A DNA stretch of 64,000 bases from Bacteroidales bacterium (GTDB lineage Bacteria; Bacteroidota; Bacteroidia; Bacteroidales; UBA12077): the NCBI GenBank assembly GCA_028282785.1, contig JANQHE010000020.1:62001-126000 (forward strand), in the 5' to 3' direction. The translations under genes and the position numbers were made by a program. The notes under the pieces are model-generated. The model did not search any database. It worked only from the letters and a program-made list of their open reading frames with translations, and was not told the DNA's origin. Positions 1 through 64,000 of the stretch are shown here, piece after piece. The first letter of the stretch is position 1. The number at the start of each line of letters is the position of its first letter.

Positions 1-14
1 AAAATGAAAATATT

Positions 15-2813
15 ATGAAACAAAAATTATTAACCTTATTACTTAGTTTGATTACTGTAGTAATACCAGTTTATGCACAAAACACAACTACCATTCCTTT
101 AACTCCTGAGGTTAGGCATGGTAAACTTTCCAATGGAATGACATACTATGTAATGCACAATGAAGAGCCAAAAGGCAGGGCAAGTTTATACTTTGTTCAG
201 AATGTCGGGGCAATTCTTGAAGAAGATTCTCAAAATGGTTTAGCACACTTCTTGGAACATATGGCATTTAACGGGTTAGAAAACTTCCCTGGCAAAAATA
301 TGTTAAACTACCTGGAAAAGAATGGAATTAAATTCGGCAGGGAAATTAATGCTTATACTGCACAGGACGAAACGGTATACAATATTAGCAAAGTACCAAC
401 CAATAATGAAAATTTATTGGATTCTGCGTTATTAGTATTACATGATTGGTCCGGGGGCTTGCTGTTGGAAGCCAGTGAGATTGAAGCGGAACGGGGAGTA
501 ATTCATGAAGAATGGAGAACCAGGAGAAATGTTCGTAAAAGACTAATGGATCAGTCAACACCTTTTATTTATTATAACTCAAAATATGCCGAAAGAGATG
601 TAATAGGTTCGCTGGATGTGATAGACAATTTTGAACACCAGGAGTTACGTGACTACTATGCAAAATGGTACCGGCCGGATTTACAAGCAGTTGTTGTTGT
701 GGGAGATTTCGATGCTGATAAGGTAGAAGCCAAAGTTAAGGAGCTTTTTTCTAAGATTCCTGCAAAGGAGAATGCTGCGGAACGAATTTACTATCCTGTA
801 GAAGACTCAAAAGAACCAGGGTATATTGTTGCAAAAGATAAAGAGGCTAAATCGGTTTCAATAAATTGGATTTTTCGTAAACCTATCAATACCGTACGTG
901 ACGAAAATTATATTAGAGAAAGCCTTGCACAAGCCATGTTTAACAATATGTTGAATAACCGGTTGAGTGAATTAATTCAAAAACCGGAGTGTCCGGCAGT
1001 AGGAATGCAGGTTGGTAATTTCGAAATGTGCCGTACTAAAGCAGCAAACTATATTAGTGTTGCTCCAAAAGAAAACAAAGAAATTGAAGCTTTTGAATTA
1101 TTCATGACCGAGTTTGTAAAGGTTCAACGATATGGTTTTACCGAATCGGAATTGGAAAGAGTAAAAGTTCAGTTTTTAAGAAGTTATGAATCATACCTTC
1201 AAAATAAAGATAAGATCTCTAATGATGATTGGGCGGAAACATTCCAAAAACATTTCCTAGCTGCAGAACCTGCACCAGCAGTTGAGTGGGAGGTTAAATT
1301 TGCACAAGACGTAATTCCAACCATAACCCTTCAGGAAGTTAATTCTGTGATGGCAGGGTATGCAAATGTTAATAACAGTGTGTTCTCTTTAAGCGGTCCG
1401 GATAAAGCTGAAATTAAATACCCAACGAAAGAGGAATTGTTTGCATCGATTCAAAAGGTAATGATGTCGGAAATTGCTGCTTACGAAGATGAAACAGGCG
1501 ATACTCCATTGGTTACTGAAGAGTTGACTGAAAAGAAATTTGTTTCCGAATCAGTTGTGGAAAGAACAGAAGCCAAATTATATGAATTGGAAAATGGTGC
1601 AAAAGTGGTTGTTTTTCCAACTGATTACAGCGAAGATGAGATTTTATTCAGCGCTTATAGTTTTGGAGGAAGTTCACTTTTAGAAAGAGAAAACCTCGAA
1701 TCAGGAGCAATGGCTACTATGCTGGCTCAAGTTTCCGGGATTAGTGAATTTAATGCCATACAGCTAAGAAAGAAATTAGCAGGTAAATTAATACAAATAC
1801 AACCAGGGCTTAATGAATACACCGAAGGGTTTTCAGGGTCGGCTTCACCAAAAGATTTCGAAACCATGCTGCAATTACTTTATCAGTATTTCGAAAATCC
1901 ACGTTTCGACCAAGATGCTTTCCATGCCCAGGTTGGGATGATGAAGAATATGTTACAAAATGCAAAAGCAGATAATAGAAAGGCTTTACAGGATACAATT
2001 GGCCAGATGATGACAAATCACCATGAGCGTGCATTAATTTTCAACGAGGAATTTATAAATAGGATTGATTTTGAAAAAGCAAAACGCATTTACCTGGACA
2101 GGTTCCGGGATGCAAGCGATTTCACATTTGTGTTTGTCGGTAATATTGATGAAGAGCAGCACTTACCATTAATTCGTAAATACATTGGTAACATTTCTTC
2201 AGAAAACCGTAATGAAAATTGGATAGATCGCAACGTAAGAATGGCTGAGGGAGTTTCTAAAAATATATTTGAAAGAGAAATGCAGGTTCCAAAAACTACT
2301 GTTTACCTCCAATTAAATAATGAAGTAGAATATAATTTAGAAACCAGGATGTATGTTCGTGTAATTTCAGAATTATTATCGAAGCGCTATATGGAAATAA
2401 TTCGCGAAGAAGAAGGAGGAACGTATGGTGTAAGTGTAAGGCCGTCCATTAACAAAAGGCCGTACGAACATGCAGGTATCTCAATTAATTTTGATTGCGG
2501 CCCTGAAAAACAAGAAAGGTTACGTGAATTAGTATATCGGGAAATCGAGGCAATTACAAATACAGTAAATGAAACGGACCTTGAAGAAATCAAGAAGAAT
2601 TACATTAAAAACAGGGAAGAAGCAGAAGAAATGAACAATTTCTGGTTACAGGTAATTGAGGCATCATTAATGAATAATGAACCTATCACAAATAAGGAAG
2701 TATATAATAAACTTGTAAATAGTATTGATTCTAAAAAGGTTAAAAGGTTTGCAAATAAGTTGTTTGAAGATTACGATTTGGTTGAGGTAGTGATGAATCC
2801 GAAAAATCAGTAG
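15..2813 (+). CDS. M16 family zinc metallopeptidase, secreted
   Basis: Predicted periplasmic peptidase of 932 residues with a signal peptide (about 1-21, ending VYA|QN). The inverted zinc motif HFLEH lies at residues 78-82, and a glutamate about 77 residues further on (near E159, in a segment reading EAERGVIHEE) fits the third zinc ligand. The length and two-half organisation match full-length M16 (pitrilysin-like) proteins: an active N-terminal half and a C-terminal half that lacks the zinc motif. It is followed 187 bases later by dsbD on the same strand, a pairing that suggests periplasmic peptide turnover next to thiol chemistry. Substrate unknown. The upstream operon partners lie outside the window. 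Confidence 0.9.
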   Translation: MKQKLLTLLLSLITVVIPVYAQNTTTIPLTPEVRHGKLSNGMTYYVMHNEEPKGRASLYFVQNVGAILEEDSQNGLAHFLEHMAFNGLENFPGKNMLNYLEKNGIKFGREINAYTAQDETVYNISKVPTNNENLLDSALLVLHDWSGGLLLEASEIEAERGVIHEEWRTRRNVRKRLMDQSTPFIYYNSKYAERDVIGSLDVIDNFEHQELRDYYAKWYRPDLQAVVVVGDFDADKVEAKVKELFSKIPAKENAAERIYYPVEDSKEPGYIVAKDKEAKSVSINWIFRKPINTVRDENYIRESLAQAMFNNMLNNRLSELIQKPECPAVGMQVGNFEMCRTKAANYISVAPKENKEIEAFELFMTEFVKVQRYGFTESELERVKVQFLRSYESYLQNKDKISNDDWAETFQKHFLAAEPAPAVEWEVKFAQDVIPTITLQEVNSVMAGYANVNNSVFSLSGPDKAEIKYPTKEELFASIQKVMMSEIAAYEDETGDTPLVTEELTEKKFVSESVVERTEAKLYELENGAKVVVFPTDYSEDEILFSAYSFGGSSLLERENLESGAMATMLAQVSGISEFNAIQLRKKLAGKLIQIQPGLNEYTEGFSGSASPKDFETMLQLLYQYFENPRFDQDAFHAQVGMMKNMLQNAKADNRKALQDTIGQMMTNHHERALIFNEEFINRIDFEKAKRIYLDRFRDASDFTFVFVGNIDEEQHLPLIRKYIGNISSENRNENWIDRNVRMAEGVSKNIFEREMQVPKTTVYLQLNNEVEYNLETRMYVRVISELLSKRYMEIIREEEGGTYGVSVRPSINKRPYEHAGISINFDCGPEKQERLRELVYREIEAITNTVNETDLEEIKKNYIKNREEAEEMNNFWLQVIEASLMNNEPITNKEVYNKLVNSIDSKKVKRFANKLFEDYDLVEVVMNPKNQ

Positions 2814-3000
2814 GTTAAGTATAGAATAGATAACGGGGTTGCCTGGTGTGCAGCTCCATTTTATACTTTCGGAAAATATAAATAGAACCTATTCTAACCT
2901 GCTGAAATAATTGAAAAAATAAAATGAAAATGTAGTCACCCGTTTTAATGGTAAAGGTGTTTTAAACATGAAAGAAACATTTAAAAGAGGAATTTAATTT

Positions 3001-5115
3001 ATGAAAAGACTAGTTTTTATTTTGCTCAATGCACTTATTACAACATCAGTTTTTACACAGGTTCTTCAACCTGCAAAATGGGATTATAGTATAACTGATG
3101 AAAATCCTAAAGTGAATGATGTCATTGAGATAGTTTTTAATGTGGCCATAGAAGAGGGGTGGTATCTGTATTCAACTGATTTTGATAAAGAACTCGGGCC
3201 CAAAGTGACTACTTTTATTTTTGAAGCAAACAATTCATATGAGTTGGTAGGTGATGTTGTACCTGTAGGTGCTAAGAAAAAATACGATGAATTGTGGGAG
3301 GGAGATATTACTTATTTTAGAAAGAAAGCAGAGATACGGCAAAAAATAAAAGTAAAGGAATTTCCTGTTAACATAAACGGAACCTATGAATACCAGGTAT
3401 GTACAGATGAAAAATGTATTCCATTTGATGATGAATTTTCAATTTCTTTAAAAGGAAATGTCGAAGAAAGTTCATTAATAGCGGAAAAGGAAAATGTTTC
3501 GGAGAGTAGTGTTAAAAAAGGCGAAATTGAAACCATCGTTGAAAAACAGGTTGATATACCCGAAGAAGCCGATGCTTCTGCAAAAATTGCAGATGAGGGA
3601 AAAGTTGTTGCGGAAGAAATTAATACTGTTGAGGGTCAAACAAAAGACAAATCGTTCATGGGATTTTTCTTTATTTCTATTTTGGCAGGTTTAGCCGCAA
3701 TTTTAACGCCATGCGTTTTCCCTATGATCCCGATGACAGTGACTTTCTTTATGAAGGATAAAGAAAGTAAGGGAAAAGGAAGGTTTCAAGCAATGGTTTT
3801 TGGTATTTCAATTATTGCTATTTATACATTTGTAGGGTCAATTTTGGCTGTTATCGCAGGGCCCGGTATCGCTAATTTTTTAAGTACGCACTGGCTTCCG
3901 AACATTTTATTCTTTTTAATATTTATGTTTTTTGCAGCATCCTTTTTAGGAATGTTCGAGATAGTTTTACCCAGCTGGTTGATAAACAAGTCTGATGCTC
4001 AGGTTGATAAAGGAGGAATGTTTGGTTCTGTATTTATGGCTGTTACATTAGTACTGGTTTCATTTTCTTGTACAGGACCAATTGTAGGTGCAATTTTAGT
4101 TGAATCTGCCGGGGGTGAGATCTTAAAACCGATTATTGGAATGTTAGGTTTTTCACTGGCTTTTGCAATGCCTTTCACTTTATTTGCATTTTTCCCGGGC
4201 TGGTTAAAAGGATTGCCAAAATCAGGAGGGTGGTTGAATTCCGTAAAAGTAGTGTTAGGTTTTCTGGAAATAGCACTTGGTTTAAAGTTTTTAAGTGTAG
4301 CCGACCAAACATACCATTGGGGAATTCTTGACCGCGAAGTGTATTTAGCACTTTGGATCATCATATTTACTTTCTTAGGATTCTACCTGCTTGGTAAAAT
4401 ACGCTTATCTCACGATAGTAAAATGGAAAAGGTTGGAGTTCCAAGATTATTAATGGCTTTGGTAACATTCGCATTTGTAATATACCTTTTACCGGGAATG
4501 ATCGGCGCTCCATTAAAAGGCCTTGCAGGGTATTTGCCACCGCAAACTACACACGATTTTGATCTCATTTCATTAATAAAAGAAAATAAAGGAAGTATTG
4601 TAAGTACAGAAGCCCATGAAAAGAAAAGTGCAAAATATTCGGATTTTCTGCATCTGCCACATGGGCTTGAAGGTTATTTTGATTACGAAGAAGCATTGGC
4701 AGTAGCAAAAAAAGAGAATAAACCGGTTTTTATTGATTTTACAGGGCATGGTTGTGTAAACTGCCGTGAGATGGAAGCACGAGTATGGTCGGACCCTAAA
4801 GTACTAAAAAGGCTAAAAGATGATTATGTTGTTGTAGCTTTGTATGTGGATGATAAAACAAAATTGCCGGAAAGTGAGTGGTATACTTCTGAATATGATG
4901 GGAAAATAAAGAAAACCATTGGAAAACAAAATGCAGATTTCCAGATAAAGAAATATAATGTAAATGCACAGCCTTATTATGTCTTACTAGATATAAATGA
5001 GGAAATGTTGACAGAGCCAAAGGCTTACGATTTGGATCCAACCAACTTTACTAAATTCCTGGATTCTGGCATTCAGGAGTATAAGAAAAGAAATATGGTT
5101 AATTCAGGTAGTTAG
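3001..5115 (+). CDS. dsbD: Thiol:disulfide interchange protein DsbD, full length
   Basis: 704-residue inner-membrane reductant conduit that carries electrons from cytoplasmic thioredoxin to periplasmic thiol proteins. In order: signal peptide (1-20); alpha domain with the cysteine pair C134 and C139 (CTDEKC, followed by IP); an acidic/lysine-rich linker (about 155-215); a multi-TM beta domain (about 218-500) with C238 in LTPCVFP and C357 in SFSCTGP; and a C-terminal thioredoxin-like gamma domain with C585-V-N-C588. All six family cysteines are visible, so it looks functional. It could supply reductant to the TlpA-like proteins encoded around 42-46 kb; that link is inference. A 34-bp perfect palindrome follows the stop. 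Confidence 0.93.
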   Translation: MKRLVFILLNALITTSVFTQVLQPAKWDYSITDENPKVNDVIEIVFNVAIEEGWYLYSTDFDKELGPKVTTFIFEANNSYELVGDVVPVGAKKKYDELWEGDITYFRKKAEIRQKIKVKEFPVNINGTYEYQVCTDEKCIPFDDEFSISLKGNVEESSLIAEKENVSESSVKKGEIETIVEKQVDIPEEADASAKIADEGKVVAEEINTVEGQTKDKSFMGFFFISILAGLAAILTPCVFPMIPMTVTFFMKDKESKGKGRFQAMVFGISIIAIYTFVGSILAVIAGPGIANFLSTHWLPNILFFLIFMFFAASFLGMFEIVLPSWLINKSDAQVDKGGMFGSVFMAVTLVLVSFSCTGPIVGAILVESAGGEILKPIIGMLGFSLAFAMPFTLFAFFPGWLKGLPKSGGWLNSVKVVLGFLEIALGLKFLSVADQTYHWGILDREVYLALWIIIFTFLGFYLLGKIRLSHDSKMEKVGVPRLLMALVTFAFVIYLLPGMIGAPLKGLAGYLPPQTTHDFDLISLIKENKGSIVSTEAHEKKSAKYSDFLHLPHGLEGYFDYEEALAVAKKENKPVFIDFTGHGCVNCREMEARVWSDPKVLKRLKDDYVVVALYVDDKTKLPESEWYTSEYDGKIKKTIGKQNADFQIKKYNVNAQPYYVLLDINEEMLTEPKAYDLDPTNFTKFLDSGIQEYKKRNMVNSGS

Positions 5116-5147
5116 TTATTTGAGTAATTTGGGTTAATTATTAGGGT

Positions 5148-5181
5148 ATAATTCAGAGAGAAAATTTTCTCTCTGAATTAT
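5148..5181. terminator. 34-bp perfect palindrome after dsbD
   Basis: Two 17-base arms (5148-5164 and 5165-5181) are exact reverse complements with no spacer, centred on AAAATTTT. It lies 33 bases past the dsbD stop and probably ends that transcript. There is no U-run after the stem, so it may act as a stability hairpin or a binding site instead. Confidence 0.55.
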
Positions 5182-5210
5182 GTAAGTAAACAAATGAATT
5201 TTAAAATAAT

Positions 5211-5292
5211 AAAAAAGAGTGAAGTGCCTTTAATTTAAATAGGTATTAAGCACATACTTTCCGAATATATCAGTTAAACTTCACTCTTTTTT
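5211..5292 (+). repeat. Large-loop hairpin element A
   Basis: A 14-bp perfect stem (5211-5224 with 5279-5292, arm AAAAAAGAGTGAAG) encloses a loop of about 54 bases. The loop begins with a TGCCTTT tract and contains AAATAGGTATTAA, similar to the TTAGGTTAA box in the other hairpins of this family at 5465-5639 and 49193-49496. It is followed by an intrinsic terminator at 5320-5360. Confidence 0.6.
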
Positions 5293-5319
5293 GCATTACA
5301 CTTTATGTTGGTTTGTTCG

Positions 5320-5360
5320 AATCCACCTAAAGAATAATTTATTCAAAGGTGGATTTTTTT
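5320..5360 (+). terminator. Intrinsic terminator
   Basis: The arm AATCCACCT (5320-5328) pairs with AGGTGGATT (5347-5355) and runs into seven T. It closes the segment that carries hairpin A. Confidence 0.75.
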
Positions 5361-5464
5361 AATAATCCCTAAAAGTGAAATAAATCAAAAAAAGTGTAAC
5401 TATTTGTCACCCAAATTGAAGACAAATGTGTTTTAATAATGTATTCGATTAAATATTGAAAATT

Positions 5465-5555
5465 AAGAGAAGAGAGATTAGGGTATTATATAAAATTTTA
5501 GGTTCATAAGTTAATAGTTTAATAAATATACCGAATCGAATAATGCTCTTCTCTT
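5465..5555 (+). repeat. Type-1 large-loop hairpin B
   Basis: A 10-bp stem (AAGAGAAGAG at 5465-5474, CTCTTCTCTT at 5546-5555) encloses a 71-base loop. The loop starts AGATTAGGGTATT and holds TTTTAGGTTCATAAGTTAATAG, matching the hairpin at 49193-49273 in order and sequence. It is separated by 7 bases from hairpin C. Confidence 0.6.
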
Positions 5556-5562
5556 TTTATAA

Positions 5563-5639
5563 CAAAGAGCGAAGTCCTTTTAATAAAATTTAGGTTAATT
5601 CCAATATATCTTTCCATCCCTTTAAAGCTTCGCTCTTTG
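5563..5639 (+). repeat. Type-2 large-loop hairpin C
   Basis: A 12-bp perfect stem (CAAAGAGCGAAG at 5563-5574, CTTCGCTCTTTG at 5628-5639) encloses a 53-base loop that begins TCCTTTTA and contains ATTTAGGTTAA. The arm and the TCCTTTTA start are repeated almost exactly at 49285-49373. Confidence 0.65.
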
Positions 5640-5701
5640 AATTTAAAAACGATTTTAGTTTTTATTGTAGATTAAATTAATTCTTTCATTAATTTAAACC
5701 G

Positions 5702-5731
5702 AAAGCCATCTTTGCCCGGGATGGCTTTTTT
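5702..5731 (+). terminator. Intrinsic terminator closing the hairpin array
   Basis: AAAGCCATC (5702-5710) pairs with GATGGCTTT (5720-5728) and leads into a T-run. The flanking TAAACCGAAAG and the stem are homologous to the terminator at 49549-49579. The related GTAGATTAATTCTTTCAT sequence upstream is shared with the terminator at 21730-21762. Confidence 0.8.
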
Positions 5732-5827
5732 CGGTTAATACCCTTAAAATATAATTTATAACAGGCCCTAATATGATAATTACTTTATCTGCTTTAACCT
5801 AAGTTTATCAAAATATGTTCATTTACT

Positions 5828-5858
5828 TTTGGAATTCTCTTTTCAATTTCTATTTTTG
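5828..5858 (+). promoter_or_regulatory. Bacteroidota-type promoter of the first ECF sigma gene
   Basis: A TTTG box at 5828-5831 and TATTTTTG at 5851-5858 are separated by 19 bases, matching the TTTG/TAnnTTTG primary-sigma consensus of this phylum. The expected start of transcription falls within a few bases of the ATG at 5866, so the message may be leaderless or nearly so. Confidence 0.65.
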
Positions 5859-5865
5859 AAACCCT

Positions 5866-6423
5866 ATGTCTGTAAATTCAGCTTTTCATAAAATTAAATC
5901 CGGCGATGTCAAAGCATTTGAAGAATTGTTTGAGCAGTTGTATCCTTCTATGTGTGTAGTTGCCAAATCGTATGTTAATGACGAAGAAGTTGCAGAAGAT
6001 ATTGTCCAGGAAGCATTTATCAAGCTTTGGAATAACCGGGAAAACTATGAAAACATAAGCTCCTTAAAATCATTCTTATATGTAATGGTTAAAAACATCA
6101 GCTTAAACCGGATCAGAAGGGAAAAACTGGATAAAAAATATGAGGATTCAGTTGAAGAGAGGCAGGTTGAGAGTTTCGGTCATAAAATAATTGAAGAAGA
6201 AACATACCGGATACTTCACCAGGCAATAGATGCATTGCCTGCACAGAGTAAAAAAATCATGAAACTTAGCCTGCAAGGTGCACAAAACCAGGAAATAGCA
6301 TCAAATCTGGGGATTTCGATAAATACGGTTAAGACACTTAAATACAGGGCCTTAAAAACACTCAGGGTTACGCTTAAAGATTACTACTTTATCCTAATTC
6401 TTCTATTGAAAGAAATAAAATAA
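5866..6423 (+). CDS. ECF-type RNA polymerase sigma factor
   Basis: 185-residue sigma-70 family regulator. Region 2 is visible at about residues 22-88 (DIVQEAFIKLWNN and SLKSFLYVMVKNISLNRIRR). Region 4 is at about 125-170, with the helix-turn-helix ending in GISINTVKTLKYRALKTLR. The C-terminus is short and hydrophobic. It heads an ECF sigma / FecR / SusC / SusD locus, so it is expected to be held by the downstream FecR and released when the SusC receptor senses its ligand. The start is set by the promoter immediately upstream. Confidence 0.9.
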   Translation: MSVNSAFHKIKSGDVKAFEELFEQLYPSMCVVAKSYVNDEEVAEDIVQEAFIKLWNNRENYENISSLKSFLYVMVKNISLNRIRREKLDKKYEDSVEERQVESFGHKIIEEETYRILHQAIDALPAQSKKIMKLSLQGAQNQEIASNLGISINTVKTLKYRALKTLRVTLKDYYFILILLLKEIK

Positions 6424-6647
6424 CCTAACCTAATGCCTGTTTTTATTAAACTGTAATAAGATAATCAGGTTCCAATAACAACTTTAGCAATGTATACCTA
6501 ACGTAACAATTAAGTTGATGATTGTTTAGGCACTCCATGCATTTACGTATAATATTATTTTAAAAGATAGGATTTAAATTTTTTTTAACATTTCATTCAT
6601 CTTCTTTTAAAATTCAGTTGTCATAAAAACAGAAAAGGCGAATTAAA

Positions 6648-7814
6648 ATGAAGAATTACAAAAAAGAATACCAAATTGCTCAATTAATTTCGAAAGAGAT
6701 GACCGGAGGACTTACTCCGGAAGAACAAATTATTCTTCAAGGTTGGTTGAGTAAAGCTGAAGAAAATAAAGAACTATATAAACGTATTAAAAGTGGTAAA
6801 AACTGGAAAGTCCGAAATGAGTATGTATCAAGAATTAAAACGGGGAAAGCCTGGGATAAATTAAAAGTACATATTGCTCCACAGCGAAAAACGATTGCTT
6901 TAAAAACATGGATTGCACGGATTGCTGCAGTACTTATTATAGGGTTTTTTAGCGGAGTTTTGTATTATATCGCTAAGAATACTATTCTAACCTCAACTCA
7001 GGTAACCGAAGCTGAGATTCAACCTGGATCATCGAAAGCACTTTTATTACTTGATAACGGTGAAGCAGTTCAGTTAGAACTTGAAGAAAATGATAGCATT
7101 TTTGAAGCCGATGGAACATTAATTAGCAACAGTAAAGGACAATTAGTTTATTCCTCTTTAAATACAACCGAAACAATTTATAATGTCATAAAAGTTCCAA
7201 GAGGAGGAGAGTACCAGCTTGTTTTATCAGACAGTACCAAAGTATGGTTAAATTCCGATTCTGAAATTAAATACCCGGTTCAGTTCAATCAAAATAACAG
7301 GAAAGTTTGGGTCAGTGGTGAGGCTTATTTTGATGTGGAAAACGATAAAAAAAAGCCTTTTATTGTAAATGTAAAAGATGTTGAAGTAAGAGTTTTGGGA
7401 ACAGAATTTAATATTGAAGCATATCCCGAAAATGAATCTGTAATCACAACATTGGTCGAAGGAAGTGTTAAACTTAAAAAGGAGAAAGAAGAATTAATTA
7501 TTGAGCCTGATCAGCAAGTAATAACAAGTACCATAGGCGAAGGTTTTACCGTACGTCAGGTCAATGCTAAGAACCATTCATTATGGAAAGATGGTATTTT
7601 TTATTGCGAAGCCGAGCATTTATCAACAATCATGGAAAAACTATCCAGGTGGTATGATGTAAATATATTTTACCTGAATCCCTCCCTTAAAGACAAACGG
7701 TTTAGTGTAGAAGTGCAACGGTATGAAAATATTGATGAAGTACTTGATATTTTATCTGCTACCAATAAGGTACGTTTTGAAATAAATTCAAATAATATAA
7801 CTGTTATGGAATAA
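6648..7814 (+). CDS. FecR family anti-sigma factor
   Basis: 388-residue inner-membrane signal transducer. A cytoplasmic N-terminal part (1-88) is followed by one membrane span at about 89-109, a periplasmic FecR domain at about 180-290 (with VPRGGEYQLVLSDSTKVWLNSDSEIKYP, typical of the family, broken here only by its length) and a C-terminal DUF4974-type domain at about 315-388. It lies between the ECF sigma gene and a SusC gene with an N-terminal STN domain, the standard partner set for cell-surface signalling. A hairpin follows the stop. Confidence 0.9.
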   Translation: MKNYKKEYQIAQLISKEMTGGLTPEEQIILQGWLSKAEENKELYKRIKSGKNWKVRNEYVSRIKTGKAWDKLKVHIAPQRKTIALKTWIARIAAVLIIGFFSGVLYYIAKNTILTSTQVTEAEIQPGSSKALLLLDNGEAVQLELEENDSIFEADGTLISNSKGQLVYSSLNTTETIYNVIKVPRGGEYQLVLSDSTKVWLNSDSEIKYPVQFNQNNRKVWVSGEAYFDVENDKKKPFIVNVKDVEVRVLGTEFNIEAYPENESVITTLVEGSVKLKKEKEELIIEPDQQVITSTIGEGFTVRQVNAKNHSLWKDGIFYCEAEHLSTIMEKLSRWYDVNIFYLNPSLKDKRFSVEVQRYENIDEVLDILSATNKVRFEINSNNITVME

Positions 7815-7819
7815 AAAAC

Positions 7820-7849
7820 GGGCAAAAATTGTTCCAGCAACTTTTGCCC
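7820..7849. terminator. Hairpin between fecR and susC
   Basis: GGGCAAAA (7820-7827) pairs with TTTTGCCC (7842-7849), continued by TTG/CAA across one mismatch. No T-run follows on the plus strand. It may separate regulator from transporter expression; an A-run upstream would suit a minus-strand terminator. Confidence 0.45.
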
Positions 7850-7881
7850 CAAAGTCATTAAAATCAATTCCGTACGAAGAA

Positions 7882-10800
7882 TTGAAATGTTTAACTCTAA
7901 AATACAAATTTATGAATTTTAATGAAACTCTGGGTTTCTCCTGGAAGAAACTTAAAAAACTTCTGGTGATTATGAAATTCACGATCATTTTAATAGTGAT
8001 GTTTACTATTCAGTTAAAGGCAAGTGTGTATTCCCAAAATACACGTTTGGATCTTAATATGAAGAACCAAACGTTGATGGATGTTTTAAAGGAAATCAGG
8101 AACAACAGTGAGTTTACTTTTGTTTATGACCTTGAAGATTTGGAAGGTATTAAAAACATTGATGTACATTACAAGAATGCTACTGTCGAAGAAATACTGG
8201 ATGATTGTTTGAAGAATACCGACCTTACTTACCAGGTAATAGATAATGTGGTCGTATTAAAACAAGCACTGCCACAACCACAGCCAAACCTTATTCAACA
8301 ATTTGACACTGTAAATATCAGGGGAATAGTTTTTGATGAGTATGGAAATCCTTTACCGGGTGTTTCGGTTTACTTTGAAGAAACTCCTGAAATTGGTACT
8401 GCAACAGATATAGATGGTAAATATCAAATTACCAAAGTTCTCGAGAGACAAGAAACATTGGTTTTCTCATTTTTAGGATTTGAAGCACAGGTAATTGAAA
8501 TTTCAGGTAAAAATTTAATCAATATAACTTTAAAAGAAGCAACAGTGGGCCTAGAAGGAGTTATTATTACCGGTATTTTTACACGCAGAAAAGAAAGTTT
8601 TACCGGTACAGCTACCATTGTTAAAAGCGAAGAATTGAAGGCTATGGGAACTCAAAGTTTACTTAAAAACTTGAGTTTATTTGATCCTTCTTTGAATATA
8701 AGGGAAAATAATATCGCAGGCTCGGACCCTAATGTATTACCTGAAATTCGTTTACGTGGCGAAGCTGTATTTTCTGCACCCGAACTTGAAAGCATCGAAA
8801 GGTCAAATCTCGTCGGAGACCCTAACCTCCCCGTATTTATTCTTGATGATTTTGAAACGACCATTGAAAAAGTAGTAGACCTGGATATGAACAGGGTCGA
8901 ATCAGTTACGATTTTAAAAGATGCCGCTGCAACGGCTATTTATGGTTCAAGAGCCGCAAATGGCGTAATCGTAATAAAAACCATACAGCCTGAAGCAGGC
9001 AGATTACAAGTTAGTTATGGCTTGAGTACAGATTTTAACTTTCCCGATCTTTCTTCCTATGATTTATTGGAAGGCCATGAGCTTTTTGAACTTCAAAAGG
9101 ACTTGGGATTACTTTCATATGTTGATCCTGATGAAAGATTTAATACCGTACAAATTGAGAAATATCTTGCGGAAGGTACTAATACAGATTGGATGGCTCA
9201 ACCTGTAAGAAATACGGTTGGCCAGAAACATTCCTTAAACTTAATGGGTGGTGACAATAATATGCGTTATATGGTTGACCTTAACTATTCAGATATGCCT
9301 GGTGTAATGAAAGGCTCTTCAAGAAAAACCGGAGGGTTGGCAGTAACGTTATCGTACAATTTGAATGATAAACTTGTATTCAGAAACAGGTTATCTGTTG
9401 ATAAGAATAATCAAACAGCTTCTCCGTATGGTTCTTTTGACCAGTATGTAAGAATGCCTACCTATTTTCCTATTCATGACAAAAATGGATATTTAATCAG
9501 GCAATATACGTATTATGATCCTATTAATTATCAATATGACAATTTTGATGTTGACTATAACCCAATGTATGAGGCAAGTGTTGGGAATTTAGACGAATCC
9601 AAATATGTAGATATCAATAATAATTTTGCTTTGGATTGGTATATTAAACCTTTTTTAAGATTCAAAGCTAATATTTCTTATACGCAGAATATACAGGATG
9701 ATGTAAAGTTCCAGTCACCGGAGTCATCTCTTTATGCAAATACAGAAGACCCTGAAAGTAAGGGGTTATATGGAAATACTACTACAACAACCGAAAAATA
9801 TTATGGAAATGCTGTACTTACTTTCATTAAGGAATTCTCCGGGCATTTCATCAATGCTTCCTTAGGACTCAATCTTTCCGAATCTCAAATACAAACAATC
9901 GGCTTTCAGGCACAAGGTTTTGCAGCCAAAAAATTAGCAGACCCATCGTATGCATATGGTTATAAAGAAGATGGAGTACCAGTTTCAATTGAAGGTACAA
10001 CCCGCTTAGTAGGCGTTTTGGGTGGTGTCAATTATTCGTTTAAAAACCGTTACTTAATGGATCTGACCTACAGGTCGGACGGGTCTTCTCAATTTGGTGG
10101 CAACGATAAAACAGCAGGCTTCTTTAGTGCCGGTTTAGGTTGGAACATTCATAAAGAAAATTTTCTTGAAAACAGTAAAATTATTTCCCAATTAAAAATT
10201 AAAGGGTCTTATGGAGAGACAGGTTCTGTAAACTTCTCTGCATACCAGGCCAAAGACATACTTCAGTATTATACTGATGTAAGATATACCGGAGGCTTAG
10301 GAACTTATCTGGTAGGTTTAGGTAATGATAACCTTAAATGGCAAACAACAGAAAATATAGACTTAGGTTTAGAACTTGCTCTATTTAAAGATAAGCTTAG
10401 TATGACTTTTAATCATTACAGGAAGACAACCAAGGATATGGTAACTTCAATTACCACACCTCCTTCTCTAGGGTTTGATTCATATACGGAGAATTTGGGT
10501 AAAATGGAAAACTATGGATTTGAAATTACACTCCACACAAGCCTTATCCAAAAAGAAAATATAAGATGGAATGTATATGCAACTGGATCTCAGAATAAAT
10601 CCAAGATTCTTTCAATTGGTAATTCATTAAAGGCTTATAATGAAGTCAGTGATAAAAAGGGTTTCTTTGTAAGGTTTGTTGAGGGAGAATCCAATACAGC
10701 TATTTACGCTGTACGCTCATTGGGGATCGATCCGATGACCGGTGAAGAAATGTTCCTTACTAAAGATGGGACACCAACTTTTGAGTATAATGTAAAAGAC

Positions 10801-11283
10801 AAAGTAATTGTGGGTGATACGGAACCAACCCTAAGAGGAACCTTTGGTACCAGTGTTTCCTATAAAGATTTTGATTTAGGTATAACATTCGGATATGAAT
10901 TCGGTGGCCAGCTTTATAATTCCACTGTGTTAGAAAGGGTAGAGAATTCCGATAAACACTATAATGTAGATAGAAGAGTGCTTGAAGAAACCTGGAAAGA
11001 ACCAGGAGATGTAGTGATGTATAAAACAAATGTTGAATATGGAAAGCATGTCACTACCAAAATGAGTTCCCGGTTTATCCAGGATAATAATTTTGTTGAC
11101 TTAAGTGCTGTAAATATCAATTACAATGTACCCGGTGAGATTTGCCACAGATTATACATGGAATCCTTTAGGCTGTCTTTAAATATGAATGCTATAGCTT
11201 ACTGGTCAACAATTAAAAGAGAACGGGGGTTCAGTTATCCTTATGCCCGTGTATTTTCACTAAGTATAAATGCGAATTTTTAA
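7882..11283 (+). CDS. SusC-family TonB-dependent outer-membrane receptor with STN domain
   Basis: 1133-residue receptor. After a signal segment (about 30-52) comes an STN domain (about 55-127) that signals to the FecR protein. It is followed by a carboxypeptidase-regulatory-like domain (about 147-235, GIVFDEYGNPLPGVSV), the plug with the SusC-type stretch ILKDAAATAIYGSRAANGV (about 345-365) and the 22-strand barrel ending in an aromatic residue. An ATG at 7912 (MNFNETLG) is an equally plausible start. It forms a transporter with the SusD-like lipoprotein 10 bases downstream. Substrate unknown; no glycoside hydrolase is nearby, so it is unlikely to be a polysaccharide locus. Confidence 0.92.
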   Translation: MKCLTLKYKFMNFNETLGFSWKKLKKLLVIMKFTIILIVMFTIQLKASVYSQNTRLDLNMKNQTLMDVLKEIRNNSEFTFVYDLEDLEGIKNIDVHYKNATVEEILDDCLKNTDLTYQVIDNVVVLKQALPQPQPNLIQQFDTVNIRGIVFDEYGNPLPGVSVYFEETPEIGTATDIDGKYQITKVLERQETLVFSFLGFEAQVIEISGKNLINITLKEATVGLEGVIITGIFTRRKESFTGTATIVKSEELKAMGTQSLLKNLSLFDPSLNIRENNIAGSDPNVLPEIRLRGEAVFSAPELESIERSNLVGDPNLPVFILDDFETTIEKVVDLDMNRVESVTILKDAAATAIYGSRAANGVIVIKTIQPEAGRLQVSYGLSTDFNFPDLSSYDLLEGHELFELQKDLGLLSYVDPDERFNTVQIEKYLAEGTNTDWMAQPVRNTVGQKHSLNLMGGDNNMRYMVDLNYSDMPGVMKGSSRKTGGLAVTLSYNLNDKLVFRNRLSVDKNNQTASPYGSFDQYVRMPTYFPIHDKNGYLIRQYTYYDPINYQYDNFDVDYNPMYEASVGNLDESKYVDINNNFALDWYIKPFLRFKANISYTQNIQDDVKFQSPESSLYANTEDPESKGLYGNTTTTTEKYYGNAVLTFIKEFSGHFINASLGLNLSESQIQTIGFQAQGFAAKKLADPSYAYGYKEDGVPVSIEGTTRLVGVLGGVNYSFKNRYLMDLTYRSDGSSQFGGNDKTAGFFSAGLGWNIHKENFLENSKIISQLKIKGSYGETGSVNFSAYQAKDILQYYTDVRYTGGLGTYLVGLGNDNLKWQTTENIDLGLELALFKDKLSMTFNHYRKTTKDMVTSITTPPSLGFDSYTENLGKMENYGFEITLHTSLIQKENIRWNVYATGSQNKSKILSIGNSLKAYNEVSDKKGFFVRFVEGESNTAIYAVRSLGIDPMTGEEMFLTKDGTPTFEYNVKDKVIVGDTEPTLRGTFGTSVSYKDFDLGITFGYEFGGQLYNSTVLERVENSDKHYNVDRRVLEETWKEPGDVVMYKTNVEYGKHVTTKMSSRFIQDNNFVDLSAVNINYNVPGEICHRLYMESFRLSLNMNAIAYWSTIKRERGFSYPYARVFSLSINANF

Positions 11284-11292
11284 AAATATTAT

Positions 11293-12729
11293 ATGATGAA
11301 AAATCCAACTTTTTTATTATTGATAACAATATGCCTGTCATTTATTGCTTGTGATGACTGGCTGGATGTACAACCTAAATCAGATATAGATTTAAGTGAG
11401 CAGATAAGCTCAGCTGAAGGTTTTAAAGAAATGTTGAATGGGGTTTACCTGAATATGGCAGGAGAAAACCTATATGGCCATCATTTAATGTATGGTACGA
11501 TTGCAGATGCAGCACAAAATCATTATAGTGCCGGACGTCCATTCATAAAATTTAATTATGAAAACTTAAAAGCAAAAGAACAGATTGCAGCAATTTGGAA
11601 AGGTTTATACAATGTCATTGCAAATGCCAATACAATCCTGGATAATATTGATGCAAAAAAGGACCTTTTTAATACGCATGATTTTAATATGCTAAAGGGA
11701 GAAGCATTAGCCATAAGGGCATTCTCACATTTTGATGCATTGAGGTTATTTGGAGATGTTTATGAAGGGAGTACAAATCCGGATGTTCAAATTCCGTATG
11801 TAAATACTTTTGAAAGGAAAGTTTTTCCACGTCTTCCTTCCAACGAAGTGTATGCTAAAATTCTGGATGATTTGAATATGGCAGAAGAATTACTAAAACT
11901 TTCTGACCCCGTTTATTCAGGAGACTATGATGGCAGCTTATTTGACATTAACAAGAGAAAGTACCGGTTCCATTATTATGCTGTTTTGGCATTAAAAGCA
12001 AGAGTGTATATAACCATGGCTGATTATACTAATGCACTGGATTATGCAACCAGGGTTGTAAATGAATTTGAATGGGATTGGGTAAACGATGAAGGTATAC
12101 AGGATCAGGTTATTGATAAAGATGTATTATTTTTTGACGAAGTTATTACAGCGTTAAATGTTCAAAAATTAGATGATTACTATGATTTTTATTTTGGAGA
12201 AGATTTCTCCTATTCTTATCTCGCTGCCAGTTCTGAAACGAATTTTGCAGCAGGTGTATTTGAGATAACCGGGCCAGGTATTAATGACAAGAGGTTCCTG
12301 GCTTTATTTCGTAAAACTAAAAAGAATCAACTTGCAATTTCTACAAAGTACAATCAGAATTGGATCTTTCGACGACAGTACAGGTCTGTTCCCCTGATAA
12401 GAATTACCGAAATGAAGCTAATTATGGCAGAAGCTAATTTTTTTACGAATAACAAACCTCAGGCAATCACAATTCTGAATGAATTGAAAGGAATAAGGGA
12501 TGTACTTTTGGAAGATTTATCCGACGACCAGGTTTTTCTAAATAGCCTTATAAAGGAGTTCCGTAAAGAAACCTACCTGGAAGGCCAGGTTTTCTATCTG
12601 TATAAAAGAATGCGACTAACTACGATCCCTACTATGGATGATACTAATACTACGAAGGACGTTGAAGCAGAAGATTTTATTTTCCCTTTACCTGATAATG
12701 AACTCGAGTTTAACAACAATCAAAATTAA
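11293..12729 (+). CDS. SusD/RagB-family substrate-binding lipoprotein
   Basis: 478 residues with a lipoprotein signal ending at C20 (SFIAC). The N-terminal SusD-like pattern DWLDVQPKSDIDLSEQISSAEGFKEML is recognisable in short pieces, and the tetratricopeptide-like helices and C-terminal RagB region fit the family. It lies 10 bases after susC, so both are co-transcribed and form the outer-membrane lid and pore. Confidence 0.92.
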   Translation: MMKNPTFLLLITICLSFIACDDWLDVQPKSDIDLSEQISSAEGFKEMLNGVYLNMAGENLYGHHLMYGTIADAAQNHYSAGRPFIKFNYENLKAKEQIAAIWKGLYNVIANANTILDNIDAKKDLFNTHDFNMLKGEALAIRAFSHFDALRLFGDVYEGSTNPDVQIPYVNTFERKVFPRLPSNEVYAKILDDLNMAEELLKLSDPVYSGDYDGSLFDINKRKYRFHYYAVLALKARVYITMADYTNALDYATRVVNEFEWDWVNDEGIQDQVIDKDVLFFDEVITALNVQKLDDYYDFYFGEDFSYSYLAASSETNFAAGVFEITGPGINDKRFLALFRKTKKNQLAISTKYNQNWIFRRQYRSVPLIRITEMKLIMAEANFFTNNKPQAITILNELKGIRDVLLEDLSDDQVFLNSLIKEFRKETYLEGQVFYLYKRMRLTTIPTMDDTNTTKDVEAEDFIFPLPDNELEFNNNQN

Positions 12730-12733
12730 AAAA

Positions 12734-13492
12734 ATGAATACAAAGAATAAATTTATAATAGCAATACTTCTTTTCTGCTTTGTATCGTGTGCAGAAGAAG
12801 AGTTAATTACCTATGGAGATGTTAATTATATCTATTTTGAAAAAGAAGCAAAAGATGATGAAACATATCCATCCACTACTTTTTCTTTCGTATTTGAAAA
12901 TGATACGGTAACTCAGAAAAATTATAAAGTTCCTGTAAAAGTTTCAGGGAAAATGCCTGGCCAGGACAGGATTTTCAAACTATGCATTGTTGATACACTT
13001 ACTACTGCCACGGAAAGTACTCACTTTATCATTGATGAGGCAAGCCAGGTGATTCCCAGAGACTCTACCGGAGGAAATGCAATAATTAAACTGTTAAAAA
13101 CTGCAGACATGAAAGATACCGTTTATCAGATAGGTGTTAAAATTGTTGATAATGAAACTTTTATAGCCAAAATTAATACGGTCATCATTATAAAAGTTAC
13201 TAGTTATTTTGCAAAACCCGATTGGTGGTACGATAGCCCATGGCTTCCTCATATAGGCCCTTTTACAGAGGTTAAAGCTGGATTATTTTTACAATTCATG
13301 GGGGTAACTGATGGTTCTGACCCATGGGATAATGACACTTACACGAATTACAGCGATGTGATAGGCGCATACCCCAAACGAGCGGAAAGAGAAGCTTCTG
13401 TTATCGCTTTTAGAGCCTGGCTGGAAACTTCTGAAGGAGCACCCTATTATGATGAGAATGATGAATTGGTTTTGAATACGTTCAATTATTAA
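12734..13492 (+). CDS. DUF4843-type lipoprotein
   Basis: 252 residues from the ATG at 12734. A longer open frame begins at 12638 but overlaps susD and would bury the lipoprotein signal, which here ends at C19 (FVSC). The body is beta-rich, with TYPSTTFSFVFEN and VPVKVSGKMPGQDRIF resembling the DUF4843 family, which usually follows SusD and precedes a PKD-like lipoprotein as it does here. It is probably a surface-exposed accessory of the SusCD transporter; its biochemical role is unknown. Confidence 0.75.
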   Translation: MNTKNKFIIAILLFCFVSCAEEELITYGDVNYIYFEKEAKDDETYPSTTFSFVFENDTVTQKNYKVPVKVSGKMPGQDRIFKLCIVDTLTTATESTHFIIDEASQVIPRDSTGGNAIIKLLKTADMKDTVYQIGVKIVDNETFIAKINTVIIIKVTSYFAKPDWWYDSPWLPHIGPFTEVKAGLFLQFMGVTDGSDPWDNDTYTNYSDVIGAYPKRAEREASVIAFRAWLETSEGAPYYDENDELVLNTFNY

Positions 13493-13501
13493 ATTCAATA
13501 A

Positions 13502-14935
13502 ATGATGAAAAATTTACAGCAATTATTATACGGCTTGGTAGTAGTAATTTTACTTGTTTCCTGCCAGAAAGACGAAGGAAACTATGATTATATTGAATTG
13601 CCTGAGGTGGACTTTTCTAAAATGCCCGATGATATTAATGCAATCCTTGGAGCCAATCTCATTGTCAAGGGAGATATAGTTACCACAATTCCCGAATCAG
13701 ACCTTGAATATGCCTGGTATTTTATAGAACATCATGGGAGTTCTGTCTATGTTGTTGATACTTTTAGTGTGGAGAAAGATTTGAATGTTGTACTTCCTTT
13801 GCCTGCAGGCAATGACTACGTAATGTATTATACTGTGCATGATATAAAAAACAATGCCCGTTATGATAAAATAATGAAAGTCGATGTAACTACACCCTTT
13901 ACTACAGGATGGGCAATACTGAAAGAGAAAAATGGAATGGCAGAACTTGACTTTATTTCCGAAACCATTGAAGGCCATTATAAAGATGTCTTAACTAATA
14001 TCTCGGAGGTAAGCTTAAACGGAAAACCATTACAATTAGATATGTTTGACTGGGATATTAATAGCTTTGCTATTGTATTAACTGATGAAGGCGGAGCTTT
14101 TTTCGAAGCATCATCTTGGAAAAAGATATTTGATGTGCTTGACCGTTTTAGAACAATCGATCATTTGGAGACACCATTCACTGGTGGTTTTTTGAATAAT
14201 CATGGATTCAATTCAAAGCCATTATTTTTCGCCGGAGGTAAAATTTATGCAAAAGGCGGTTATGGCCCTGATGAGTCCTGGTGGGAAGTTCCGGTTGTAG
14301 CAGATTATTCGGTAAGCAATTGTGTGTCAAGAACAGAAAATTATATCATTTTGTTTGACGAAAAAAACAGGAGGTATATTTCCATGGATATTTGGTTTGG
14401 TGGCATCGATGAGATCTTTGATATACCAGTAAATGATCCTGTCACCGCAGCATTTGACCCTGGTAATTTAGAAAAGGATTGTATATGGATGGAAACTGTT
14501 GCTGCAAATAATGGATGGGTAGGTGCTGACCATCCTACTATAGCAATATTAAAAGACGATGCCGGGGTTTATTATTTACAGAAATTCAGGCAAGGTTGGT
14601 TTGATGGATTTACCGCCGAATTCGAGATGGCATTGCCTGCAGGTAGCATCGACGATAATTCCAGGTTTGTGAATAACCCGTCTACTTTTACTTATTTAAC
14701 ACAAGGAAACAAAATTCATCGTTTTAACCGACAGACAGATGGAGTCCAATTGGATTATTTAAGCATGGAAGCAGATATTCAAGAAATAGGCATCGATTAT
14801 GATGGTAATGTATTAGCTATTGTAATTGATAATGGTAGTGGTTCGACATTAATTATGCTTGATCTGTTAAATGAAGGAACCGAATTAGCAAGATATAATA
14901 TTGATGCTAAAGTTGTTGACCTGAAGTATATATAA
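13502..14935 (+). CDS. PKD-like family lipoprotein
   Basis: 477 residues with a lipoprotein signal ending at C21 (LLVSC) and the start CQKDEGNYDY typical of the PKD-like lipoproteins that pair with DUF4843 genes. An N-terminal Ig-like segment (about 35-135) is followed by a propeller-like region with repeated short strands. It is the last gene of the susC-susD-DUF4843-PKD set, 9 bases after the previous stop. It is likely an outer-leaflet binding protein. The ligand is not evident. Confidence 0.75.
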   Translation: MMKNLQQLLYGLVVVILLVSCQKDEGNYDYIELPEVDFSKMPDDINAILGANLIVKGDIVTTIPESDLEYAWYFIEHHGSSVYVVDTFSVEKDLNVVLPLPAGNDYVMYYTVHDIKNNARYDKIMKVDVTTPFTTGWAILKEKNGMAELDFISETIEGHYKDVLTNISEVSLNGKPLQLDMFDWDINSFAIVLTDEGGAFFEASSWKKIFDVLDRFRTIDHLETPFTGGFLNNHGFNSKPLFFAGGKIYAKGGYGPDESWWEVPVVADYSVSNCVSRTENYIILFDEKNRRYISMDIWFGGIDEIFDIPVNDPVTAAFDPGNLEKDCIWMETVAANNGWVGADHPTIAILKDDAGVYYLQKFRQGWFDGFTAEFEMALPAGSIDDNSRFVNNPSTFTYLTQGNKIHRFNRQTDGVQLDYLSMEADIQEIGIDYDGNVLAIVIDNGSGSTLIMLDLLNEGTELARYNIDAKVVDLKYI

Positions 14936-15298
14936 AAGAGATTATTAATACTCATTTGTTTTTTGTACTAATGAATAAAATGAGAAAAGAACCGTATAGG
15001 TACTTAGCCTACAGGGATTAACTGTACTTCTCGGCAGGTATTCATTATTTTTTTGGAATTTAAATGCTGATAGTAGGCAGATGAAAGGCCTCATTAAAAC
15101 AGGCTTCTTCAAACCTAACCGGAAAATAATGTTACTAAAAAATAAGATTAACACTTATTATTTAAAAAGAGACATATAAGACTCAAAAATGAGGCTATTA
15201 GAAATTCTTGATGTAAGGAGAATGATCAGTCAACTTGGCAATAAGATGTAAAATGATAAACATAATACAAAACTTTCAATTCTAAAAAGATAATAGTT
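14936..15298. other. 363-base gap without a recognisable feature
   Basis: Only short frames with stops are present on both strands. No clear TAnnTTTG promoter, intrinsic terminator or dispersed repeat could be recognised. Divergence of the last lipoprotein gene from the ABC genes suggests that the promoter of the ABC pair lies here. Confidence 0.4.
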
Positions 15299-16219
15299 AT
15301 GAATGATTTTTTAATTAAGGTAGAAAACCTGTCACATCGATATAGCATTCAATGGGCTATAAAAGATGTAAGTTTTGATATTCCTGAAAAAGGGATATAT
15401 GGTTTGCTGGGATCAAATGGTGCCGGCAAATCAACAACAATGAACATTATGAGTGGTGTTTTAAAGCAAACCCAGGGTAATGTGTATGTAAGTGGCATAA
15501 ATATCTCAAAAGACCCGATTGAGGCGAAAAAACAAATTGGCTTTTTACCTCAAAAACCACCCTTGTATAATGATATGACCGTTGAAGAGTATTTAATTAA
15601 TTGTGCGCATTTACGCATGATTAAAGAAGGAGAAGTAAAAAAAGCTGTTGAAGAAGTAATGGAAAAATGTTCCATTACCCATTTCAGAAAAAGACTGCTA
15701 CGCAATTTATCAGGAGGTTATCAACAACGTGTAGGTATTGCCCAGGCAATTATACATAAGCCGGCTTTTATCATTTTGGATGAGCCTACCAATGGATTGG
15801 ATCCGAACCAAATTGTAGAGATTCGAGGTTTAATAAAAGAGATTGCAGAAGACAGGGCTGTATTGTTGTCAACCCACATACTTACCGAAGTGCATGCTAT
15901 TTGCAATTATATTTTTATGATAGAAAATGGCAAACTGGTATTTTCCGGTAAAACAGAGGAGTTTGATAATTACCTGGCTCCTAATTCCATTTTTGCAAGG
16001 TTTTTAGAAATGCCTTCGGTAACTGACTTGATGAAGATAGATGGCATTGAAGATGTAGAAGAATTAGGGGGGGCTGATTATCGGTTGAAGTTTTCAAACC
16101 TGTCAGGTGCAACCGAGCGTATCGTAGAAGAGAGTGTAAAAAATGGCTGGCGTTTGGATGAAATCCGTGCAGAAAAGAATTCATTGAATGATGTATTCTC
16201 AGCTTTATCAAAAAATTAA
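15299..16219 (+). CDS. gldA: ABC transporter ATPase, GldA-like
   Basis: 306-residue ATP-binding subunit. The Walker A motif GSNGAGKST lies near residues 38-46, the signature LSGGYQQRVG near 138-147, the Walker B/D-loop segment FIILDEPTNGLD near 156-167 and the H-loop STHIL near 190. The C-terminal extension matches the GldA / DrrA-type group. It pairs with the fused GldFG permease that starts 14 bases downstream. GldA was named for gliding motility in Flavobacterium, but this ABC family is also widespread in non-gliding Bacteroidota, and no other gld genes are visible here. Gliding is therefore not implied. Confidence 0.8.
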   Translation: MNDFLIKVENLSHRYSIQWAIKDVSFDIPEKGIYGLLGSNGAGKSTTMNIMSGVLKQTQGNVYVSGINISKDPIEAKKQIGFLPQKPPLYNDMTVEEYLINCAHLRMIKEGEVKKAVEEVMEKCSITHFRKRLLRNLSGGYQQRVGIAQAIIHKPAFIILDEPTNGLDPNQIVEIRGLIKEIAEDRAVLLSTHILTEVHAICNYIFMIENGKLVFSGKTEEFDNYLAPNSIFARFLEMPSVTDLMKIDGIEDVEELGGADYRLKFSNLSGATERIVEESVKNGWRLDEIRAEKNSLNDVFSALSKN

Positions 16220-16233
16220 AAAAATCTTAGAAA

Positions 16234-18708
16234 ATGAAAATGACATTCAAAATAGCGAGAATGGAACTTCAGAAAATATTCTATTCTCCGATAGCATGGT
16301 TAGTATTAATCATCTTTGCAGTACAATCCGGTATAAACTTTATGGGAAAATTTGGATATTTGGTCGAAGGTAAAGAGTTAGGTAGTCTTCTTAGTAATGT
16401 TACCTTTAGGATATTTTCAGATAGGGGCTTTTTTGCTAGTGTTGCAAATAATATATATATGTATTTGCCTTTAATTACAATGGGCTTAATGAGTACAGAA
16501 TTTAGTTCAGGTGCCATCAAGTTATTGTATTCTTCTCCTGTTTCCAACCGGCAAATTGTTTTGGGTAAATTCCTTTCCATGATGGTATTCGGGTTGGCAA
16601 TGGTGCTGATCATGTTTTTCTGTGTTTTGTATGGTTTCTTTTCAATCAAGATGTATGATTTCCCATTGGTACTAACCGGTTTGTTAGGTATGTATTTGGT
16701 AATTTGTACTTATGCAGCCATAGGCTTGTTCATGTCTTCATTGACTTCTTACCAGGTTGTTGCAGCTATGGGAACCTTTGCAACCTTTTTTGTTTTGCGA
16801 ATGATTGGAGGTATGTGGCAAGACATAGAGTTTGTACGTGATATTACTTTTTGGTTATCATTGTCAGGCAGGGCTGGTACTTTTATTAATGGTTTAATAT
16901 GTACCGAAGATTTTCTATATTATATACTGGTATCAGGATTGTTTATTTCATTTACCATTTTTAAATTAAAGGGAATTCGGGAAAAAAGCCCTAAATATAT
17001 TTCATTCGCAAGATATGCCGGTGCTTTTGCTATAGTTGCAGTTTTGGGATACGTGAGTACTATCCCCTATCTAATGAAATACCATGATTCTACCAGGACT
17101 AAAATGAATACCCTGACACCCAACAGCCAGAAGGTAATTGAACAGATAAAAGGTGAAATAACCATTACTACTTATGCCAATGTTTTTGGAAATGCTCCTG
17201 GAAGTGTGCTTCCTAAATATCTAAATTATGACGAGGAACGTTATGATCAGTACATCAGGTTTAAACCGGATATCAAAATGGAGTATAAGTATTATTATGC
17301 TTTGCCTATACAAAAAAAGTTTCTGAATCAATACAAATCAACTTGGGGAAGTGGAACCAACGAAGAGGCTTTGAAAAAAATTAGTAAAGTATATGATGTC
17401 GACCCAAATATTTTCCAACCGGCTTCTGCTTATGCAAATGAAATAAACCTTAAATCTGAATTATACCGTCTGGTAAGAAAAATAGAAACGGAAGATGGCA
17501 AATCTGCTATCGTACGTACTTACGATGATGTAGAGGTATTCGCAACTGAAAGCCAGAAAACGGCAACTTTTACAAGGTTAATAAGGGAATTGCCTATGGT
17601 GGGTTTTGTAAGCGGGCACGATGAAAGAAGTGTCAATAATTCTGGAACTCTGGGTTATGAAGGATTTGCAAAAGATAAACCGTTCAGGTGGTCCTTGATT
17701 AATAATGGATTTGATTTTATGGTACTGGACCTTTCGGAACCTGTGGATCCGAGTGTGGATATTATGGTTATTGCTGAATCTAAATATTCATATACCGAAG
17801 CTGAGATGAAAAACCTGAATGCCTATATAGACAGGGGAGGAAACCTGCTTATAGCAGGTGACAGGAAACGCCAGCAAGTAATGAATCCATTGCTTGAAAG
17901 GTTTGGTGTTCAATTTATGGAAGGGCAGGTTGTTGAATATAACAAAGGTTATACCCAGGATTTGATAACAGCTGCAATAACTCCTGAAGCAGAGCATTTA
18001 GCTTATCAATTTGAACAAGTTATAAAAAGAAACGGCCTGATTTCGATGGAAGGAGTTGTAGGAATTGACTATGAAGAAGAAGGCAATGAGTTTAAATATA
18101 CACCGGTATTGATTTCAGATAAAATGGAAAACCTTCCCAAACTAAATAATCCGACTTTTATGAAACAACTGAAAAAGGCCCAGGAAGCTAAAAGGGAAGG
18201 GAAAATTATTACTGAGGATCAGCAGTTTCATTTGGATGTACTTGCAAAAGAAAAAGGAGAAACGGAAGATTTAGGTGATTCGGAGGAATATATTGCTTCC
18301 TGGAATGAACTACAAACAACGGATTTTATTGATGATTTAGCCACATTTAATCCTGAAGATGGTGAAATTGAAGGAGCCATTACCGTGGCATTGGCTTTGG
18401 AACGCAAAGTTGGAAATAAAGATCAGAAGATCATGATCCTGGGAGATGCGGATTGCATTAGTAACGGAGAAATAGGCAGATACAGAAAAGGGATTAATGC
18501 AAGAAACTTTAATATGGCACATGGTATATTTTTCTGGTTAACAGATAACGAGGCACCTATTGATGTGCGCCGTCCGGAGCCTCCTGATAACGATATATAT
18601 ACTAAAGAATCAGCTTTATCATTTCTTAATAATTTATATGAGATTATTATCCCTGCTCTATTGGGTTTAATCTACTTATTGATTTGGTTACGTCGCAGGG
18701 GCCGTTAA
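16234..18708 (+). CDS. Fused GldF-GldG type ABC permease / auxiliary protein
   Basis: 824 residues. The first about 275 residues form a six-span ABC-2 permease (GldF-like). A further span (FARYAGAFAIVAVLGYVSTI) leads into a large periplasmic GldG-like domain (ABC-type auxiliary, about 290-790). The protein ends in a single span near 798-818 and the basic tail RRRGR. In Flavobacterium, GldF and GldG are separate proteins. One continuous frame with no internal start or stop links them here. It should form an exporter with the preceding ATPase; the cargo is unknown. Confidence 0.85.
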   Translation: MKMTFKIARMELQKIFYSPIAWLVLIIFAVQSGINFMGKFGYLVEGKELGSLLSNVTFRIFSDRGFFASVANNIYMYLPLITMGLMSTEFSSGAIKLLYSSPVSNRQIVLGKFLSMMVFGLAMVLIMFFCVLYGFFSIKMYDFPLVLTGLLGMYLVICTYAAIGLFMSSLTSYQVVAAMGTFATFFVLRMIGGMWQDIEFVRDITFWLSLSGRAGTFINGLICTEDFLYYILVSGLFISFTIFKLKGIREKSPKYISFARYAGAFAIVAVLGYVSTIPYLMKYHDSTRTKMNTLTPNSQKVIEQIKGEITITTYANVFGNAPGSVLPKYLNYDEERYDQYIRFKPDIKMEYKYYYALPIQKKFLNQYKSTWGSGTNEEALKKISKVYDVDPNIFQPASAYANEINLKSELYRLVRKIETEDGKSAIVRTYDDVEVFATESQKTATFTRLIRELPMVGFVSGHDERSVNNSGTLGYEGFAKDKPFRWSLINNGFDFMVLDLSEPVDPSVDIMVIAESKYSYTEAEMKNLNAYIDRGGNLLIAGDRKRQQVMNPLLERFGVQFMEGQVVEYNKGYTQDLITAAITPEAEHLAYQFEQVIKRNGLISMEGVVGIDYEEEGNEFKYTPVLISDKMENLPKLNNPTFMKQLKKAQEAKREGKIITEDQQFHLDVLAKEKGETEDLGDSEEYIASWNELQTTDFIDDLATFNPEDGEIEGAITVALALERKVGNKDQKIMILGDADCISNGEIGRYRKGINARNFNMAHGIFFWLTDNEAPIDVRRPEPPDNDIYTKESALSFLNNLYEIIIPALLGLIYLLIWLRRRGR

Positions 18709-18731
18709 TCATCAAGCTAATTAAAGATAAT

Positions 18732-18835
18732 GAAGGTATCCAAAAAGTGAAAAAGTTGTACATATTGAGCCTTGCTGTCCGACCGGCAGGCTTGTCGAAC
18801 TGCAGACAAGAAAGATAAACTTTATGGATACCCTC
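18732..18835. mobile_element. MITE-like element, 104 bp
   Basis: Terminal inverted repeats of 17 bases (18732-18748 and 18819-18835) match at 15 of 17 positions. The end sequence GAAGGTATCCAAAAAGT resembles that of the element at 34057-34201. The interior holds the GC-rich CCGACCGGCAGG segment, comparable to CCGGCAGACAGG in the other copy. No transposase frame is present, so any movement would need one in trans. It lies between the ABC genes and the MutS-like pair. Confidence 0.55.
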
Positions 18836-18873
18836 AACATCAAATTTTTAAACTTTGATAAATAGTAAAAAAT

Positions 18874-20199
18874 ATGGCTTTTAGAGCAGACAATCAGACG
18901 ATCAATGATCTCAAGATCATTGGTGGCAATAAAGGCAATGATATATTCAGTCTTTACAACAGGACCAGGACCCGTGGAGGAACGAAAATTTTAAAAGAGA
19001 TGTTTTTATACCCCCGTTCGCATGCAGAGGAGATTACCAACCGGGTAAATACTATTAAATACTTTAAGAATAAAGATCTTAAGTTTCCTTTTCAGGCGGG
19101 TATATTTGACACCATAGAAAGTTACTTAAGTAATACCGATGAGCGTACCCGTTTATCGGCTCATCAGGATACTTTAAAACGAAAATTCAATAATTTAATA
19201 GGCGCCGATGTAGATTTTCGGCAAATCAACAAAGGAGTTGTAAGTACGTTGGAGTTTTTTATTGAGATGAATAAATTTATTTCAAGCGTAAATACCGAAG
19301 GTCTAACAACAGAATTCAATAAAGATATCCGGGAAATCAAAGAATACCTTGAAAAACCAGAACTGAGATTTATAAAAACACTAAAAAAAGCAGGCAAGAT
19401 TAATTTTACAAAAACAGCTAAATACGATCAACTATTTCGCTTTACCATTCGGAATGATATCAAAAAACTACTCTACAAGGCCTATCATCTTGATGTTTAT
19501 ATTGCCGTAGCTGAAGTAGCAGAGGTACATAATTTTAGCTTTGCAGAAATAGACAGTGGAGAATCTAATATATTGGAAATGAAAGGCGTTTATCATCCTT
19601 TGGTACCCAACGCGGTTTCCAATGATATTACCATAACGGAAGAAAACAACATGGTCTTTTTAACCGGAGCTAATATGGCCGGCAAGTCTACCTTTATGAA
19701 AACTTTTAGCATCGCTGTTTATTTATGCCATGTAGGTTTTCCAATACCGGCAGAAAGCATCAGGTTTAGCATCCAGAGCGGAATGTTCACTACTATTAAT
19801 TTAGCAGATAACCTGAATTTAGGTTTTAGCCACTTTTATGCAGAAGTATCTAGGGTAAAGAAAGTTGCTGAGAGCTTAAAAGACAATGAGCGTTTGATTG
19901 TTGTTTTCGATGAGCTTTTCAGGGGCACCAATGTAAAAGATGCTTATGATGCCACGGTTGCCGTGATGGATGCTTTTGCCAACAAGCACAAATGTATTTT
20001 TATCATTTCTACGCATATTATAGAGGCAGGCGAGGAATTAAAGAAAATGCGTGATAATATCATGTTTGTTTACCTGCCTACGGTTATGGAAGGAAAAGTG
20101 CCAAAGTATACCTACAAGATTACCGAAGGTATTACCGAAGATCGTCATGGAATGATCATCATTAATAACGAAAAGATATTAGACATTTTAAAAAACTAG
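18874..20199 (+). CDS. Short MutS-family ATPase (first of a tandem pair)
   Basis: 441 residues, about half the length of canonical MutS. It has helical core and lever regions (about 1-220) and the MutS ABC-type ATPase domain with Walker A TGANMAGKST (lysine at 271) and the Walker B end VVFDELFRGTN (D346, E347). The mismatch-binding domain I with its Phe-X-Glu motif and the connector domain II are missing, so classic mismatch recognition is unlikely. The next gene is a paralogue 6 bases downstream with identical motif positions, suggesting a heterodimer. Role unknown; nucleic-acid remodelling is inference. Confidence 0.8.
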   Translation: MAFRADNQTINDLKIIGGNKGNDIFSLYNRTRTRGGTKILKEMFLYPRSHAEEITNRVNTIKYFKNKDLKFPFQAGIFDTIESYLSNTDERTRLSAHQDTLKRKFNNLIGADVDFRQINKGVVSTLEFFIEMNKFISSVNTEGLTTEFNKDIREIKEYLEKPELRFIKTLKKAGKINFTKTAKYDQLFRFTIRNDIKKLLYKAYHLDVYIAVAEVAEVHNFSFAEIDSGESNILEMKGVYHPLVPNAVSNDITITEENNMVFLTGANMAGKSTFMKTFSIAVYLCHVGFPIPAESIRFSIQSGMFTTINLADNLNLGFSHFYAEVSRVKKVAESLKDNERLIVVFDELFRGTNVKDAYDATVAVMDAFANKHKCIFIISTHIIEAGEELKKMRDNIMFVYLPTVMEGKVPKYTYKITEGITEDRHGMIIINNEKILDILKN

Positions 20200-20205
20200 G
20201 AAAAA

Positions 20206-21534
20206 ATGGGATTTGTAACCGATAAACAGACCTTAGAAGATCTAAATATCCTGGGTCGTTATAAGAAAAATTCAATATTCAGTTTATTCAACCATACTAT
20301 AACCGGAGGAGGCAGCAGGTTATTGGAAAGAATGTTCCAGAAACCTTTAGATCGTGTTGAAGCAATCAATAAAAGAACAGATATCTTATATTTCTTTGAG
20401 AAACTGCATATAAACTTGCCTTTTGAAGCGGAAGAATATGAAATTGTAGAAAACTACTTAAGAAATGCAGAATCGAGAAATCGTTTGATGGCGGCATTTA
20501 ATATCACACGAAGCAGGGTGTTGAATTTCATAGCCAATGAGAAAGATTACCTTGTACTACGTACAGGCCTGGAGGGTTCTATAAGACTATTCTCCAAACT
20601 AAAATCTTTAATGGAAAAGATAGCGAACGAATCAAAGGGAACACCCTATTATGAAAAAGCTGTAAAAATATTGGGTTTGTTAAGTAGTAAATATTTGGAT
20701 TTTGCTTATCAATGTGAAGGGAAAAGTCCACTTCTTTATAGAAATGTTTTACGCCTGGATTATATTTTTCGTTCCTTGTTGCATGATAAGATCGAAGAAT
20801 TATTGAAAGAGATTTACGAGCTGGATGTTTACATAGCAGTTTCCAATGTTTCACGGAACAGTAAATTTGTTTATGCTGTGGCCTTGGGTAAAGATAAAAA
20901 ATACATTGACATCAAAGGAGTTTATCATCCGTGTATCCCAAACGCCATAGATAATGATTTGCGAATTGACGGGGAGAAGAATGTTTTCTTTTTGACCGGA
21001 GCTAATATGGCAGGAAAATCGACATTTATGAAATCCTTTTCAATTGCGGTTTATATGGCACATATGGGATTCCCCGTTGCAGCCAGTGAGATGGAATTTG
21101 CCTTACACGATGGTATTTATACCTCGATCAATGTACCCGATGATTTGGCAAAGGGCTACAGTCATTTTTATGCCGAGGTCTTAAGGGTGAAGCATGTGGC
21201 AGAGGAAGTAGCATCAGGCAAACAATTGGTAATCATTTTCGATGAATTGTTCAAAGGGACAAATGTAAAGGATGCTTACGATGGAACAGTATCCATTGTA
21301 GACGCATTTTCAAAACGAAAAGGATCTTATATTATTTCGACGCATATTATGGAAGCAGGTGAAATTTTAAGAAAAACGAATGACCGCTTGTTCTTTAAAT
21401 ACCTTCCTACGGAAATGAGAGGAAAGGTCCCTACTTATCCATACAAATTTGTAGATGGGATTACGGATGACCGCCATGGGATGATTATCATAGAAAATGA
21501 GAAAATATTGGATATAATAAATGGAGCGGTTTAA
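20206..21534 (+). CDS. Short MutS-family ATPase (second of a tandem pair)
   Basis: 442 residues, paralogous to the preceding gene and in the same operon (6-base gap). Walker A TGANMAGKST has its lysine at residue 271, and the Walker B pair D346/E347 lies in IIFDELFKGTN, so both sites look competent for ATP hydrolysis. As in the neighbour, domains I and II and the C-terminal dimerisation tail of MutS are absent. Conserved spacing between the two copies implies duplication followed by divergence of the N-terminal half. Confidence 0.8.
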   Translation: MGFVTDKQTLEDLNILGRYKKNSIFSLFNHTITGGGSRLLERMFQKPLDRVEAINKRTDILYFFEKLHINLPFEAEEYEIVENYLRNAESRNRLMAAFNITRSRVLNFIANEKDYLVLRTGLEGSIRLFSKLKSLMEKIANESKGTPYYEKAVKILGLLSSKYLDFAYQCEGKSPLLYRNVLRLDYIFRSLLHDKIEELLKEIYELDVYIAVSNVSRNSKFVYAVALGKDKKYIDIKGVYHPCIPNAIDNDLRIDGEKNVFFLTGANMAGKSTFMKSFSIAVYMAHMGFPVAASEMEFALHDGIYTSINVPDDLAKGYSHFYAEVLRVKHVAEEVASGKQLVIIFDELFKGTNVKDAYDGTVSIVDAFSKRKGSYIISTHIMEAGEILRKTNDRLFFKYLPTEMRGKVPTYPYKFVDGITDDRHGMIIIENEKILDIINGAV

Positions 21535-21618
21535 AGCAAACTATTGGATAAATTAATGAATATAAGTATCTAATTTGCTGATGATATTTTAATAAATTTT
21601 GGGTTTAAAGTAATTTGA

Positions 21619-21674
21619 AAAATAAGGAGGTAACCAAAATGTAAGGTGCAGCTTAATATATTACTTTCTCTTTT
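21619..21674 (+). repeat. Degenerate large-loop hairpin after the mutS-like pair
   Basis: AAAATAAGGAGGTAA (21619-21633) can pair imperfectly, with two G-U pairs and some mismatches, with TTACTTTCTCTTTT (21661-21674). The arm resembles type-1 hairpins at 5465 and 49193, and like those copies it precedes an AAAGCCAT-type terminator. The match is weak. Confidence 0.3.
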
Positions 21675-21729
21675 AACACTTTGTATATTAGCTCTATCGT
21701 AGATTAATTCTTTCATGGTTAATAGATGT

Positions 21730-21762
21730 AAAAGCCATCCCGGTCTAAAGGGATGGCTTTTT
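21730..21762. terminator. Intrinsic terminator between convergent operons
   Basis: AAAAGCCATCC (21730-21740) pairs with GGATGGCTTTT (21751-21761) and has a short T-run on the plus strand and A-run on the other side. It can end both the MutS-like transcript and, from the opposite strand, ilvA. Confidence 0.75.
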
Positions 21763-21784
21763 ATATTTTATTGTAAAAATCGGA

Positions 21785-23050
21785 TTACACCAAATACTCA
21801 AACAATACCTTATTGCTGTTTACATATTCACCAAAAAAATTCAGTTTTTTCATCCGGTTAGTTAATGGTGAAAGGCCTTCCTTGTTTTGTAATTCAATCC
21901 CAACAAGAGCCGGGCCTGACTCTCTGTTTGTTTTTTTAGAATATTCAAATAAAACAATATTATCATCCGGGCCAAGAACATCATTCACAAATTCTTTTAA
22001 AGCACCCGGCCGTTGGGGAAATATTATCATAAAATAGTGCTTTAAGCCTTCATACAGAAGAGACCTTTCCTTAATTTCTTCCATTCTCATCACATCGTTA
22101 TTCCCCCCACTTATGATGCAAACAACATTTGTTCCCGCAATTTCATCTTTATAATAATCCAATGCAGCGACCGATAAAGCACCTGCCGGTTCGGCTACAA
22201 TTGCTTCCTGGTTATACAACTCAAGTAAAGTGCTACAAACCTTTCCTTCAGGAATTAATAAAATATCATCTAACCCTTCTTTACAAATGTTATAAGATAT
22301 ATCTCCAACTTGTTGCACTGCAGCCCCATCAACAAACTTGTCAATTTTAGATAGCTTCTTTATTTTTGATTCTTTGACTGATTCGTACATTGCAGGTGCT
22401 CCTTGGGGCTCAACTCCAATAATTTTGGTTTCAGGGCTCAATTCTTTAAACAATGAAATGATACCGCTTGCAAGCCCACCACCACCGATAGGTACAAAAA
22501 TATAGTCGATTTTATTCAGTTCGTTTAAGATTTCGGCTCCAACAGTTGCTTGCCCCTCAATAACCTTTTGGTCGTTAAATGGAGATATGTAAGGTACATT
22601 TTGGCTTTGTGCAAATTCAAGTGCTTGCAAATTGCATTTATCAAATGTATCACCTGTAAGAATGATTTCTATAAACCCTTTACCTAATAATTCTACCCTG
22701 TTAACTTTTTGCTTGGGTGTTGTTACGGGCATGAAAACATATCCTTTTGCTTGCAATACCTGGCATGATAATGCAACCCCCTGTGCATGGTTTCCTGCAC
22801 TTGCACAAACTACCCCATTGATTAATTGTTCTTTTGGCAGGGATGAAATTTTATTATAAGCACCCCTTATTTTATATGACCTTACAACTTGTAAATCTTC
22901 CCGTTTAAAATGAATAGATGCATTATATTTTTGAGAATAATACGTGTTTTTTTCCAAAGGTGTTTGTTTGATGATGCCTTTAAGCTTTTCGGCTGCAACA
23001 AAAACACTTTCTTTTAATATCAAATTTTTGGTAACGGCATCTGTATCCAT
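21785..23050 (-). CDS. ilvA: Threonine ammonia-lyase (biosynthetic threonine deaminase)
   Basis: PLP enzyme converting L-threonine to 2-oxobutanoate and ammonia, the first step to isoleucine. From the ATG at 23050 it has 421 residues. The PLP lysine is K60 in VRSYKIRGAYN, the phosphate loop is GGGGLASG near 185-192, and a single ACT-like regulatory domain fills about 335-420, as in the shorter Bacillus-type enzymes. The frame can be extended to an ATG at 23095, but the extra nine residues would be encoded by the inverted-repeat element at 23069-23145, so the internal start is preferred. It is the last gene of ilvDBNCA. Confidence 0.93.
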   Translation of the reverse strand: MDTDAVTKNLILKESVFVAAEKLKGIIKQTPLEKNTYYSQKYNASIHFKREDLQVVRSYKIRGAYNKISSLPKEQLINGVVCASAGNHAQGVALSCQVLQAKGYVFMPVTTPKQKVNRVELLGKGFIEIILTGDTFDKCNLQALEFAQSQNVPYISPFNDQKVIEGQATVGAEILNELNKIDYIFVPIGGGGLASGIISLFKELSPETKIIGVEPQGAPAMYESVKESKIKKLSKIDKFVDGAAVQQVGDISYNICKEGLDDILLIPEGKVCSTLLELYNQEAIVAEPAGALSVAALDYYKDEIAGTNVVCIISGGNNDVMRMEEIKERSLLYEGLKHYFMIIFPQRPGALKEFVNDVLGPDDNIVLFEYSKKTNRESGPALVGIELQNKEGLSPLTNRMKKLNFFGEYVNSNKVLFEYLV

Positions 23051-23068
23051 GTGTTTGGTGTTATTTGA

Positions 23069-23145
23069 GAAAGGGCTGTTCAAAGATTCCTTCATCCTGA
23101 CGATAAATGTCAGGATTCGGAATGACTGCTTTGAATAGCCCTTTC
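23069..23145. mobile_element. MITE-like nested inverted repeat, 77 bp
   Basis: The ends GAAAGGGCTGTTCAAAG (23069-23085) and CTTTGAATAGCCCTTTC (23129-23145) pair at 16 of 17 positions. Inside lies a second hairpin, ATCCTGACGATAAATGTCAGGAT. It fills the ilvC-ilvA gap and supplies a spurious upstream ATG for ilvA. The ends resemble the GAGGTTGTCCAAAAAGT ends of the element at 34057. Confidence 0.55.
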
Positions 23146-23159
23146 ATTAAACTTAATTA

Positions 23160-24254
23160 CTAAAACATTACTCTGTCTTCAGATTCAATTCTTATTTCAT
23201 TTTCGTTTGGATCATTATCCGGCCGTAATTTTCGAACCTGCGCTCCGGCCTGCCACATTTCGCTTTCACGAATTTCTTTTAATTCTTTTTCGAGATTCTC
23301 GCGGTAATCAGGCTTTTTGCCTAATGAAATTACTCTTTCGGCTTCCTGCCCTGATTTTACTTTTTCATACAGCTCTTCAAACACAGGAGCAGTTGCATCC
23401 CTGAATTTATGCCTCCAATCAAGGGCTCCACGCTGGGCGGTAACAGATGTGTTAGCATACATCCAATCCATTCCGTTTTCTGCAACAAGAGGCATAAGGC
23501 TTTGAGTTAATTCTTCAATTGTTTCATTGAAAGCTTCTGAAGGTGAATGCCCGTTTTTACGTAACACATTGTATTGTGCTTCAAATAAACCTTCCAAAGC
23601 ACCCATCAAAATTCCTCTTTCTCCGGTTAAGTCAGAATAAACTTCGTTTTGGAAGTTGGTTTCAAACAGATACCCGGAACCAATTCCCATTCCAAGTGCA
23701 ATGCATTTTCCTACAGCTTTTCCAGTATAGTTTTGATAAACGGCATAACTTGAATTAATACCTTTTCCCTGAACAAAAAGCCTTCGTAATGAGGTTCCCG
23801 AACCTTTTGGTGCAACTAAAAATACATCAACATCTTTTGGAGGTACAATTCCGGTTTTTTCATGAAATGTGATGCCAAAGCCATGAGAAAAATACAGTGA
23901 TTTACCTTCTGTTAGGTACGGGCAAATTACTTTCCATTGTTCAATTTGTCCCGCATCTGAAAGTAAGTACATCAACAGTGTTCCGTGCTTAGCAGCATTT
24001 TCTATGGAGAATAGGTTTTTCCCGGGAACCCAGCCATCTTTAACTGCTTTGTACCAGGATGAAGTATTTTTCCGTTGCCCTACAATTACATTAAATCCAT
24101 TATCACGGAGGTTTAGTGCCTGGCCCGGACCCTGGATTCCATAACCAATAACTGCAATTACCTCATTACTTAATGTTTCTTTTGCCTGTTCTAAAGAGAA
24201 TTCTTCTCTTACAACTACATTTTCTTGTAGTCCGCCAAAATTTAATTTTGCCAT
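23160..24254 (-). CDS. ilvC: Ketol-acid reductoisomerase
   Basis: 364 residues; converts 2-acetolactate or 2-aceto-2-hydroxybutanoate to the dihydroxy acid with NAD(P)H and Mg. The dinucleotide loop GYGIQGPGQ is at 37-45, and GQRKNTSSW at 59-67 has basic and serine residues of the kind that bind the NADPH 2'-phosphate. SDLTGERGILMGALEGLFEA and the later ITSVTAQRG-like segment carry the metal and substrate residues of the knotted C-terminal domain. It follows the ilvN-type gene by 42 bases and precedes ilvA. The size is that of a class I enzyme. Confidence 0.95.
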   Translation of the reverse strand: MAKLNFGGLQENVVVREEFSLEQAKETLSNEVIAVIGYGIQGPGQALNLRDNGFNVIVGQRKNTSSWYKAVKDGWVPGKNLFSIENAAKHGTLLMYLLSDAGQIEQWKVICPYLTEGKSLYFSHGFGITFHEKTGIVPPKDVDVFLVAPKGSGTSLRRLFVQGKGINSSYAVYQNYTGKAVGKCIALGMGIGSGYLFETNFQNEVYSDLTGERGILMGALEGLFEAQYNVLRKNGHSPSEAFNETIEELTQSLMPLVAENGMDWMYANTSVTAQRGALDWRHKFRDATAPVFEELYEKVKSGQEAERVISLGKKPDYRENLEKELKEIRESEMWQAGAQVRKLRPDNDPNENEIRIESEDRVMF

Positions 24255-24296
24255 TTTTTTAGTTTTATAAGTTTATAAATATTTGTATTTAGCTAG

Positions 24297-24572
24297 TTAA
24301 ACAAGAGCCATCTTCTTTCTAGGGTATAAATTCGCAATATTTTCTTCTACATGTAAAACCCCGATCTGTTTTGCAATAACCTTTCTGGCCTGTTGGAGCA
24401 TATTGCTGTTTCCGCTAACCTGCAACTGGTAATTGTAAAAACCAGCTGAATAATCAGAATCAACATTCATAGCGTTTAATTTTATTTGTTTCCTGTTAAG
24501 GATAAGCAACAGCTTGGCCGTTAAGCTTAAATCCTGTTCTGTGATAACATTTAGTTTTAGTTGTGTTTTCAT
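24297..24572 (-). CDS. ilvN: Acetolactate synthase small subunit, short ACT-only form
   Basis: 91 residues forming one ACT domain (KLNVITEQDLSLTAKLLLIL and VLHVEENIANLYP). This is the compact IlvM-like form; it lacks the C-terminal half of the usual 160-residue IlvN. It should bind the catalytic subunit encoded 22 bases upstream and may tune valine feedback. The small size makes it easy to miss, but the position between ilvB and ilvC is decisive. Confidence 0.85.
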   Translation of the reverse strand: MKTQLKLNVITEQDLSLTAKLLLILNRKQIKLNAMNVDSDYSAGFYNYQLQVSGNSNMLQQARKVIAKQIGVLHVEENIANLYPRKKMALV

Positions 24573-24594
24573 AATTATGGTTTATTAGTAAAAA

Positions 24595-26331
24595 TTATTT
24601 TTCAAAAATTATTTCGTTTAAACTCTTTCCCGAAGGGATCATTGGGAATACATTTCCTTCTTCAGCTACTTTTACTTCCAGTAAAAAAGCCCCCTTATGG
24701 TTAAGCATTTCTTTAATTGCAGGTTTTAAACTGCTTCTTTCATCAACTCTTCTTCCTTTAATACTATAAGCACCTGCAACTAATGGAAAATCAGGATTTT
24801 TCATTTCTGTATAAGAGTAGCGCTTATCCAGGAATAGTTCCTGCCACTGGCGTACCATTCCCAAAAACTGGTTATTTAAAATCACGATCTTAACATCCAG
24901 GTTTTCCTGCATAATGGTTCCCAGTTCCTGGATTGTCATTTGTATTCCTCCATCGCCAACTATAGCAATAACTTCTTTATCCGGGTTTCCTATTTTAGCC
25001 CCTATGGCCGAAGGCAAACCAAACCCCATTGTTCCGATTCCGCCGGAAGTAATTAAAATACCTTTCTCCGAAATTTTGGTGTACCTGCAAACTACCATTT
25101 GGTGTTGGCCAACATCGGTCGTTATAATAGCATCTCCTTTTGTAAGTTGATTTATTTGATTCACCACTTCTGCCATTGTCAGGTTATCTCCTGATGGGTT
25201 AAAGTCTTTGGATTTCACTTTTTCTTGCTCTAACGCCCTGCCTTCATTAAAACTATCAATCCATGATTTATGATTTCCTTTTGTTACAAATTCAGTCAAT
25301 ATCGGAAGAACGGTTTTTACATCCCCCACTAAAGAATGATAAGTTTTCATGATTTTATTTACTTCAGAAGGGTCTATGTCTAAATGCAGGATATTAGCAC
25401 CCTTAGCAAACTCTTTTGGGTTACCTGTGATACGGTCATCAAAACGCATCCCAACGGCTATTAATAAATCACATTCATTAGCCATTTTATTAGGAACATA
25501 GTTCCCGTGCATTCCCATCATTCCCATATTTAAGGAATGGTTGGTTGGTAAAGATGATATCCCTAACATGGTCCATCCTGCTGGTATTCCTGTCTTTTCC
25601 AGGAAGTTCAGTAATTCTTTATTTGCATTTGCTATTTTAACACCCTGTCCGAAAATTAAAAATGGTTTTTTTGCACTATTTATAAGGGTTGCTGCCTTCT
25701 TAATTTCAGTTAATGCAGGTTTCGCAGGGATTTTATACCCTCTTGTAGAATTACATTTCTTATAATAAAAATTGAATTTACTATTTTGGGCGTCTTTTGT
25801 AATGTCAAGTATTACAGGGCCGGGCCTTCCACTATTGGCTAAATAAAATGCTTTTGATAATATAAATGGTATTTCATTGGCATCTGTTATTCTGTAAGAC
25901 CATTTGGTAACAGCCAGTGTAATACCTATGATATCAGCTTCCTGAAATGCATCTGTACCTAACAAATTAGATGGTACCTGCCCCGAAATACATACCAGTG
26001 GTGTTGAGTCAGCAAGAGCATCGGCTAAACCAGTTACAATATTGGTTGCTCCCGGCCCCGATGTAACCAATACAACACCGGTTTTGCCCGTTGTACGGGC
26101 ATAACCTTGTGCAGCATGTATAGCTCCTTGTTCATGCCTTGTCAAAATGTGCTTTAACTCTTCCAAATGATCCAATAGTGAATCATAGACAGGCATGATT
26201 GTGCCTCCAGGATAGCCAAAGATAGTTTCAACGCCCTCATTTACAAATGTCCTGATTAAAGCCTCCGAACCCGATATTTCTTCAGGTTTGTAATACTTAG
26301 CAGTTTCTTCTTGCTGGGTTAAATGTGACAT
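24595..26331 (-). CDS. ilvB: Acetolactate synthase large subunit
   Basis: 578-residue ThDP enzyme that condenses pyruvate with pyruvate or 2-oxobutanoate. The N-terminal segment FGYPGGTIMPVYD is followed by the catalytic glutamate E67 in RHEQGAIHAAQGYAR. The C-terminal ThDP motif starts GDGGIQMTIQELGT and ends in VILNN. The FAD/middle domain is at about 205-350. The start lies 71 bases past an intrinsic terminator and an Ile/Leu/Val leader peptide, so transcription into this gene and ilvN, ilvC and ilvA is probably attenuated independently of ilvD. Confidence 0.95.
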   Translation of the reverse strand: MSHLTQQEETAKYYKPEEISGSEALIRTFVNEGVETIFGYPGGTIMPVYDSLLDHLEELKHILTRHEQGAIHAAQGYARTTGKTGVVLVTSGPGATNIVTGLADALADSTPLVCISGQVPSNLLGTDAFQEADIIGITLAVTKWSYRITDANEIPFILSKAFYLANSGRPGPVILDITKDAQNSKFNFYYKKCNSTRGYKIPAKPALTEIKKAATLINSAKKPFLIFGQGVKIANANKELLNFLEKTGIPAGWTMLGISSLPTNHSLNMGMMGMHGNYVPNKMANECDLLIAVGMRFDDRITGNPKEFAKGANILHLDIDPSEVNKIMKTYHSLVGDVKTVLPILTEFVTKGNHKSWIDSFNEGRALEQEKVKSKDFNPSGDNLTMAEVVNQINQLTKGDAIITTDVGQHQMVVCRYTKISEKGILITSGGIGTMGFGLPSAIGAKIGNPDKEVIAIVGDGGIQMTIQELGTIMQENLDVKIVILNNQFLGMVRQWQELFLDKRYSYTEMKNPDFPLVAGAYSIKGRRVDERSSLKPAIKEMLNHKGAFLLEVKVAEEGNVFPMIPSGKSLNEIIFEK

Positions 26332-26401
26332 AATTCTCTGTTTTTGTTTGTAATTATTTCTTTTAAATATTTGGTTTGATTGATTGTTATTTTTGTTAAT
26401 G

Positions 26402-26465
26402 AAAAAAGCCTTTCTTACCGGAATAAGAAAGGCTTAAAATCATGTATAAAATCCCTTCTTATTCC
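26402..26465 (-). promoter_or_regulatory. Internal ilv attenuator: terminator and antiterminator
   Basis: On the minus strand, AAGCCTTTCTTA (complement of 26424-26435) pairs with TAAGAAAGGCTT (complement of 26406-26417) in 12 perfect pairs, and six U follow: a textbook terminator. The segment directly after the leader stop codon (complement of 26453-26465, GGAATAAGAAGGG) can instead pair with CCTTTCTTATTCC (complement of 26420-26432) over 13 continuous pairs with one G-U, destroying the terminator. A ribosome that reaches the stop would mask the first segment and let the terminator form. Confidence 0.85.
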
Positions 26466-26527
26466 TACGGTGGAATAATAATAATGACAATAATTAGGAC
26501 AAATAATATGTGATGTAATAAGCTCAT
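26465..26527 (-). CDS. Branched-chain leader peptide inside the ilv operon
   Basis: 20-codon frame MSLLHHILFVLIIVIIIIPP ending in TAG. Thirteen of 20 residues are Ile (7), Leu (4) or Val (2), with four consecutive Ile codons just before PP. It lies between ilvD (which ends 12 bases earlier) and ilvB and is followed at once by the antiterminator/terminator pair. This is the classic arrangement for ribosome-mediated attenuation: stalling at scarce Ile/Leu/Val codons would favour readthrough into ilvB. The ending resembles the IIIPP of the enterobacterial ilvGMEDA leader. The peptide itself is not expected to have another function. Confidence 0.88.
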   Translation of the reverse strand: MSLLHHILFVLIIVIIIIPP

Positions 26528-26539
26528 TCTAAATGCATT

Positions 26540-28351
26540 TTATTTTATTATTCTTATAGCTCCTTTATCTGCTGATTCAGCAAAATATGCATACGCTTTC
26601 AATGCGTTGGAAATTTTACGGTTCCTGTTAGCTGGTTTATATTCCGATTTTAATCTTCTTTGGTTCATTTCATCATTATCAAGCGATAAATGAATACTAC
26701 GGTTAGGTATATCAATTTCGATAATGTCTCCATCTTTAATTAATGCAATTTCTCCTTTTGATGCAGCTTCCGGAGATATATGCCCAATGGATAAACCGGA
26801 TGTTCCTCCGGAAAACCTTCCATCGGTAATTAAAGCACATTTTTCTGCTAAGCTTTTTGATTTTAGGTATGAAGTAGGGTAAAGCATTTCCTGCATACCA
26901 GGGCCTCCTCGCGGGCCTTCGTAGCGAATAACCACAACATCACCTTCTTTAATTACATCATTTAAAATGGCATCACAAGCAGATTCCTGCGAATCAAATA
27001 CTTTGGCATTGCCTTTAAAGTTTAAGATAGAATCATTTACTCCTGCTGTTTTTACTACGCATCCGTTTTTTGCAATATTGCCATACAAAATTGCCAGGCC
27101 ACCATCTTGAGAATAAGCATTTTCAATACTGCGTATACAGCCTTTTTCCCTATCTAAGTCTAACGTGTTGTAATTTTCTCCTTGAGAAGCAAACCTTAGG
27201 TTTCGCTTCACATTAACAGCTGCACTTTTTGAATTTTGAAATGCCGGCTCAATTGCTGATTTCCTGGTAATATCGTATTTGTTTATGGCTTCCATAACAG
27301 TTAAGCCATCCACACGGTTAACAGACATATCCAACAGGTTCATTTTTTCAAGTTCACCCATAATGGATAAAACTCCTCCGGCCCTGTTTACATCCTCAAT
27401 ATGGTATTTTGAGTTAGGCGAAACTTTACATATGCAAGGGATTTTCCTTGAAAGTTTATCAATATCTTTCATAGTAAAATCAACTTCCGCTTCGCGTGCT
27501 ATTGCAAGCAAATGAAGTATGGTATTGGTTGAGCCTCCCATAGCAATATCTAAAGCCATTGCATTTGTAAAAGCATTTTTAGTTGCAATTGCCCTGGGTA
27601 AAACTTGTTCATTATTATTTTGATAATAATCCATTGTAATTTCAACAACTCTTTTGGAAGCTGACTCAAACAATTTTCTGCGGTTTTTATGTGTGGCCAC
27701 AATAGTTCCATTGCCAGGTAGCGAAAGCCCTAAAGCTTCTGTTAAACAATTCATGGAGTTTGCAGTAAACATACCTGAACATGACCCGCAGGTTGGGCAG
27801 GCTAATTTTTCAATTTCACTCAGCTCTTCATCGGATATTTTATTTTCTGCCCCCATTACCATGGCATCAACCAAATCCAGCTTTTGCCCTTTGTATAAAC
27901 CTGCCTCCATCGGGCCACCGGAGACAAAAACAGTTGGAATATTTAACCTCATAGCTGCCATTAACATGCCCGGAGTTATTTTGTCGCAATTGCTTATACA
28001 AATCATTGCATCCACCATATGTGCATTACAAACATATTCAATGCTGTCTGCAATAATTTCCCGGGAAGGCAATGAATAAAGCATTCCATCGTGCCCCATT
28101 GCTATGCCATCATCAATAGCTATGGTATTAAATTCAGCAGCAAAACAACCAAGGTTTTCGATTATTGATTTTACAAAACTTCCAACTTCCTTTAAATGCG
28201 CATGCCCCGGAACAAATTGTGAGAAAGAGTTAACAACAGCAATAATTGGCTTGCCAAATTGTTCTTCTTTCATGCCATTAGCTCTCCAAAGGCTCCTGGC
28301 ACCTGCCATTCTTCTTCCTTGTGTTACTTCATTGCTTTTTAATTTTTCCAT
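26540..28351 (-). CDS. ilvD: Dihydroxy-acid dehydratase
   Basis: 603-residue Fe-S enzyme dehydrating the dihydroxy acids to the keto-acid precursors of valine and isoleucine. Cluster and Mg-site residues are visible: C122 and K124 in SNCDKITPG and C185, C188 and C191 in [16 protein letters not shown]. The C-terminal [20 protein letters not shown] is typical. It is the first structural gene of the operon, about 410 bases downstream of an Ile/Val leader-terminator module. The sequence between contains only a palindromic repeat and no other credible gene. Confidence 0.95.
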
Positions 28352-28761
28352 TTTTTAAACAAAATCTTTTTTAATGGCATCAAACACATTGTGTTTCATG
28401 CAAAGTATTTATTAATTTCTCTTAGTATTTAACTTATTTTTTTTGTAATTACGATAGCCATCTTAAAAGTGATTTTATCTAAGTTCTTGTTTTTTAGCGA
28501 GTAAGAATATTCTGTTATTACCATGCATAAATTGAAAAACTTAGGTTTTTTATTTTGTTTTTTAGAATCATTCTAAGTTTGTTTAGCATTATTATACTTT
28601 TTATGTTTCTTATAAAAGCTATATCTGTAAAGATTTTTTCGTATTGCCCCAACCCTAAAAGGGAGTCGAAAAAATCAATTTCTGCCCTAGCCCTAAAGAG
28701 AAAATTGATTTTTTTCTGTCTAATATTTATTATATCTAAATTCATGTTTAGTTAAATCCAT
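28352..28761 (-). other. Untranslated stretch before ilvD with a dispersed repeat
   Basis: About 410 bases between the attenuator and ilvD. A 75-codon frame at 28518-28745 runs through a repeat and has no recognisable content. The repeat itself (28647-28715) contains CCCCAACCCTAAAAGGGAGTC and the hairpin AAAAAATCAATTT (28669-28681) / AAATTGATTTTTTT (from 28702), related to repeats at 46061, 52321 and 57217. The hairpin could also weaken readthrough to ilvD. Confidence 0.5.
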
Positions 28762-28793
28762 AAAAAAACCTTCCGTTTTGATGGGAAGGCTTT
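28762..28793 (-). terminator. Attenuator terminator upstream of ilvD
   Basis: On the minus strand, CCTTCC pairs with GGAAGG around a 9-base loop, extended by AAA/TTT past one mismatch, and is followed by seven U. ATGGGAA inside the leader frame can pair with TTCCCAT in the 5' arm (7 bp), a possible antiterminator. It is weaker than the internal ilv attenuator. Confidence 0.7.
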
Positions 28794-28816
28794 CTTAATT
28801 TGTATTTAAATCTTAA

Positions 28817-28894
28817 TTATCTATAGTATTCCCATTTAGCCTTTTGAACTATCACGACAATAATAATGGTAATGATCATAGATAGGTTTTTCAT
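28817..28894 (-). CDS. Ile/Val-rich leader peptide of the ilv operon
   Basis: 25 codons starting MKNLSM and containing the run IITIIIVVIV (residues 7-16): six Ile, three Val and one Thr in ten residues. It ends WEYYR and stop, 24 bases before the terminator. A promoter matching the phylum consensus lies 23 bases upstream of the ATG. With the terminator it forms a plausible attenuator for the whole ilvDBNCA transcript, sensing isoleucyl- and valyl-tRNA charging. Confidence 0.82.
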   Translation of the reverse strand: MKNLSMIITIIIVVIVQKAKWEYYR

Positions 28895-28916
28895 TTCATA
28901 CTTAAATTTTGTTTTG

Positions 28917-28946
28917 TAAAAGTATGAATTAAATAATTAATTCAAA
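28917..28946 (-). promoter_or_regulatory. Promoter of the ilv operon
   Basis: On the minus strand TTTG (complement of 28943-28946) and TACTTTTA (complement of 28917-28924) are separated by 18 bases, close to the TTTG/TAnnTTTG consensus with one mismatch. Transcription would begin near 28910, just before the leader peptide ATG at 28894. Confidence 0.6.
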
Positions 28947-29062
28947 ATTCCAGTTTTATTTTTCATACTTTTCTATAAAACACCTTAAATTAAAAAAAGG
29001 GTGATAAAAAAAATCAAATTCTCATTTTTTTCTATAAGTAATTAATCAATTCGAATTTGCAG

Positions 29063-29091
29063 TTGTAATTCTTACACAAAAGATAATTTTG
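29063..29091 (+). promoter_or_regulatory. Promoter of the leu operon
   Basis: TTG at 29063-29065 and TAATTTTG at 29084-29091 are separated by 18 bases. Transcription would begin near 29098, leaving about 138 bases before the preferred leuA start at 29236. It is divergent from the ilv promoter 117 bases away. Confidence 0.65.
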
Positions 29092-29235
29092 TATGATGTT
29101 GTAAATTAAAAAATTATGACACACGATTTTATACATCACTTCTATTTAGGTGTCGTAGAATCAAAAAAAAACGGCTTTTCTTATGTAATCAAAGGAATAT
29201 TTTTGCCTGCTGATTACAAACTAAAAAATAATGTT

Positions 29236-30783
29236 ATGAATGAACGAATCATAATATTTGATACTACTCTACGCGATGGAGAGCAGGTTCCGGGTTGCCA
29301 GTTGAACACAATTGAAAAAATTGAAGTTGCAAAGCAGCTGGAAAAATTGGGTGTAGATGTAATAGAAGCCGGGTTTCCTGTTTCGAGCCCGGGTGATTTC
29401 AACTCCGTAGTTGAAATTTCAAAAGCAGTTATAAATCCAACTATTTGTGGCTTAACAAGGGCTGTAAAAAAAGATATAGAAGTAGCTGCTGATGCACTTA
29501 AGTTTGCTAAAAGGGGCCGGATTCATACCGGTATTGGAACTTCTCCTTACCACATTTACCAAAAACTGAATTCAAACCCCGAAGAAATAATTAAACGGGC
29601 AGTTGAAGCCGTAAAATATGCCAAAAGGTTTGTCGAGGATGTGGAGTTTTATGCAGAAGATGCGGGAAGGACAGATAATGAATATTTGGCTTATGTTGTT
29701 GAGGCAGTTATTTCTGCCGGAGCTACGGTAGTAAATATTCCTGATACAACCGGGTATTGTTTGCCTTCGGTATACGGAGAAAAAATAGCTTATTTAGTAA
29801 ATAATGTCCCTAATATTGATAAAGCGGTAATTTCTACGCACTGCCATAATGATTTGGGTATGGCAACTGCAAATACTTTATCAGGTGTTATCAATGGTGC
29901 CCGCCAGGTTGAAGTTACTTTAAACGGGCTTGGGGAACGTGCTGGCAATACTGCTTTAGAAGAAGTGGTTATGGCTATTCAAAGCCATAAGGACATGAAC
30001 TTTAAAACGGGAATTGATTCAAAGCAAATTATGAAAACCAGTAAATTGGTTTCTACTTTAATGCGTATGCCTGTGCAAGCCAATAAAGCTATTGTTGGCC
30101 GAAACGCTTTTGCTCACTCATCGGGTATACACCAGGATGGAGTTTTAAAAAGTAGGGAAACCTATGAAATTATTGATCCGGCAGATGTTGGCATAAAGGA
30201 GTCAAGTATTGTGTTAACTGCTCGTAGCGGAAGGGCTGCCCTTAACCACAGGTTAGAAGTTTTAGGTTATAACCTGAATCAAAAGAAATTAGATCACATT
30301 TATAAAAACTTCCTGGTTTTAGCTGACTCTAAAAAAGAAATCAATGATGAAGACCTGGCAGTTTTAGTTGGGCATGAGAAAAAGGAAAAACGGATTTTAA
30401 AGCTTGATGAATTCCAGGTAGTTTGCGGTAAATCTTGTGTGCCTTCCGCAACCATTACGGTTAATTATAATGGAAAAATAATAACTGAATCATCTACTGG
30501 CGTAGGTCCCGTTGATGCTGCTTATTCGGCTATTAATAAAATAGTTCCGGTCGAAGTCATATTGGAAGAATACCTTGTGCAGGCTATTACCAGGGGCTCG
30601 GATGAAATAGGCAAAGTGCATGTGCAAATATCTTATAATGATATAACTTACCATGGCTTTGGGGCAAATATAGATATTCTAACCGCCTCGGTCTGGGCTT
30701 ATTTGGATGCATTATCCAAGGTTGTTCAACAATATAAAAAGACTCCGGAAAAAAAGCAGGCTTACGAGGTGAATACACATTAA
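29236..30783 (+). CDS. leuA: 2-isopropylmalate synthase
   Basis: 515 residues from the ATG at 29236 ([17 protein letters not shown]). It condenses 2-oxoisovalerate with acetyl-CoA, the committed leucine step. DTTLRDGEQ with the metal aspartate lies near residue 9; the [15 protein letters not shown] metal/catalytic stretch and [10 protein letters not shown] follow at about 200-245; and the C-terminal alpha/beta leucine-binding domain covers about 375-505. The frame continues in-phase upstream to an ATG at 29116, adding 40 residues (MTHDFIHHF...) with no counterpart in the family as I know it. This is more likely 5' untranslated sequence or a small upstream frame. First gene of leuACDB. Confidence 0.92.
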
Positions 30784-30819
30784 GAAAAAAATTAGGTTAC
30801 TAAAATAAAACTGTAAAAA

Positions 30820-32208
30820 TTGGAAAGTAAAACGCTATTTGATAAAGTCTGGGATAAGCATGTTGTAAGTAAGATTGATGACAAGCTAAATATCCTTTAT
30901 ATAGATAATCATTTTATTCATGAGGTTACAAGCCCGCAGGCATTCGCGGGTTTGGATAACAGGGGGATTAAAGTTTTCAGGCCAAAGCAAACGATAGCAA
31001 CTGCTGACCATAATGTTCCTACAAAGGGTCAACATTTACCTATAAAGGAGGAATTATCCAGGGTTCAGCTTGAAAAACTGAAAGAGAATTGCGTTAATCA
31101 CGAAATAAAACTTTTTGGGTTAGGGCACCCTTATAATGGAATTGTGCATGTGATCGGGCCTGAATTAGGCATTACTCAGCCAGGTATGACAATAGTTTGC
31201 GGCGATAGCCACACTTCAACGCATGGTGCTTTTGGAAGCATTGCATTTGGAATTGGCACAAGTGAAGTTGAAATGGTTTTGGCTTCTCAATGTTTAATAC
31301 AGGCAAAGCCTAAAAAAATGCTTATTCAGGTTGATGGAAAATTAAACCGGGGAGTATCTGCAAAGGATATCATACTTTATTTATTATCTAAACTTACTTC
31401 TTCGGGAGGAACAGGGCATTTTATTGAATTTGCAGGAACTGCTATTAAAGGTTTATCGATGGAAGGTAGGATGACATTGTGTAATATGAGTATCGAACTG
31501 GGTGCACGAGGTGGTATGATTGCGCCGGATGAGGTTACATTTGAATATATGAAAGGAAGGCAATTTGTACCAAAAGAAGAGGAGTTTGTTAAAAAAGTAG
31601 AAGAATGGCAAGCCTTAAAAACAGATGAGGGAGCAGAGTTTGATAAGATTCATTTTTTTGAAGCAGAAGATATTGAACCGATGATTACATATGGAACCAA
31701 CCCGGGTATGGGAATTAAAATTGGCGATAATATTCCTAATAAAAATGGAGAGGATAAAGATTTTGAGAAAGCCTTATCTTATATGGGTTTTGAAAAGAAT
31801 GAAAGAATCATTGGAAAAAAGATAGATTATATTTTTATTGGGAGTTGCACAAATGGGAGAATTGAAGATTTGAGAGAAGCAGCCAATATTATTAAAGGCA
31901 GAAAAAAGGCTCCTGAGGTAAATGCATACATTGTTCCGGGATCCAAATTAGTTGAAAAGGTGGCTGTGGAAGAAGGGTTACAAGAGATATTTGAAGCGGC
32001 AGGTTTCGAATTACGCCAACCAGGGTGTTCTGCTTGCCTTGCAATGAACGAAGATAAAATCCCTTCAGGTGCATATTGCGTATCAACTTCGAATAGAAAT
32101 TTTGAAGGAAGGCAAGGGCCAGGGGCACGCACATTATTAGCCAGCCCATTAACTGCTGCAGCAAGTGCAATAAATGGCCATATAACAGACCCAAGAGATT
32201 TTTTATGA
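30820..32208 (+). CDS. leuC: 3-isopropylmalate dehydratase large subunit
   Basis: 462 residues; isomerises 2- to 3-isopropylmalate together with LeuD. It begins with TTG at 30820, the first possible start after an in-frame stop at 30813, giving the expected N-terminus [15 protein letters not shown]. The [4Fe-4S] ligands are C343 (GSCTNGR) and C403/C406 (GCSACLAMN). The substrate-side segment [20 protein letters not shown] is intact. It lies 36 bases after leuA. Confidence 0.95.
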
Positions 32209-32249
32209 AGATTAGGCTAAATTCTAAAACATGATTTATGCAGGATTTT

Positions 32250-32307
32250 TGGAATATTGGAATAATGGGTATTTTATGTTCTATTATCCCATCATTCCAT
32301 TATTCCA
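32250..32307. repeat. Inverted repeat in the leuC-leuD gap
   Basis: Arms TGGAATATTGGAATAATGGG (32250-32269) and its near complement (32288-32307) pair at 18 of 20 positions around an 18-base loop. No T-run follows, so it should not stop the leu transcript; it may modulate leuC versus leuD mRNA stability. It looks like an inserted repeat. Confidence 0.6.
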
Positions 32308-32382
32308 GCTTTTCTGATGAGAGAAAACATAAAATAGCAGTTAAAAACTATACAAGTTGGAATACAACTAAAAAATATTATT

Positions 32383-32976
32383 ATGAGTTTTGAGAAATTT
32401 ATTCAACTAACTTCCGGAATTGTTCCTTTGCCCGTTGAAAATGTTGATACTGACCAAATTATTCCTGCAAGATTTTTAAAGGCGGTAAGCCGAGCCGGGT
32501 TTGGGGATAATTTATTTAGAGATTGGAAATACGATAAGAATGGCCAACCAATAAAAGAGTTTATCTTAAATGATTCTCAAGTTAAAGGCAAAATATTAGT
32601 AGCCGGAAAGAATTTTGGGTGTGGGTCAAGCAGGGAACATGCAGCCTGGGCTATATATGATTATGGTTTTAGGGTTGTAATTTCCAGTTCATTTGCAGAC
32701 ATCTTTAAGAATAATGCATTAAATATTGGATTATTGCCTGTTGAAGTTTCAGAAAATTTTTTGGAAAAAATATTCGATTTATGGCAGGTTAAAAAATCAA
32801 TGAAATTGATGGTTAATTTAGAGGAGCAGTATGTTAGTATTATTGGCACTGATGATAAAGAGCGTTTTAAAATTTCATCATACAAAAAAAAATGCCTTTT
32901 AAATGGTTATGATGACATTGATTATTTGCTATCTAAAAAAGAGGAAATCGAAAATTTTGAATTGAATAAAAGTTAA
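32383..32976 (+). CDS. leuD: 3-isopropylmalate dehydratase small subunit
   Basis: 197 residues, the swivel domain that completes the LeuCD active site. VDTDQIIPARFL (about 20-31), the loop FGCGSSREHAAW (about 77-88) and GFRVVISSSFADIFKNNALNIG are diagnostic. The length is normal for the bacterial form. leuB begins 3 bases after the stop, so the two are translationally close. Confidence 0.95.
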   Translation: MSFEKFIQLTSGIVPLPVENVDTDQIIPARFLKAVSRAGFGDNLFRDWKYDKNGQPIKEFILNDSQVKGKILVAGKNFGCGSSREHAAWAIYDYGFRVVISSSFADIFKNNALNIGLLPVEVSENFLEKIFDLWQVKKSMKLMVNLEEQYVSIIGTDDKERFKISSYKKKCLLNGYDDIDYLLSKKEEIENFELNKS

Positions 32977-32979
32977 GTA

Positions 32980-34050
32980 ATGGAAAAAACAATTGCGGTT
33001 TTACCAGGTGATGGTATCGGCCCTGAAATAGTAAGAGAAGCTAAAAAAGTTTTAGTAGCTATTGAAAAAAAGTTTAACCACAAATTTAAGTTTACAGAGG
33101 GTACTATTGGTGCACATGCAATAGATATATGTGGAGAACCTTTTCCAAATGAAACACATGATCTTTGTATGAATACTGATGCCGTTTTATTTGGAGCAAT
33201 AGGCGACCTTAAATACGATAATGACCCAAAAGCAAAAGTACGGCCCGAACAAGGATTGCTTAAAATGAGGAAAGAACTGGGATTGTACGCAAACCTGCGT
33301 CCTGTTATGGCAATTCCCGGTTTAATAGAAAAATCACCATTAAAGAATCATCTTATTGAAGGTGTTGATTTTATGGTTGTCCGGGAATTAACGGGAGGAA
33401 TTTATTTCGGAGAGCCGAGAGGCAGGGCAGAAGATGGCAGAAAAGCATTCGACTCTAATGTATATACCGTTGATGAAATTGAACGAATTTCCAGGAAAGC
33501 ATTTGAGTTTGCCAGAAACCGTAATAAAAAACTTACGGCAGTTGATAAGGCAAATGTATTAGCTACATCAAGGCTGTGGAGAGAAACCATTCAGGAATTA
33601 CACAAAGAATATAAAGATGTTGAACTTGAATTTATGTTTGTTGATAATGCTGCCATGCAAATAATTCAGAACCCAAAGCAATTTGACGTAATTGTTACAG
33701 AAAATATGTTTGGCGATATATTAACTGATGAAGCAAGTGTTATTACAGGGTCTATTGGATTATTGCCCTCAGCATCATTGGGGGTACATACTTCAGTTTA
33801 TGAACCAATTCATGGGTCATTCCCTCAGGCAACCGGCCAAAATATAGCGAATCCTCTGGCAACAATTCTTTCTGCAGCAATGTTGTTGGAATACTCTTTC
33901 GGTTTGTTTGAAGAAGCTAAAACAATAAAAGAGGCCGTTGACAAATCTCTTGAGGCTGGTATCGTGACCCAGGATTTATCAGCTAATAACTATTATAATA
34001 CAAGTGAAATAGGCCGTTGGGTATCAGATTATATTTTAGGTGATTTATAG
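32980..34050 (+). CDS. leuB: 3-isopropylmalate dehydrogenase
   Basis: 356 residues; NAD-dependent oxidative decarboxylation to 2-oxoisocaproate, the last dedicated leucine step. VLPGDGIGPEIVREA at the N-terminus, VRELTGGIYFGEPRGR (about 128-143), the metal/substrate aspartates in ENMFGDILTDEASVITGS (about 241-258) and the NAD-loop HGSFPQATGQNIANP (about 273-287) are all intact. It closes leuACDB and is followed 6 bases later by a MITE-like element. Confidence 0.95.
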   Translation: MEKTIAVLPGDGIGPEIVREAKKVLVAIEKKFNHKFKFTEGTIGAHAIDICGEPFPNETHDLCMNTDAVLFGAIGDLKYDNDPKAKVRPEQGLLKMRKELGLYANLRPVMAIPGLIEKSPLKNHLIEGVDFMVVRELTGGIYFGEPRGRAEDGRKAFDSNVYTVDEIERISRKAFEFARNRNKKLTAVDKANVLATSRLWRETIQELHKEYKDVELEFMFVDNAAMQIIQNPKQFDVIVTENMFGDILTDEASVITGSIGLLPSASLGVHTSVYEPIHGSFPQATGQNIANPLATILSAAMLLEYSFGLFEEAKTIKEAVDKSLEAGIVTQDLSANNYYNTSEIGRWVSDYILGDL

Positions 34051-34056
34051 ATTAAA

Positions 34057-34201
34057 GAGGTTGTCCAAAAAGTCTTAGTGTTGTTTGTGTCTACTTTCTG
34101 AAACTCTGCCTGTCATGCCTTCGGCTGATAAACCGGCAGACAGGGTTACTCAAAGTAAAAAATACGAACAAAATTCAACTATTCTACTTTTAGACAACCT
34201 C
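34057..34201. mobile_element. MITE-like element, 145 bp
   Basis: Terminal repeats GAGGTTGTCCAAAAAGT (34057-34073) and ACTTTTAGACAACCTC (34186-34201) are complementary apart from one mismatch and one gap. The interior is itself largely palindromic and includes a GC-rich CTGCCTGTCATGCC / CCGGCAGACAGGG hairpin. No coding capacity; the 71-codon frame crossing it at 34085 is not a gene. It is inserted just after leuB and may provide a transcription barrier. Confidence 0.65.
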
Positions 34202-34292
34202 CTTTTCATTTTACTTAAATACACCCTATTTTTAAATGAAAGTGTTTTTTTAATAGGAAGGAGATTTATAAGCGAAATTAAAGTGCATCATT

Positions 34293-34796
34293 TTGATTAA
34301 AATTAAAACATATAGCAGGGATATAACAGTAAGTATTTTAGTACTTTTTTTGAGTATCCAACTAAATGCTCAATCATTTACGGTTACCTGGGATATTGAA
34401 TTGTCTCACAATAATTTTTCAGTTAGTGATGAGATCGAAATTATACTTAAAATAAAGCTTGAAAAGAATTGGTCGCTATGTTTTGATGAATTTGATTATA
34501 GAAAATTTGACTCAGGGATATACATTTTTGATGATCTTAGCTTCGAAATCGCTGATGATCTGATCTATTTTGGAGAAACAACAAAAAAACAGATAAAAGA
34601 AAATAATTGTATCACATGTTTTAAGAAAAGCATAACCTTTAAACAAAAAATCAGAATAGCAAATACACCATTGCAACTTACAGGAAAGTTAAGTTATATT
34701 GTATTTAATCAAAAGGATGTTATGTACCTTCAGGATATGTTTGAAATTTATGCCGATGGTATTGAAATTACCAAAATTAGAACTTACCCACTGTAA
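34293..34796 (+). CDS. Secreted DsbD-alpha-like protein lacking the active cysteines
   Basis: 167 residues from a TTG start, with signal peptide MIKIKTYSRDITVSILVLFL... ending near QLNAQ. From residue 28 it follows the N-terminal domain of DsbD encoded at 3001 (WDIELSHNNFSVSDEIEIILKI versus WDYSITDENPKVNDVIEIVFNV, compared by eye). At the positions of C134 and C139 of DsbD it has Phe and Val (YIVFNQKDVMYLQD). A different CxxC (CITC) lies earlier, in KENNCITCFKK. It cannot act as a normal DsbD alpha domain; it may be a binding or decayed relative. It precedes the second sigma-FecR-SusCD locus. Confidence 0.55.
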   Translation: MIKIKTYSRDITVSILVLFLSIQLNAQSFTVTWDIELSHNNFSVSDEIEIILKIKLEKNWSLCFDEFDYRKFDSGIYIFDDLSFEIADDLIYFGETTKKQIKENNCITCFKKSITFKQKIRIANTPLQLTGKLSYIVFNQKDVMYLQDMFEIYADGIEITKIRTYPL

Positions 34797-34892
34797 TTTT
34801 CAGTCGTTAAAATACGTATGGTTATGGTATAAATAATTGGTATTTGTTTAGCTTTTTGAATAAGTTATTTATCAAAAAATTTAAGTATAAAA

Positions 34893-34921
34893 TTTGAGAT
34901 TTATAAATTTTTCTATATTTG
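34893..34921 (+). promoter_or_regulatory. Bacteroidota-type promoter of the second ECF sigma gene
   Basis: TTTG at 34893-34896 and a perfect TATATTTG at 34914-34921 are separated by 17 bases. The sigma gene starts at 34947, giving a leader of about 20 bases. Confidence 0.7.
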
Positions 34922-34946
34922 CTGACAAACAAGAACGTATATACAT

Positions 34947-35510
34947 ATGCTTAACTGGAGGTTTTTATCAAATGAAATTCGAAAGGATGATGAAAAGGCA
35001 TTTGAGTATATTTATCAAACGTTATATCCCAGATTATGTGCGTTTGCCAATCAATATGTAAATGATAACAATGCTGCGGAAGATGTGGTAAGCGATGTAA
35101 TGTATGAGTTATGGAGAAAAAAAAGAACCTTCGAAAGCTTTGAATCAATTAAAGCATTTTTATATGTTAGTGTAAGAAATAAGTCTCTCTCTTATTTACG
35201 AAAACAAAATATTTCGTTTAAGCACTCAGAAGAAATTAAGAAAACTTCAACCGAAAGTTTTTTTAAAGAGCATTTAATTGAAGAAGAACTTACCGGGATA
35301 CTTAGACAGGCTCTGGATCAACTTCCTGAAAAAGCCAGAAAAGTTTTTGAATTATCTTGTATTGAAGGGCTAAAGTATAAAGAAGTTGCAGAAGATTTAA
35401 ATGTTTCTATTAATACCGTAAAATCTCAACGGGCAAGGGCAATTAAACTACTTAAAGAATTATTGGAAGGTCAGGTTCTCTGGATTTTCTTGTTAAACCT
35501 CCTCAAATAG
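34947..35510 (+). CDS. ECF-type RNA polymerase sigma factor
   Basis: 187 residues. Region 2 is visible in AEDVVSDVMYELWRKKRTFESFESIKAFLY (in pieces, about residues 45-75) and region 4 in LPEKARKVFELSC with the helix-turn-helix SINTVKSQRARAIKLLKELL (about 150-170). It is the same sigma type as the gene at 5866 but clearly diverged. It heads a second FecR-SusC-SusD locus and should be controlled by the FecR protein at 35620. Confidence 0.9.
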   Translation: MLNWRFLSNEIRKDDEKAFEYIYQTLYPRLCAFANQYVNDNNAAEDVVSDVMYELWRKKRTFESFESIKAFLYVSVRNKSLSYLRKQNISFKHSEEIKKTSTESFFKEHLIEEELTGILRQALDQLPEKARKVFELSCIEGLKYKEVAEDLNVSINTVKSQRARAIKLLKELLEGQVLWIFLLNLLK

Positions 35511-35619
35511 TTTTTGAGAAAAAACTACGTTTTAATATTTCCCTGTTTTTTCAAATAATAGCTCCACCCTTTTTTGACTTGTGTTCGTTTATATTATAAA
35601 TTGAACAAAAACACATATA

Positions 35620-36801
35620 ATGAAAGTTAAAAGTTTATTAAATATTTCAGGCTTACTCTTTAAGAAATTATCCTCGACAATTTCGGAAAAAGAGCAAAAA
35701 GAATTATCGGAGTGGATAAGCCATGATAAAGAACATTTGGAAATAATATTAAGAATATTATCCGAATCTCGTTTAAAATCAAAAATTAATTCACATTCTC
35801 AATATGACACCAATTTAGCGTATGAGAAATTTATTGGTAAAATCAAGAAAACCCGGAAAATAAGAATGGTTTCGCATGCGTTGAGAATTGCTGCAAGTAT
35901 AGCAATATTGACAACCATATCTGTTCTCGTTTATAATAATGTAAAAACCCTGGATAAATATGATTATGCCAAAAAAATTGAACCGGGAGAAAAGAAAGCA
36001 TTATTAATTTTAGCTGATAATAAACACGTTAATCTTACCAAAGAAGAAACCTCAAAAATTGAAACGTACCAAACGATTATAAACAACGAACTGGGACAAA
36101 TAGAATATAAAGAGAAAGAAGAACCTGGCGAAAATGTATCACTTAAATATAATACACTCGTAATTTCAAAAGGACGTGAATATCAATTAGTGCTGTCGGA
36201 TGGTACCAGGGTATTTTTAAATGCTGATTCAAAACTTAAATATCCCGAAAAATTCTTGGGAAATGAACGGAGAATTTACCTGGAAAGCGGAGAAATACAT
36301 TTAGAAGTAGCACATAACAAATCAAAGCCATTTATGGTTGAAACCAAAGATTATAATGTTAATGTGTTGGGAACAACCTTTAATATGAGTCATTATGATA
36401 ATGATCAAACGGTACATACAACTTTAGTTGAGGGAGAAGTAGAGATAACTTCGATAAATGGGGCTATGGATAAAAAAATTACACTCAAGCCCGATCAACA
36501 ATTGGTATTTGATAAAAGTAATCTGAGCATAGAAGTTAAAGAAGTAGATACCGAACTTTATACAGCCTGGACAAAAGGTTATTTGATTTTCGAAAACGAA
36601 ACACTTGATAACATATTTAAAAAACTTGAAAGATGGTATGACCTGGACGTATTTTTTGCTCAACAAAATACAAGTGATAAAACCTTTAGCGGAAGGCTTC
36701 CTAAATTTGAGGATTTTAATGTAATTCTGGAAATGTTAGAAACTATTGATGATGTAGAATTTGATGTAAATGAAAAAACAATTGTAATTAAAAAATCTTA
36801 A
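35620..36801 (+). CDS. FecR family anti-sigma factor
   Basis: 393 residues. Cytoplasmic N-terminus with a LFKKLSSTISEKEQKELSEWI helix, one membrane span at about 86-106, a FecR domain at about 180-290 (LVLSDGTRVFLNADSKLKYPEKF) and a C-terminal DUF4974-like domain to the end. It sits between the ECF sigma gene and an STN-bearing SusC, completing a cell-surface signalling set. Confidence 0.9.
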   Translation: MKVKSLLNISGLLFKKLSSTISEKEQKELSEWISHDKEHLEIILRILSESRLKSKINSHSQYDTNLAYEKFIGKIKKTRKIRMVSHALRIAASIAILTTISVLVYNNVKTLDKYDYAKKIEPGEKKALLILADNKHVNLTKEETSKIETYQTIINNELGQIEYKEKEEPGENVSLKYNTLVISKGREYQLVLSDGTRVFLNADSKLKYPEKFLGNERRIYLESGEIHLEVAHNKSKPFMVETKDYNVNVLGTTFNMSHYDNDQTVHTTLVEGEVEITSINGAMDKKITLKPDQQLVFDKSNLSIEVKEVDTELYTAWTKGYLIFENETLDNIFKKLERWYDLDVFFAQQNTSDKTFSGRLPKFEDFNVILEMLETIDDVEFDVNEKTIVIKKS

Positions 36802-36812
36802 GACCCTAAAAA

Positions 36813-36842
36813 ACCCTGATTATGCGGCAACATAACCAGGGT
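36813..36842. terminator. Hairpin between fecR and susC
   Basis: ACCCTG (36813-36818) pairs with CAGGGT (36837-36842), continued inwards by TTATG/CATAA with a bulge. As at the first locus, a hairpin with an upstream A-run separates the regulatory genes from susC; no plus-strand T-run follows. Confidence 0.45.
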
Positions 36843-36896
36843 ATTAAAATAACGAATACATAAGTATTCATATGTTAAATTAATCATTACAAAATT

Positions 36897-39800
36897 ATGA
36901 AAAAAAACCTATCGACGCGATTTTTCTTGCGTAAAGTTAAGAGGAGGAGTTGGTTTATCATGAAAAACATTGTACTACTCTTATTTGTATTTAACTTACA
37001 GATCTATGCTGAAGTAACTAGCCAGAACAAAGTTACCATGCATTTGGAAAACGCAAGTTTATTAGAATGTATAAAAGAAATTGAAAGGCAAACTGACCTG
37101 GGAACTTTTTACAATTACAGGGAAGTTCGGAAAGTAAAAGGCCTGAATGTTAAGTTCGACAATGAAACAATCGAAAATGCGTTAAGTGAGATCTTTAAAG
37201 GAACAAAGTTTACTTATAGCATAAGAAATAATGTAATTCTGGTTTCAAGAGCACCTGAGAAAATTGAGCGGGTCTTTGAAAAGGAAGAGAAATTTCAACA
37301 AGCAATTAAAGTTACCGGGCAAATCGTAGATGAAGAAGGAACACCGATTCCCGGCGCTAGTGTTGTGGTTAAAAGCATTCCTACCATTGGTGTTATGTCT
37401 GATGTTGATGGTAATTATTCTATTGATGTGCCACCAAGCGCAGAAGTATTGGTTTACAGTTTTGTTGGGATGATCACCCGGGAAATTACCATTGCAGGAC
37501 AATCTGTAATAAACATAACATTAGAACAGGATATTTTAGGGCTTGAAGAAGTTGTTGTAGTTGGTTATGGAATCCAAAACAAAGAACGTATTGGTAGTTC
37601 AATATCAGAGATAAAATCGGAGGAAATTGAACAGAAATCTGTTGGCATAACTAGTTTCGAAAGCATGCTTGGTGGTAGTATTAAAGGTGTTCAGGTAGCC
37701 CAAGGCTCAAGTGCTCCTGGTTCAGCATCAGTAATACGTGTAAGAGGTATTACATCACCATTCTCAGGAGGTAATAACCAGCCTTTGTATGTGATTGATG
37801 GGGTTGAGTTTAATACAGATGCAGTTGGCTCATCAATGGCTCAAAATCCTTTGGAATCCGTTAGCCCCAGTGATATCAAAAGTATTACTGTACTTAAAGA
37901 TGCAGGTGCAACGGCCATTTATGGTTCCAGAGGTGCTAATGGAGTAATTATAGTTACTACCAAACGCGGTAGGCGAAACAGTAAATTAAAGGTAACATTT
38001 GATGCTTCTTACTCTATGTCAAATCCTCAAAAAACATGGGATTTATTAAATAGTGAAGAGTTTAAGCAATTACATCAGATGATTGCTGTTAATACGACAG
38101 AGAAGTTTGGGACAACAAATGATCTGGCAAATCTTATTTACAATTCGGGAACAGGACAATTTAATGATGCATACTACGATCTTCAACAAGGTATGGATGT
38201 AGATATGTGGGGAAATTCAAATACTGATTGGCAAAAAGAGGTATATAATAAAAATGCTCCCATTCAAAAATATAACTTAACTTTTTTTGGAGGTACCGAA
38301 AGTACGAATTATGCTGCCAGTATATATAGTAACAGTACTGAAGGTTTGATGATAAATGATTATCAAGACAGGTATGGTTCTAGGTTATCTGTTGATACAG
38401 ATGTAAATGATTGGATGCGTTTAGGAACATCTATAAATGTAAGTGGTGCAAAGAATTTTGCAGGTCGAAATACTACTTCTGGTTTTGGGCCGATGACTGA
38501 AGCGCTGAGAGCTCGGCCCGATTGGGCTGTTATCGATGAGTATGGTAACTACATACGTCAGATTAATCCGGATAATTTCAGAGCATCAGCCCTTGGAGGC
38601 AATTATACTAGTTTGGAACCAAATCCTGTTGCCTCAACATTAAACAGAAGAACAATCAGATCTTTATCTGTTTTAGGGAATGCATATCTCGAGATAGAGC
38701 CATTAAAAAACCTGAAACTAAAATCAGAATTGAATGTAGTCAATTTTACCAGTAAAAGTGAAAATTTCTTACCGATTGAGGCAAACCATTATAGCTTAAC
38801 ATCAAATAATTATAACTCTAAAGACATTTCTCATACAGATAATTTATCAACGACGTTAAATTTTCAGGGTAATTATATGAAAATATTTGGGGATCATGTA
38901 TTTGACATAATGGCTGGTTTATCCTCAAATAAAATAAGATCAGCGTATGAGAATCACAATTTTTCTGATATGGGTGATGATACCTATAGGACTAACATTG
39001 ATTCAGGTACCCATAACACTTCGGGTGAGGGTAAATCAGAGAACGTTATAAATTCTTGGTATTCAAGGCTCCAATATTCGTATAAAGGCAAATATACTAT
39101 TACTGCCAACATGCGTTCGGATAAATCGTCCAAGTTTGGGCCCGGTAATAAAAGAGGTTATTTTCCATCAGGTGCTATTAGCTGGAATATCGCACAAGAG
39201 AATTTTATGCATAGTCTTAATGTATTAGATAAATTAAAGTTAAGAGCATCTTATGGTAAAACAGGATTAGCTAATATCTCTGATTTTACGTATCTGCGAT
39301 ATTGGTCTACGCCCTGGAATGCAATAAGTTATATGGGTGAAAATGTACTTTTACCTGAGGATATTTATCCTAATGAAGATATTAAGTGGGAGACTACAAG
39401 GGAATTAAATATTGGAATAGATTTTGCCTTATTCAGTAATCGTTTGTATGGAGGTATTGATTACTATGATAAATATACGGATGGTGCCATTATGGAAACA
39501 CCAGTTTTTTCTGCAGCAGGTGCCGGTATCATGTATGATAATCGTGCTGAAATAAGCAATACAGGGATGGAGTTTGACTTAGGTGGTGATATTATTCGAA
39601 AGGATAATTTAACGTGGAGTGTTAATTTTAATATTGCTTACAACCGTAATATTTTAGAAAGTATTGAAGGTAATGCCATTAGTCAATGGGTTGTTGGTAG
39701 TTACGTTGAGGGAGAGCCGGTCGGTGTAATCAATGGACAGCGAGTATCGCATATTATTCAGGATCAGGCAGAAATAGATGCCTTAAATGCTGCCGCACCA

Positions 39801-40445
39801 AATGGATATTATCAGGATGCAACAACGGGTGTAGGTGATTATCTTTATATTGATACCAACGAAGATGGTCAAATTACTTCAGAAGACAGGGTAGTTATAG
39901 GATCTCAGGAACCTGATTTCTTTGGTGGATTCTCAACCAATTTAACGTATAAGCAATTTTCATTAACCGCAGGTTTTCAATATTCTGTTGGTAACGAAAA
40001 AGATTGGCAAAATGCCGATTACATGTATCTGTTTGCCGGAGCATTTGCTAATATGGGAGAAGATGCCTTGTATAATACCTGGACAGAAAACAATAAAGAC
40101 GCAAAATATCCAATGCTAACTTACGGAAATAGAAATAATTCTTATTTCATGGGCGCTTCTGATAGCAGGATTCAAGATGCATCGTACTTAAGATTGAAAG
40201 TTGTTAACCTAAGTTATCGATTGCCTAAAAATGTAGTTGATAAATTGCATATTGATGGAATGGTTATCTATGTTGGAGCAACCAATTTACTCACATTCAC
40301 TAAATATGAAGGGTTAGATCCGGAAGGAATGAGTGGCTCTTATAGCGATCCCGGCGACACCGGTTATATACTATCTGGTATTAGAGGAGCTGATGCTTAC
40401 CCGATGGCACGAACTTATACCATGGGTATTAAACTTACATTTTAA
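36897..40445 (+). CDS. SusC-family TonB-dependent outer-membrane receptor with STN domain
   Basis: 1182 residues. Signal segment about 20-43; STN domain about 45-118; carboxypeptidase-regulatory-like domain about 139-225 (GQIVDEEGTPIPGASVVVKS); TonB-box-like EEVVVVGYG near 220; plug with VLKDAGATAIYGSRGANGVIIV near 335-357; then the barrel, ending LTF. The complete GYG motif and SusC signature suggest a working transporter. It partners the SusD-like protein 20 bases downstream. The genes after SusD are thioredoxin-like rather than carbohydrate-active, so a peptide or thiol/metal-binding ligand is favoured. Confidence 0.93.
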   Translation: MKKNLSTRFFLRKVKRRSWFIMKNIVLLLFVFNLQIYAEVTSQNKVTMHLENASLLECIKEIERQTDLGTFYNYREVRKVKGLNVKFDNETIENALSEIFKGTKFTYSIRNNVILVSRAPEKIERVFEKEEKFQQAIKVTGQIVDEEGTPIPGASVVVKSIPTIGVMSDVDGNYSIDVPPSAEVLVYSFVGMITREITIAGQSVINITLEQDILGLEEVVVVGYGIQNKERIGSSISEIKSEEIEQKSVGITSFESMLGGSIKGVQVAQGSSAPGSASVIRVRGITSPFSGGNNQPLYVIDGVEFNTDAVGSSMAQNPLESVSPSDIKSITVLKDAGATAIYGSRGANGVIIVTTKRGRRNSKLKVTFDASYSMSNPQKTWDLLNSEEFKQLHQMIAVNTTEKFGTTNDLANLIYNSGTGQFNDAYYDLQQGMDVDMWGNSNTDWQKEVYNKNAPIQKYNLTFFGGTESTNYAASIYSNSTEGLMINDYQDRYGSRLSVDTDVNDWMRLGTSINVSGAKNFAGRNTTSGFGPMTEALRARPDWAVIDEYGNYIRQINPDNFRASALGGNYTSLEPNPVASTLNRRTIRSLSVLGNAYLEIEPLKNLKLKSELNVVNFTSKSENFLPIEANHYSLTSNNYNSKDISHTDNLSTTLNFQGNYMKIFGDHVFDIMAGLSSNKIRSAYENHNFSDMGDDTYRTNIDSGTHNTSGEGKSENVINSWYSRLQYSYKGKYTITANMRSDKSSKFGPGNKRGYFPSGAISWNIAQENFMHSLNVLDKLKLRASYGKTGLANISDFTYLRYWSTPWNAISYMGENVLLPEDIYPNEDIKWETTRELNIGIDFALFSNRLYGGIDYYDKYTDGAIMETPVFSAAGAGIMYDNRAEISNTGMEFDLGGDIIRKDNLTWSVNFNIAYNRNILESIEGNAISQWVVGSYVEGEPVGVINGQRVSHIIQDQAEIDALNAAAPNGYYQDATTGVGDYLYIDTNEDGQITSEDRVVIGSQEPDFFGGFSTNLTYKQFSLTAGFQYSVGNEKDWQNADYMYLFAGAFANMGEDALYNTWTENNKDAKYPMLTYGNRNNSYFMGASDSRIQDASYLRLKVVNLSYRLPKNVVDKLHIDGMVIYVGATNLLTFTKYEGLDPEGMSGSYSDPGDTGYILSGIRGADAYPMARTYTMGIKLTF

Positions 40446-40465
40446 TCATTAAAAAAATTATTGAA

Positions 40466-41890
40466 ATGAAACAAAAATATAATTTAATAATAATAGTATT
40501 GCTTATTGGATTGACCATAAGCAGTTGCGAGCTATGGTATGATGTAGATGATGCCAAACCATATTACAAACAAACCGAAGAAGCTTCGTACTCAACATTA
40601 AAAGGAATTAATTCAAATGTAAGTGGAATGTATGCCGCTTCAAGAGGACTCTCTGTTTCTTACGTAGCTGAGTATGGCGGTCAAATGGCGGGTTTGTATA
40701 ATCCTGCCTGGGAACTGGAAACGGACCAAACTAAAGTGTTAATGACAGTTGAAGATATAAGAACAGAGGGAATCTATTTAGATTGGTATAAACAAATATC
40801 TGCAGCCAATTATTTAATTAAAAACTTAAAAGACGTTAAAGAAGGAGAGATAGAAGGTTTGACACTTGAACGACGGGATGAAATAATTGGAGAAGCAAAA
40901 TTTGCCAGGGCAATGGGGCATTTTGAAGTATTTAGAGTGTTTGCTTATCACTATGATATTAATTCAATTTACGGTATACCTTATGTTACAACTGTACTTA
41001 CAGAGCCTCCGTTTAGGAATACGGTAGAAGAAGTATACGATGGACTATATGCCGATTTAGATGATGCAATGACAGCGGCTCCGGAAGGTATTAACCGACA
41101 GAAATATACCCAATTAACTGCTCAGGCATTAAAAGCAAAAGTGGCGTTGTATCGAAAAGATTACGCTACAGCTTCAAGTTTGGCACTTGATATAATTCAG
41201 AATAGTGGTTTTACATTGGAAGCTAATTATGCTGATATTTTTATTGAAGGTTATGAGTCAGAAGAAGTGATTTTTTCACCATATACCATTAATTATGACG
41301 AATACTTCAGCCATTCAAATGCATGGACCAGTAATGTTAACGATTTGTTTAAGCAATTAGCAGGAAATGGTGATGATTTTACTGGTGTAGGGTATGATCC
41401 ACGATATGCTAACTCACATGCATGGGATGTAATGCCTCCGGGAGGGGCTAATGGTAAATTTCCACCCAAATGGAATATGGGTGATCCTGGTAATTCATAC
41501 CATTACCTTCGCTTAGCCGAGCTTTATTATATTTATGCTGAAGCTGAAGCAAGATTGGCATCTGATAATACTAGCGATCCTCATTTTATCGAGGCAGTGG
41601 CAAAAGTGAATATTATAAGAGGCCGTGTAGGTTTAGCTCCATTAGTACCTGTTACAAAAGCTGAACTTATTGAAGCAATCCGTATAGAGAAAATTATGGA
41701 ATTGCATCTGGAATGGGGCGAACCATGGATTGATATGGTACGTTATCATTTTATAGGAGACATAGATATTTCTACAATACGAGGATTCGAGATTGATGAT
41801 TATCGATTAACTTACCCTTTTAATGTATCTACTTTGAATGGAAACCCTAATCTGGTGCAAAATCCGGGTTATATTGGCGCTGAAGAATAG
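40466..41890 (+). CDS. SusD/RagB-family substrate-binding lipoprotein
   Basis: 474 residues with lipoprotein signal ending at C21 (TISSC). ARAMGHFEVFRVFAYHYD and the C-terminal RIEKIMELHLEWGEPWIDMVRY are typical SusD/RagB pieces. Translated with the upstream SusC gene (20-base gap). A strong terminator follows, so the downstream thioredoxin genes may be expressed at a lower level or from their own promoter. Confidence 0.92.
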   Translation: MKQKYNLIIIVLLIGLTISSCELWYDVDDAKPYYKQTEEASYSTLKGINSNVSGMYAASRGLSVSYVAEYGGQMAGLYNPAWELETDQTKVLMTVEDIRTEGIYLDWYKQISAANYLIKNLKDVKEGEIEGLTLERRDEIIGEAKFARAMGHFEVFRVFAYHYDINSIYGIPYVTTVLTEPPFRNTVEEVYDGLYADLDDAMTAAPEGINRQKYTQLTAQALKAKVALYRKDYATASSLALDIIQNSGFTLEANYADIFIEGYESEEVIFSPYTINYDEYFSHSNAWTSNVNDLFKQLAGNGDDFTGVGYDPRYANSHAWDVMPPGGANGKFPPKWNMGDPGNSYHYLRLAELYYIYAEAEARLASDNTSDPHFIEAVAKVNIIRGRVGLAPLVPVTKAELIEAIRIEKIMELHLEWGEPWIDMVRYHFIGDIDISTIRGFEIDDYRLTYPFNVSTLNGNPNLVQNPGYIGAEE

Positions 41891-41896
41891 AATTGT

Positions 41897-41930
41897 AAAA
41901 GGTTTCGGAGAAAGGCCGAAACCTTTTAGT
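41897..41930 (+). terminator. Intrinsic terminator after susD
   Basis: AAAAGGTTTCGG (41897-41908) and CCGAAACCTTTT (41916-41927) form 12 perfect pairs around a 7-base loop. The T-run is part of the stem end, so termination may be partial. Confidence 0.7.
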
Positions 41931-42004
41931 CTAATTAAATGCAAATTGGAATTACTGCTCAAATGTAGGCAGGATAGATAAATTGAACATAAAAAAATAA
42001 AAAA

Positions 42005-44257
42005 ATGAAAAAAAATGTTTTATCAATTTTCATTTCGATGTTTTTTGCATTAGCCTCTTTGGCGCAAGGCATTAAATTCGAGCATGGAGATTGGTCCAGT
42101 GTGAAGGCAAAAGCAAAACAAGAGAACAAGATCATCTTTATAGATTTTTATACTTCTTGGTGTGGACCATGTAAAATACTTACTAAAAATATTTTTCCTC
42201 AAAAAGAAGTAGGGGATTTCTATAATGAAAATTTTATTAATTATAAAATCGATGCCGAAAAAGGTGAAGGGCCGGAACTGGCTCAAAAGTATGGAGTTAA
42301 AGCCTTTCCTACCCTTGTATTTACAAATGCAAATGGTGACTTTTTACATCAGGGAGTGGGAGGCATGGATGAAGCCACATTTATCGAATTGGGAAGAGCG
42401 GCATTGGATCCTAATAAACAGTTGGGGAATTTGCTGAAAGAAGATAAAGGGAGTATTACGGATATGCCTGCTCATTTGCGTAAACTCAGTGCGGAACGAT
42501 TACCTTATAATGATAAATATGAGGCGTACATCAAATCACTAAAGAAAAAGGAACTTTTAACCGAGGAAACTTACGAGCTGATGGTTGAATTGGGTGGAAG
42601 AAAGGCCGAAGGTTTCACCTTTGATTTAATCTACAACAATAAAGAGGCTTTTGAAAAGGTCGTTGGAGAAAACGAAGTAGACAACTATTTCTATAAAAAG
42701 TATTTATCAAAAGTTTATTCAGCTAAAAATATGAAAGAATCAGTTGAGCCTATATATGGTGAGATTTCAGATAATGGATTTGATTTTTCAGAAAAATTAA
42801 AAGCAACTGTTACACTTACCGCTTATAATTATGAAGGTAAATATGATGGTTTTTTAAGAGAAGCACCCCTGTATCTGAAGAATTATGCCGTAAATGATCC
42901 GGCTACAAAGTACAGAACTGTATTTATAGAAGCCAATAAATTTGCCAACCAAAAAAACGAGATAAAAAAATACATGATTCAGGTGGGGGAAGAATTGATT
43001 GCTTCAGATTACAAAGTGTCAGAGGTCAACTCTTACATAGGAAGAACTTATTACGATGCAGGTGATTTAAAAACGGCATTAGGTTACTACCAAAAAGCCT
43101 CTGACTATAATCAGGAAAAGGGAGTAGAAGATCCGGTAGTATCTGCAATAAAACATATTAAAGAGAGAATAGAAATTATTGAGAAAGGTGACTATACTTT
43201 TCATATTTCAGGATTGGAGCAATTCAACGGACTTTCCTTTAAGTTGTATTATACCAGTGCAGCAGATATCGGTAGCCATGTGGAAACTGAAGCTGTTGAA
43301 ATTATTAATGGTTCATGCACAATTACCGGTAATGTAAAAACCCCAATGCCAGGTGGGTGGGGTGTATACGATGGTGACGATATGAAAACCAAAGGCAATA
43401 TAATTCTTGAACCAGGAGAGTTTAATGTAAAACTAGTTGGACGCGACCTGGAAGTTGAAAATGGCTGGTATAATTATTACGCCTACCAGGGCCTAAGGGA
43501 TATGCCGAATTACAAGAAGGCTATTCAGGCTATTGATGATTTCTATGCTAAGAAAAAGGATCTGAAAGATACTGAAGCACGAAAAGAACTTTTCAAATAC
43601 GGTCAGACCAAAGTTGATATTGAAAAGGAGTATTATAAAAGTAAGTATACGTATGATGCAAATCCAATGGTAAGGTTACTGGCCTTTTATGTAGGTAATC
43701 TTTGGTGGGAAGATAATGCAGAAGAGGAAATACAAAAGTTAAAGGCAGATTTAGGTGATCATTACTTACTGCAAACAATAGAGCATCACATGATGGAGAG
43801 TAAGGTAAGAGAAGAGATGGAGGCATCAACTGCAATTGGTAAGCAAGTGAAGCTATTTGCAGCTAAAGACCTAAAGGGTAAAGAGTTCAGGTTGGAGAAA
43901 GTATTGAAGAAAAATGAGTATGTATTGCTTGAGTTTTGGGCATCGTGGTGTGGGCCTTGCCGGGGAGCGATTCCACATTTGAAAGAATTGTATAGCAAAT
44001 ATCATAAACAAGGATTTGAGATTGTATCCTTTTCTTTAGACCATAAAGAAAATATGTGGCGTAAAGCTTCAGAAGAAGAGGATATGCCTTGGATTGACAC
44101 TTCTGATTTGTTAGCTTATAAAAGCCCGATTGTAAAGATGTATGGAGTTGCCGGCGTTCCTTATAGTCTTCTAATCGATAAAAATGGGATTATTGTTTAT
44201 AAGCAAATGGGAATGTCGAAAGAACTGGATAAGAAGCTGGAAGAGTTATTCGAATAA
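42005..44257 (+). CDS. Secreted protein with two thioredoxin domains
   Basis: 750 residues with signal peptide (about 1-20). An N-terminal thioredoxin-like domain carries C53-G-P-C56 (FYTSWCGPCK). A helical middle (about 130-390, including a TPR-like GDLKTALGYYQKASDYN) and a beta-rich DUF4369-like segment (about 395-490) follow. A C-terminal TlpA/AhpC-type domain has C649-G-P-C652 (FWASWCGPCRG) and ends ELDKKLEELFE. Two intact CGPC sites in one periplasmic chain are unusual and suggest sequential or bridged thiol-disulfide exchange. DsbD is a plausible electron donor (inference). Confidence 0.88.
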   Translation: MKKNVLSIFISMFFALASLAQGIKFEHGDWSSVKAKAKQENKIIFIDFYTSWCGPCKILTKNIFPQKEVGDFYNENFINYKIDAEKGEGPELAQKYGVKAFPTLVFTNANGDFLHQGVGGMDEATFIELGRAALDPNKQLGNLLKEDKGSITDMPAHLRKLSAERLPYNDKYEAYIKSLKKKELLTEETYELMVELGGRKAEGFTFDLIYNNKEAFEKVVGENEVDNYFYKKYLSKVYSAKNMKESVEPIYGEISDNGFDFSEKLKATVTLTAYNYEGKYDGFLREAPLYLKNYAVNDPATKYRTVFIEANKFANQKNEIKKYMIQVGEELIASDYKVSEVNSYIGRTYYDAGDLKTALGYYQKASDYNQEKGVEDPVVSAIKHIKERIEIIEKGDYTFHISGLEQFNGLSFKLYYTSAADIGSHVETEAVEIINGSCTITGNVKTPMPGGWGVYDGDDMKTKGNIILEPGEFNVKLVGRDLEVENGWYNYYAYQGLRDMPNYKKAIQAIDDFYAKKKDLKDTEARKELFKYGQTKVDIEKEYYKSKYTYDANPMVRLLAFYVGNLWWEDNAEEEIQKLKADLGDHYLLQTIEHHMMESKVREEMEASTAIGKQVKLFAAKDLKGKEFRLEKVLKKNEYVLLEFWASWCGPCRGAIPHLKELYSKYHKQGFEIVSFSLDHKENMWRKASEEEDMPWIDTSDLLAYKSPIVKMYGVAGVPYSLLIDKNGIIVYKQMGMSKELDKKLEELFE

Positions 44258-44313
44258 ATGCAATAATCAACAGTGTATATCCTCCGATTAAATTATTACT
44301 AAAGATTTGAATT

Positions 44314-45486
44314 ATGAGATATTTAAAAAAACTAACGATAGCCTTATTGGCAATTACTACTATAATAAGTTGTAACAATTCAGAAAAAAAGGAAAATAAC
44401 AGTTATACAATAAAAGTAAGCGGAGAAGAGAATTTTCCGGAAGGAGCCAGAGTGGCGGTTTACCGATCAAAAGATGTGGAATCCCCTGAATCTGTTGAGA
44501 TACTAAAGAAAGGTGTATTTGTCGAAGGTAAATTTGAATTAAAAGGTGAAGTAAATGAAGTGCATACCATAGTTGTGGATGTTATTCAACCTGACTCAGA
44601 GAAGCCTTATATGAGGGTGACATTTCCTTTAGAGCCTGGTGCTATTAATATTCATTTTACCTCGCAAAGAACATTCGATTTTAAAGGTGGAAAATATGGT
44701 GAGCACTTAGTAAACTCATGGAATACTAATTCGGACTACCAAAAAGCTTTTAACGCATTGGTAAATTACAAAGTGACTGATTATAATGATAAAGCACAAC
44801 GTAAAGAGTCTATGTCTAGGATGATAAAGGTGAATGACCTGAAACAAGAAATATTAGGCGATGTTTTTACAAATGCACAAGATCCTTTACTTAAATTACT
44901 GGTGTATGATATGGGGTATTGGGGAGATGAGAACGTTGATATGAATGACGTTATAGAAGGTTTGGTTGCTGAAGTAGGACCTGAACATCGTCAATCTAAA
45001 GTTGCCATGCTTAGTGTTAAAATGAGACGCGAAACCAGTTTGGCTCAGAAATCAATCGGCATTGGTACTGTAATTAAGGATTTTGAAGCAAAAGATTTAC
45101 AAGGAAAAAACTTCCACTTATCAAATGTGCTAACGAAAAACAAGTATGTATTGGTGGAATTTTGGGCTTCATGGTGTGGTCCTTGTCGTGCTGAAATCCC
45201 GCATATGAAGAAAGCCTATAGTCATTATAAAGACAAAGGATTCGAGATTGTGTCTTTTACCTTGGATCATAATAAAGAGAAATGGGAAGAAGCATCAAAT
45301 GAAGATCAAATCCCATGGATTAATACCGGAGATTTATTGGCACGAACAAGTCCGGTTGTAAAATTATACGGTGTGAAAGGTGTACCAGCCAATTACCTGG
45401 TGGAAGCTACCAGTGGTAAGATAATTGCAATGGATCTTCGTGGCGAGAAGTTAGATCATAAGCTGGAAGAACTTTTAGGAAAGTAA
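44314..45486 (+). CDS. TlpA-like thiol-disulfide lipoprotein with DUF4369-type N-terminus
   Basis: 390 residues. Lipoprotein signal ending in TIISCNN (C20). Beta-rich N-terminal domain about 28-120 (DUF4369-like), helical linker, then a TlpA/AhpC-TSA domain with C288-G-P-C291 (FWASWCGPCRA) and cis-proline region KGVPANYL. The C-terminal domain is clearly related to that of the preceding 750-residue protein (GFEIVSFTLDHNKEKW versus GFEIVSFSLDHKENMW). It is probably a membrane-anchored thiol reductase acting near the SusCD transporter. Confidence 0.9.
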   Translation: MRYLKKLTIALLAITTIISCNNSEKKENNSYTIKVSGEENFPEGARVAVYRSKDVESPESVEILKKGVFVEGKFELKGEVNEVHTIVVDVIQPDSEKPYMRVTFPLEPGAINIHFTSQRTFDFKGGKYGEHLVNSWNTNSDYQKAFNALVNYKVTDYNDKAQRKESMSRMIKVNDLKQEILGDVFTNAQDPLLKLLVYDMGYWGDENVDMNDVIEGLVAEVGPEHRQSKVAMLSVKMRRETSLAQKSIGIGTVIKDFEAKDLQGKNFHLSNVLTKNKYVLVEFWASWCGPCRAEIPHMKKAYSHYKDKGFEIVSFTLDHNKEKWEEASNEDQIPWINTGDLLARTSPVVKLYGVKGVPANYLVEATSGKIIAMDLRGEKLDHKLEELLGK

Positions 45487-45529
45487 GCTCTAAGAGTATA
45501 TTTTTTATACATATTTTAAAACTGAAACA

Positions 45530-46051
45530 ATGAAGCAATTATTCATATTTGCATTACTGCTGCTTGCCATTCCATGTTTTTCGCAAAGCATAGATGATGC
45601 AACATTGAAGAGTCTGGCAGGTCAGCTTGAAATAGAAGCCACCAGTCCTGAAGCTCCAGTAAGCATGAATGCAAAAGTGTTTTCTACAGATGAAGGTGCT
45701 ACACAGAAAAATGTATTAGTAGTCAAGGTAAATGTGCACGAGAACTGGCATATTTATGCTTATGTGCCTGAAGGAGGTTTTTTTATACAATCGGAAATTA
45801 AATTGGATTTACCTGAAGGGGTAGAAGCTGATTTGGTAAAAGAACCGAAAACAAAAGCTTATGATGCCGATCCTCAAATTATGCTTTACAAGGGAGATTT
45901 ACTCTTTGTATATGAACTAAAAGGCGATGAACTTACTGGAGGAGAACACAAGATCACGACAACACTGTATTACCAGCCATGTGATCCATATGTCTGTTTG
46001 CCTCCAAATGAAATAACAGTGAAGTATGAATTAAAAGTAGAAGGAATGTAA
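45530..46051 (+). CDS. Stand-alone DsbD alpha-domain protein
   Basis: 173 residues with signal peptide (ending CFSQ). The body matches the periplasmic N-terminal domain of DsbD, and the cysteine pair is intact in QPCDPYVCLPPNE near 148-158 (CxxxxC followed by PP). It has no membrane or gamma domain and so must receive electrons from another DsbD beta domain, such as that of the protein at 3001, or serve as a substrate-side reductase. It lies 43 bases after the TlpA gene. Confidence 0.8.
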   Translation: MKQLFIFALLLLAIPCFSQSIDDATLKSLAGQLEIEATSPEAPVSMNAKVFSTDEGATQKNVLVVKVNVHENWHIYAYVPEGGFFIQSEIKLDLPEGVEADLVKEPKTKAYDADPQIMLYKGDLLFVYELKGDELTGGEHKITTTLYYQPCDPYVCLPPNEITVKYELKVEGM

Positions 46052-46060
46052 TAGTATTCC

Positions 46061-46138
46061 GTATTTACCCCTAAATCCCCTAAAGGGGACTTTTGAAAAA
46101 TTGCTTTTTGATGACTCCCTTTAGGGTTGGGGTAATAC
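46061..46138. repeat. Palindromic dispersed repeat, 78 bp
   Basis: The ends GTATTTACCCC and GGGGTAATAC are complementary, and CCCCTAAAGGGGA / TCCCTTTAGGGTTGGGG form an inner imperfect stem. The half-unit GACTCCCTTTAGGGTTGGGGTAAT recurs in altered form at 28647-28715, 52321-52411 and 57217-57255. It has no coding potential. Confidence 0.65.
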
Positions 46139-46203
46139 AGCAAAAAGAAATTTTCAGAAAAGAAATTTTGGTGTTTGCTCATTAGTACTAAAAATAAAAA
46201 CAA

Positions 46204-47649
46204 ATGAAAAATACAATATTAGCAGTATTGGCACTACTATTAGTGTTTCCGGTACACGCACAAAAAATAAAAAAATCAAAACTAAAGATTTTGTATGTAG
46301 CTCAAAATCCTGATTTGCCGGATGGATATTCATTTGGTGGAAACAGGGAGTTGTGGAAATCCTTAAAAAAGGACAGGCCACAGGATTTTTACCAGTTCTT
46401 CCAAAAATATTTCGAGACCGTGACCATGGTTTACGGAGAGGAATACAAGGAAGAAATGTCTTACAAAAATGATGTAACCGTTATTGATGCATTAATACCT
46501 CAGAAGGATGGTAAAAAGTTAGAATATTGGAATGGGCATCAGGCACCTGATTATTTAAGTGAAGATTATGATGCTCCTACGATTTTTATCGCCGGAGTGG
46601 GAGGAGCCATCCTTTGGAACAAGGAAACAAAAATTGATTGGTTATGTAATTGTTTGTACTCACACGCTTTTGATATGGATAAAACTCATCCCATTTTCAA
46701 TACACCTTACAAGGTGACCTTAACTGAGGAAAAGCAAAAACACAAGGGTGGTGTTTTCCATTACTACAGTGGCAAGGATGCACCTAAGGAAGAAATGATG
46801 TGGCGTGTGCAAAATGTAGATCATATGGAAGGTTACCCTCCCGGAATTGTTGCTAACCCTGGTTTTGGGGATTCTCCTGATGCCGAATCTATTTCAGGTG
46901 GGCCATGTATCAAATCCATCAAGGCAACAGCATTGGGCCGTCATGGTAATTTCTTCCAATGGGGCTATCGAGCTTCTCCAAAACATTTAACCGAAGAAGG
47001 AAAATTGACATTGATCAATACCATCCATTATATGGCTCAGTTTAAAGGACAAAAGCCATTTGTAAAACGTATTGCTCCACATCGATTGGTAGCTTTGGAT
47101 GAAGTGTATAAAGCTTCAGATAAGGGTTATGCCGGTGAAATGAAATTTATGCAACGACTGCACAATGATGTAAATGCTGCTATGGCAAGAAAGCTGGCAG
47201 GAAAGCCAAACGAATTTGACAAATATACCTTAAACCGTGATTCAAAATTTCCTGACAGAACCAAACATTTGGTTAATGTTCCTCAAAAGATCATTGAAAA
47301 ATACGTAGATGACTGGAATGCTTACTTGAAATACTATGAGGATAATATTGGCTACCTGGGCTTATCAGAACCAAAAGAACAATATGGTTTTAGCTATTGG
47401 GATGTAATAATTGATAAGGACCTTCAAAAATTAGGTATTGCCAATAACGATATTCAATTGTTAGAGAAGTGCATCACAATGCTTGAAACGAATGAGCAAA
47501 CAGACTTGGCTCAAAAACTGCTGGAAAAATACACCACTGAAAAATTTGTGTCTGCTGAAGAATGGCGAAAGTGGTTTAAGAAGAACAAAGAGAAATTATT
47601 CTTTACTGAAACAGGAGGGTATAAATGGATGCTGGATATAACCAAATAG
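46204..47649 (+). CDS. Secreted protein of unknown function
   Basis: 481 residues with a signal peptide (ending VHAQ). I do not recognise the family with confidence. Residues about 20-285 read like a ThuA/GATase1-like fold (AGVGGAILW, then GRHGNFFQWGYRASPKHLTEEGKLTLINTIHYM); the remainder (about 295-481) is helical, with charged repeats. It follows the TlpA and DsbD-alpha genes and probably belongs to that periplasmic or surface module. No catalytic residues can be assigned. Confidence 0.55.
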   Translation: MKNTILAVLALLLVFPVHAQKIKKSKLKILYVAQNPDLPDGYSFGGNRELWKSLKKDRPQDFYQFFQKYFETVTMVYGEEYKEEMSYKNDVTVIDALIPQKDGKKLEYWNGHQAPDYLSEDYDAPTIFIAGVGGAILWNKETKIDWLCNCLYSHAFDMDKTHPIFNTPYKVTLTEEKQKHKGGVFHYYSGKDAPKEEMMWRVQNVDHMEGYPPGIVANPGFGDSPDAESISGGPCIKSIKATALGRHGNFFQWGYRASPKHLTEEGKLTLINTIHYMAQFKGQKPFVKRIAPHRLVALDEVYKASDKGYAGEMKFMQRLHNDVNAAMARKLAGKPNEFDKYTLNRDSKFPDRTKHLVNVPQKIIEKYVDDWNAYLKYYEDNIGYLGLSEPKEQYGFSYWDVIIDKDLQKLGIANNDIQLLEKCITMLETNEQTDLAQKLLEKYTTEKFVSAEEWRKWFKKNKEKLFFTETGGYKWMLDITK

Positions 47650-47745
47650 ATTTAAGTTATAAAGAATTTATTTGTAACAATGCATTGAAAGTTTCCATTT
47701 TTCATAGGTGCTTTTTGGAGTTTAGTGAGTTTTTTAATTAGCTAA

Positions 47746-47835
47746 GGTGATACAATTGTTTCTTTAGGTGATGATAATAAAGGATTTGCTTTGGATGAGA
47801 AATTGGAAGAGTTATTTTCAAAGTACCATAAATAA
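47746..47835 (+). pseudogene. 3' remnant of a TlpA-like gene
   Basis: A frame with no start codon encodes GDTIVSLGDDNKGFALDEKL then EELFSKYHK and stop. This is the C-terminal tail of the thioredoxin genes just upstream (compare ELDKKLEELFE and KLDHKLEELLGK). An in-frame stop (47743) precedes it, and before that GAFWSLVSF recalls the FWASWC active-site strand with the CGPC part gone. It is best read as a third TlpA paralogue lost by deletion. Confidence 0.65.
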
Positions 47836-47902
47836 AAGGAGAGAGTAAATTTGAAGTGCTCCCTTTTATTTGTTAAAAAAAGAAAAATTGTAAAAGTAGG
47901 TT

Positions 47903-49150
47903 ATGAAGAAGATACTTGTTATAATAATCATATTAATTGGAATTATGATTTCAGCGTTAAGCCAGGAGTCTAAATTTCAAGTTCCGGTACTTAAAATATA
48001 TCTGGATTGTACTGTTTGCGATATGAGTTACATTATCCAGAAAATGAGTTATGTTAATTTTGTAAGGAATCAGACCGACGCAGATATATATATATTGGTA
48101 AGAACACAAACAACCGGAAGCGGTGGCATGAAATATGAACTCGAAATTTTTGGGCAGGGAGCTTTTATGAGTATTTATAATAGAGTTAAGTTCAGTACAC
48201 TGTCAACTCAAACTGCCAGTGAGAAAAGGGAAGAAATGTTAAACCATTTATACCTTGGAATATCTTCCTTTTTTGGTAAAGCTTATTTTATAGCTCGCGA
48301 TAAATACCTCGAAGATACAACTCAGGCTGTTGTTACCGAATCAGTAGAAGAAAAAGATAAATGGAATGCCTGGGTTTTTAACGTTGGAGCAAACGGAAAT
48401 TTTAGTGGAGAGGAAAGCTCTAAAAGCAGTACTTATGGATTTACGGTTTCAGCAAAACAGGTAACTGAGAAAAATAAGTTTTATCTAAGGGCAAATTTGA
48501 GCAATAACCGGTCCGAATATAAATATGGCGATACAAAAATTACATCTGAAAAGGAAAGTAAAGAGTTAGAGGTAAGTGATGCTGTTAGTTTAGGAAATAA
48601 GTGGTCGGTGGGGGCATTCTTAGAAACAGGTAGTTCGGATTATGAAAATATGGATCTTTATATATCTTTTAAGCCGGCCATAGAGTACAGTTTTTTTCCT
48701 TATGAAGAAGCTTCAAAGCAACAAGTAACTTTATCATATCGCATAGGCGGAATTCATAACGATTATAAGGAGCGAACTGTTTTCCTGAAAGAATCTGAAT
48801 TCCTTTGGGAACATAACCTGAGTTTGGGTGCAAGTGTTATCCAAAAATGGGGTACATTATCCGGCGAAGCATCTTATGAAAGTTATTTACACGACCCAGA
48901 TTTATACGCACTGAATTTTAGTTTATATACAAATATTAGAATTTACAAAGGATTATCCGTGAGTTTTAGCGCATCGTACAGTATTAACAACAACCAGTTA
49001 AATATTGCCGGGGGTGACTTAACACTTGAGGAATTATTATTGCAACAACAACAGATAACATCAGGTTATAATTTTTATATGACCATGGGACTTAATTTCT
49101 CGTTTGGATCCATGTATAATACTATTGTGAATCCCAGGTTTGGATTCTAA
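47903..49150 (+). CDS. Outer-membrane beta-barrel protein with an N-terminal cysteine-pair domain
   Basis: 415 residues with signal peptide (ending ALSQ). The N-terminal part has LDCTVCDMSYIIQKM and FVRNQTDADIYILVRTQTTGSGG, a motif I recognise from hypothetical barrel proteins in several phyla (CxxC followed by an NFVR and a TGSGG stretch). From about residue 150 it alternates strands and ends in an aromatic residue (GFGF-like, RFGF), fitting a barrel of about 12 strands. Function unknown; the CxxC and position after thioredoxin genes are suggestive only. Confidence 0.65.
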   Translation: MKKILVIIIILIGIMISALSQESKFQVPVLKIYLDCTVCDMSYIIQKMSYVNFVRNQTDADIYILVRTQTTGSGGMKYELEIFGQGAFMSIYNRVKFSTLSTQTASEKREEMLNHLYLGISSFFGKAYFIARDKYLEDTTQAVVTESVEEKDKWNAWVFNVGANGNFSGEESSKSSTYGFTVSAKQVTEKNKFYLRANLSNNRSEYKYGDTKITSEKESKELEVSDAVSLGNKWSVGAFLETGSSDYENMDLYISFKPAIEYSFFPYEEASKQQVTLSYRIGGIHNDYKERTVFLKESEFLWEHNLSLGASVIQKWGTLSGEASYESYLHDPDLYALNFSLYTNIRIYKGLSVSFSASYSINNNQLNIAGGDLTLEELLLQQQQITSGYNFYMTMGLNFSFGSMYNTIVNPRFGF

Positions 49151-49192
49151 AATGAATTGAATTAAAAATAATAATAAAAACAAATCAAGTTA

Positions 49193-49273
49193 GAGAAGAG
49201 GTAATTAGGGTATTGAAAAACTTTAGGTTAATGGTTGGTTAATAGATAATGTAACTCCGGACTATCTCTTCTC
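49193..49273 (+). repeat. Type-1 large-loop hairpin D1
   Basis: GAGAAGAG (49193-49200) pairs with CTCTTCTC (49266-49273), extended inwards by GTA/TAT with one G-U. The loop starts AATTAGGGTATT and contains CTTTAGGTTAATGG and TTAATAG, matching hairpin B at 5465. It is the first of three elements in this gap. Confidence 0.6.
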
Positions 49274-49284
49274 ATTTTAAGCAC

Positions 49285-49373
49285 AAAGAGCGAAGTCCTT
49301 TTAGAGTAAAATTAGGTAGAGTTTCTTTATATTGTTACACCAACGTTATCTTCGTAATTATACTTCGCTCTTT
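49285..49373 (+). repeat. Type-2 large-loop hairpin D2
   Basis: AAAGAGCGAAG (49285-49295) pairs with CTTCGCTCTTT (49363-49373). The loop begins TCCTTTTA and contains AAATTAGGTAGAG. It is near-identical at the arms and loop start to hairpin C at 5563. Confidence 0.65.
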
Positions 49374-49414
49374 TTAATAAATAATTTTATTGATGATTTA
49401 ATTGGTAAATAATT

Positions 49415-49496
49415 ATAAAGAGCGAGGTCCATTGAATTAATAGGTTAATAATTCAATAAAATTCTTTTCACTTATCAGTTTTACTTCGCTCTTTAT
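49415..49496 (+). repeat. Type-2 large-loop hairpin D3
   Basis: ATAAAGAGCGAGGT (49415-49428) pairs with ACTTCGCTCTTTAT (49483-49496) with one G-U pair. The loop starts CCATTGAATTAATAGGTTAATAA. It is a second, more divergent type-2 copy not present in the array after dsbD. Confidence 0.6.
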
Positions 49497-49548
49497 TTAA
49501 ATATTTTAAAATGGTTTTGCAGCGTTTAGAATAAATTTATTCTAAACC

Positions 49549-49579
49549 GAAAGTCATATATGTGCGGAATGGCTTTTTT
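49549..49579 (+). terminator. Intrinsic terminator closing the second hairpin array
   Basis: AAAGTCAT (49550-49557) pairs with ATGGCTTT (49569-49576), including one G-U, and is followed by T. TAAACCGAAAG ahead of it is shared with the terminator at 5702. It touches the 3' end of hisIE, which runs on the other strand. Confidence 0.75.
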
Positions 49580-50174
49580 ATCTATTGTGCCTTTCGCCCA
49601 AAACATTAATCACATCTTGAATGCTATGGTTTTTTACTGATAATAGAACAAGCAAGTGATAAATCAGGTCGGCTGCTTCATTTAAAAATAATTCATTGTC
49701 ATTGTCTTTGGATTCGATGATTAACTCTATAGCTTCTTCACCAACTTTTTGAGCAATTTTATTAATGCCTTTTTCAAAAAGTTTGGTAGTATAGGATTCT
49801 TCCGGCATTTCTATTTTACGCTTATCAATTACTTGTTGTAAATAGTTTAAATCGAAAGTTTGTTCTTGTAAACCAAAGCATGTTTTTCTACCTGTATGGC
49901 ATACCGGGCCTGTTGGTTCTACTAAAATTAAAAGAGTATCATTATCACAATCCGGTACTATTTCTTTTACATTTAAATAATTACCACTGGTTTCTCCTTT
50001 TGTCCATAAAATATTTCTTGACCTGCTAAAAAAAGTAACCTTTTGCTCTTTAATTGTTTTATCATATGCATTCTGGTTCATAAAACCAAGCATTAAAACT
50101 TCTTTTGTTTTTATATCTTGAATTATAGCGGGAATTAGACCGTTTAATTTATTAAAATTTAAATTTTGTTTCAT
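49578..50174 (-). CDS. hisIE: Bifunctional phosphoribosyl-AMP cyclohydrolase / phosphoribosyl-ATP pyrophosphatase
   Basis: 198 residues; steps 2 and 3 of histidine synthesis. The HisI part (about 1-103) has VTFFSRSRNILWTKGETSGN, the metal-site aspartates and cysteine in PDCDNDT, and TGPVCHTGRKTCF. The HisE part (about 110-195) has VGEEAIELIIESKD and FLNEAADLIYHLLVLL. The fused form is common in this phylum. It is the last gene of the operon and is convergent with the hairpin array. Confidence 0.95.
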   Translation of the reverse strand: MKQNLNFNKLNGLIPAIIQDIKTKEVLMLGFMNQNAYDKTIKEQKVTFFSRSRNILWTKGETSGNYLNVKEIVPDCDNDTLLILVEPTGPVCHTGRKTCFGLQEQTFDLNYLQQVIDKRKIEMPEESYTTKLFEKGINKIAQKVGEEAIELIIESKDNDNELFLNEAADLIYHLLVLLSVKNHSIQDVINVLGERHNR

Positions 50175-50253
50175 TGCTGTTAGTTTAGTTCTTTATTCAA
50201 GTTTTGAGCTTATGGCTGGAAGCTGAGAGCTATTAGCTTCTAGCTAAAAACTT

Positions 50254-51009
50254 TCAAATTCTTACTGGTATTTTTTCTTTGTACAGGCCTTCCTTTAGTA
50301 TTGAAATTTCAATCTCCTGATAGTGAAAGACACTTGCTGCAAGTGCTGCTTCTACATTTGAATAGTTGAAAACCTCGATAAAATCATCAATACTTCCGGC
50401 TCCACCTGATGCAATTACCGGAATATTTAATGTTTCAGTTAGCTTTTTTAATGGGTCTAAAGCAAAGCCATTTTTTGTGCCGTCGTGGTTCATGGATGTA
50501 AAAAGGATCTCTCCACAGCCTAAACTTTGGGTTTGCCTGGCCCAACTAAATAATTCCAGGTTGGTTTTTATTCGGCCCCCATTCTTGTAAACTATCCATT
50601 TGCCATCTTCAGGTTTTGCATCAACAGCCAATACGATAAACTGGCTTCCGAACTTTTTAGCAATATCTTCAATTAGCCCGGGACTGGTAATGGCTGCAGA
50701 ATTGACTGATATTTTATCTGCTCCTGCGGAAAGAATAGTTTCTGCATCTGCTATGCTTGATATACCGCCACCAACAGTAAAAGGTATGCTAATTTGTTTT
50801 GCAATCCTGGTTACTAACCGGCTAAGGGTTTTGCGCTTTTCGTGAGAAGCCGTAATATCCAGAAATACTAATTCATCAGCTCCATTATCACTATAATATT
50901 TGCCCAATTCAACCGGATCGCCAACATCAATCAGGTTTTCAAACTCAATTCCTTTGACAGTTTGGCCATCTTTAATGTCAAGGCATGGTATAATACGTTT
51001 TGCTAACAT
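50254..51009 (-). CDS. hisF: Imidazole glycerol phosphate synthase cyclase subunit
   Basis: 251-residue TIM barrel that uses HisH-derived ammonia to make IGP and AICAR. Catalytic D11 in IIPCLDIKDG, the phosphate loops FTVGGGISS and IASGGAGS, and the second acid in LAVDAKPE (D near 130) are present. It overlaps the start-side hisA gene by 7 bases. A 79-base gap with an imperfect AGCTNNTAGC hairpin separates it from hisIE. Confidence 0.95.
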   Translation of the reverse strand: MLAKRIIPCLDIKDGQTVKGIEFENLIDVGDPVELGKYYSDNGADELVFLDITASHEKRKTLSRLVTRIAKQISIPFTVGGGISSIADAETILSAGADKISVNSAAITSPGLIEDIAKKFGSQFIVLAVDAKPEDGKWIVYKNGGRIKTNLELFSWARQTQSLGCGEILFTSMNHDGTKNGFALDPLKKLTETLNIPVIASGGAGSIDDFIEVFNYSNVEAALAASVFHYQEIEISILKEGLYKEKIPVRI

Positions 51010-51725
51010 AACTCTATGGTATTATTTTCAAATTGAATGGTGTCTTCATAAAATGCTTTTCCAACAATCACCGCATCAATCCCCAATTTATCCAGTTCAT
51101 AAATATCCTTTTTAGAACTAACACCACCACTTGCAATGAGGTAACAATCTTTAAATTGATGTTTTAAGTTTCTGTACAACTCGACATTTGTACCTGAAAG
51201 CATTCCATCTTTAGAAATATCAGTACACATAAACCTGCGAATTCCTAAATTATAGTAGCTGTTTATCAATTCGCCTATCGCAATGCCTGTTGGTTTTGCC
51301 CATCCGTTAATGTAAACCTGGTTATCAAGTACATCGGCAGCCAAAATGAATTTCTCGTATCCAAATTCATCTATTAAATCAATAAATTTGGATGGATCTT
51401 TAATGGCTAGGCTTCCAATACCTAAATATTGGGCTCCTGCCTTAATTGCTGCTTTTACCTGAGATTTATTTCGTAAACCACCGCTATAGTCAACGATAAG
51501 ATTTGTGTTTATACAGATATCTTTCAATACACCTAAATTTTCAGGTTTCCCTGATCTTGCCCCGTCCAGGTCAACTAAATGCAACTGTTTAAATCCCTGG
51601 TTTTCGAAGGTTTTAGCAACCTGGACAGGATTGTTTGAATAGATTGTTTTTTGATTGTACTTGCCTTGTGTTAGCCTAACACACTGGCCACCTATTATGT
51701 CTATTGCCGGTATTATTTCTATCAT
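51003..51725 (-). CDS. hisA: ProFAR isomerase (HisA)
   Basis: 240-residue TIM barrel, homologous to HisF, catalysing the Amadori rearrangement of ProFAR. D9 in IIPAIDIIGGQCVRL and the second acidic residue in LAADVLDN (D near 128) are the general acid/base positions. LIASGGVSS is the phosphate loop. It overlaps hisH by 4 bases and hisF by 7 bases, suggesting coupled translation. Confidence 0.95.
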   Translation of the reverse strand: MIEIIPAIDIIGGQCVRLTQGKYNQKTIYSNNPVQVAKTFENQGFKQLHLVDLDGARSGKPENLGVLKDICINTNLIVDYSGGLRNKSQVKAAIKAGAQYLGIGSLAIKDPSKFIDLIDEFGYEKFILAADVLDNQVYINGWAKPTGIAIGELINSYYNLGIRRFMCTDISKDGMLSGTNVELYRNLKHQFKDCYLIASGGVSSKKDIYELDKLGIDAVIVGKAFYEDTIQFENNTIELC

Positions 51726-52303
51726 AATTCAATAAAGTTTTTTAGTATTAATTCTCCGGTTCTCCCACTTCGTTCAGGATGAAACTGTGTGGCATAAAAA
51801 TTACCTTTTTGCATTGCAGCAGAAAAAGGTTCAATGTAATTACAGCTTGCAATTGAGTATTTGTTGTTATATGCAAAATAGCTATGAACAAAGTACACAA
51901 AACTGTTTTCGGGGATATCTTTAAATAAAGGCCCTTTCAGATTAGAAATACTACTCCATCCAACATGTGGAACCTTTTCCTTAGGAGGGAATTTTTGAAT
52001 TTTTTCATCAAATATTCCTAAACAGGGTGTTTCGCCTTCAGTTGAAAAAGCGCACATTAGTTGCATTCCAAGGCAAATGCCTAAGACAGGCTGTTGTAAT
52101 TTTGGAATTAACGTATTTAAACCAGTTTCTTTTAAGTAATTCATAGTGGTTGATGCTTCTCCGACACCTGGAAAGATTACCTTATCAGATTTCTGAATAA
52201 TCTCAGGGGCATCTGTTATTTCAGGTTGTATTCCCAAACGGTTTAAAGCTAATGCTACACTGGTTATATTGCCTGCATTGTATTTTATTATTGATATTTT
52301 CAT
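51722..52303 (-). CDS. hisH: Imidazole glycerol phosphate synthase glutaminase subunit
   Basis: 193-residue class I glutamine amidotransferase. The nucleophile C77 lies in VLGICLGMQLM, and the His/Glu pair of the triad is in FYATQFHPERSG near the C-terminus. It supplies ammonia to HisF. It overlaps hisA by 4 bases, and a palindromic repeat fills the 134-base gap to hisB. Confidence 0.95.
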   Translation of the reverse strand: MKISIIKYNAGNITSVALALNRLGIQPEITDAPEIIQKSDKVIFPGVGEASTTMNYLKETGLNTLIPKLQQPVLGICLGMQLMCAFSTEGETPCLGIFDEKIQKFPPKEKVPHVGWSSISNLKGPLFKDIPENSFVYFVHSYFAYNNKYSIASCNYIEPFSAAMQKGNFYATQFHPERSGRTGELILKNFIEL

Positions 52304-52320
52304 ATGGTTTAATTTTTAAT

Positions 52321-52411
52321 TGAAAATCAGGATTTACCACAGCCCTAAATGGAGTCCTGATTTTCAGTTGCTACACTCTTTAGGGTATGGGGTAAAAAGT
52401 AACTGAAAATC
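52321..52411. repeat. Double palindromic repeat between hisB and hisH
   Basis: TGAAAATCAGGA (from 52321) and TCCTGATTTTCA (to 52366) form a 12-bp stem around ...AGCCCTAAATGGAG. A second hairpin, GTTGCTAC...TTTAGGGTATGGGGTAAAAAGTAAC, follows. It shares the CCCTAAA/TTTAGGG core of the dispersed repeats at 46061 and 57217, and it interrupts an otherwise compact operon. Confidence 0.6.
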
Positions 52412-52437
52412 TCACTATTCAATTTCATTTGATATTC

Positions 52438-53535
52438 TCATAACTTCCCTTTAGTAGATGGCACCTGAAAGGATGTGTTATCCTGTTTAACAGCCATCTT
52501 TATTGCTTTTGCAAGAGCTTTGAAAATGCTTTCAATTTTATGGTGCTCATTTTTACCTTTAGCCTTTATATTAAGATTGCATTGGGCCGAATCCGATAGT
52601 GATTTAAAAAAATGGTAAAACATTTCAGTAGGCGTATCACCAATTTTTTCGCGCTTGAAATTTGCACTCCATACTAACCAGGGACGTCCTCCAAAATCAA
52701 GTGCCACTTGAGCAATATTATCGTCCATTGGAAGAATGGATCCATATCGTTCTATTCCTTTTTTATTGCCTAATGCTATCTTAAGTCCTTCACCCAGGGC
52801 TATTGCAGTATCTTCTATCGTATGGTGCTCATCAATATCCAGATCTCCGTTAACCTTAAGTTCAAGGCCAATGCCTGAATGTTTGGAAAGCTGTTCCAAC
52901 ATATGGTCAAAGAATTTAAGCCCGGTCGAAATTTTTGAACTTCCATTACCATCGAGGTAAAGATTAAGTTCAATATCTGTTTCATTGGTTTTTCTATAAA
53001 CTTTAGCCGATCTGTAATTCTTTCGAATAACATTTGTTATTTCATCCCAGTTTTTGCATACAAATGAGTTTTCATCAACTGCCGGACTATCCTTAGAAAG
53101 CATAATTCCTTTAATCTTCATATTTTGGGCCAGTTGAATATCTGTAATGCGGTCTCCAATAACAAAGGATTTATCATAATCCAAAGTATCATTTAGGTAC
53201 TTGCCCACAAGCCTTGTTCCGGGTTTCCTTGTTAGCGAATTATCTTCCGGGAACGATTTGTCAATTAGAATTTCAGTGAACTCAATGCCTTCTCCCTGTA
53301 AAGTTTTTATCAGTTTCTCTTGCACTAAATGAAATACATTCTCAGGATAGGCTGCAGTCCCTAACCCATCCTGGTTACTAACCATGACCAGTTCGTAATC
53401 AAACCGATTAATTAACAGGTATAAATTACGGATAGCTCCCGGAACAAGCTCCAGTTTTTCAAGGCTATCGACTTGTTCATCTGCTGGTTCTTTAATGATT
53501 GTTCCATCTCTGTCAAGAAATAATATCTTCTTCAT
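52438..53535 (-). CDS. hisB: Bifunctional histidinol-phosphatase / imidazoleglycerol-phosphate dehydratase
   Basis: 365 residues from the ATG at 53535. A HAD-type phosphatase comes first: [12 protein letters not shown] at the N-terminus with nucleophile aspartate, then SNQDGLGT and [13 protein letters not shown] (about 1-165). The IGPD domain follows (about 180-365) with the metal-binding [13 protein letters not shown] and [16 protein letters not shown]. The fused order is that of enterobacterial HisB. An ATG 24 bases upstream (53559) is possible, but the preferred start gives a proper HAD N-terminus. It overlaps hisC by 23 bases. Confidence 0.93.
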
Positions 53536-54595
53536 AACAATTTGATTTTGTTTGTTCATACTTTTTTAAACTTTCAATAAGTTGTTTATTCTCTGTTGGC
53601 GTACCTACGGAAATTCTGAGGCACCCATCACAGTTATATTCACCGGACCTTTCGCGAACGATAATCTTGGCTTCCTTTAAATAGATAAATACTTTCTTGT
53701 GGTTCTTGAATTGCACGAGCAGGAAATTTGCATCGGAAGGCCATATCTTTACCACACTTTTAAGAGAATTAAAATTGTTTTCCAGCCATTCTCTTTGTTC
53801 AAGAATTGAATCGATGTTTGATTTTAAATTTTGAGTTTGCAAAGCATCTAATGCTGCTTTTTGACTTAACTGGCTTATATTGTATGGATATTTTATTTTA
53901 TTAAGAACTCCAACTATTTCTGCATTAGCAAATGCCATTCCCAAGCGTATGCCGGCATTGGCCCTGCCCTTCGAAAAAGTCTGTAAAATAACCAGGTTAG
54001 GATAACTAACGATTTCGTTTACAAAACTTACTTCAGGTGCAAAATCAATATAAGCTTCGTCAATAACAACCAATCCATTAAAACTATTCAGTAAATCAAT
54101 AATTAATTCCTTCTGGATTAAATTTCCCGTAGGGTTATTTGGCGAACACACAAAAATAATTTTGGTATTTTGCTGCCTGGTATACAATGCCTTCAAATCT
54201 AATTGAAATGATTCATCTAGTTTTACCTTGATTACCTTCACATTATTGATATTTGCACAAACCTCATACATCCCGTATGTTGGAATGTTTATCAATACGG
54301 AATCTTTGCCGGGTTCACAAAACGCCCTGATTAACAGGTCAATTATTTCATCACTGCCATTTCCTAAAAAGACATTCTCAACAGAGATTCCTTTTTGTTT
54401 TGAGATTTCCTTTTTTAAATCTCTCTGAAAAGGGTCAGGGTACCTGTTATATCCAATAGGGAAAGGGTTTTCATTGGCATCCAGAAGAATTGATTTGGCA
54501 TCTTTCAGTTCTTCCCGGGCTGATTGATAAGGTTTAAGGTTTTTAATGTTTGGCCTTATCAATTTATTTATATCAAATTCAGTTTTTGTCATCAT
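53513..54595 (-). CDS. hisC: Histidinol-phosphate aminotransferase
   Basis: 360-residue fold-type I PLP enzyme. [15 protein letters not shown] near 38-52, [15 protein letters not shown] near 76-90, [11 protein letters not shown] near 148-158, VIDEAYIDF near 176-184 and the PLP lysine in [14 protein letters not shown] near 205-218 are present. The final residues overlap the start of hisB. A 186-base non-coding gap with GC-rich sequence separates it from hisD upstream. Confidence 0.95.
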
Positions 54596-54660
54596 TCGTT
54601 TATATTTTTATTCAATTGATTTTGTGTTAACTACTAACACGCCTTTCCTGGCAACAATCT

Positions 54661-54781
54661 TTTTTAGTTACTCGCTCCCGCTGGCCACAAACACAACCCG
54701 CTCGTGAACCTTCATGACTTTCCCCTCGTTGTATGATCATGTGGGATAATGCCAATATAATCATGCTCGTGTACGTCAATA
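54661..54781 (-). other. GC-rich intercistronic stretch between hisD and hisC
   Basis: This segment is visibly richer in G and C than its surroundings. On the minus strand an open run reading VHEHDYIGIIPHDHTTRGKS meets a stop at 54712 that overlaps (TCATGA) the ATG of a 15-codon frame MKVHERVVFVASGSE (54668-54715). CACGAGC occurs twice. No protein match is known to me. It could be a remnant of an inserted gene, a structured RNA or a repeat. Confidence 0.4.
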
Positions 54782-56086
54782 CTATATTGTCATGAAGGTT
54801 TCATCTTCTAAAGCTTTTAATCTTATTGAAACAGCATTTTTATGTGCCTGGAGTTCTTCAGCATTAGCAATGATCTCAACAAATGGCCCAATAACTTTTA
54901 ATCCTTGCTTAGTGGATTCCTGGAAAGTTATTTTCTTATAGTAGGCATCCATATTAAGCCCGCTATAACTTTTGGCAAACCCATTGGTTGGCAATGTATG
55001 GTTGGTTCCGGATGCATAATCACCCAAACTTTCAGGCGTATAATTTCCAAGGAAAACAGAACCTGCATTTGTAATTTTTGAAGCTACAGATGAATAATCC
55101 CTGGTTGAAATTATGAGGTGCTCAGGAGCATAACTGTTTGATATATCAATCATTTCCTGTATATCATTCATAATTATTATAGCTCCTGATTTCAGAGATT
55201 TCTTTGCAATTTCCTTACGAGATAAATTCTTTAGTTGATTTTTAAGTTCAATCAATGTTTGATTGGCAATTGTTTTATTATTAGTTACCAAAATTACCTG
55301 GCTGTCTGTGCCATGTTCTGCCTGGGATAGTAAATCCGCAGCTAAAAATTTAGGATTTGCAATTTCATCAGCCAATATCATAACTTCCGATGGTCCGGCA
55401 GGCATATCAATAGCAACTCCATCGGTTGAAACCAACTGTTTTGCAAGGGTCACATATTGATTTCCCGGTCCAAATATTTTATCCACCTTTGGAATGGTTT
55501 CAGTGCCATATGCCATTGCAGCAATAGCTTGCACCCCTCCACATGAATAAATTTCTTTTATTCCTGATATTTTGGCTGCATAAAGAATTGCCGGGTTTAC
55601 TTTTCCTTCTTTATTTGGTGGAGTGCATAAAATAATTTGTTTACAACCTGCCAGAGTTGCCGGATAGGCTAGCATTAAAACGGTTGAAATCAAAGGTGCT
55701 GTTCCTCCCGGAATATATAAACCCACTTTTTCAATAGGTACAGCCTTTTGCCAACAGCGGACCCCATTCATTGTTTCAACTGAAATTTCCTTTGGAACCT
55801 GGGCCTTGTGAAATTTAATGATATTGAGAGCTGCAATTTTTATAGCGTTTTTTAATTCTTTACTTAGCAACTTTTCGGAACTATCAATTAATGATTTTGA
55901 CAACCTAAGGTTTTGAATATCTGCCTTATCAAATTTCGATGTTAGTTTAAACAATGCCTTATCGCCTTTATCTTTAACAAGCTTAATTATATCTTTAACT
56001 GATTCAATTATTTGACCGGTATCAGAATTCGGACGTTGGAGGATTTCAACTAATTCAGTTTTAGTTGGATTGTCGTATATTTTCAT
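54782..56086 (-). CDS. hisD: Histidinol dehydrogenase
   Basis: 434 residues; zinc- and NAD-dependent oxidation of histidinol to histidine in two steps. GLYIPGGTAPLISTVLMLAYPA (in parts near 120-140), IDMPAGPSEVMILAD, the zinc-site Q/H of SQAEHGTDSQ, and SYAPEHLIIST with FLGNYTPESLGDYASGTNHTLPT are the family's landmarks. It is the second gene of the operon, 98 bases after hisG. Confidence 0.95.
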   Translation of the reverse strand: MKIYDNPTKTELVEILQRPNSDTGQIIESVKDIIKLVKDKGDKALFKLTSKFDKADIQNLRLSKSLIDSSEKLLSKELKNAIKIAALNIIKFHKAQVPKEISVETMNGVRCWQKAVPIEKVGLYIPGGTAPLISTVLMLAYPATLAGCKQIILCTPPNKEGKVNPAILYAAKISGIKEIYSCGGVQAIAAMAYGTETIPKVDKIFGPGNQYVTLAKQLVSTDGVAIDMPAGPSEVMILADEIANPKFLAADLLSQAEHGTDSQVILVTNNKTIANQTLIELKNQLKNLSRKEIAKKSLKSGAIIIMNDIQEMIDISNSYAPEHLIISTRDYSSVASKITNAGSVFLGNYTPESLGDYASGTNHTLPTNGFAKSYSGLNMDAYYKKITFQESTKQGLKVIGPFVEIIANAEELQAHKNAVSIRLKALEDETFMTI

Positions 56087-56184
56087 CTCTAAATTTTTAT
56101 TTAATTATAAAATCAATTTGCTCCCCTGACTGCCGTCAGGCAGGCTTTAGGGTTAGGACAATTGAAGAAAATCCATATTTAATT

Positions 56185-57042
56185 TCAAATAATCATTTTT
56201 TCAATGGGTATTACCAGTATTCCTTGTGCACCTGCATTTTTAAGCTGTCCTATAATTTCCCAGAAAGCTTCTTCGTTTACAACTGAATGTAATGAGAACC
56301 ATCCTTTTTCAGCTAATGGCAGAATGGTTGGGCTTTTCATGCCAGGTATTATTTCTTTAATTTCCTTCAGGCTCTCTTCGGGAGCATTTAACAGAATATA
56401 TTTATTGGATTTGGCTTCTTGCAATGACCTGATTCTAAATAAAAGTTGGTTCAGGATACTTGCCTTTTCTTTTGGCAGGTTTTCTCTCCCAATGATAATA
56501 GCTTCTGAATCGACAACCTTTTCAACTTCTTTTAAGCCATTGCTGATTAATGTACTTCCGGAGCTTACAATGTCGAATATACCGTCTGCAAGTCCAATAC
56601 TTGGTGAGATTTCCACAGAGCCGCTTATTTCGTGTATTTCGGCATTTACCTTATTTAAAGATAAAAATGATCTCAGGATAAAAGGGTAGGAGGTGGCAAT
56701 TTTTTTATTCCGGAAATAATCCAATGATTTATATTCCTCAGACTTTGGAATAGCAAGGGATAATCTGCATTTGGCAAATCCCAGTCGTTCATAAATGGAT
56801 AAGGAATAATTTTTTTCCAGGTATTCGTTTTCTCCGACAATCCCAATGTCTACTACACCATCATTTACATATTGTGGTATGTCATCATCCCTTAAAAAAA
56901 GGACCTCAATAGGGAAATTAGAGGATATGGAAATTAATTTCCTGTTTCCATTCGTTAGTTTGATATTACAATCGTTTAATAACCGAATCGATTTTTCACT
57001 TAACCTTCCTGATTTTTGTACTGCAATTTTTAGTTTTTTCAT
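56185..57042 (-). CDS. hisG: ATP phosphoribosyltransferase, long form
   Basis: 285 residues; first and feedback-controlled step of histidine synthesis. KIAVQKSGRLSEKS at the N-terminus, VDIGIVGENEYLE (about 72-84), and the PRPP loop region in GLADGIFDIVSSGSTLISNGL (about 150-170) mark the catalytic part. Residues about 215-285 (IIPGMKSPTILPLAEKGW) form the ACT-like histidine-binding domain of the HisG-L class, so HisZ is not needed. First structural gene after a tandem attenuator region. Confidence 0.95.
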   Translation of the reverse strand: MKKLKIAVQKSGRLSEKSIRLLNDCNIKLTNGNRKLISISSNFPIEVLFLRDDDIPQYVNDGVVDIGIVGENEYLEKNYSLSIYERLGFAKCRLSLAIPKSEEYKSLDYFRNKKIATSYPFILRSFLSLNKVNAEIHEISGSVEISPSIGLADGIFDIVSSGSTLISNGLKEVEKVVDSEAIIIGRENLPKEKASILNQLLFRIRSLQEAKSNKYILLNAPEESLKEIKEIIPGMKSPTILPLAEKGWFSLHSVVNEEAFWEIIGQLKNAGAQGILVIPIEKMII

Positions 57043-57064
57043 GATAAATTAATTGTGATTAAAC

Positions 57065-57095
57065 AAAAAAGGCCCGCAGATTTCTGCAGGCCTTT
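57065..57095 (-). terminator. Proximal his attenuator terminator
   Basis: On the minus strand AAAGGCCTGCAGA and TCTGCGGGCCTTT form 13 pairs, including one G-U, around a 2-base loop and run into six U (complement of 57065-57070). It lies between the second His-rich leader and hisG. Confidence 0.85.
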
Positions 57096-57113
57096 AATTT
57101 CATTTTCTTGAAC

Positions 57114-57191
57114 TTAAGTTTTGCCATAGCATTTTCTGCCGGGTGAGGTTTTCACTCGATGATGATGGGTATGACAATGTATCAAGTTCAT
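57114..57191 (-). CDS. Second histidine leader peptide
   Basis: 25 codons, MNLIHCHTHHHRVKTSPG then seven more, with His at residues 5, 7, 9, 10 and 11. It ends 19 bases before a strong terminator (57065-57095) and is 71 bases upstream of hisG. The arrangement fits attenuation by His-tRNA supply. The start MNL, length and position of the His run match the distal leader at 57330-57407, indicating duplication or shared design. The exact antiterminator could not be resolved by eye. Confidence 0.85.
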   Translation of the reverse strand: MNLIHCHTHHHRVKTSPGRKCYGKT

Positions 57192-57216
57192 TTTATTTTA
57201 GATTTTTCGTTTTGCT

Positions 57217-57255
57217 CCTTCTCTAAAGGGAGTCGAAGACTCCCTTTAGAGAAGG
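57217..57255. repeat. Perfect inverted repeat between the two his attenuators
   Basis: An 18-base arm (57217-57234) is repeated in exact reverse complement at 57238-57255 around a GAA loop, with the core CTAAAGGGAGTC / GACTCCCTTTAG. It belongs to the dispersed repeat family at 46061 and 52321 and sits exactly between the two leader-terminator modules. Confidence 0.75.
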
Positions 57256-57271
57256 GGTAATTATTTAAACT

Positions 57272-57303
57272 AAAAAAGGGCCTGCAAAATTTGCAAGCCC
57301 TTT
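57272..57303 (-). terminator. Distal his attenuator terminator
   Basis: On the minus strand AAAGGGCTTGCAAA pairs with TTTGCAGGCCCTTT with one mismatch and is followed by U. It is about 27 bases after the stop of the first His leader. Confidence 0.8.
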
Positions 57304-57329
57304 AATACTATTGATATATTTTTAAGAAT

Positions 57330-57407
57330 CTACAAAATATTGCATACTGTTCCCGTTCCAGCATGATGATGGTGATAATGAACAGTATGTACGAATTGTA
57401 AATTCAT
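57330..57407 (-). CDS. First (distal) histidine leader peptide
   Basis: 25 codons beginning MNLQFVHTVHYHHHHAGTGT, with His at residues 7, 10, 12, 13, 14 and 15, so six of nine residues in that window are His. A terminator follows at 57272-57303. It stands about 290 bases upstream of hisG, with a complete second leader-terminator between. Its promoter is not obvious; TAATATTG on the minus strand near 57430 is a weak -7 candidate. Confidence 0.87.
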   Translation of the reverse strand: MNLQFVHTVHYHHHHAGTGTVCNIL

Positions 57408-57588
57408 TTTGCCTTATTTTTCTTCTACAATATTAATACTTTTTTTAATTCTTACTATATAAACACCAAAATTTTAAAAATGGGTGACACTGATTTTCTT
57501 TTTTTAGTTGAAATTAAAATCCCAGTTATCAGTTCAACTTGAGGGATTAATTCCGTTAAGATTTATAACCAATCCTTTCAATAAATTT

Positions 57589-57705
57589 TTAATCTGACAT
57601 TATTAAAATAAAAGAATTTCGATTTCCTCTTGATAAAGGAACTTCCGTTTCATCTAACATTAATAGATAACATCCTTTTTTAACATATTTATTCAATACC
57701 TGGAA
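57589..57705 (-). pseudogene. 3' remnant of a LytTR response-regulator gene
   Basis: A frame with no usable start ends NKYVKKGCYLLMLDETEVPL, SRGNRNSFILIMSD and stop. Compared by eye with the C-terminus of the response regulator at 59458-60195 (NKYIKKGSYLLMSDGSEVPL...ITIMSD), 26 of 34 residues are identical. An in-frame stop lies just upstream at 57706-57708. It is a truncated duplicate of that gene, separated from it by about 1.8 kb of other genes. Confidence 0.75.
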
Positions 57706-57714
57706 TTAATAATT

Positions 57715-58284
57715 TTATTGTTTATTGTTTCTTAATCGAGAAAGTGTGGCAATATCTATTCCTAAAAACGATGCGATATGAGTAAGAGGTACTACTTTTA
57801 GTATTTCAGGATTACATTTACAAAATTCTTCATACCTGTCAATTGCTTTATTCGTTTGGAACTGAACAGCCCGGTCTAACAACTGGTCATTTTTAATTTC
57901 AGAAACTCCTTTACATATATGCTGCCATAAACTTACTTTTTTATACAATTCCGTAAATTCTTCCGATGTAGTTGTTATTAATTCAGTCTGTTCATAAGAA
58001 ATAATATTTTCATTTACGGGAACACCTTCATTAAAACTATATGGAACAATCACCACCGTTCCTTTTTTAAAAAATTGTAAAGTTACTTCTTTACCTTCAT
58101 GATCATAGGTATAGCTTCTTAATATGCCTGATTTAACAAAGCCCAGTTTATTGGCAACTTCCCCAATTTTTACAAAAAACTGTTTCGGTTCAATAACCTC
58201 AATCTTAAAATATTTTTCAGTAATCTCCCAATCGGATTCTGAAAGATTAAATTGTTTTTGTAATGTTTCTTTAAAACCCTGCAT
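57715..58284 (-). CDS. Crp/Fnr-family transcription regulator
   Basis: 189 residues from the ATG at 58284 (MQGFKETLQKQ). The frame can be extended to a TTG at 58314. A cyclic-nucleotide-binding-like beta roll (about 25-115: PKQFFVKIGEVANKLGFVKSGILRSY) precedes a long helix and a C-terminal helix-turn-helix (PLTHIASFLGIDIATLSRLRNN). Fnr-type cysteines are missing, so it is not an Fe-S oxygen sensor. Divergent from the OsmC-like gene, which it may regulate. Confidence 0.85.
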   Translation of the reverse strand: MQGFKETLQKQFNLSESDWEITEKYFKIEVIEPKQFFVKIGEVANKLGFVKSGILRSYTYDHEGKEVTLQFFKKGTVVIVPYSFNEGVPVNENIISYEQTELITTTSEEFTELYKKVSLWQHICKGVSEIKNDQLLDRAVQFQTNKAIDRYEEFCKCNPEILKVVPLTHIASFLGIDIATLSRLRNNKQ

Positions 58285-58490
58285 GATATAACAATTTTTT
58301 ACAAAATTATTCAAATTAAGTAACTATAAAATGATATTAATCAAATTAAATAGATTGGTAATTAATATTAATGTTAATTGTAAAATGAGTGGATAGTCAG
58401 TTTTAATAAAGCATTGAAAAGTACTTTTAAAAATTGACAAATATCAAAATAGGATTTGATTTCTATATTGTAATTTTGAAAAAAACAGAT

Positions 58491-58940
58491 ATGAAAATAA
58501 ATAAGGAACTTAAAGTATCACTTGGTTTGATTAATGAAAAGCTCCACTTTAAAGGAGTTAGCAGGAAAAATGAGCCAATATCCATAGATTATATACCTCC
58601 TTTGGGAGATAATTTGGGATACACATCACTTGAGCTGTTTTTATTCAGTATATCTTCGTGCATAGCAAGCACAATTTTGATATTTCTAAGAAAAGAGAAT
58701 AAGATTATTTCAACTATAAATATTAATGCAAGTGGAATAAGGAAGGAAGAACACCCTACAGGGTTAAGGAATGTTGACATTAATATTGAAATAGATTCCC
58801 AAAACCTTACAAATCAAGAAATGGAAAGTGTAATTAAGAAATCTAAGGAAGAGTATTGCCCTGTTATATCTATGTTAAACAAAGACGTGCAGGTGGCTGT
58901 AAATTATGAAATTATAAAGGAGAGAAGGCATGTTGAATAA
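58491..58940 (+). CDS. OsmC-family protein
   Basis: 149 residues from the ATG at 58491 (MKINKELKVSLG); the frame opens earlier at a TTG (58434) that overlaps a TAATTTTG promoter-like box at 58471. The layout matches OsmC/Ohr folds: the helix GYTSLELFLFSISSCIASTILIFLR carries the first cysteine near 71, and the second lies in EEYCPVISML near 125. It may detoxify hydroperoxides. It overlaps the next gene by 11 bases. Divergent from the Crp-like gene. Confidence 0.8.
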   Translation: MKINKELKVSLGLINEKLHFKGVSRKNEPISIDYIPPLGDNLGYTSLELFLFSISSCIASTILIFLRKENKIISTININASGIRKEEHPTGLRNVDINIEIDSQNLTNQEMESVIKKSKEEYCPVISMLNKDVQVAVNYEIIKERRHVE

Positions 58941-59400
58941 AGAGTTGGCTTCGGTTTGTGGACTGTTTTGTGCTTCTTGTGGAGTGTTCTATGCAACACA
59001 GGAAAAAGATTTTATAAAATTACAAGAAATTGCAAAGAAGCTAGATATCCCATTTGATAAAGTAAATTGTTATGGTTGCAGGTCTAATGAAAAAATCGGA
59101 AGTTGTGTTAATTGCTTTATCGCAAAATGTGCCGAGGAAAAAGGCGTAGAATTCTGTATAGATTGTGATACTTATCCTTGCGGTGAATTAAAAGAATTTC
59201 AAAAGAAAATGCCTCATAGAAAAAATATGTGGAAGTCGTTAGCAAGAATAAAAGAAGTTGGGTGGGAAAAATGGTTTGTTGAAATGTTTGATTACTATAC
59301 ATGTCAGAAGTGCAATACAATGAATGGAGCGTATAATATTGAATGCAGGAAGTGCGGAAATTCTCCAGGTAATGATTTTGTAAAAGAAAATATGCTTTGA
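58930..59400 (+). CDS. Cysteine-rich DUF3795 family protein
   Basis: 156 residues, start overlapping the end of the OsmC-like gene by 11 bases. It has about 15 cysteines in CGLFCASCGVFY, NCYGCRSNEKIGSCVNCFIAKC, FCIDCDTYPCGEL, a C-terminal zinc-ribbon-like CQKCN and CRKCGNSPG. The N-terminal part is the DUF3795 type. It probably binds metal; function unknown. It is co-transcribed with the OsmC-like gene. Confidence 0.78.
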   Translation: MLNKELASVCGLFCASCGVFYATQEKDFIKLQEIAKKLDIPFDKVNCYGCRSNEKIGSCVNCFIAKCAEEKGVEFCIDCDTYPCGELKEFQKKMPHRKNMWKSLARIKEVGWEKWFVEMFDYYTCQKCNTMNGAYNIECRKCGNSPGNDFVKENML

Positions 59401-59457
59401 TAAGTACAATTTAGGAATTGTAATTTAAAGTAAGATTGTATATTTACTCAGTAATAG

Positions 59458-60195
59458 TTAATCAGACATAATGGTTATAAAACCCTCTCGATTTCCTCTT
59501 GATAATGGAACTTCAGATCCATCTGACATTAATAGATAAGATCCTTTTTTAATATATTTATTCACATGATTTAAGTTAATAACATGTGATTTGTGCGGTT
59601 TAAAAAAGGTAATATTATCTACTAAATCGTTAAATTCTCCTAATGATTTTGAAACAATTATTTTTCTGCCACCTTCAACAAATATTCTTGTATATCTTCC
59701 GTCAGCATTAAAACTTACTATAGATGCCGTTTCAATATATTCAATTCCTTCTAAAACAGGAATTGCAATCTTTAATGGAGCCTTAGAGCGTAAGTTAGAT
59801 TTAAGAATATCAAGACTTTGTGATTTTTTTAAAAGTTGGTTTTTATTTAATACCTTTTCAACGGCATTTTTAAAATCTTCGATATCAATAGGCTTTACAA
59901 CGTAATCGACTGCACTAAATTTAAATGCTTTAACAGCATGGTAATTGTATGCTGTAACAAAAATCAGATCAAAGTTTTTATCAGGTAAGGCTTCTAATAA
60001 ATCAAATCCTGTTCCATCTTGCATTTCTATATCAAGAAAGACCAGATCAGGTGAAACCTGATTTATCAATTTTATCCCTTCTACAACAGATGAAGCTTTG
60101 CCTGAGATTTTTATATCCGGAAAATTTCTGGAAATGATCATTTCTATAAAATCTCTGGCCTTTTTTTCATCATCAATAATAATTGCTGTGGTCAT
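59458..60195 (-). CDS. LytTR-family response regulator
   Basis: 245 residues. Receiver domain at about 1-120 with acidic D8-D9 and phosphoacceptor D55 (VFLDIEMQDG), followed by the LytTR DNA-binding domain (about 145-243: TRIFVEGGRKIIVSKSLGEFNDLV and the end VPLSRGNREGFITIMSD). The sensor kinase gene starts 12 bases upstream, so they form a two-component pair. A truncated copy of the 3' end lies at 57589-57705. Confidence 0.92.
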   Translation of the reverse strand: MTTAIIIDDEKKARDFIEMIISRNFPDIKISGKASSVVEGIKLINQVSPDLVFLDIEMQDGTGFDLLEALPDKNFDLIFVTAYNYHAVKAFKFSAVDYVVKPIDIEDFKNAVEKVLNKNQLLKKSQSLDILKSNLRSKAPLKIAIPVLEGIEYIETASIVSFNADGRYTRIFVEGGRKIIVSKSLGEFNDLVDNITFFKPHKSHVINLNHVNKYIKKGSYLLMSDGSEVPLSRGNREGFITIMSD

Positions 60196-60207
60196 ATCTC
60201 AAACACT

Positions 60208-63200
60208 TTAATCTGTAATTTTAGGAATTCTCAATAATACTCTGGTTCCGTCAGGAGCACCATTTTGACCCTTTAGGTCAATATAATCAATACTGAAATT
60301 GCGATTGTAAAGTTTATTTATTGCTTCAATACGTTTGTTTGTAATTTTGGTTCCTAAGGGCTTATGCTTTTCACGGTTATTTTTGTTTATCTCGAATGAT
60401 TTTTCCCTTCCAATACCATCGTCTTCAATAATACATAAGAAATTCTCATCATTATTTTCGAATTTAATGAGTAAATTCTTTTCTCCTTGTTTATGGTATA
60501 ATCCGTGCCAAATAGAATTTTCAATATATGGTTGTAAAATTAATGGATAAATATGATAAACTTCAGTATCAATTTCCAATGAAACATCAATTTTATAATT
60601 AAATCCATCCTTAAATCTGAGGGATTCCAGATCCAGGTAAAGTGCCAATGCATCAAGTTCTTTCTGAATTGAAATTGTTTCATATTGAGAATTTTCCAGA
60701 ACAGTTCTCATCAATTTAGCGAATTTAGATAAATAATGGACTGACTTATCATTGTTATTTTCATAGATAAAGAATTGAATGGAGTTTAACGTATTAAAAA
60801 TAAAGTGAGGATTCATTTGTTGACTTAAAGCTTGTTGCCTGAATTTGTTCACTTCTTTAAGCAAATTCTTTTCTATTGTACTCCGTTTATTCAGCTCATT
60901 TACTCTTGACTTAAACAAGAAATAAGTAATTATTACAATGAAAAGAATCAATAATGAACTAAACCACCAGGTTTTCCAAAATGGAGGGTTTATTGTGAAG
61001 TTTAGTTCGGCAGGATGAGTGCTTTCAACACCATCTTCATTAATAGCTTTTACTTTAAGATAATAACTGCCTGCAGGTAAGAAAGAAAGTCTTAAGAAAT
61101 TGTCGTTAGTTTCTTTCCAGTTCGAATCTTCCCCTTTTTGATTTAACTTATATTTATACCTTTTTTCAGCATTATTTCGATACATTAAACCAGCATATTC
61201 AATGTAAATTGAATTTTGGTTATATGGTAACTCATAATAATCTTTGACTATTGTATCTTTATCAAGTATCTTTATATTCTTAAAGTAAATATTTGGAGGG
61301 GTTTTATTAGTTGTCAAGTTTTTATGTTTAATTAAATTCACTCCTTTTTTAGATGCTATAAATAAAACAGTATCATTTGCAAAAACATCTTGAATCTCAT
61401 TAGATAATAAACCATGAATTTTACTATAATTTGTAATAGAGTAATCTAAAATATTATCCGGATTACCGAGTTCAATTTTGTTTAATCCATTGATAGTTCC
61501 AACCCAAATAATATTTCCAATTTGATTAAGAGTAGTTATACTATTACTAGATAAGCCTTCATTTGTTGTTATTTCTAATGCAACAGTATCATTTGAATAA
61601 ATCTTTATGCCATCTGATTTTGTTCCAAACCAAATGTTTTGTTGGTATTTGTTTTTTAAAATGCATTCTATTTGTGAGGATAGATTTAGTTCATCACCTA
61701 CATATTCAAATGAATTATTATCCGTTCTATATTGCCATAATCCATCATTGGTACCACAATAAATAATATTCTCGTCTTGATTAAAGCAAATAGCATTGAT
61801 TTTAATAGATTTATTATTTTTAATTGAGATGAATTCGTTCTTTCCTGCAAATTTATATAGCCCTCTGCTAGTTGCTAACCAGATTTTTCCGTCTCGATTT
61901 ACTATAATGTCTTTTGGTTGAGCTGAGCTAATAATTATATTTTTGTAAATTAAGTTAGCTTTTGTTATTTCATTATTTTGTATTGAATACAAATAACGTG
62001 ATAAAATCCACATTTTATTGTTTAAACTATCATAATGAATTTTCTTTATTATGATATCTTCTTTATCTAATTGGATTGTCTTCGTTTCAGAGGAAATTTC
62101 ATATAGTAAGTTGTTAGAAGCTATCCAAAATTTTTTGTTTTGAATATATAAAGAGTTTGCTCCTTTATTAAAAAGAGGATCATTATTTAAATATTTTACT
62201 GATAGGTTTGGAATGTAGTAAGCACCATCTAGTAAGGTAGTAAACCAGAATCCTCCTTCATGATCTTTGAGTATTGAAGTTATACTTCGATTCTTTAAAA
62301 AAATATTGGGAGAAGCAAGAATCTCTGAATTCTTAAAAAATAATACTCCATTTCTTGTGCCTACCCATAAATTATTATGATCATCAACATACAAATATAT
62401 TCCCGTCGAAGGAATTAAAGTTATATCCGTATCTGTTAAGTTTTTGATTTTAACTAAAACATCGTCAGCAACAAAGAAATCATTATTATTATTATTTAGA
62501 ATAAAGAAATAATCTTGTTTTTTTATACTTGAAGAAAATATTCCATTTGTGTCTGAACTGAAAACTTCAATTCCATTTCGAACTATTGCAAACTTCTTTT
62601 TTTCTGAAAGTTTTGCTATAGGTCTGTTAATAATAAACCTCTCATTAATACCTATGACCGCATGAAAGTTCTTTTCTTCGCGTATTGCTGTAATTTTTCC
62701 TATCGAATCAATATAGAAAGAACCATTACGACGGTCGCCATAGTAAAGTTTTTCTGTACTATCTATGGCAAAGGATCCTTTAAAAGGATTAGGGTAAAAT
62801 TGAACAGTTTCTTGTAACTTATGATTAAATTTATAATGAAAAATACTGTCATTAAAAAAATATGAAAACCTAGCAGAATGTGGAATAAACCAAATACGGC
62901 CTTTGTAATCTTCGTAAATCTCAAAAACGGTATTGTCAGGTAAACCATCATCTTCGGAAAAGTTTTGGAACTCATAGCCATCATACCTGCTAACTCCATT
63001 ATCGGTAGCAAACCATATATATCCTTTCGAATCTTGAAATACATGGTATACTTCTGAACTGGGTAAACCATCTTCAGCCGTATAATGCCTGAAACTAAAA
63101 TTTTGACTATAAAGTGAGATGGGGAATATAAGCAATAAAATATATAACTTAAGCTTAAATAGCAAAAGTATGAATGACAATACCCTTTTATATTTAATTT

Positions 63201-63231
63201 GTATAAAGTTAATAGCCGTTCTTTGTGCCAA
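60208..63231 (-). CDS. Two-component sensor: Y_Y_Y propeller plus LytS-type histidine kinase
   Basis: 1007 residues from a TTG at 63231; a TTG at codon 18 (63180) gives the better signal peptide LSFILLLFKLKLYILLL. A seven-bladed regulatory propeller (repeats such as SKGYIWFATDNGVSRYDG; about 45-640) is followed by a Y_Y_Y domain (about 660-745), a membrane span (about 755-775) and a coiled segment. A His_kinase domain has the phosphoacceptor H809 in QQMNPHFIFNTLNS, and an HATPase domain ends it (IEDDGIGREKSFE). It lacks a C-terminal receiver, which is separate downstream. A -7 box CAAAAATA complement at 63240-63247 lies just upstream. Confidence 0.9.
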   Translation of the reverse strand: MAQRTAINFIQIKYKRVLSFILLLFKLKLYILLLIFPISLYSQNFSFRHYTAEDGLPSSEVYHVFQDSKGYIWFATDNGVSRYDGYEFQNFSEDDGLPDNTVFEIYEDYKGRIWFIPHSARFSYFFNDSIFHYKFNHKLQETVQFYPNPFKGSFAIDSTEKLYYGDRRNGSFYIDSIGKITAIREEKNFHAVIGINERFIINRPIAKLSEKKKFAIVRNGIEVFSSDTNGIFSSSIKKQDYFFILNNNNNDFFVADDVLVKIKNLTDTDITLIPSTGIYLYVDDHNNLWVGTRNGVLFFKNSEILASPNIFLKNRSITSILKDHEGGFWFTTLLDGAYYIPNLSVKYLNNDPLFNKGANSLYIQNKKFWIASNNLLYEISSETKTIQLDKEDIIIKKIHYDSLNNKMWILSRYLYSIQNNEITKANLIYKNIIISSAQPKDIIVNRDGKIWLATSRGLYKFAGKNEFISIKNNKSIKINAICFNQDENIIYCGTNDGLWQYRTDNNSFEYVGDELNLSSQIECILKNKYQQNIWFGTKSDGIKIYSNDTVALEITTNEGLSSNSITTLNQIGNIIWVGTINGLNKIELGNPDNILDYSITNYSKIHGLLSNEIQDVFANDTVLFIASKKGVNLIKHKNLTTNKTPPNIYFKNIKILDKDTIVKDYYELPYNQNSIYIEYAGLMYRNNAEKRYKYKLNQKGEDSNWKETNDNFLRLSFLPAGSYYLKVKAINEDGVESTHPAELNFTINPPFWKTWWFSSLLILFIVIITYFLFKSRVNELNKRSTIEKNLLKEVNKFRQQALSQQMNPHFIFNTLNSIQFFIYENNNDKSVHYLSKFAKLMRTVLENSQYETISIQKELDALALYLDLESLRFKDGFNYKIDVSLEIDTEVYHIYPLILQPYIENSIWHGLYHKQGEKNLLIKFENNDENFLCIIEDDGIGREKSFEINKNNREKHKPLGTKITNKRIEAINKLYNRNFSIDYIDLKGQNGAPDGTRVLLRIPKITD

Positions 63232-63363
63232 ATTTATCTCAAAAATATAATAAGATTTTTAGTTTTTTAACCTGTTAAATGCATTTTATTACATCAAATT
63301 TACATTTTAACTTAAAAATTGAACCATTGGTTACTTTGTCTAAAAAGGTGTAACTAAATTTTA

Positions 63364-63451
63364 TATTTTTGAAAATACAAACAATGTTATGAGAAAACTT
63401 AGCTGTATGTAATTAAAGGAGTAAAATATATAATTTTACTCCTTTTTTATT
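63364..63451 (+). ncRNA. Possible short autonomous transcript
   Basis: TATTTTTG at 63364-63371 fits the -7 consensus, although no good -33 box at the usual spacing is visible. About 50 bases later a strong terminator (AAAGGAGTAAAAT 63415-63427 / ATTTTACTCCTTT 63433-63445 plus T-run) ends any transcript. A 7-codon frame (MRKLSCM) lies at 63389. No gene follows on the plus strand, so it would be an orphan RNA of about 70-80 bases, or a leftover leader. It lies in the 303-base gap 63232-63534. Confidence 0.35.
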
Positions 63452-63483
63452 TTAATACCCCCCTCAAATATAAGGGTTTTAGT

Positions 63484-63515
63484 AAAAAAAAAGCCGATGA
63501 ACAACCATCGGCTTT
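63484..63515 (-). terminator. Terminator of the M28 peptidase gene
   Basis: On the minus strand AAAGCCGATG and CATCGGCTTT pair perfectly (10 bp) around a 6-base loop, and a run of U follows (complement of 63484-63492). Confidence 0.8.
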
Positions 63516-63534
63516 CCGGATTAACCACTTGAAT

Positions 63535-64000
63535 TTAATTCTCGTTAACGATTTCCCAAAGATTCAAATAACTTAACTTAATTATATCTAACATTTTATC
63601 CCAATTAATATCATAAGTTTGATCCTTTGGTGTATGGTAAGTAACCGGAAATCCTGCCATAAAATACATAATAGGAACATTTTTGGCTGAAAACGAAGTA
63701 TGATCGCTTCCTCCTCTGGGTTTTACTGAAGGACGGTAAATCATGTCCAGATTTAGGTCGTAATTTTGTATATTTTCCTCAGATTCTGCTTTTAATTCAG
63801 ACAAATAGGAAGTATATACCATTCTAGCCTGGTTTTTCAACGTATCATTTTCTGAATCCTTACTTATCATATCAAAATTTAGATAGAACTTGATATTTTC
63901 TATTTTACCTCCATACGGATTATCTGCAAAATACTCTGAGCCAAGAAGCCCCTTCTCTTCACCGGTCCATGCAGCAAATACAATGGTTTTTTTGGGCTTT
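63535..64000 (-). CDS. M28-family zinc peptidase (partial, C-terminal part)
   Basis: Reads in from the right edge with no start in the window; the visible 155 residues begin KPKKTIVFAAWTGEEKGLLG. The catalytic/zinc glutamates are in TGEEKGLLGSEYFA, NFDMIS has the next metal aspartate, and the final metal-site histidine region is GGSDHTSFSAKNVP. The end DQTYDINWDKMLDIIKLSYLNLWEIVNEN is normal for the family. Probably a secreted aminopeptidase; the signal peptide is outside the window. Confidence 0.9.
   Translation of the reverse strand, partial: KPKKTIVFAAWTGEEKGLLGSEYFADNPYGGKIENIKFYLNFDMISKDSENDTLKNQARMVYTSYLSELKAESEENIQNYDLNLDMIYRPSVKPRGGSDHTSFSAKNVPIMYFMAGFPVTYHTPKDQTYDINWDKMLDIIKLSYLNLWEIVNEN

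Follow-up and report, generated by a model that had tools for sequence, protein, structure and literature searches.

Two probable histidine attenuators in series upstream of hisG in a Bacteroidales bacterium

Introduction

Leader-peptide attenuation is usually drawn as a single gate. The his operon of a Bacteroidales bacterium raises the question what it means when two such gates stand in a row before the same gene, and whether both of them are met by one and the same transcript. We analyzed a stretch of 64,000 nucleotides, referred to as the window throughout, together with hisG loci of related genomes. On the minus strand of the window, 5' of hisG, two His-rich leader ORFs were found with six and five His codons, respectively, each of which is followed by an intrinsic terminator. 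With respect to hisG, the two modules are called distal and proximal. It is highly probable that this leader comprises two ribosome-mediated His attenuators, one behind the other, and that both belong to a single transcript with its start shortly 5' of the first. In our best reading, the kind of control is a known one, leader-peptide attenuation, and two gates for the same signal in series are what is new.

Results

Layout of the his locus

The his operon is composed of eight ORFs on the minus strand with hisG at its head (Table 1). hisG, hisD, and hisC were scanned against a model library; the names of the other five, which we take to be hisB, hisH, hisA, hisF, and hisIE, rest on inspection and recall. 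Two short ORFs with runs of His codons hence precede an operon that makes histidine (hisG, hisD, hisC), and in both modules an intrinsic terminator separates the leader from the next element. The initial annotation had placed the two stacked modules correctly, including the 25-codon leaders with six and five His and the palindrome between them.

The 24-nt half of this palindrome has six other sites in the genome at 92% identity, three of which lie within approximately 60 nt of a contig end. As a third terminator the palindrome was rejected, since a T tract is absent on the his strand and the half recurs elsewhere in the genome. The spacer from the distal terminator to the proximal ATG measures 83 nt in the window, 82 nt in locus L013, and 28–40 nt in five of the six genus relatives.

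Table 1. Features of the his leader and operon in the window, in order of transcription
Feature	Position	Strand	Evidence or remark
Degenerate -33 box ATAG, at usual spacing	57455-57458	-	consensus comparison
-7-like promoter box TAATATTG, 20 nt before distal ATG	57428-57435	-	consensus match
Distal His leader ORF MNLQFVHTVHYHHHHAGTGTVCNIL and stop, 25 codons, 6 His	57330-57407	-	found in 7/7 genus genomes with hisG
Distal region 1 GAATTTACAA, ORF start, 5' arm of leader-enclosing hairpin	57396-57405	-	folding, alignment
Distal inner 5' arm CATACTGTTC	57380-57389	-	folding
Distal inner 3' arm GAACAGTATG	57343-57352	-	folding
Distal region 2 TTGTAGATTC, 3' arm, includes leader stop codon	57326-57335	-	folding, alignment
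Distal candidate antiterminator strand TTTTGTAGATTCTTA, partner AAAGGGCTTGCAAAT at 57289-57303	57323-57337	-	pairing search
Distal intrinsic terminator, 13 pairs, T tract	57275-57303	-	100% of cells paired, 7 genomes
47-nt palindrome in spacer between modules, related to dispersed repeat	57213-57259		sequence inspection, repeat search
Proximal His leader ORF MNLIHCHTHHHRVKTSPGRKCYGKT and stop, 25 codons, 5 His	57114-57191	-	frame shifted after His codons versus relatives
Proximal region 1 TGAACTTGA, pairs with TTAAGTTCA (57109-57117)	57182-57190	-	folding
Proximal inner pair	57170-57177 with 57121-57128	-	folding
Proximal intrinsic terminator, 12 pairs, T tract	57068-57095	-	100% of cells paired; 3 pairs changed on both sides
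hisG, first gene of the operon	56185-57042, ATG 57042	-	TIGR00070, 183.2 bits, cut-off 75.75
hisD	54782-56086	-	TIGR00069
hisC	53513-54595	-	TIGR01141
Five more ORFs, reading as hisB, hisH, hisA, hisF, hisIE	49578-53559	-	inspection

Controls against chance

A module was called by a detector that combines an ATG-initiated ORF of 8–50 codons, at least three His in seven, and a terminator-like hairpin within 130 nt. It was run on 147 stretches upstream of hisG with a minimum length of 200 nt; G162, L142, and L164 were too short and left out, L020 and L021 were removed as duplicates of the L010 and L013 stretches, and five rows of the order sample were removed as copies of rows in the family searches. 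A His leader with terminator was found in 127 of the 147 stretches, 29 of which contain two modules and 98 one, while 20 contain none. Two loci scored as single, L147 and L150, reveal two leaders and a second hairpin by eye, and would raise the tandem count to 31. The same detector returned nothing on the reverse strands (0/147) or on shuffled stretches (0/441). When both strands of the window were scanned (ATG, 8–50 codons, at least four His in eight, terminator within 120 nt), only the two ORFs described here passed. Terminator-like sites in 56400-58600 number seven against 0.8 expected, three of the seven being the single palindrome.

Predicted folding of the two modules

For the leader of 385 nt, the predicted folding energy is -125.6 kcal/mol against a shuffle mean of -69 (z -10.8), and none of 100 shuffles is as stable. 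In this fold each module forms its leader hairpin and its terminator, and the palindrome is present as well. In each leader hairpin region 1 pairs with region 2 (1:2), with energies in the window of -25.4 kcal/mol for the distal and -16.7 kcal/mol for the proximal module (z -5.1 in both); over the genus, the mean z is -4.9 and -2.7, respectively. Consensus folds show the 1:2 hairpin as well, where the proximal consensus retains the inner helices only.

Over seven genomes, 98.6% of the cells are paired in the distal outer helix (GAATTTACAA with TTGTAGATTC, across the stop codon) and 72.9% in the inner helix around the His codons. The distal module varies little, and its covariation is not beyond shuffles (414/500 as high). 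Outer helices of the proximal module are kept in only 57–59% of cells. Its hairpin and terminator together reveal changes on both sides in 8 of 41 pairs over the seven genomes (shuffle mean 4.1, 3/500 as high), and the covariation score and 21 further pair types are equalled by 0/500 shuffles, with the caveat that kinship among the rows can beat shuffles even without structure.

The proximal leader differs in length among the genomes, with 22–23 codons in five of six relatives and 32 in L015. In the window, the alignment has a 1-nt gap behind the His codons, which moves the frame to a later stop and gives the 25 codons. In the alignment with relatives, the nucleotides CCCGGCAGAA are retained in the window in spite of the altered frame and stop, which suggests that RNA rather than peptide is constrained. 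Between the proximal terminator and hisG, L013 has an additional 30-codon ORF, approximately 96 nt before hisG; this interval measures 24–30 nt in the other six genomes of the genus.

The initial annotation had proposed to fold each module for a competing antiterminator, and the outcome differs between groups. In 87 single modules from other groups the candidate 2:3 pairing averages -13.0 kcal/mol (z -2.4). In the genus studied here it is not above shuffles, with a mean z of -0.5 for distal and -0.1 for proximal modules. For the window, the distal candidate TTTTGTAGATTCTTA/AAAGGGCTTGCAAAT has -7.8 kcal/mol (z -0.5, within chance) and the proximal one -7.5 kcal/mol (z 0.5). Near-identical distal pairing occurs in four of the seven genus genomes (L009, L011, L012, L014). 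In the proximal module of L015, the candidate strands AATAAGCAGA and CCTGCTTATC fit each other (z -3.0), though both differ from those of the relatives. An antiterminator formed via the 3' arm of the terminator was rejected, as no more than 2 of the 14 modules of the genus have a z below -2. Judged by these predicted pairings, the competing antiterminator in this genus is the least certain element and the weakest link of the series model.

Conservation and phylogenetic distribution

The genus of the window includes the MAGs Bacteroidetes bacterium GWF2_33_16 (HisG 82% identical) and Bacteroidales bacterium UBA12171. Compared for one against two modules, as had been proposed at the outset, its members reveal two modules in all seven genomes with hisG, out of 20 searched. 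In the sister genus, hisG was found in four of five genomes and two modules in three of these four. The distal terminator was also considered as the end of an upstream gene and rejected: the module is kept while the sequence further upstream varies among relatives (by eye). Seven of the 13 genus genomes in which a hisG match is absent are at least 90% complete, which suggests that His synthesis was lost patchily in the genus.

At the level of the order, an even sample of 197 genomes gave 96 with a hisG match, of which three partial ones were dropped; of the 93 used, one was too short. The resulting 92 loci comprise seven tandem cases, 66 single modules, and 19 loci without module. The tandem cases come from four families, f1, f38, f61, and f30. 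Family f38 is tandem in the one locus available (1/1). In f61, the script called four of five loci tandem, and the fifth, L136, reveals two terminators and a second leader with two His by eye. In f30, 14 of 24 assessable loci are tandem, to which L147 and L150 can be added by eye. The 21 remaining loci, mostly from Flavobacteriaceae and found by a scan of named contigs, contain a single module each. Common His attenuators are thereby recorded in Bacteroidales and in the sampled Flavobacteriaceae.

Loss of a module appears separable for the two types: L160 retains the distal type, L156 and L159 the proximal type, and L016 has one module. On a HisG tree of 97 rows, built by a quick method, with many weak branches and gains not separable from losses, the tandem state changes at least six times when L147 and L150 are set tandem by eye and L136 is omitted, and nine times as first scored. 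Within the family of the window, the tree sets the two genera apart; a topology that joins them is not rejected (p-AU 0.63).

Promoter-like sites and co-transcription

The Bacteroidota-type promoter consensus reads TTTG, about 19 nt, then TANNTTTG. In the window, the site upstream of the distal leader has 7/10 matches, equalled by 76/100 shuffles; its -7 box is kept and its -33 box is not. Five of the six genus relatives carry TTTG-N19-TATAATTG/TATTATTG 19–21 nt before the distal ATG, with 9/10 matches and 0–9 of 100 shuffles as good, and in the sixth, L015, the best site is at -46. In three further loci (L017, L018, L019), the -7 box ends 6–7 nt 5' of the distal leader ATG, and thus the mRNA from which the distal leader peptide is translated may be almost leaderless.

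Across the 29 tandem loci, a site matched by at most 5/100 shuffles lies before the first leader in 18 cases and before the second leader in none. The best site scores higher before the first leader in 23 loci, equal in four, and lower in two, the exceptions being L137 (G084) and L143, for which just 36 nt upstream were available. Because promoter-like sites better than chance are found before the first leader and not before the second, both gates are probably passed by one transcript, and a start between the modules is unlikely. An internal promoter was rejected on the same count (0/29).

Individual loci add points on either side. The window itself has a long spacer and a poor upstream -33 box, L137 an 8/10 site before its second leader (9/100 shuffles), and L145 a site equalled by 6/100; all of these would suit a start between the modules. 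Against it, the best site before the proximal leader in the window has 6/10 matches, equalled by 96/100 shuffles, and the distal leader is conserved while the sequence farther upstream differs among relatives (by eye). The spacer is at most 42 nt in 15 of the 29 tandem loci, and the shortest ones of 4, 7, and 10 nt (L162, L163, and L158, respectively) offer hardly any space for a promoter unless it overlaps the terminator. In the other 14 loci it exceeds 42 nt and reaches 294 nt; at 83 nt, the window itself is not covered by the short-spacer argument.

Relation of the two modules to each other

Equal length and a common MNL start had been taken by the initial annotation to indicate duplication. 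This is not supported: the frame and stop of the proximal leader in the window have changed, so that its 25 codons stem from a frameshift, and relatives mostly have 22–23 codons. Moreover, the ATGAATTTACAA start of the leaders doubles as the 5' arm of the RNA hairpin. With His masked, leader pairs within a genome have a mean similarity of 15.4 (26 genomes), no higher than the 15.6 ± 3.0 of 536 cross-group pairs; the pair in the window scores 12, equalled by 149/200 shuffles. Six of the 26 pairs stand out with at most 8/200 shuffles as high (L013, L015, L017, L135, L137, L158). The terminators of paired his modules are alike, sharing a motif, and the leader parts are not. A recent duplication of the his module is therefore not supported by the leader parts, while an ancient one with later divergence may have taken place.

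Leaders of trp and ilv genes

Doubling of leaders is not restricted to his. Beyond the window, the same genome has a trpE-like gene (TIGR00564, E 2.4e-130, 435.9 bits, below the cut-off of 517.7), upstream of which lies a pair of putative Trp attenuators, both composed of a WWW leader and a terminator (L210:1141-1439, G000:C17). Close matches to this gene were found in five of 24 family genomes at seven loci. All six readable ones (L210, L216, L218–L221), from four genomes, have paired WWW modules, their genes being identified as trpE-like; three of the six come from G002, where all three genes are called trpE-like. The seventh, L217, ends near a contig end, and only a terminator of the proximal type is visible. 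The leaders of a trp pair resemble each other in four of six loci, where at most 1/200 shuffles score as high, against 6 in L216 and 31 in L219; this comparison favours a relationship between the paired leaders. In a simple test, neither 1:2 nor 2:3 pairing of the trp modules was above shuffles.

In the ilv operon of the window, an Ile/Val-rich leader MKNLSMIITIIIVVIVQKAKWEYYR lies before ilvD (28894, minus strand) and another, MSLLHHILFVLIIVIIIIPP, separates ilvD from the gene that follows (26527, minus strand), each with a terminator after it. The arrangement differs from that of his, as the two leaders are split around ilvD and not stacked before one gene. By eye, a sequence resembling the palindrome of the his leader is also present upstream of ilvD.

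Discussion

Two gates in series

In the mechanism we propose, both modules would sense charged tRNA-His. Each leader ORF is predicted to sit inside a hairpin, with the ORF start as 5' arm and the 3' arm at the ORF end and stop codon. When His is ample, the ribosome would reach the stop, or the hairpin would stay closed, and the terminator would form. When His is scarce, the ribosome would stall at the His codons, open the hairpin, and free the 3' arm to hinder the terminator. RNA polymerase reading past the first gate would meet the second, and read-through into hisG would be the product of two read-throughs (p1 x p2). Such a product would imply a lower basal leak and a steeper response to His-tRNA charging than one module can give; with illustrative, not measured, values, a leak of 10% at each gate would become 1%, and 80% opening at each would become 64%.

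Tandem attenuation, as the initial annotation had it, is in good agreement with the two conserved modules, the compensatory changes in the proximal one, and the promoter pattern (18/29 versus 0/29); the multiplied repression and sharpened response it also expected are what we infer from the product of the two gates. The same doubling in relatives and at trp genes is the reason why a tighter and sharper switch is the expected outcome. We think it likely, if less so than the series arrangement itself, that the family habitually places two attenuators for one amino acid in series, as seen for his and trp, so that multiplied (squared) control is routine there, and that within the order this doubling arose or disappeared repeatedly.

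The two leaders could instead respond over different ranges, for example the first to mild and the second to severe His shortage, which would widen the graded range rather than sharpen the switch. This is possible but on the whole unlikely. It would suit the fact that the modules differ in number and spacing of His codons, in hairpin strength (-25.4 versus -16.7 kcal/mol), and in peptide, and that the two types remain distinguishable throughout the genus. Yet both use His codons, for which there is a single tRNA, and a strong terminator closes each of them, for which reason the product rule would still hold for them in series.

Rather improbable is a leader in which a single module works, its partner being a relic or a simple terminator by which transcription is cut by a constant fraction. 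The likelier relic of the two would be the proximal leader of the window, with its frameshift and weak antiterminator; 2:3 pairing is weak in both modules, and the two types are kept and lost separately (L160 distal type, L156 and L159 proximal type, L016 one module). After the frameshift, however, the leader in the window is still open and contains five His, its hairpin and terminator are both retained, and the compensatory changes in the proximal module over seven genomes are unexpected for an idle relic, even if related rows may inflate them. Very improbable, in view of the promoter pattern described above, is transcription of hisG from an internal promoter between the modules, in which case the distal module would yield a separate short RNA and only the proximal attenuator would be met.

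If the series reading is true, bacteria multiply attenuators for tightness and steepness, as was suggested for tandem RNA sensors. Natural relatives with one and with two modules make the idea of multiplied attenuators testable.

Comparison with known systems

The hisG leader, with its candidate alternative hairpins, resembles the enterobacterial his leader, in which a short His-rich ORF, alternative hairpins, and an intrinsic terminator lie directly before hisG, and it differs in having two complete modules in series. With E values of up to 5 admitted, Rfam His_leader, the family of the enterobacterial his attenuator, gave no match within 57000-57500. The best row of a leader type was Leu_leader on the proximal module, with 31.3 bits where gathering requires 50. 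Neither in the window nor in nine scanned his loci did any Rfam family attain its gathering score.

Another leader-peptide RNA of a Bacteroidota amino acid operon is Bacteroid-trp (RF01692), which concerns Trp and is a single unit. The trp leaders described above stay below its gathering score, with 27.9 of 49 bits (E 0.4) for the proximal one of L210. Bacteroid-trp is listed in PMC2864571, and leader peptides were known in 2010 only from Proteobacteria and Actinobacteria until PMC2965389 added Firmicutes. PMC9413887 lists His T-boxes, a few of them in tandem, and His attenuators in Gram-positives, and PMC2965389 reports a rimP leader with a second terminator in tandem; the passages of PMC4833913 that were consulted contain nothing on tandem leaders. 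A search of mainly open-access literature gave no recognized description of a leader in which two leader-peptide attenuators answer to one amino acid.

Two systems come closer to the arrangement found here. In Salmonella mgtCBR, one leader RNA also contains two leader ORFs, each part of an attenuator (PMC3641672). There, mgtM and mgtP sense ATP and proline, respectively, while both modules of the his leader use His codons; and the stem-loops of mgtCBR are described there as unlike intrinsic terminators, which the his modules do have. The tandem glnA RNAs and the tandem riboswitches of B. anthracis, as treated in PMC2864571, likewise stack like sensors before one operon, and the tandem glnA arrangement is tied there to 'more-digital' regulation. 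These RNA sensors detect tRNA or ligand through RNA structure, whereas in the his leader translation of the leader peptides is the proposed sensor.
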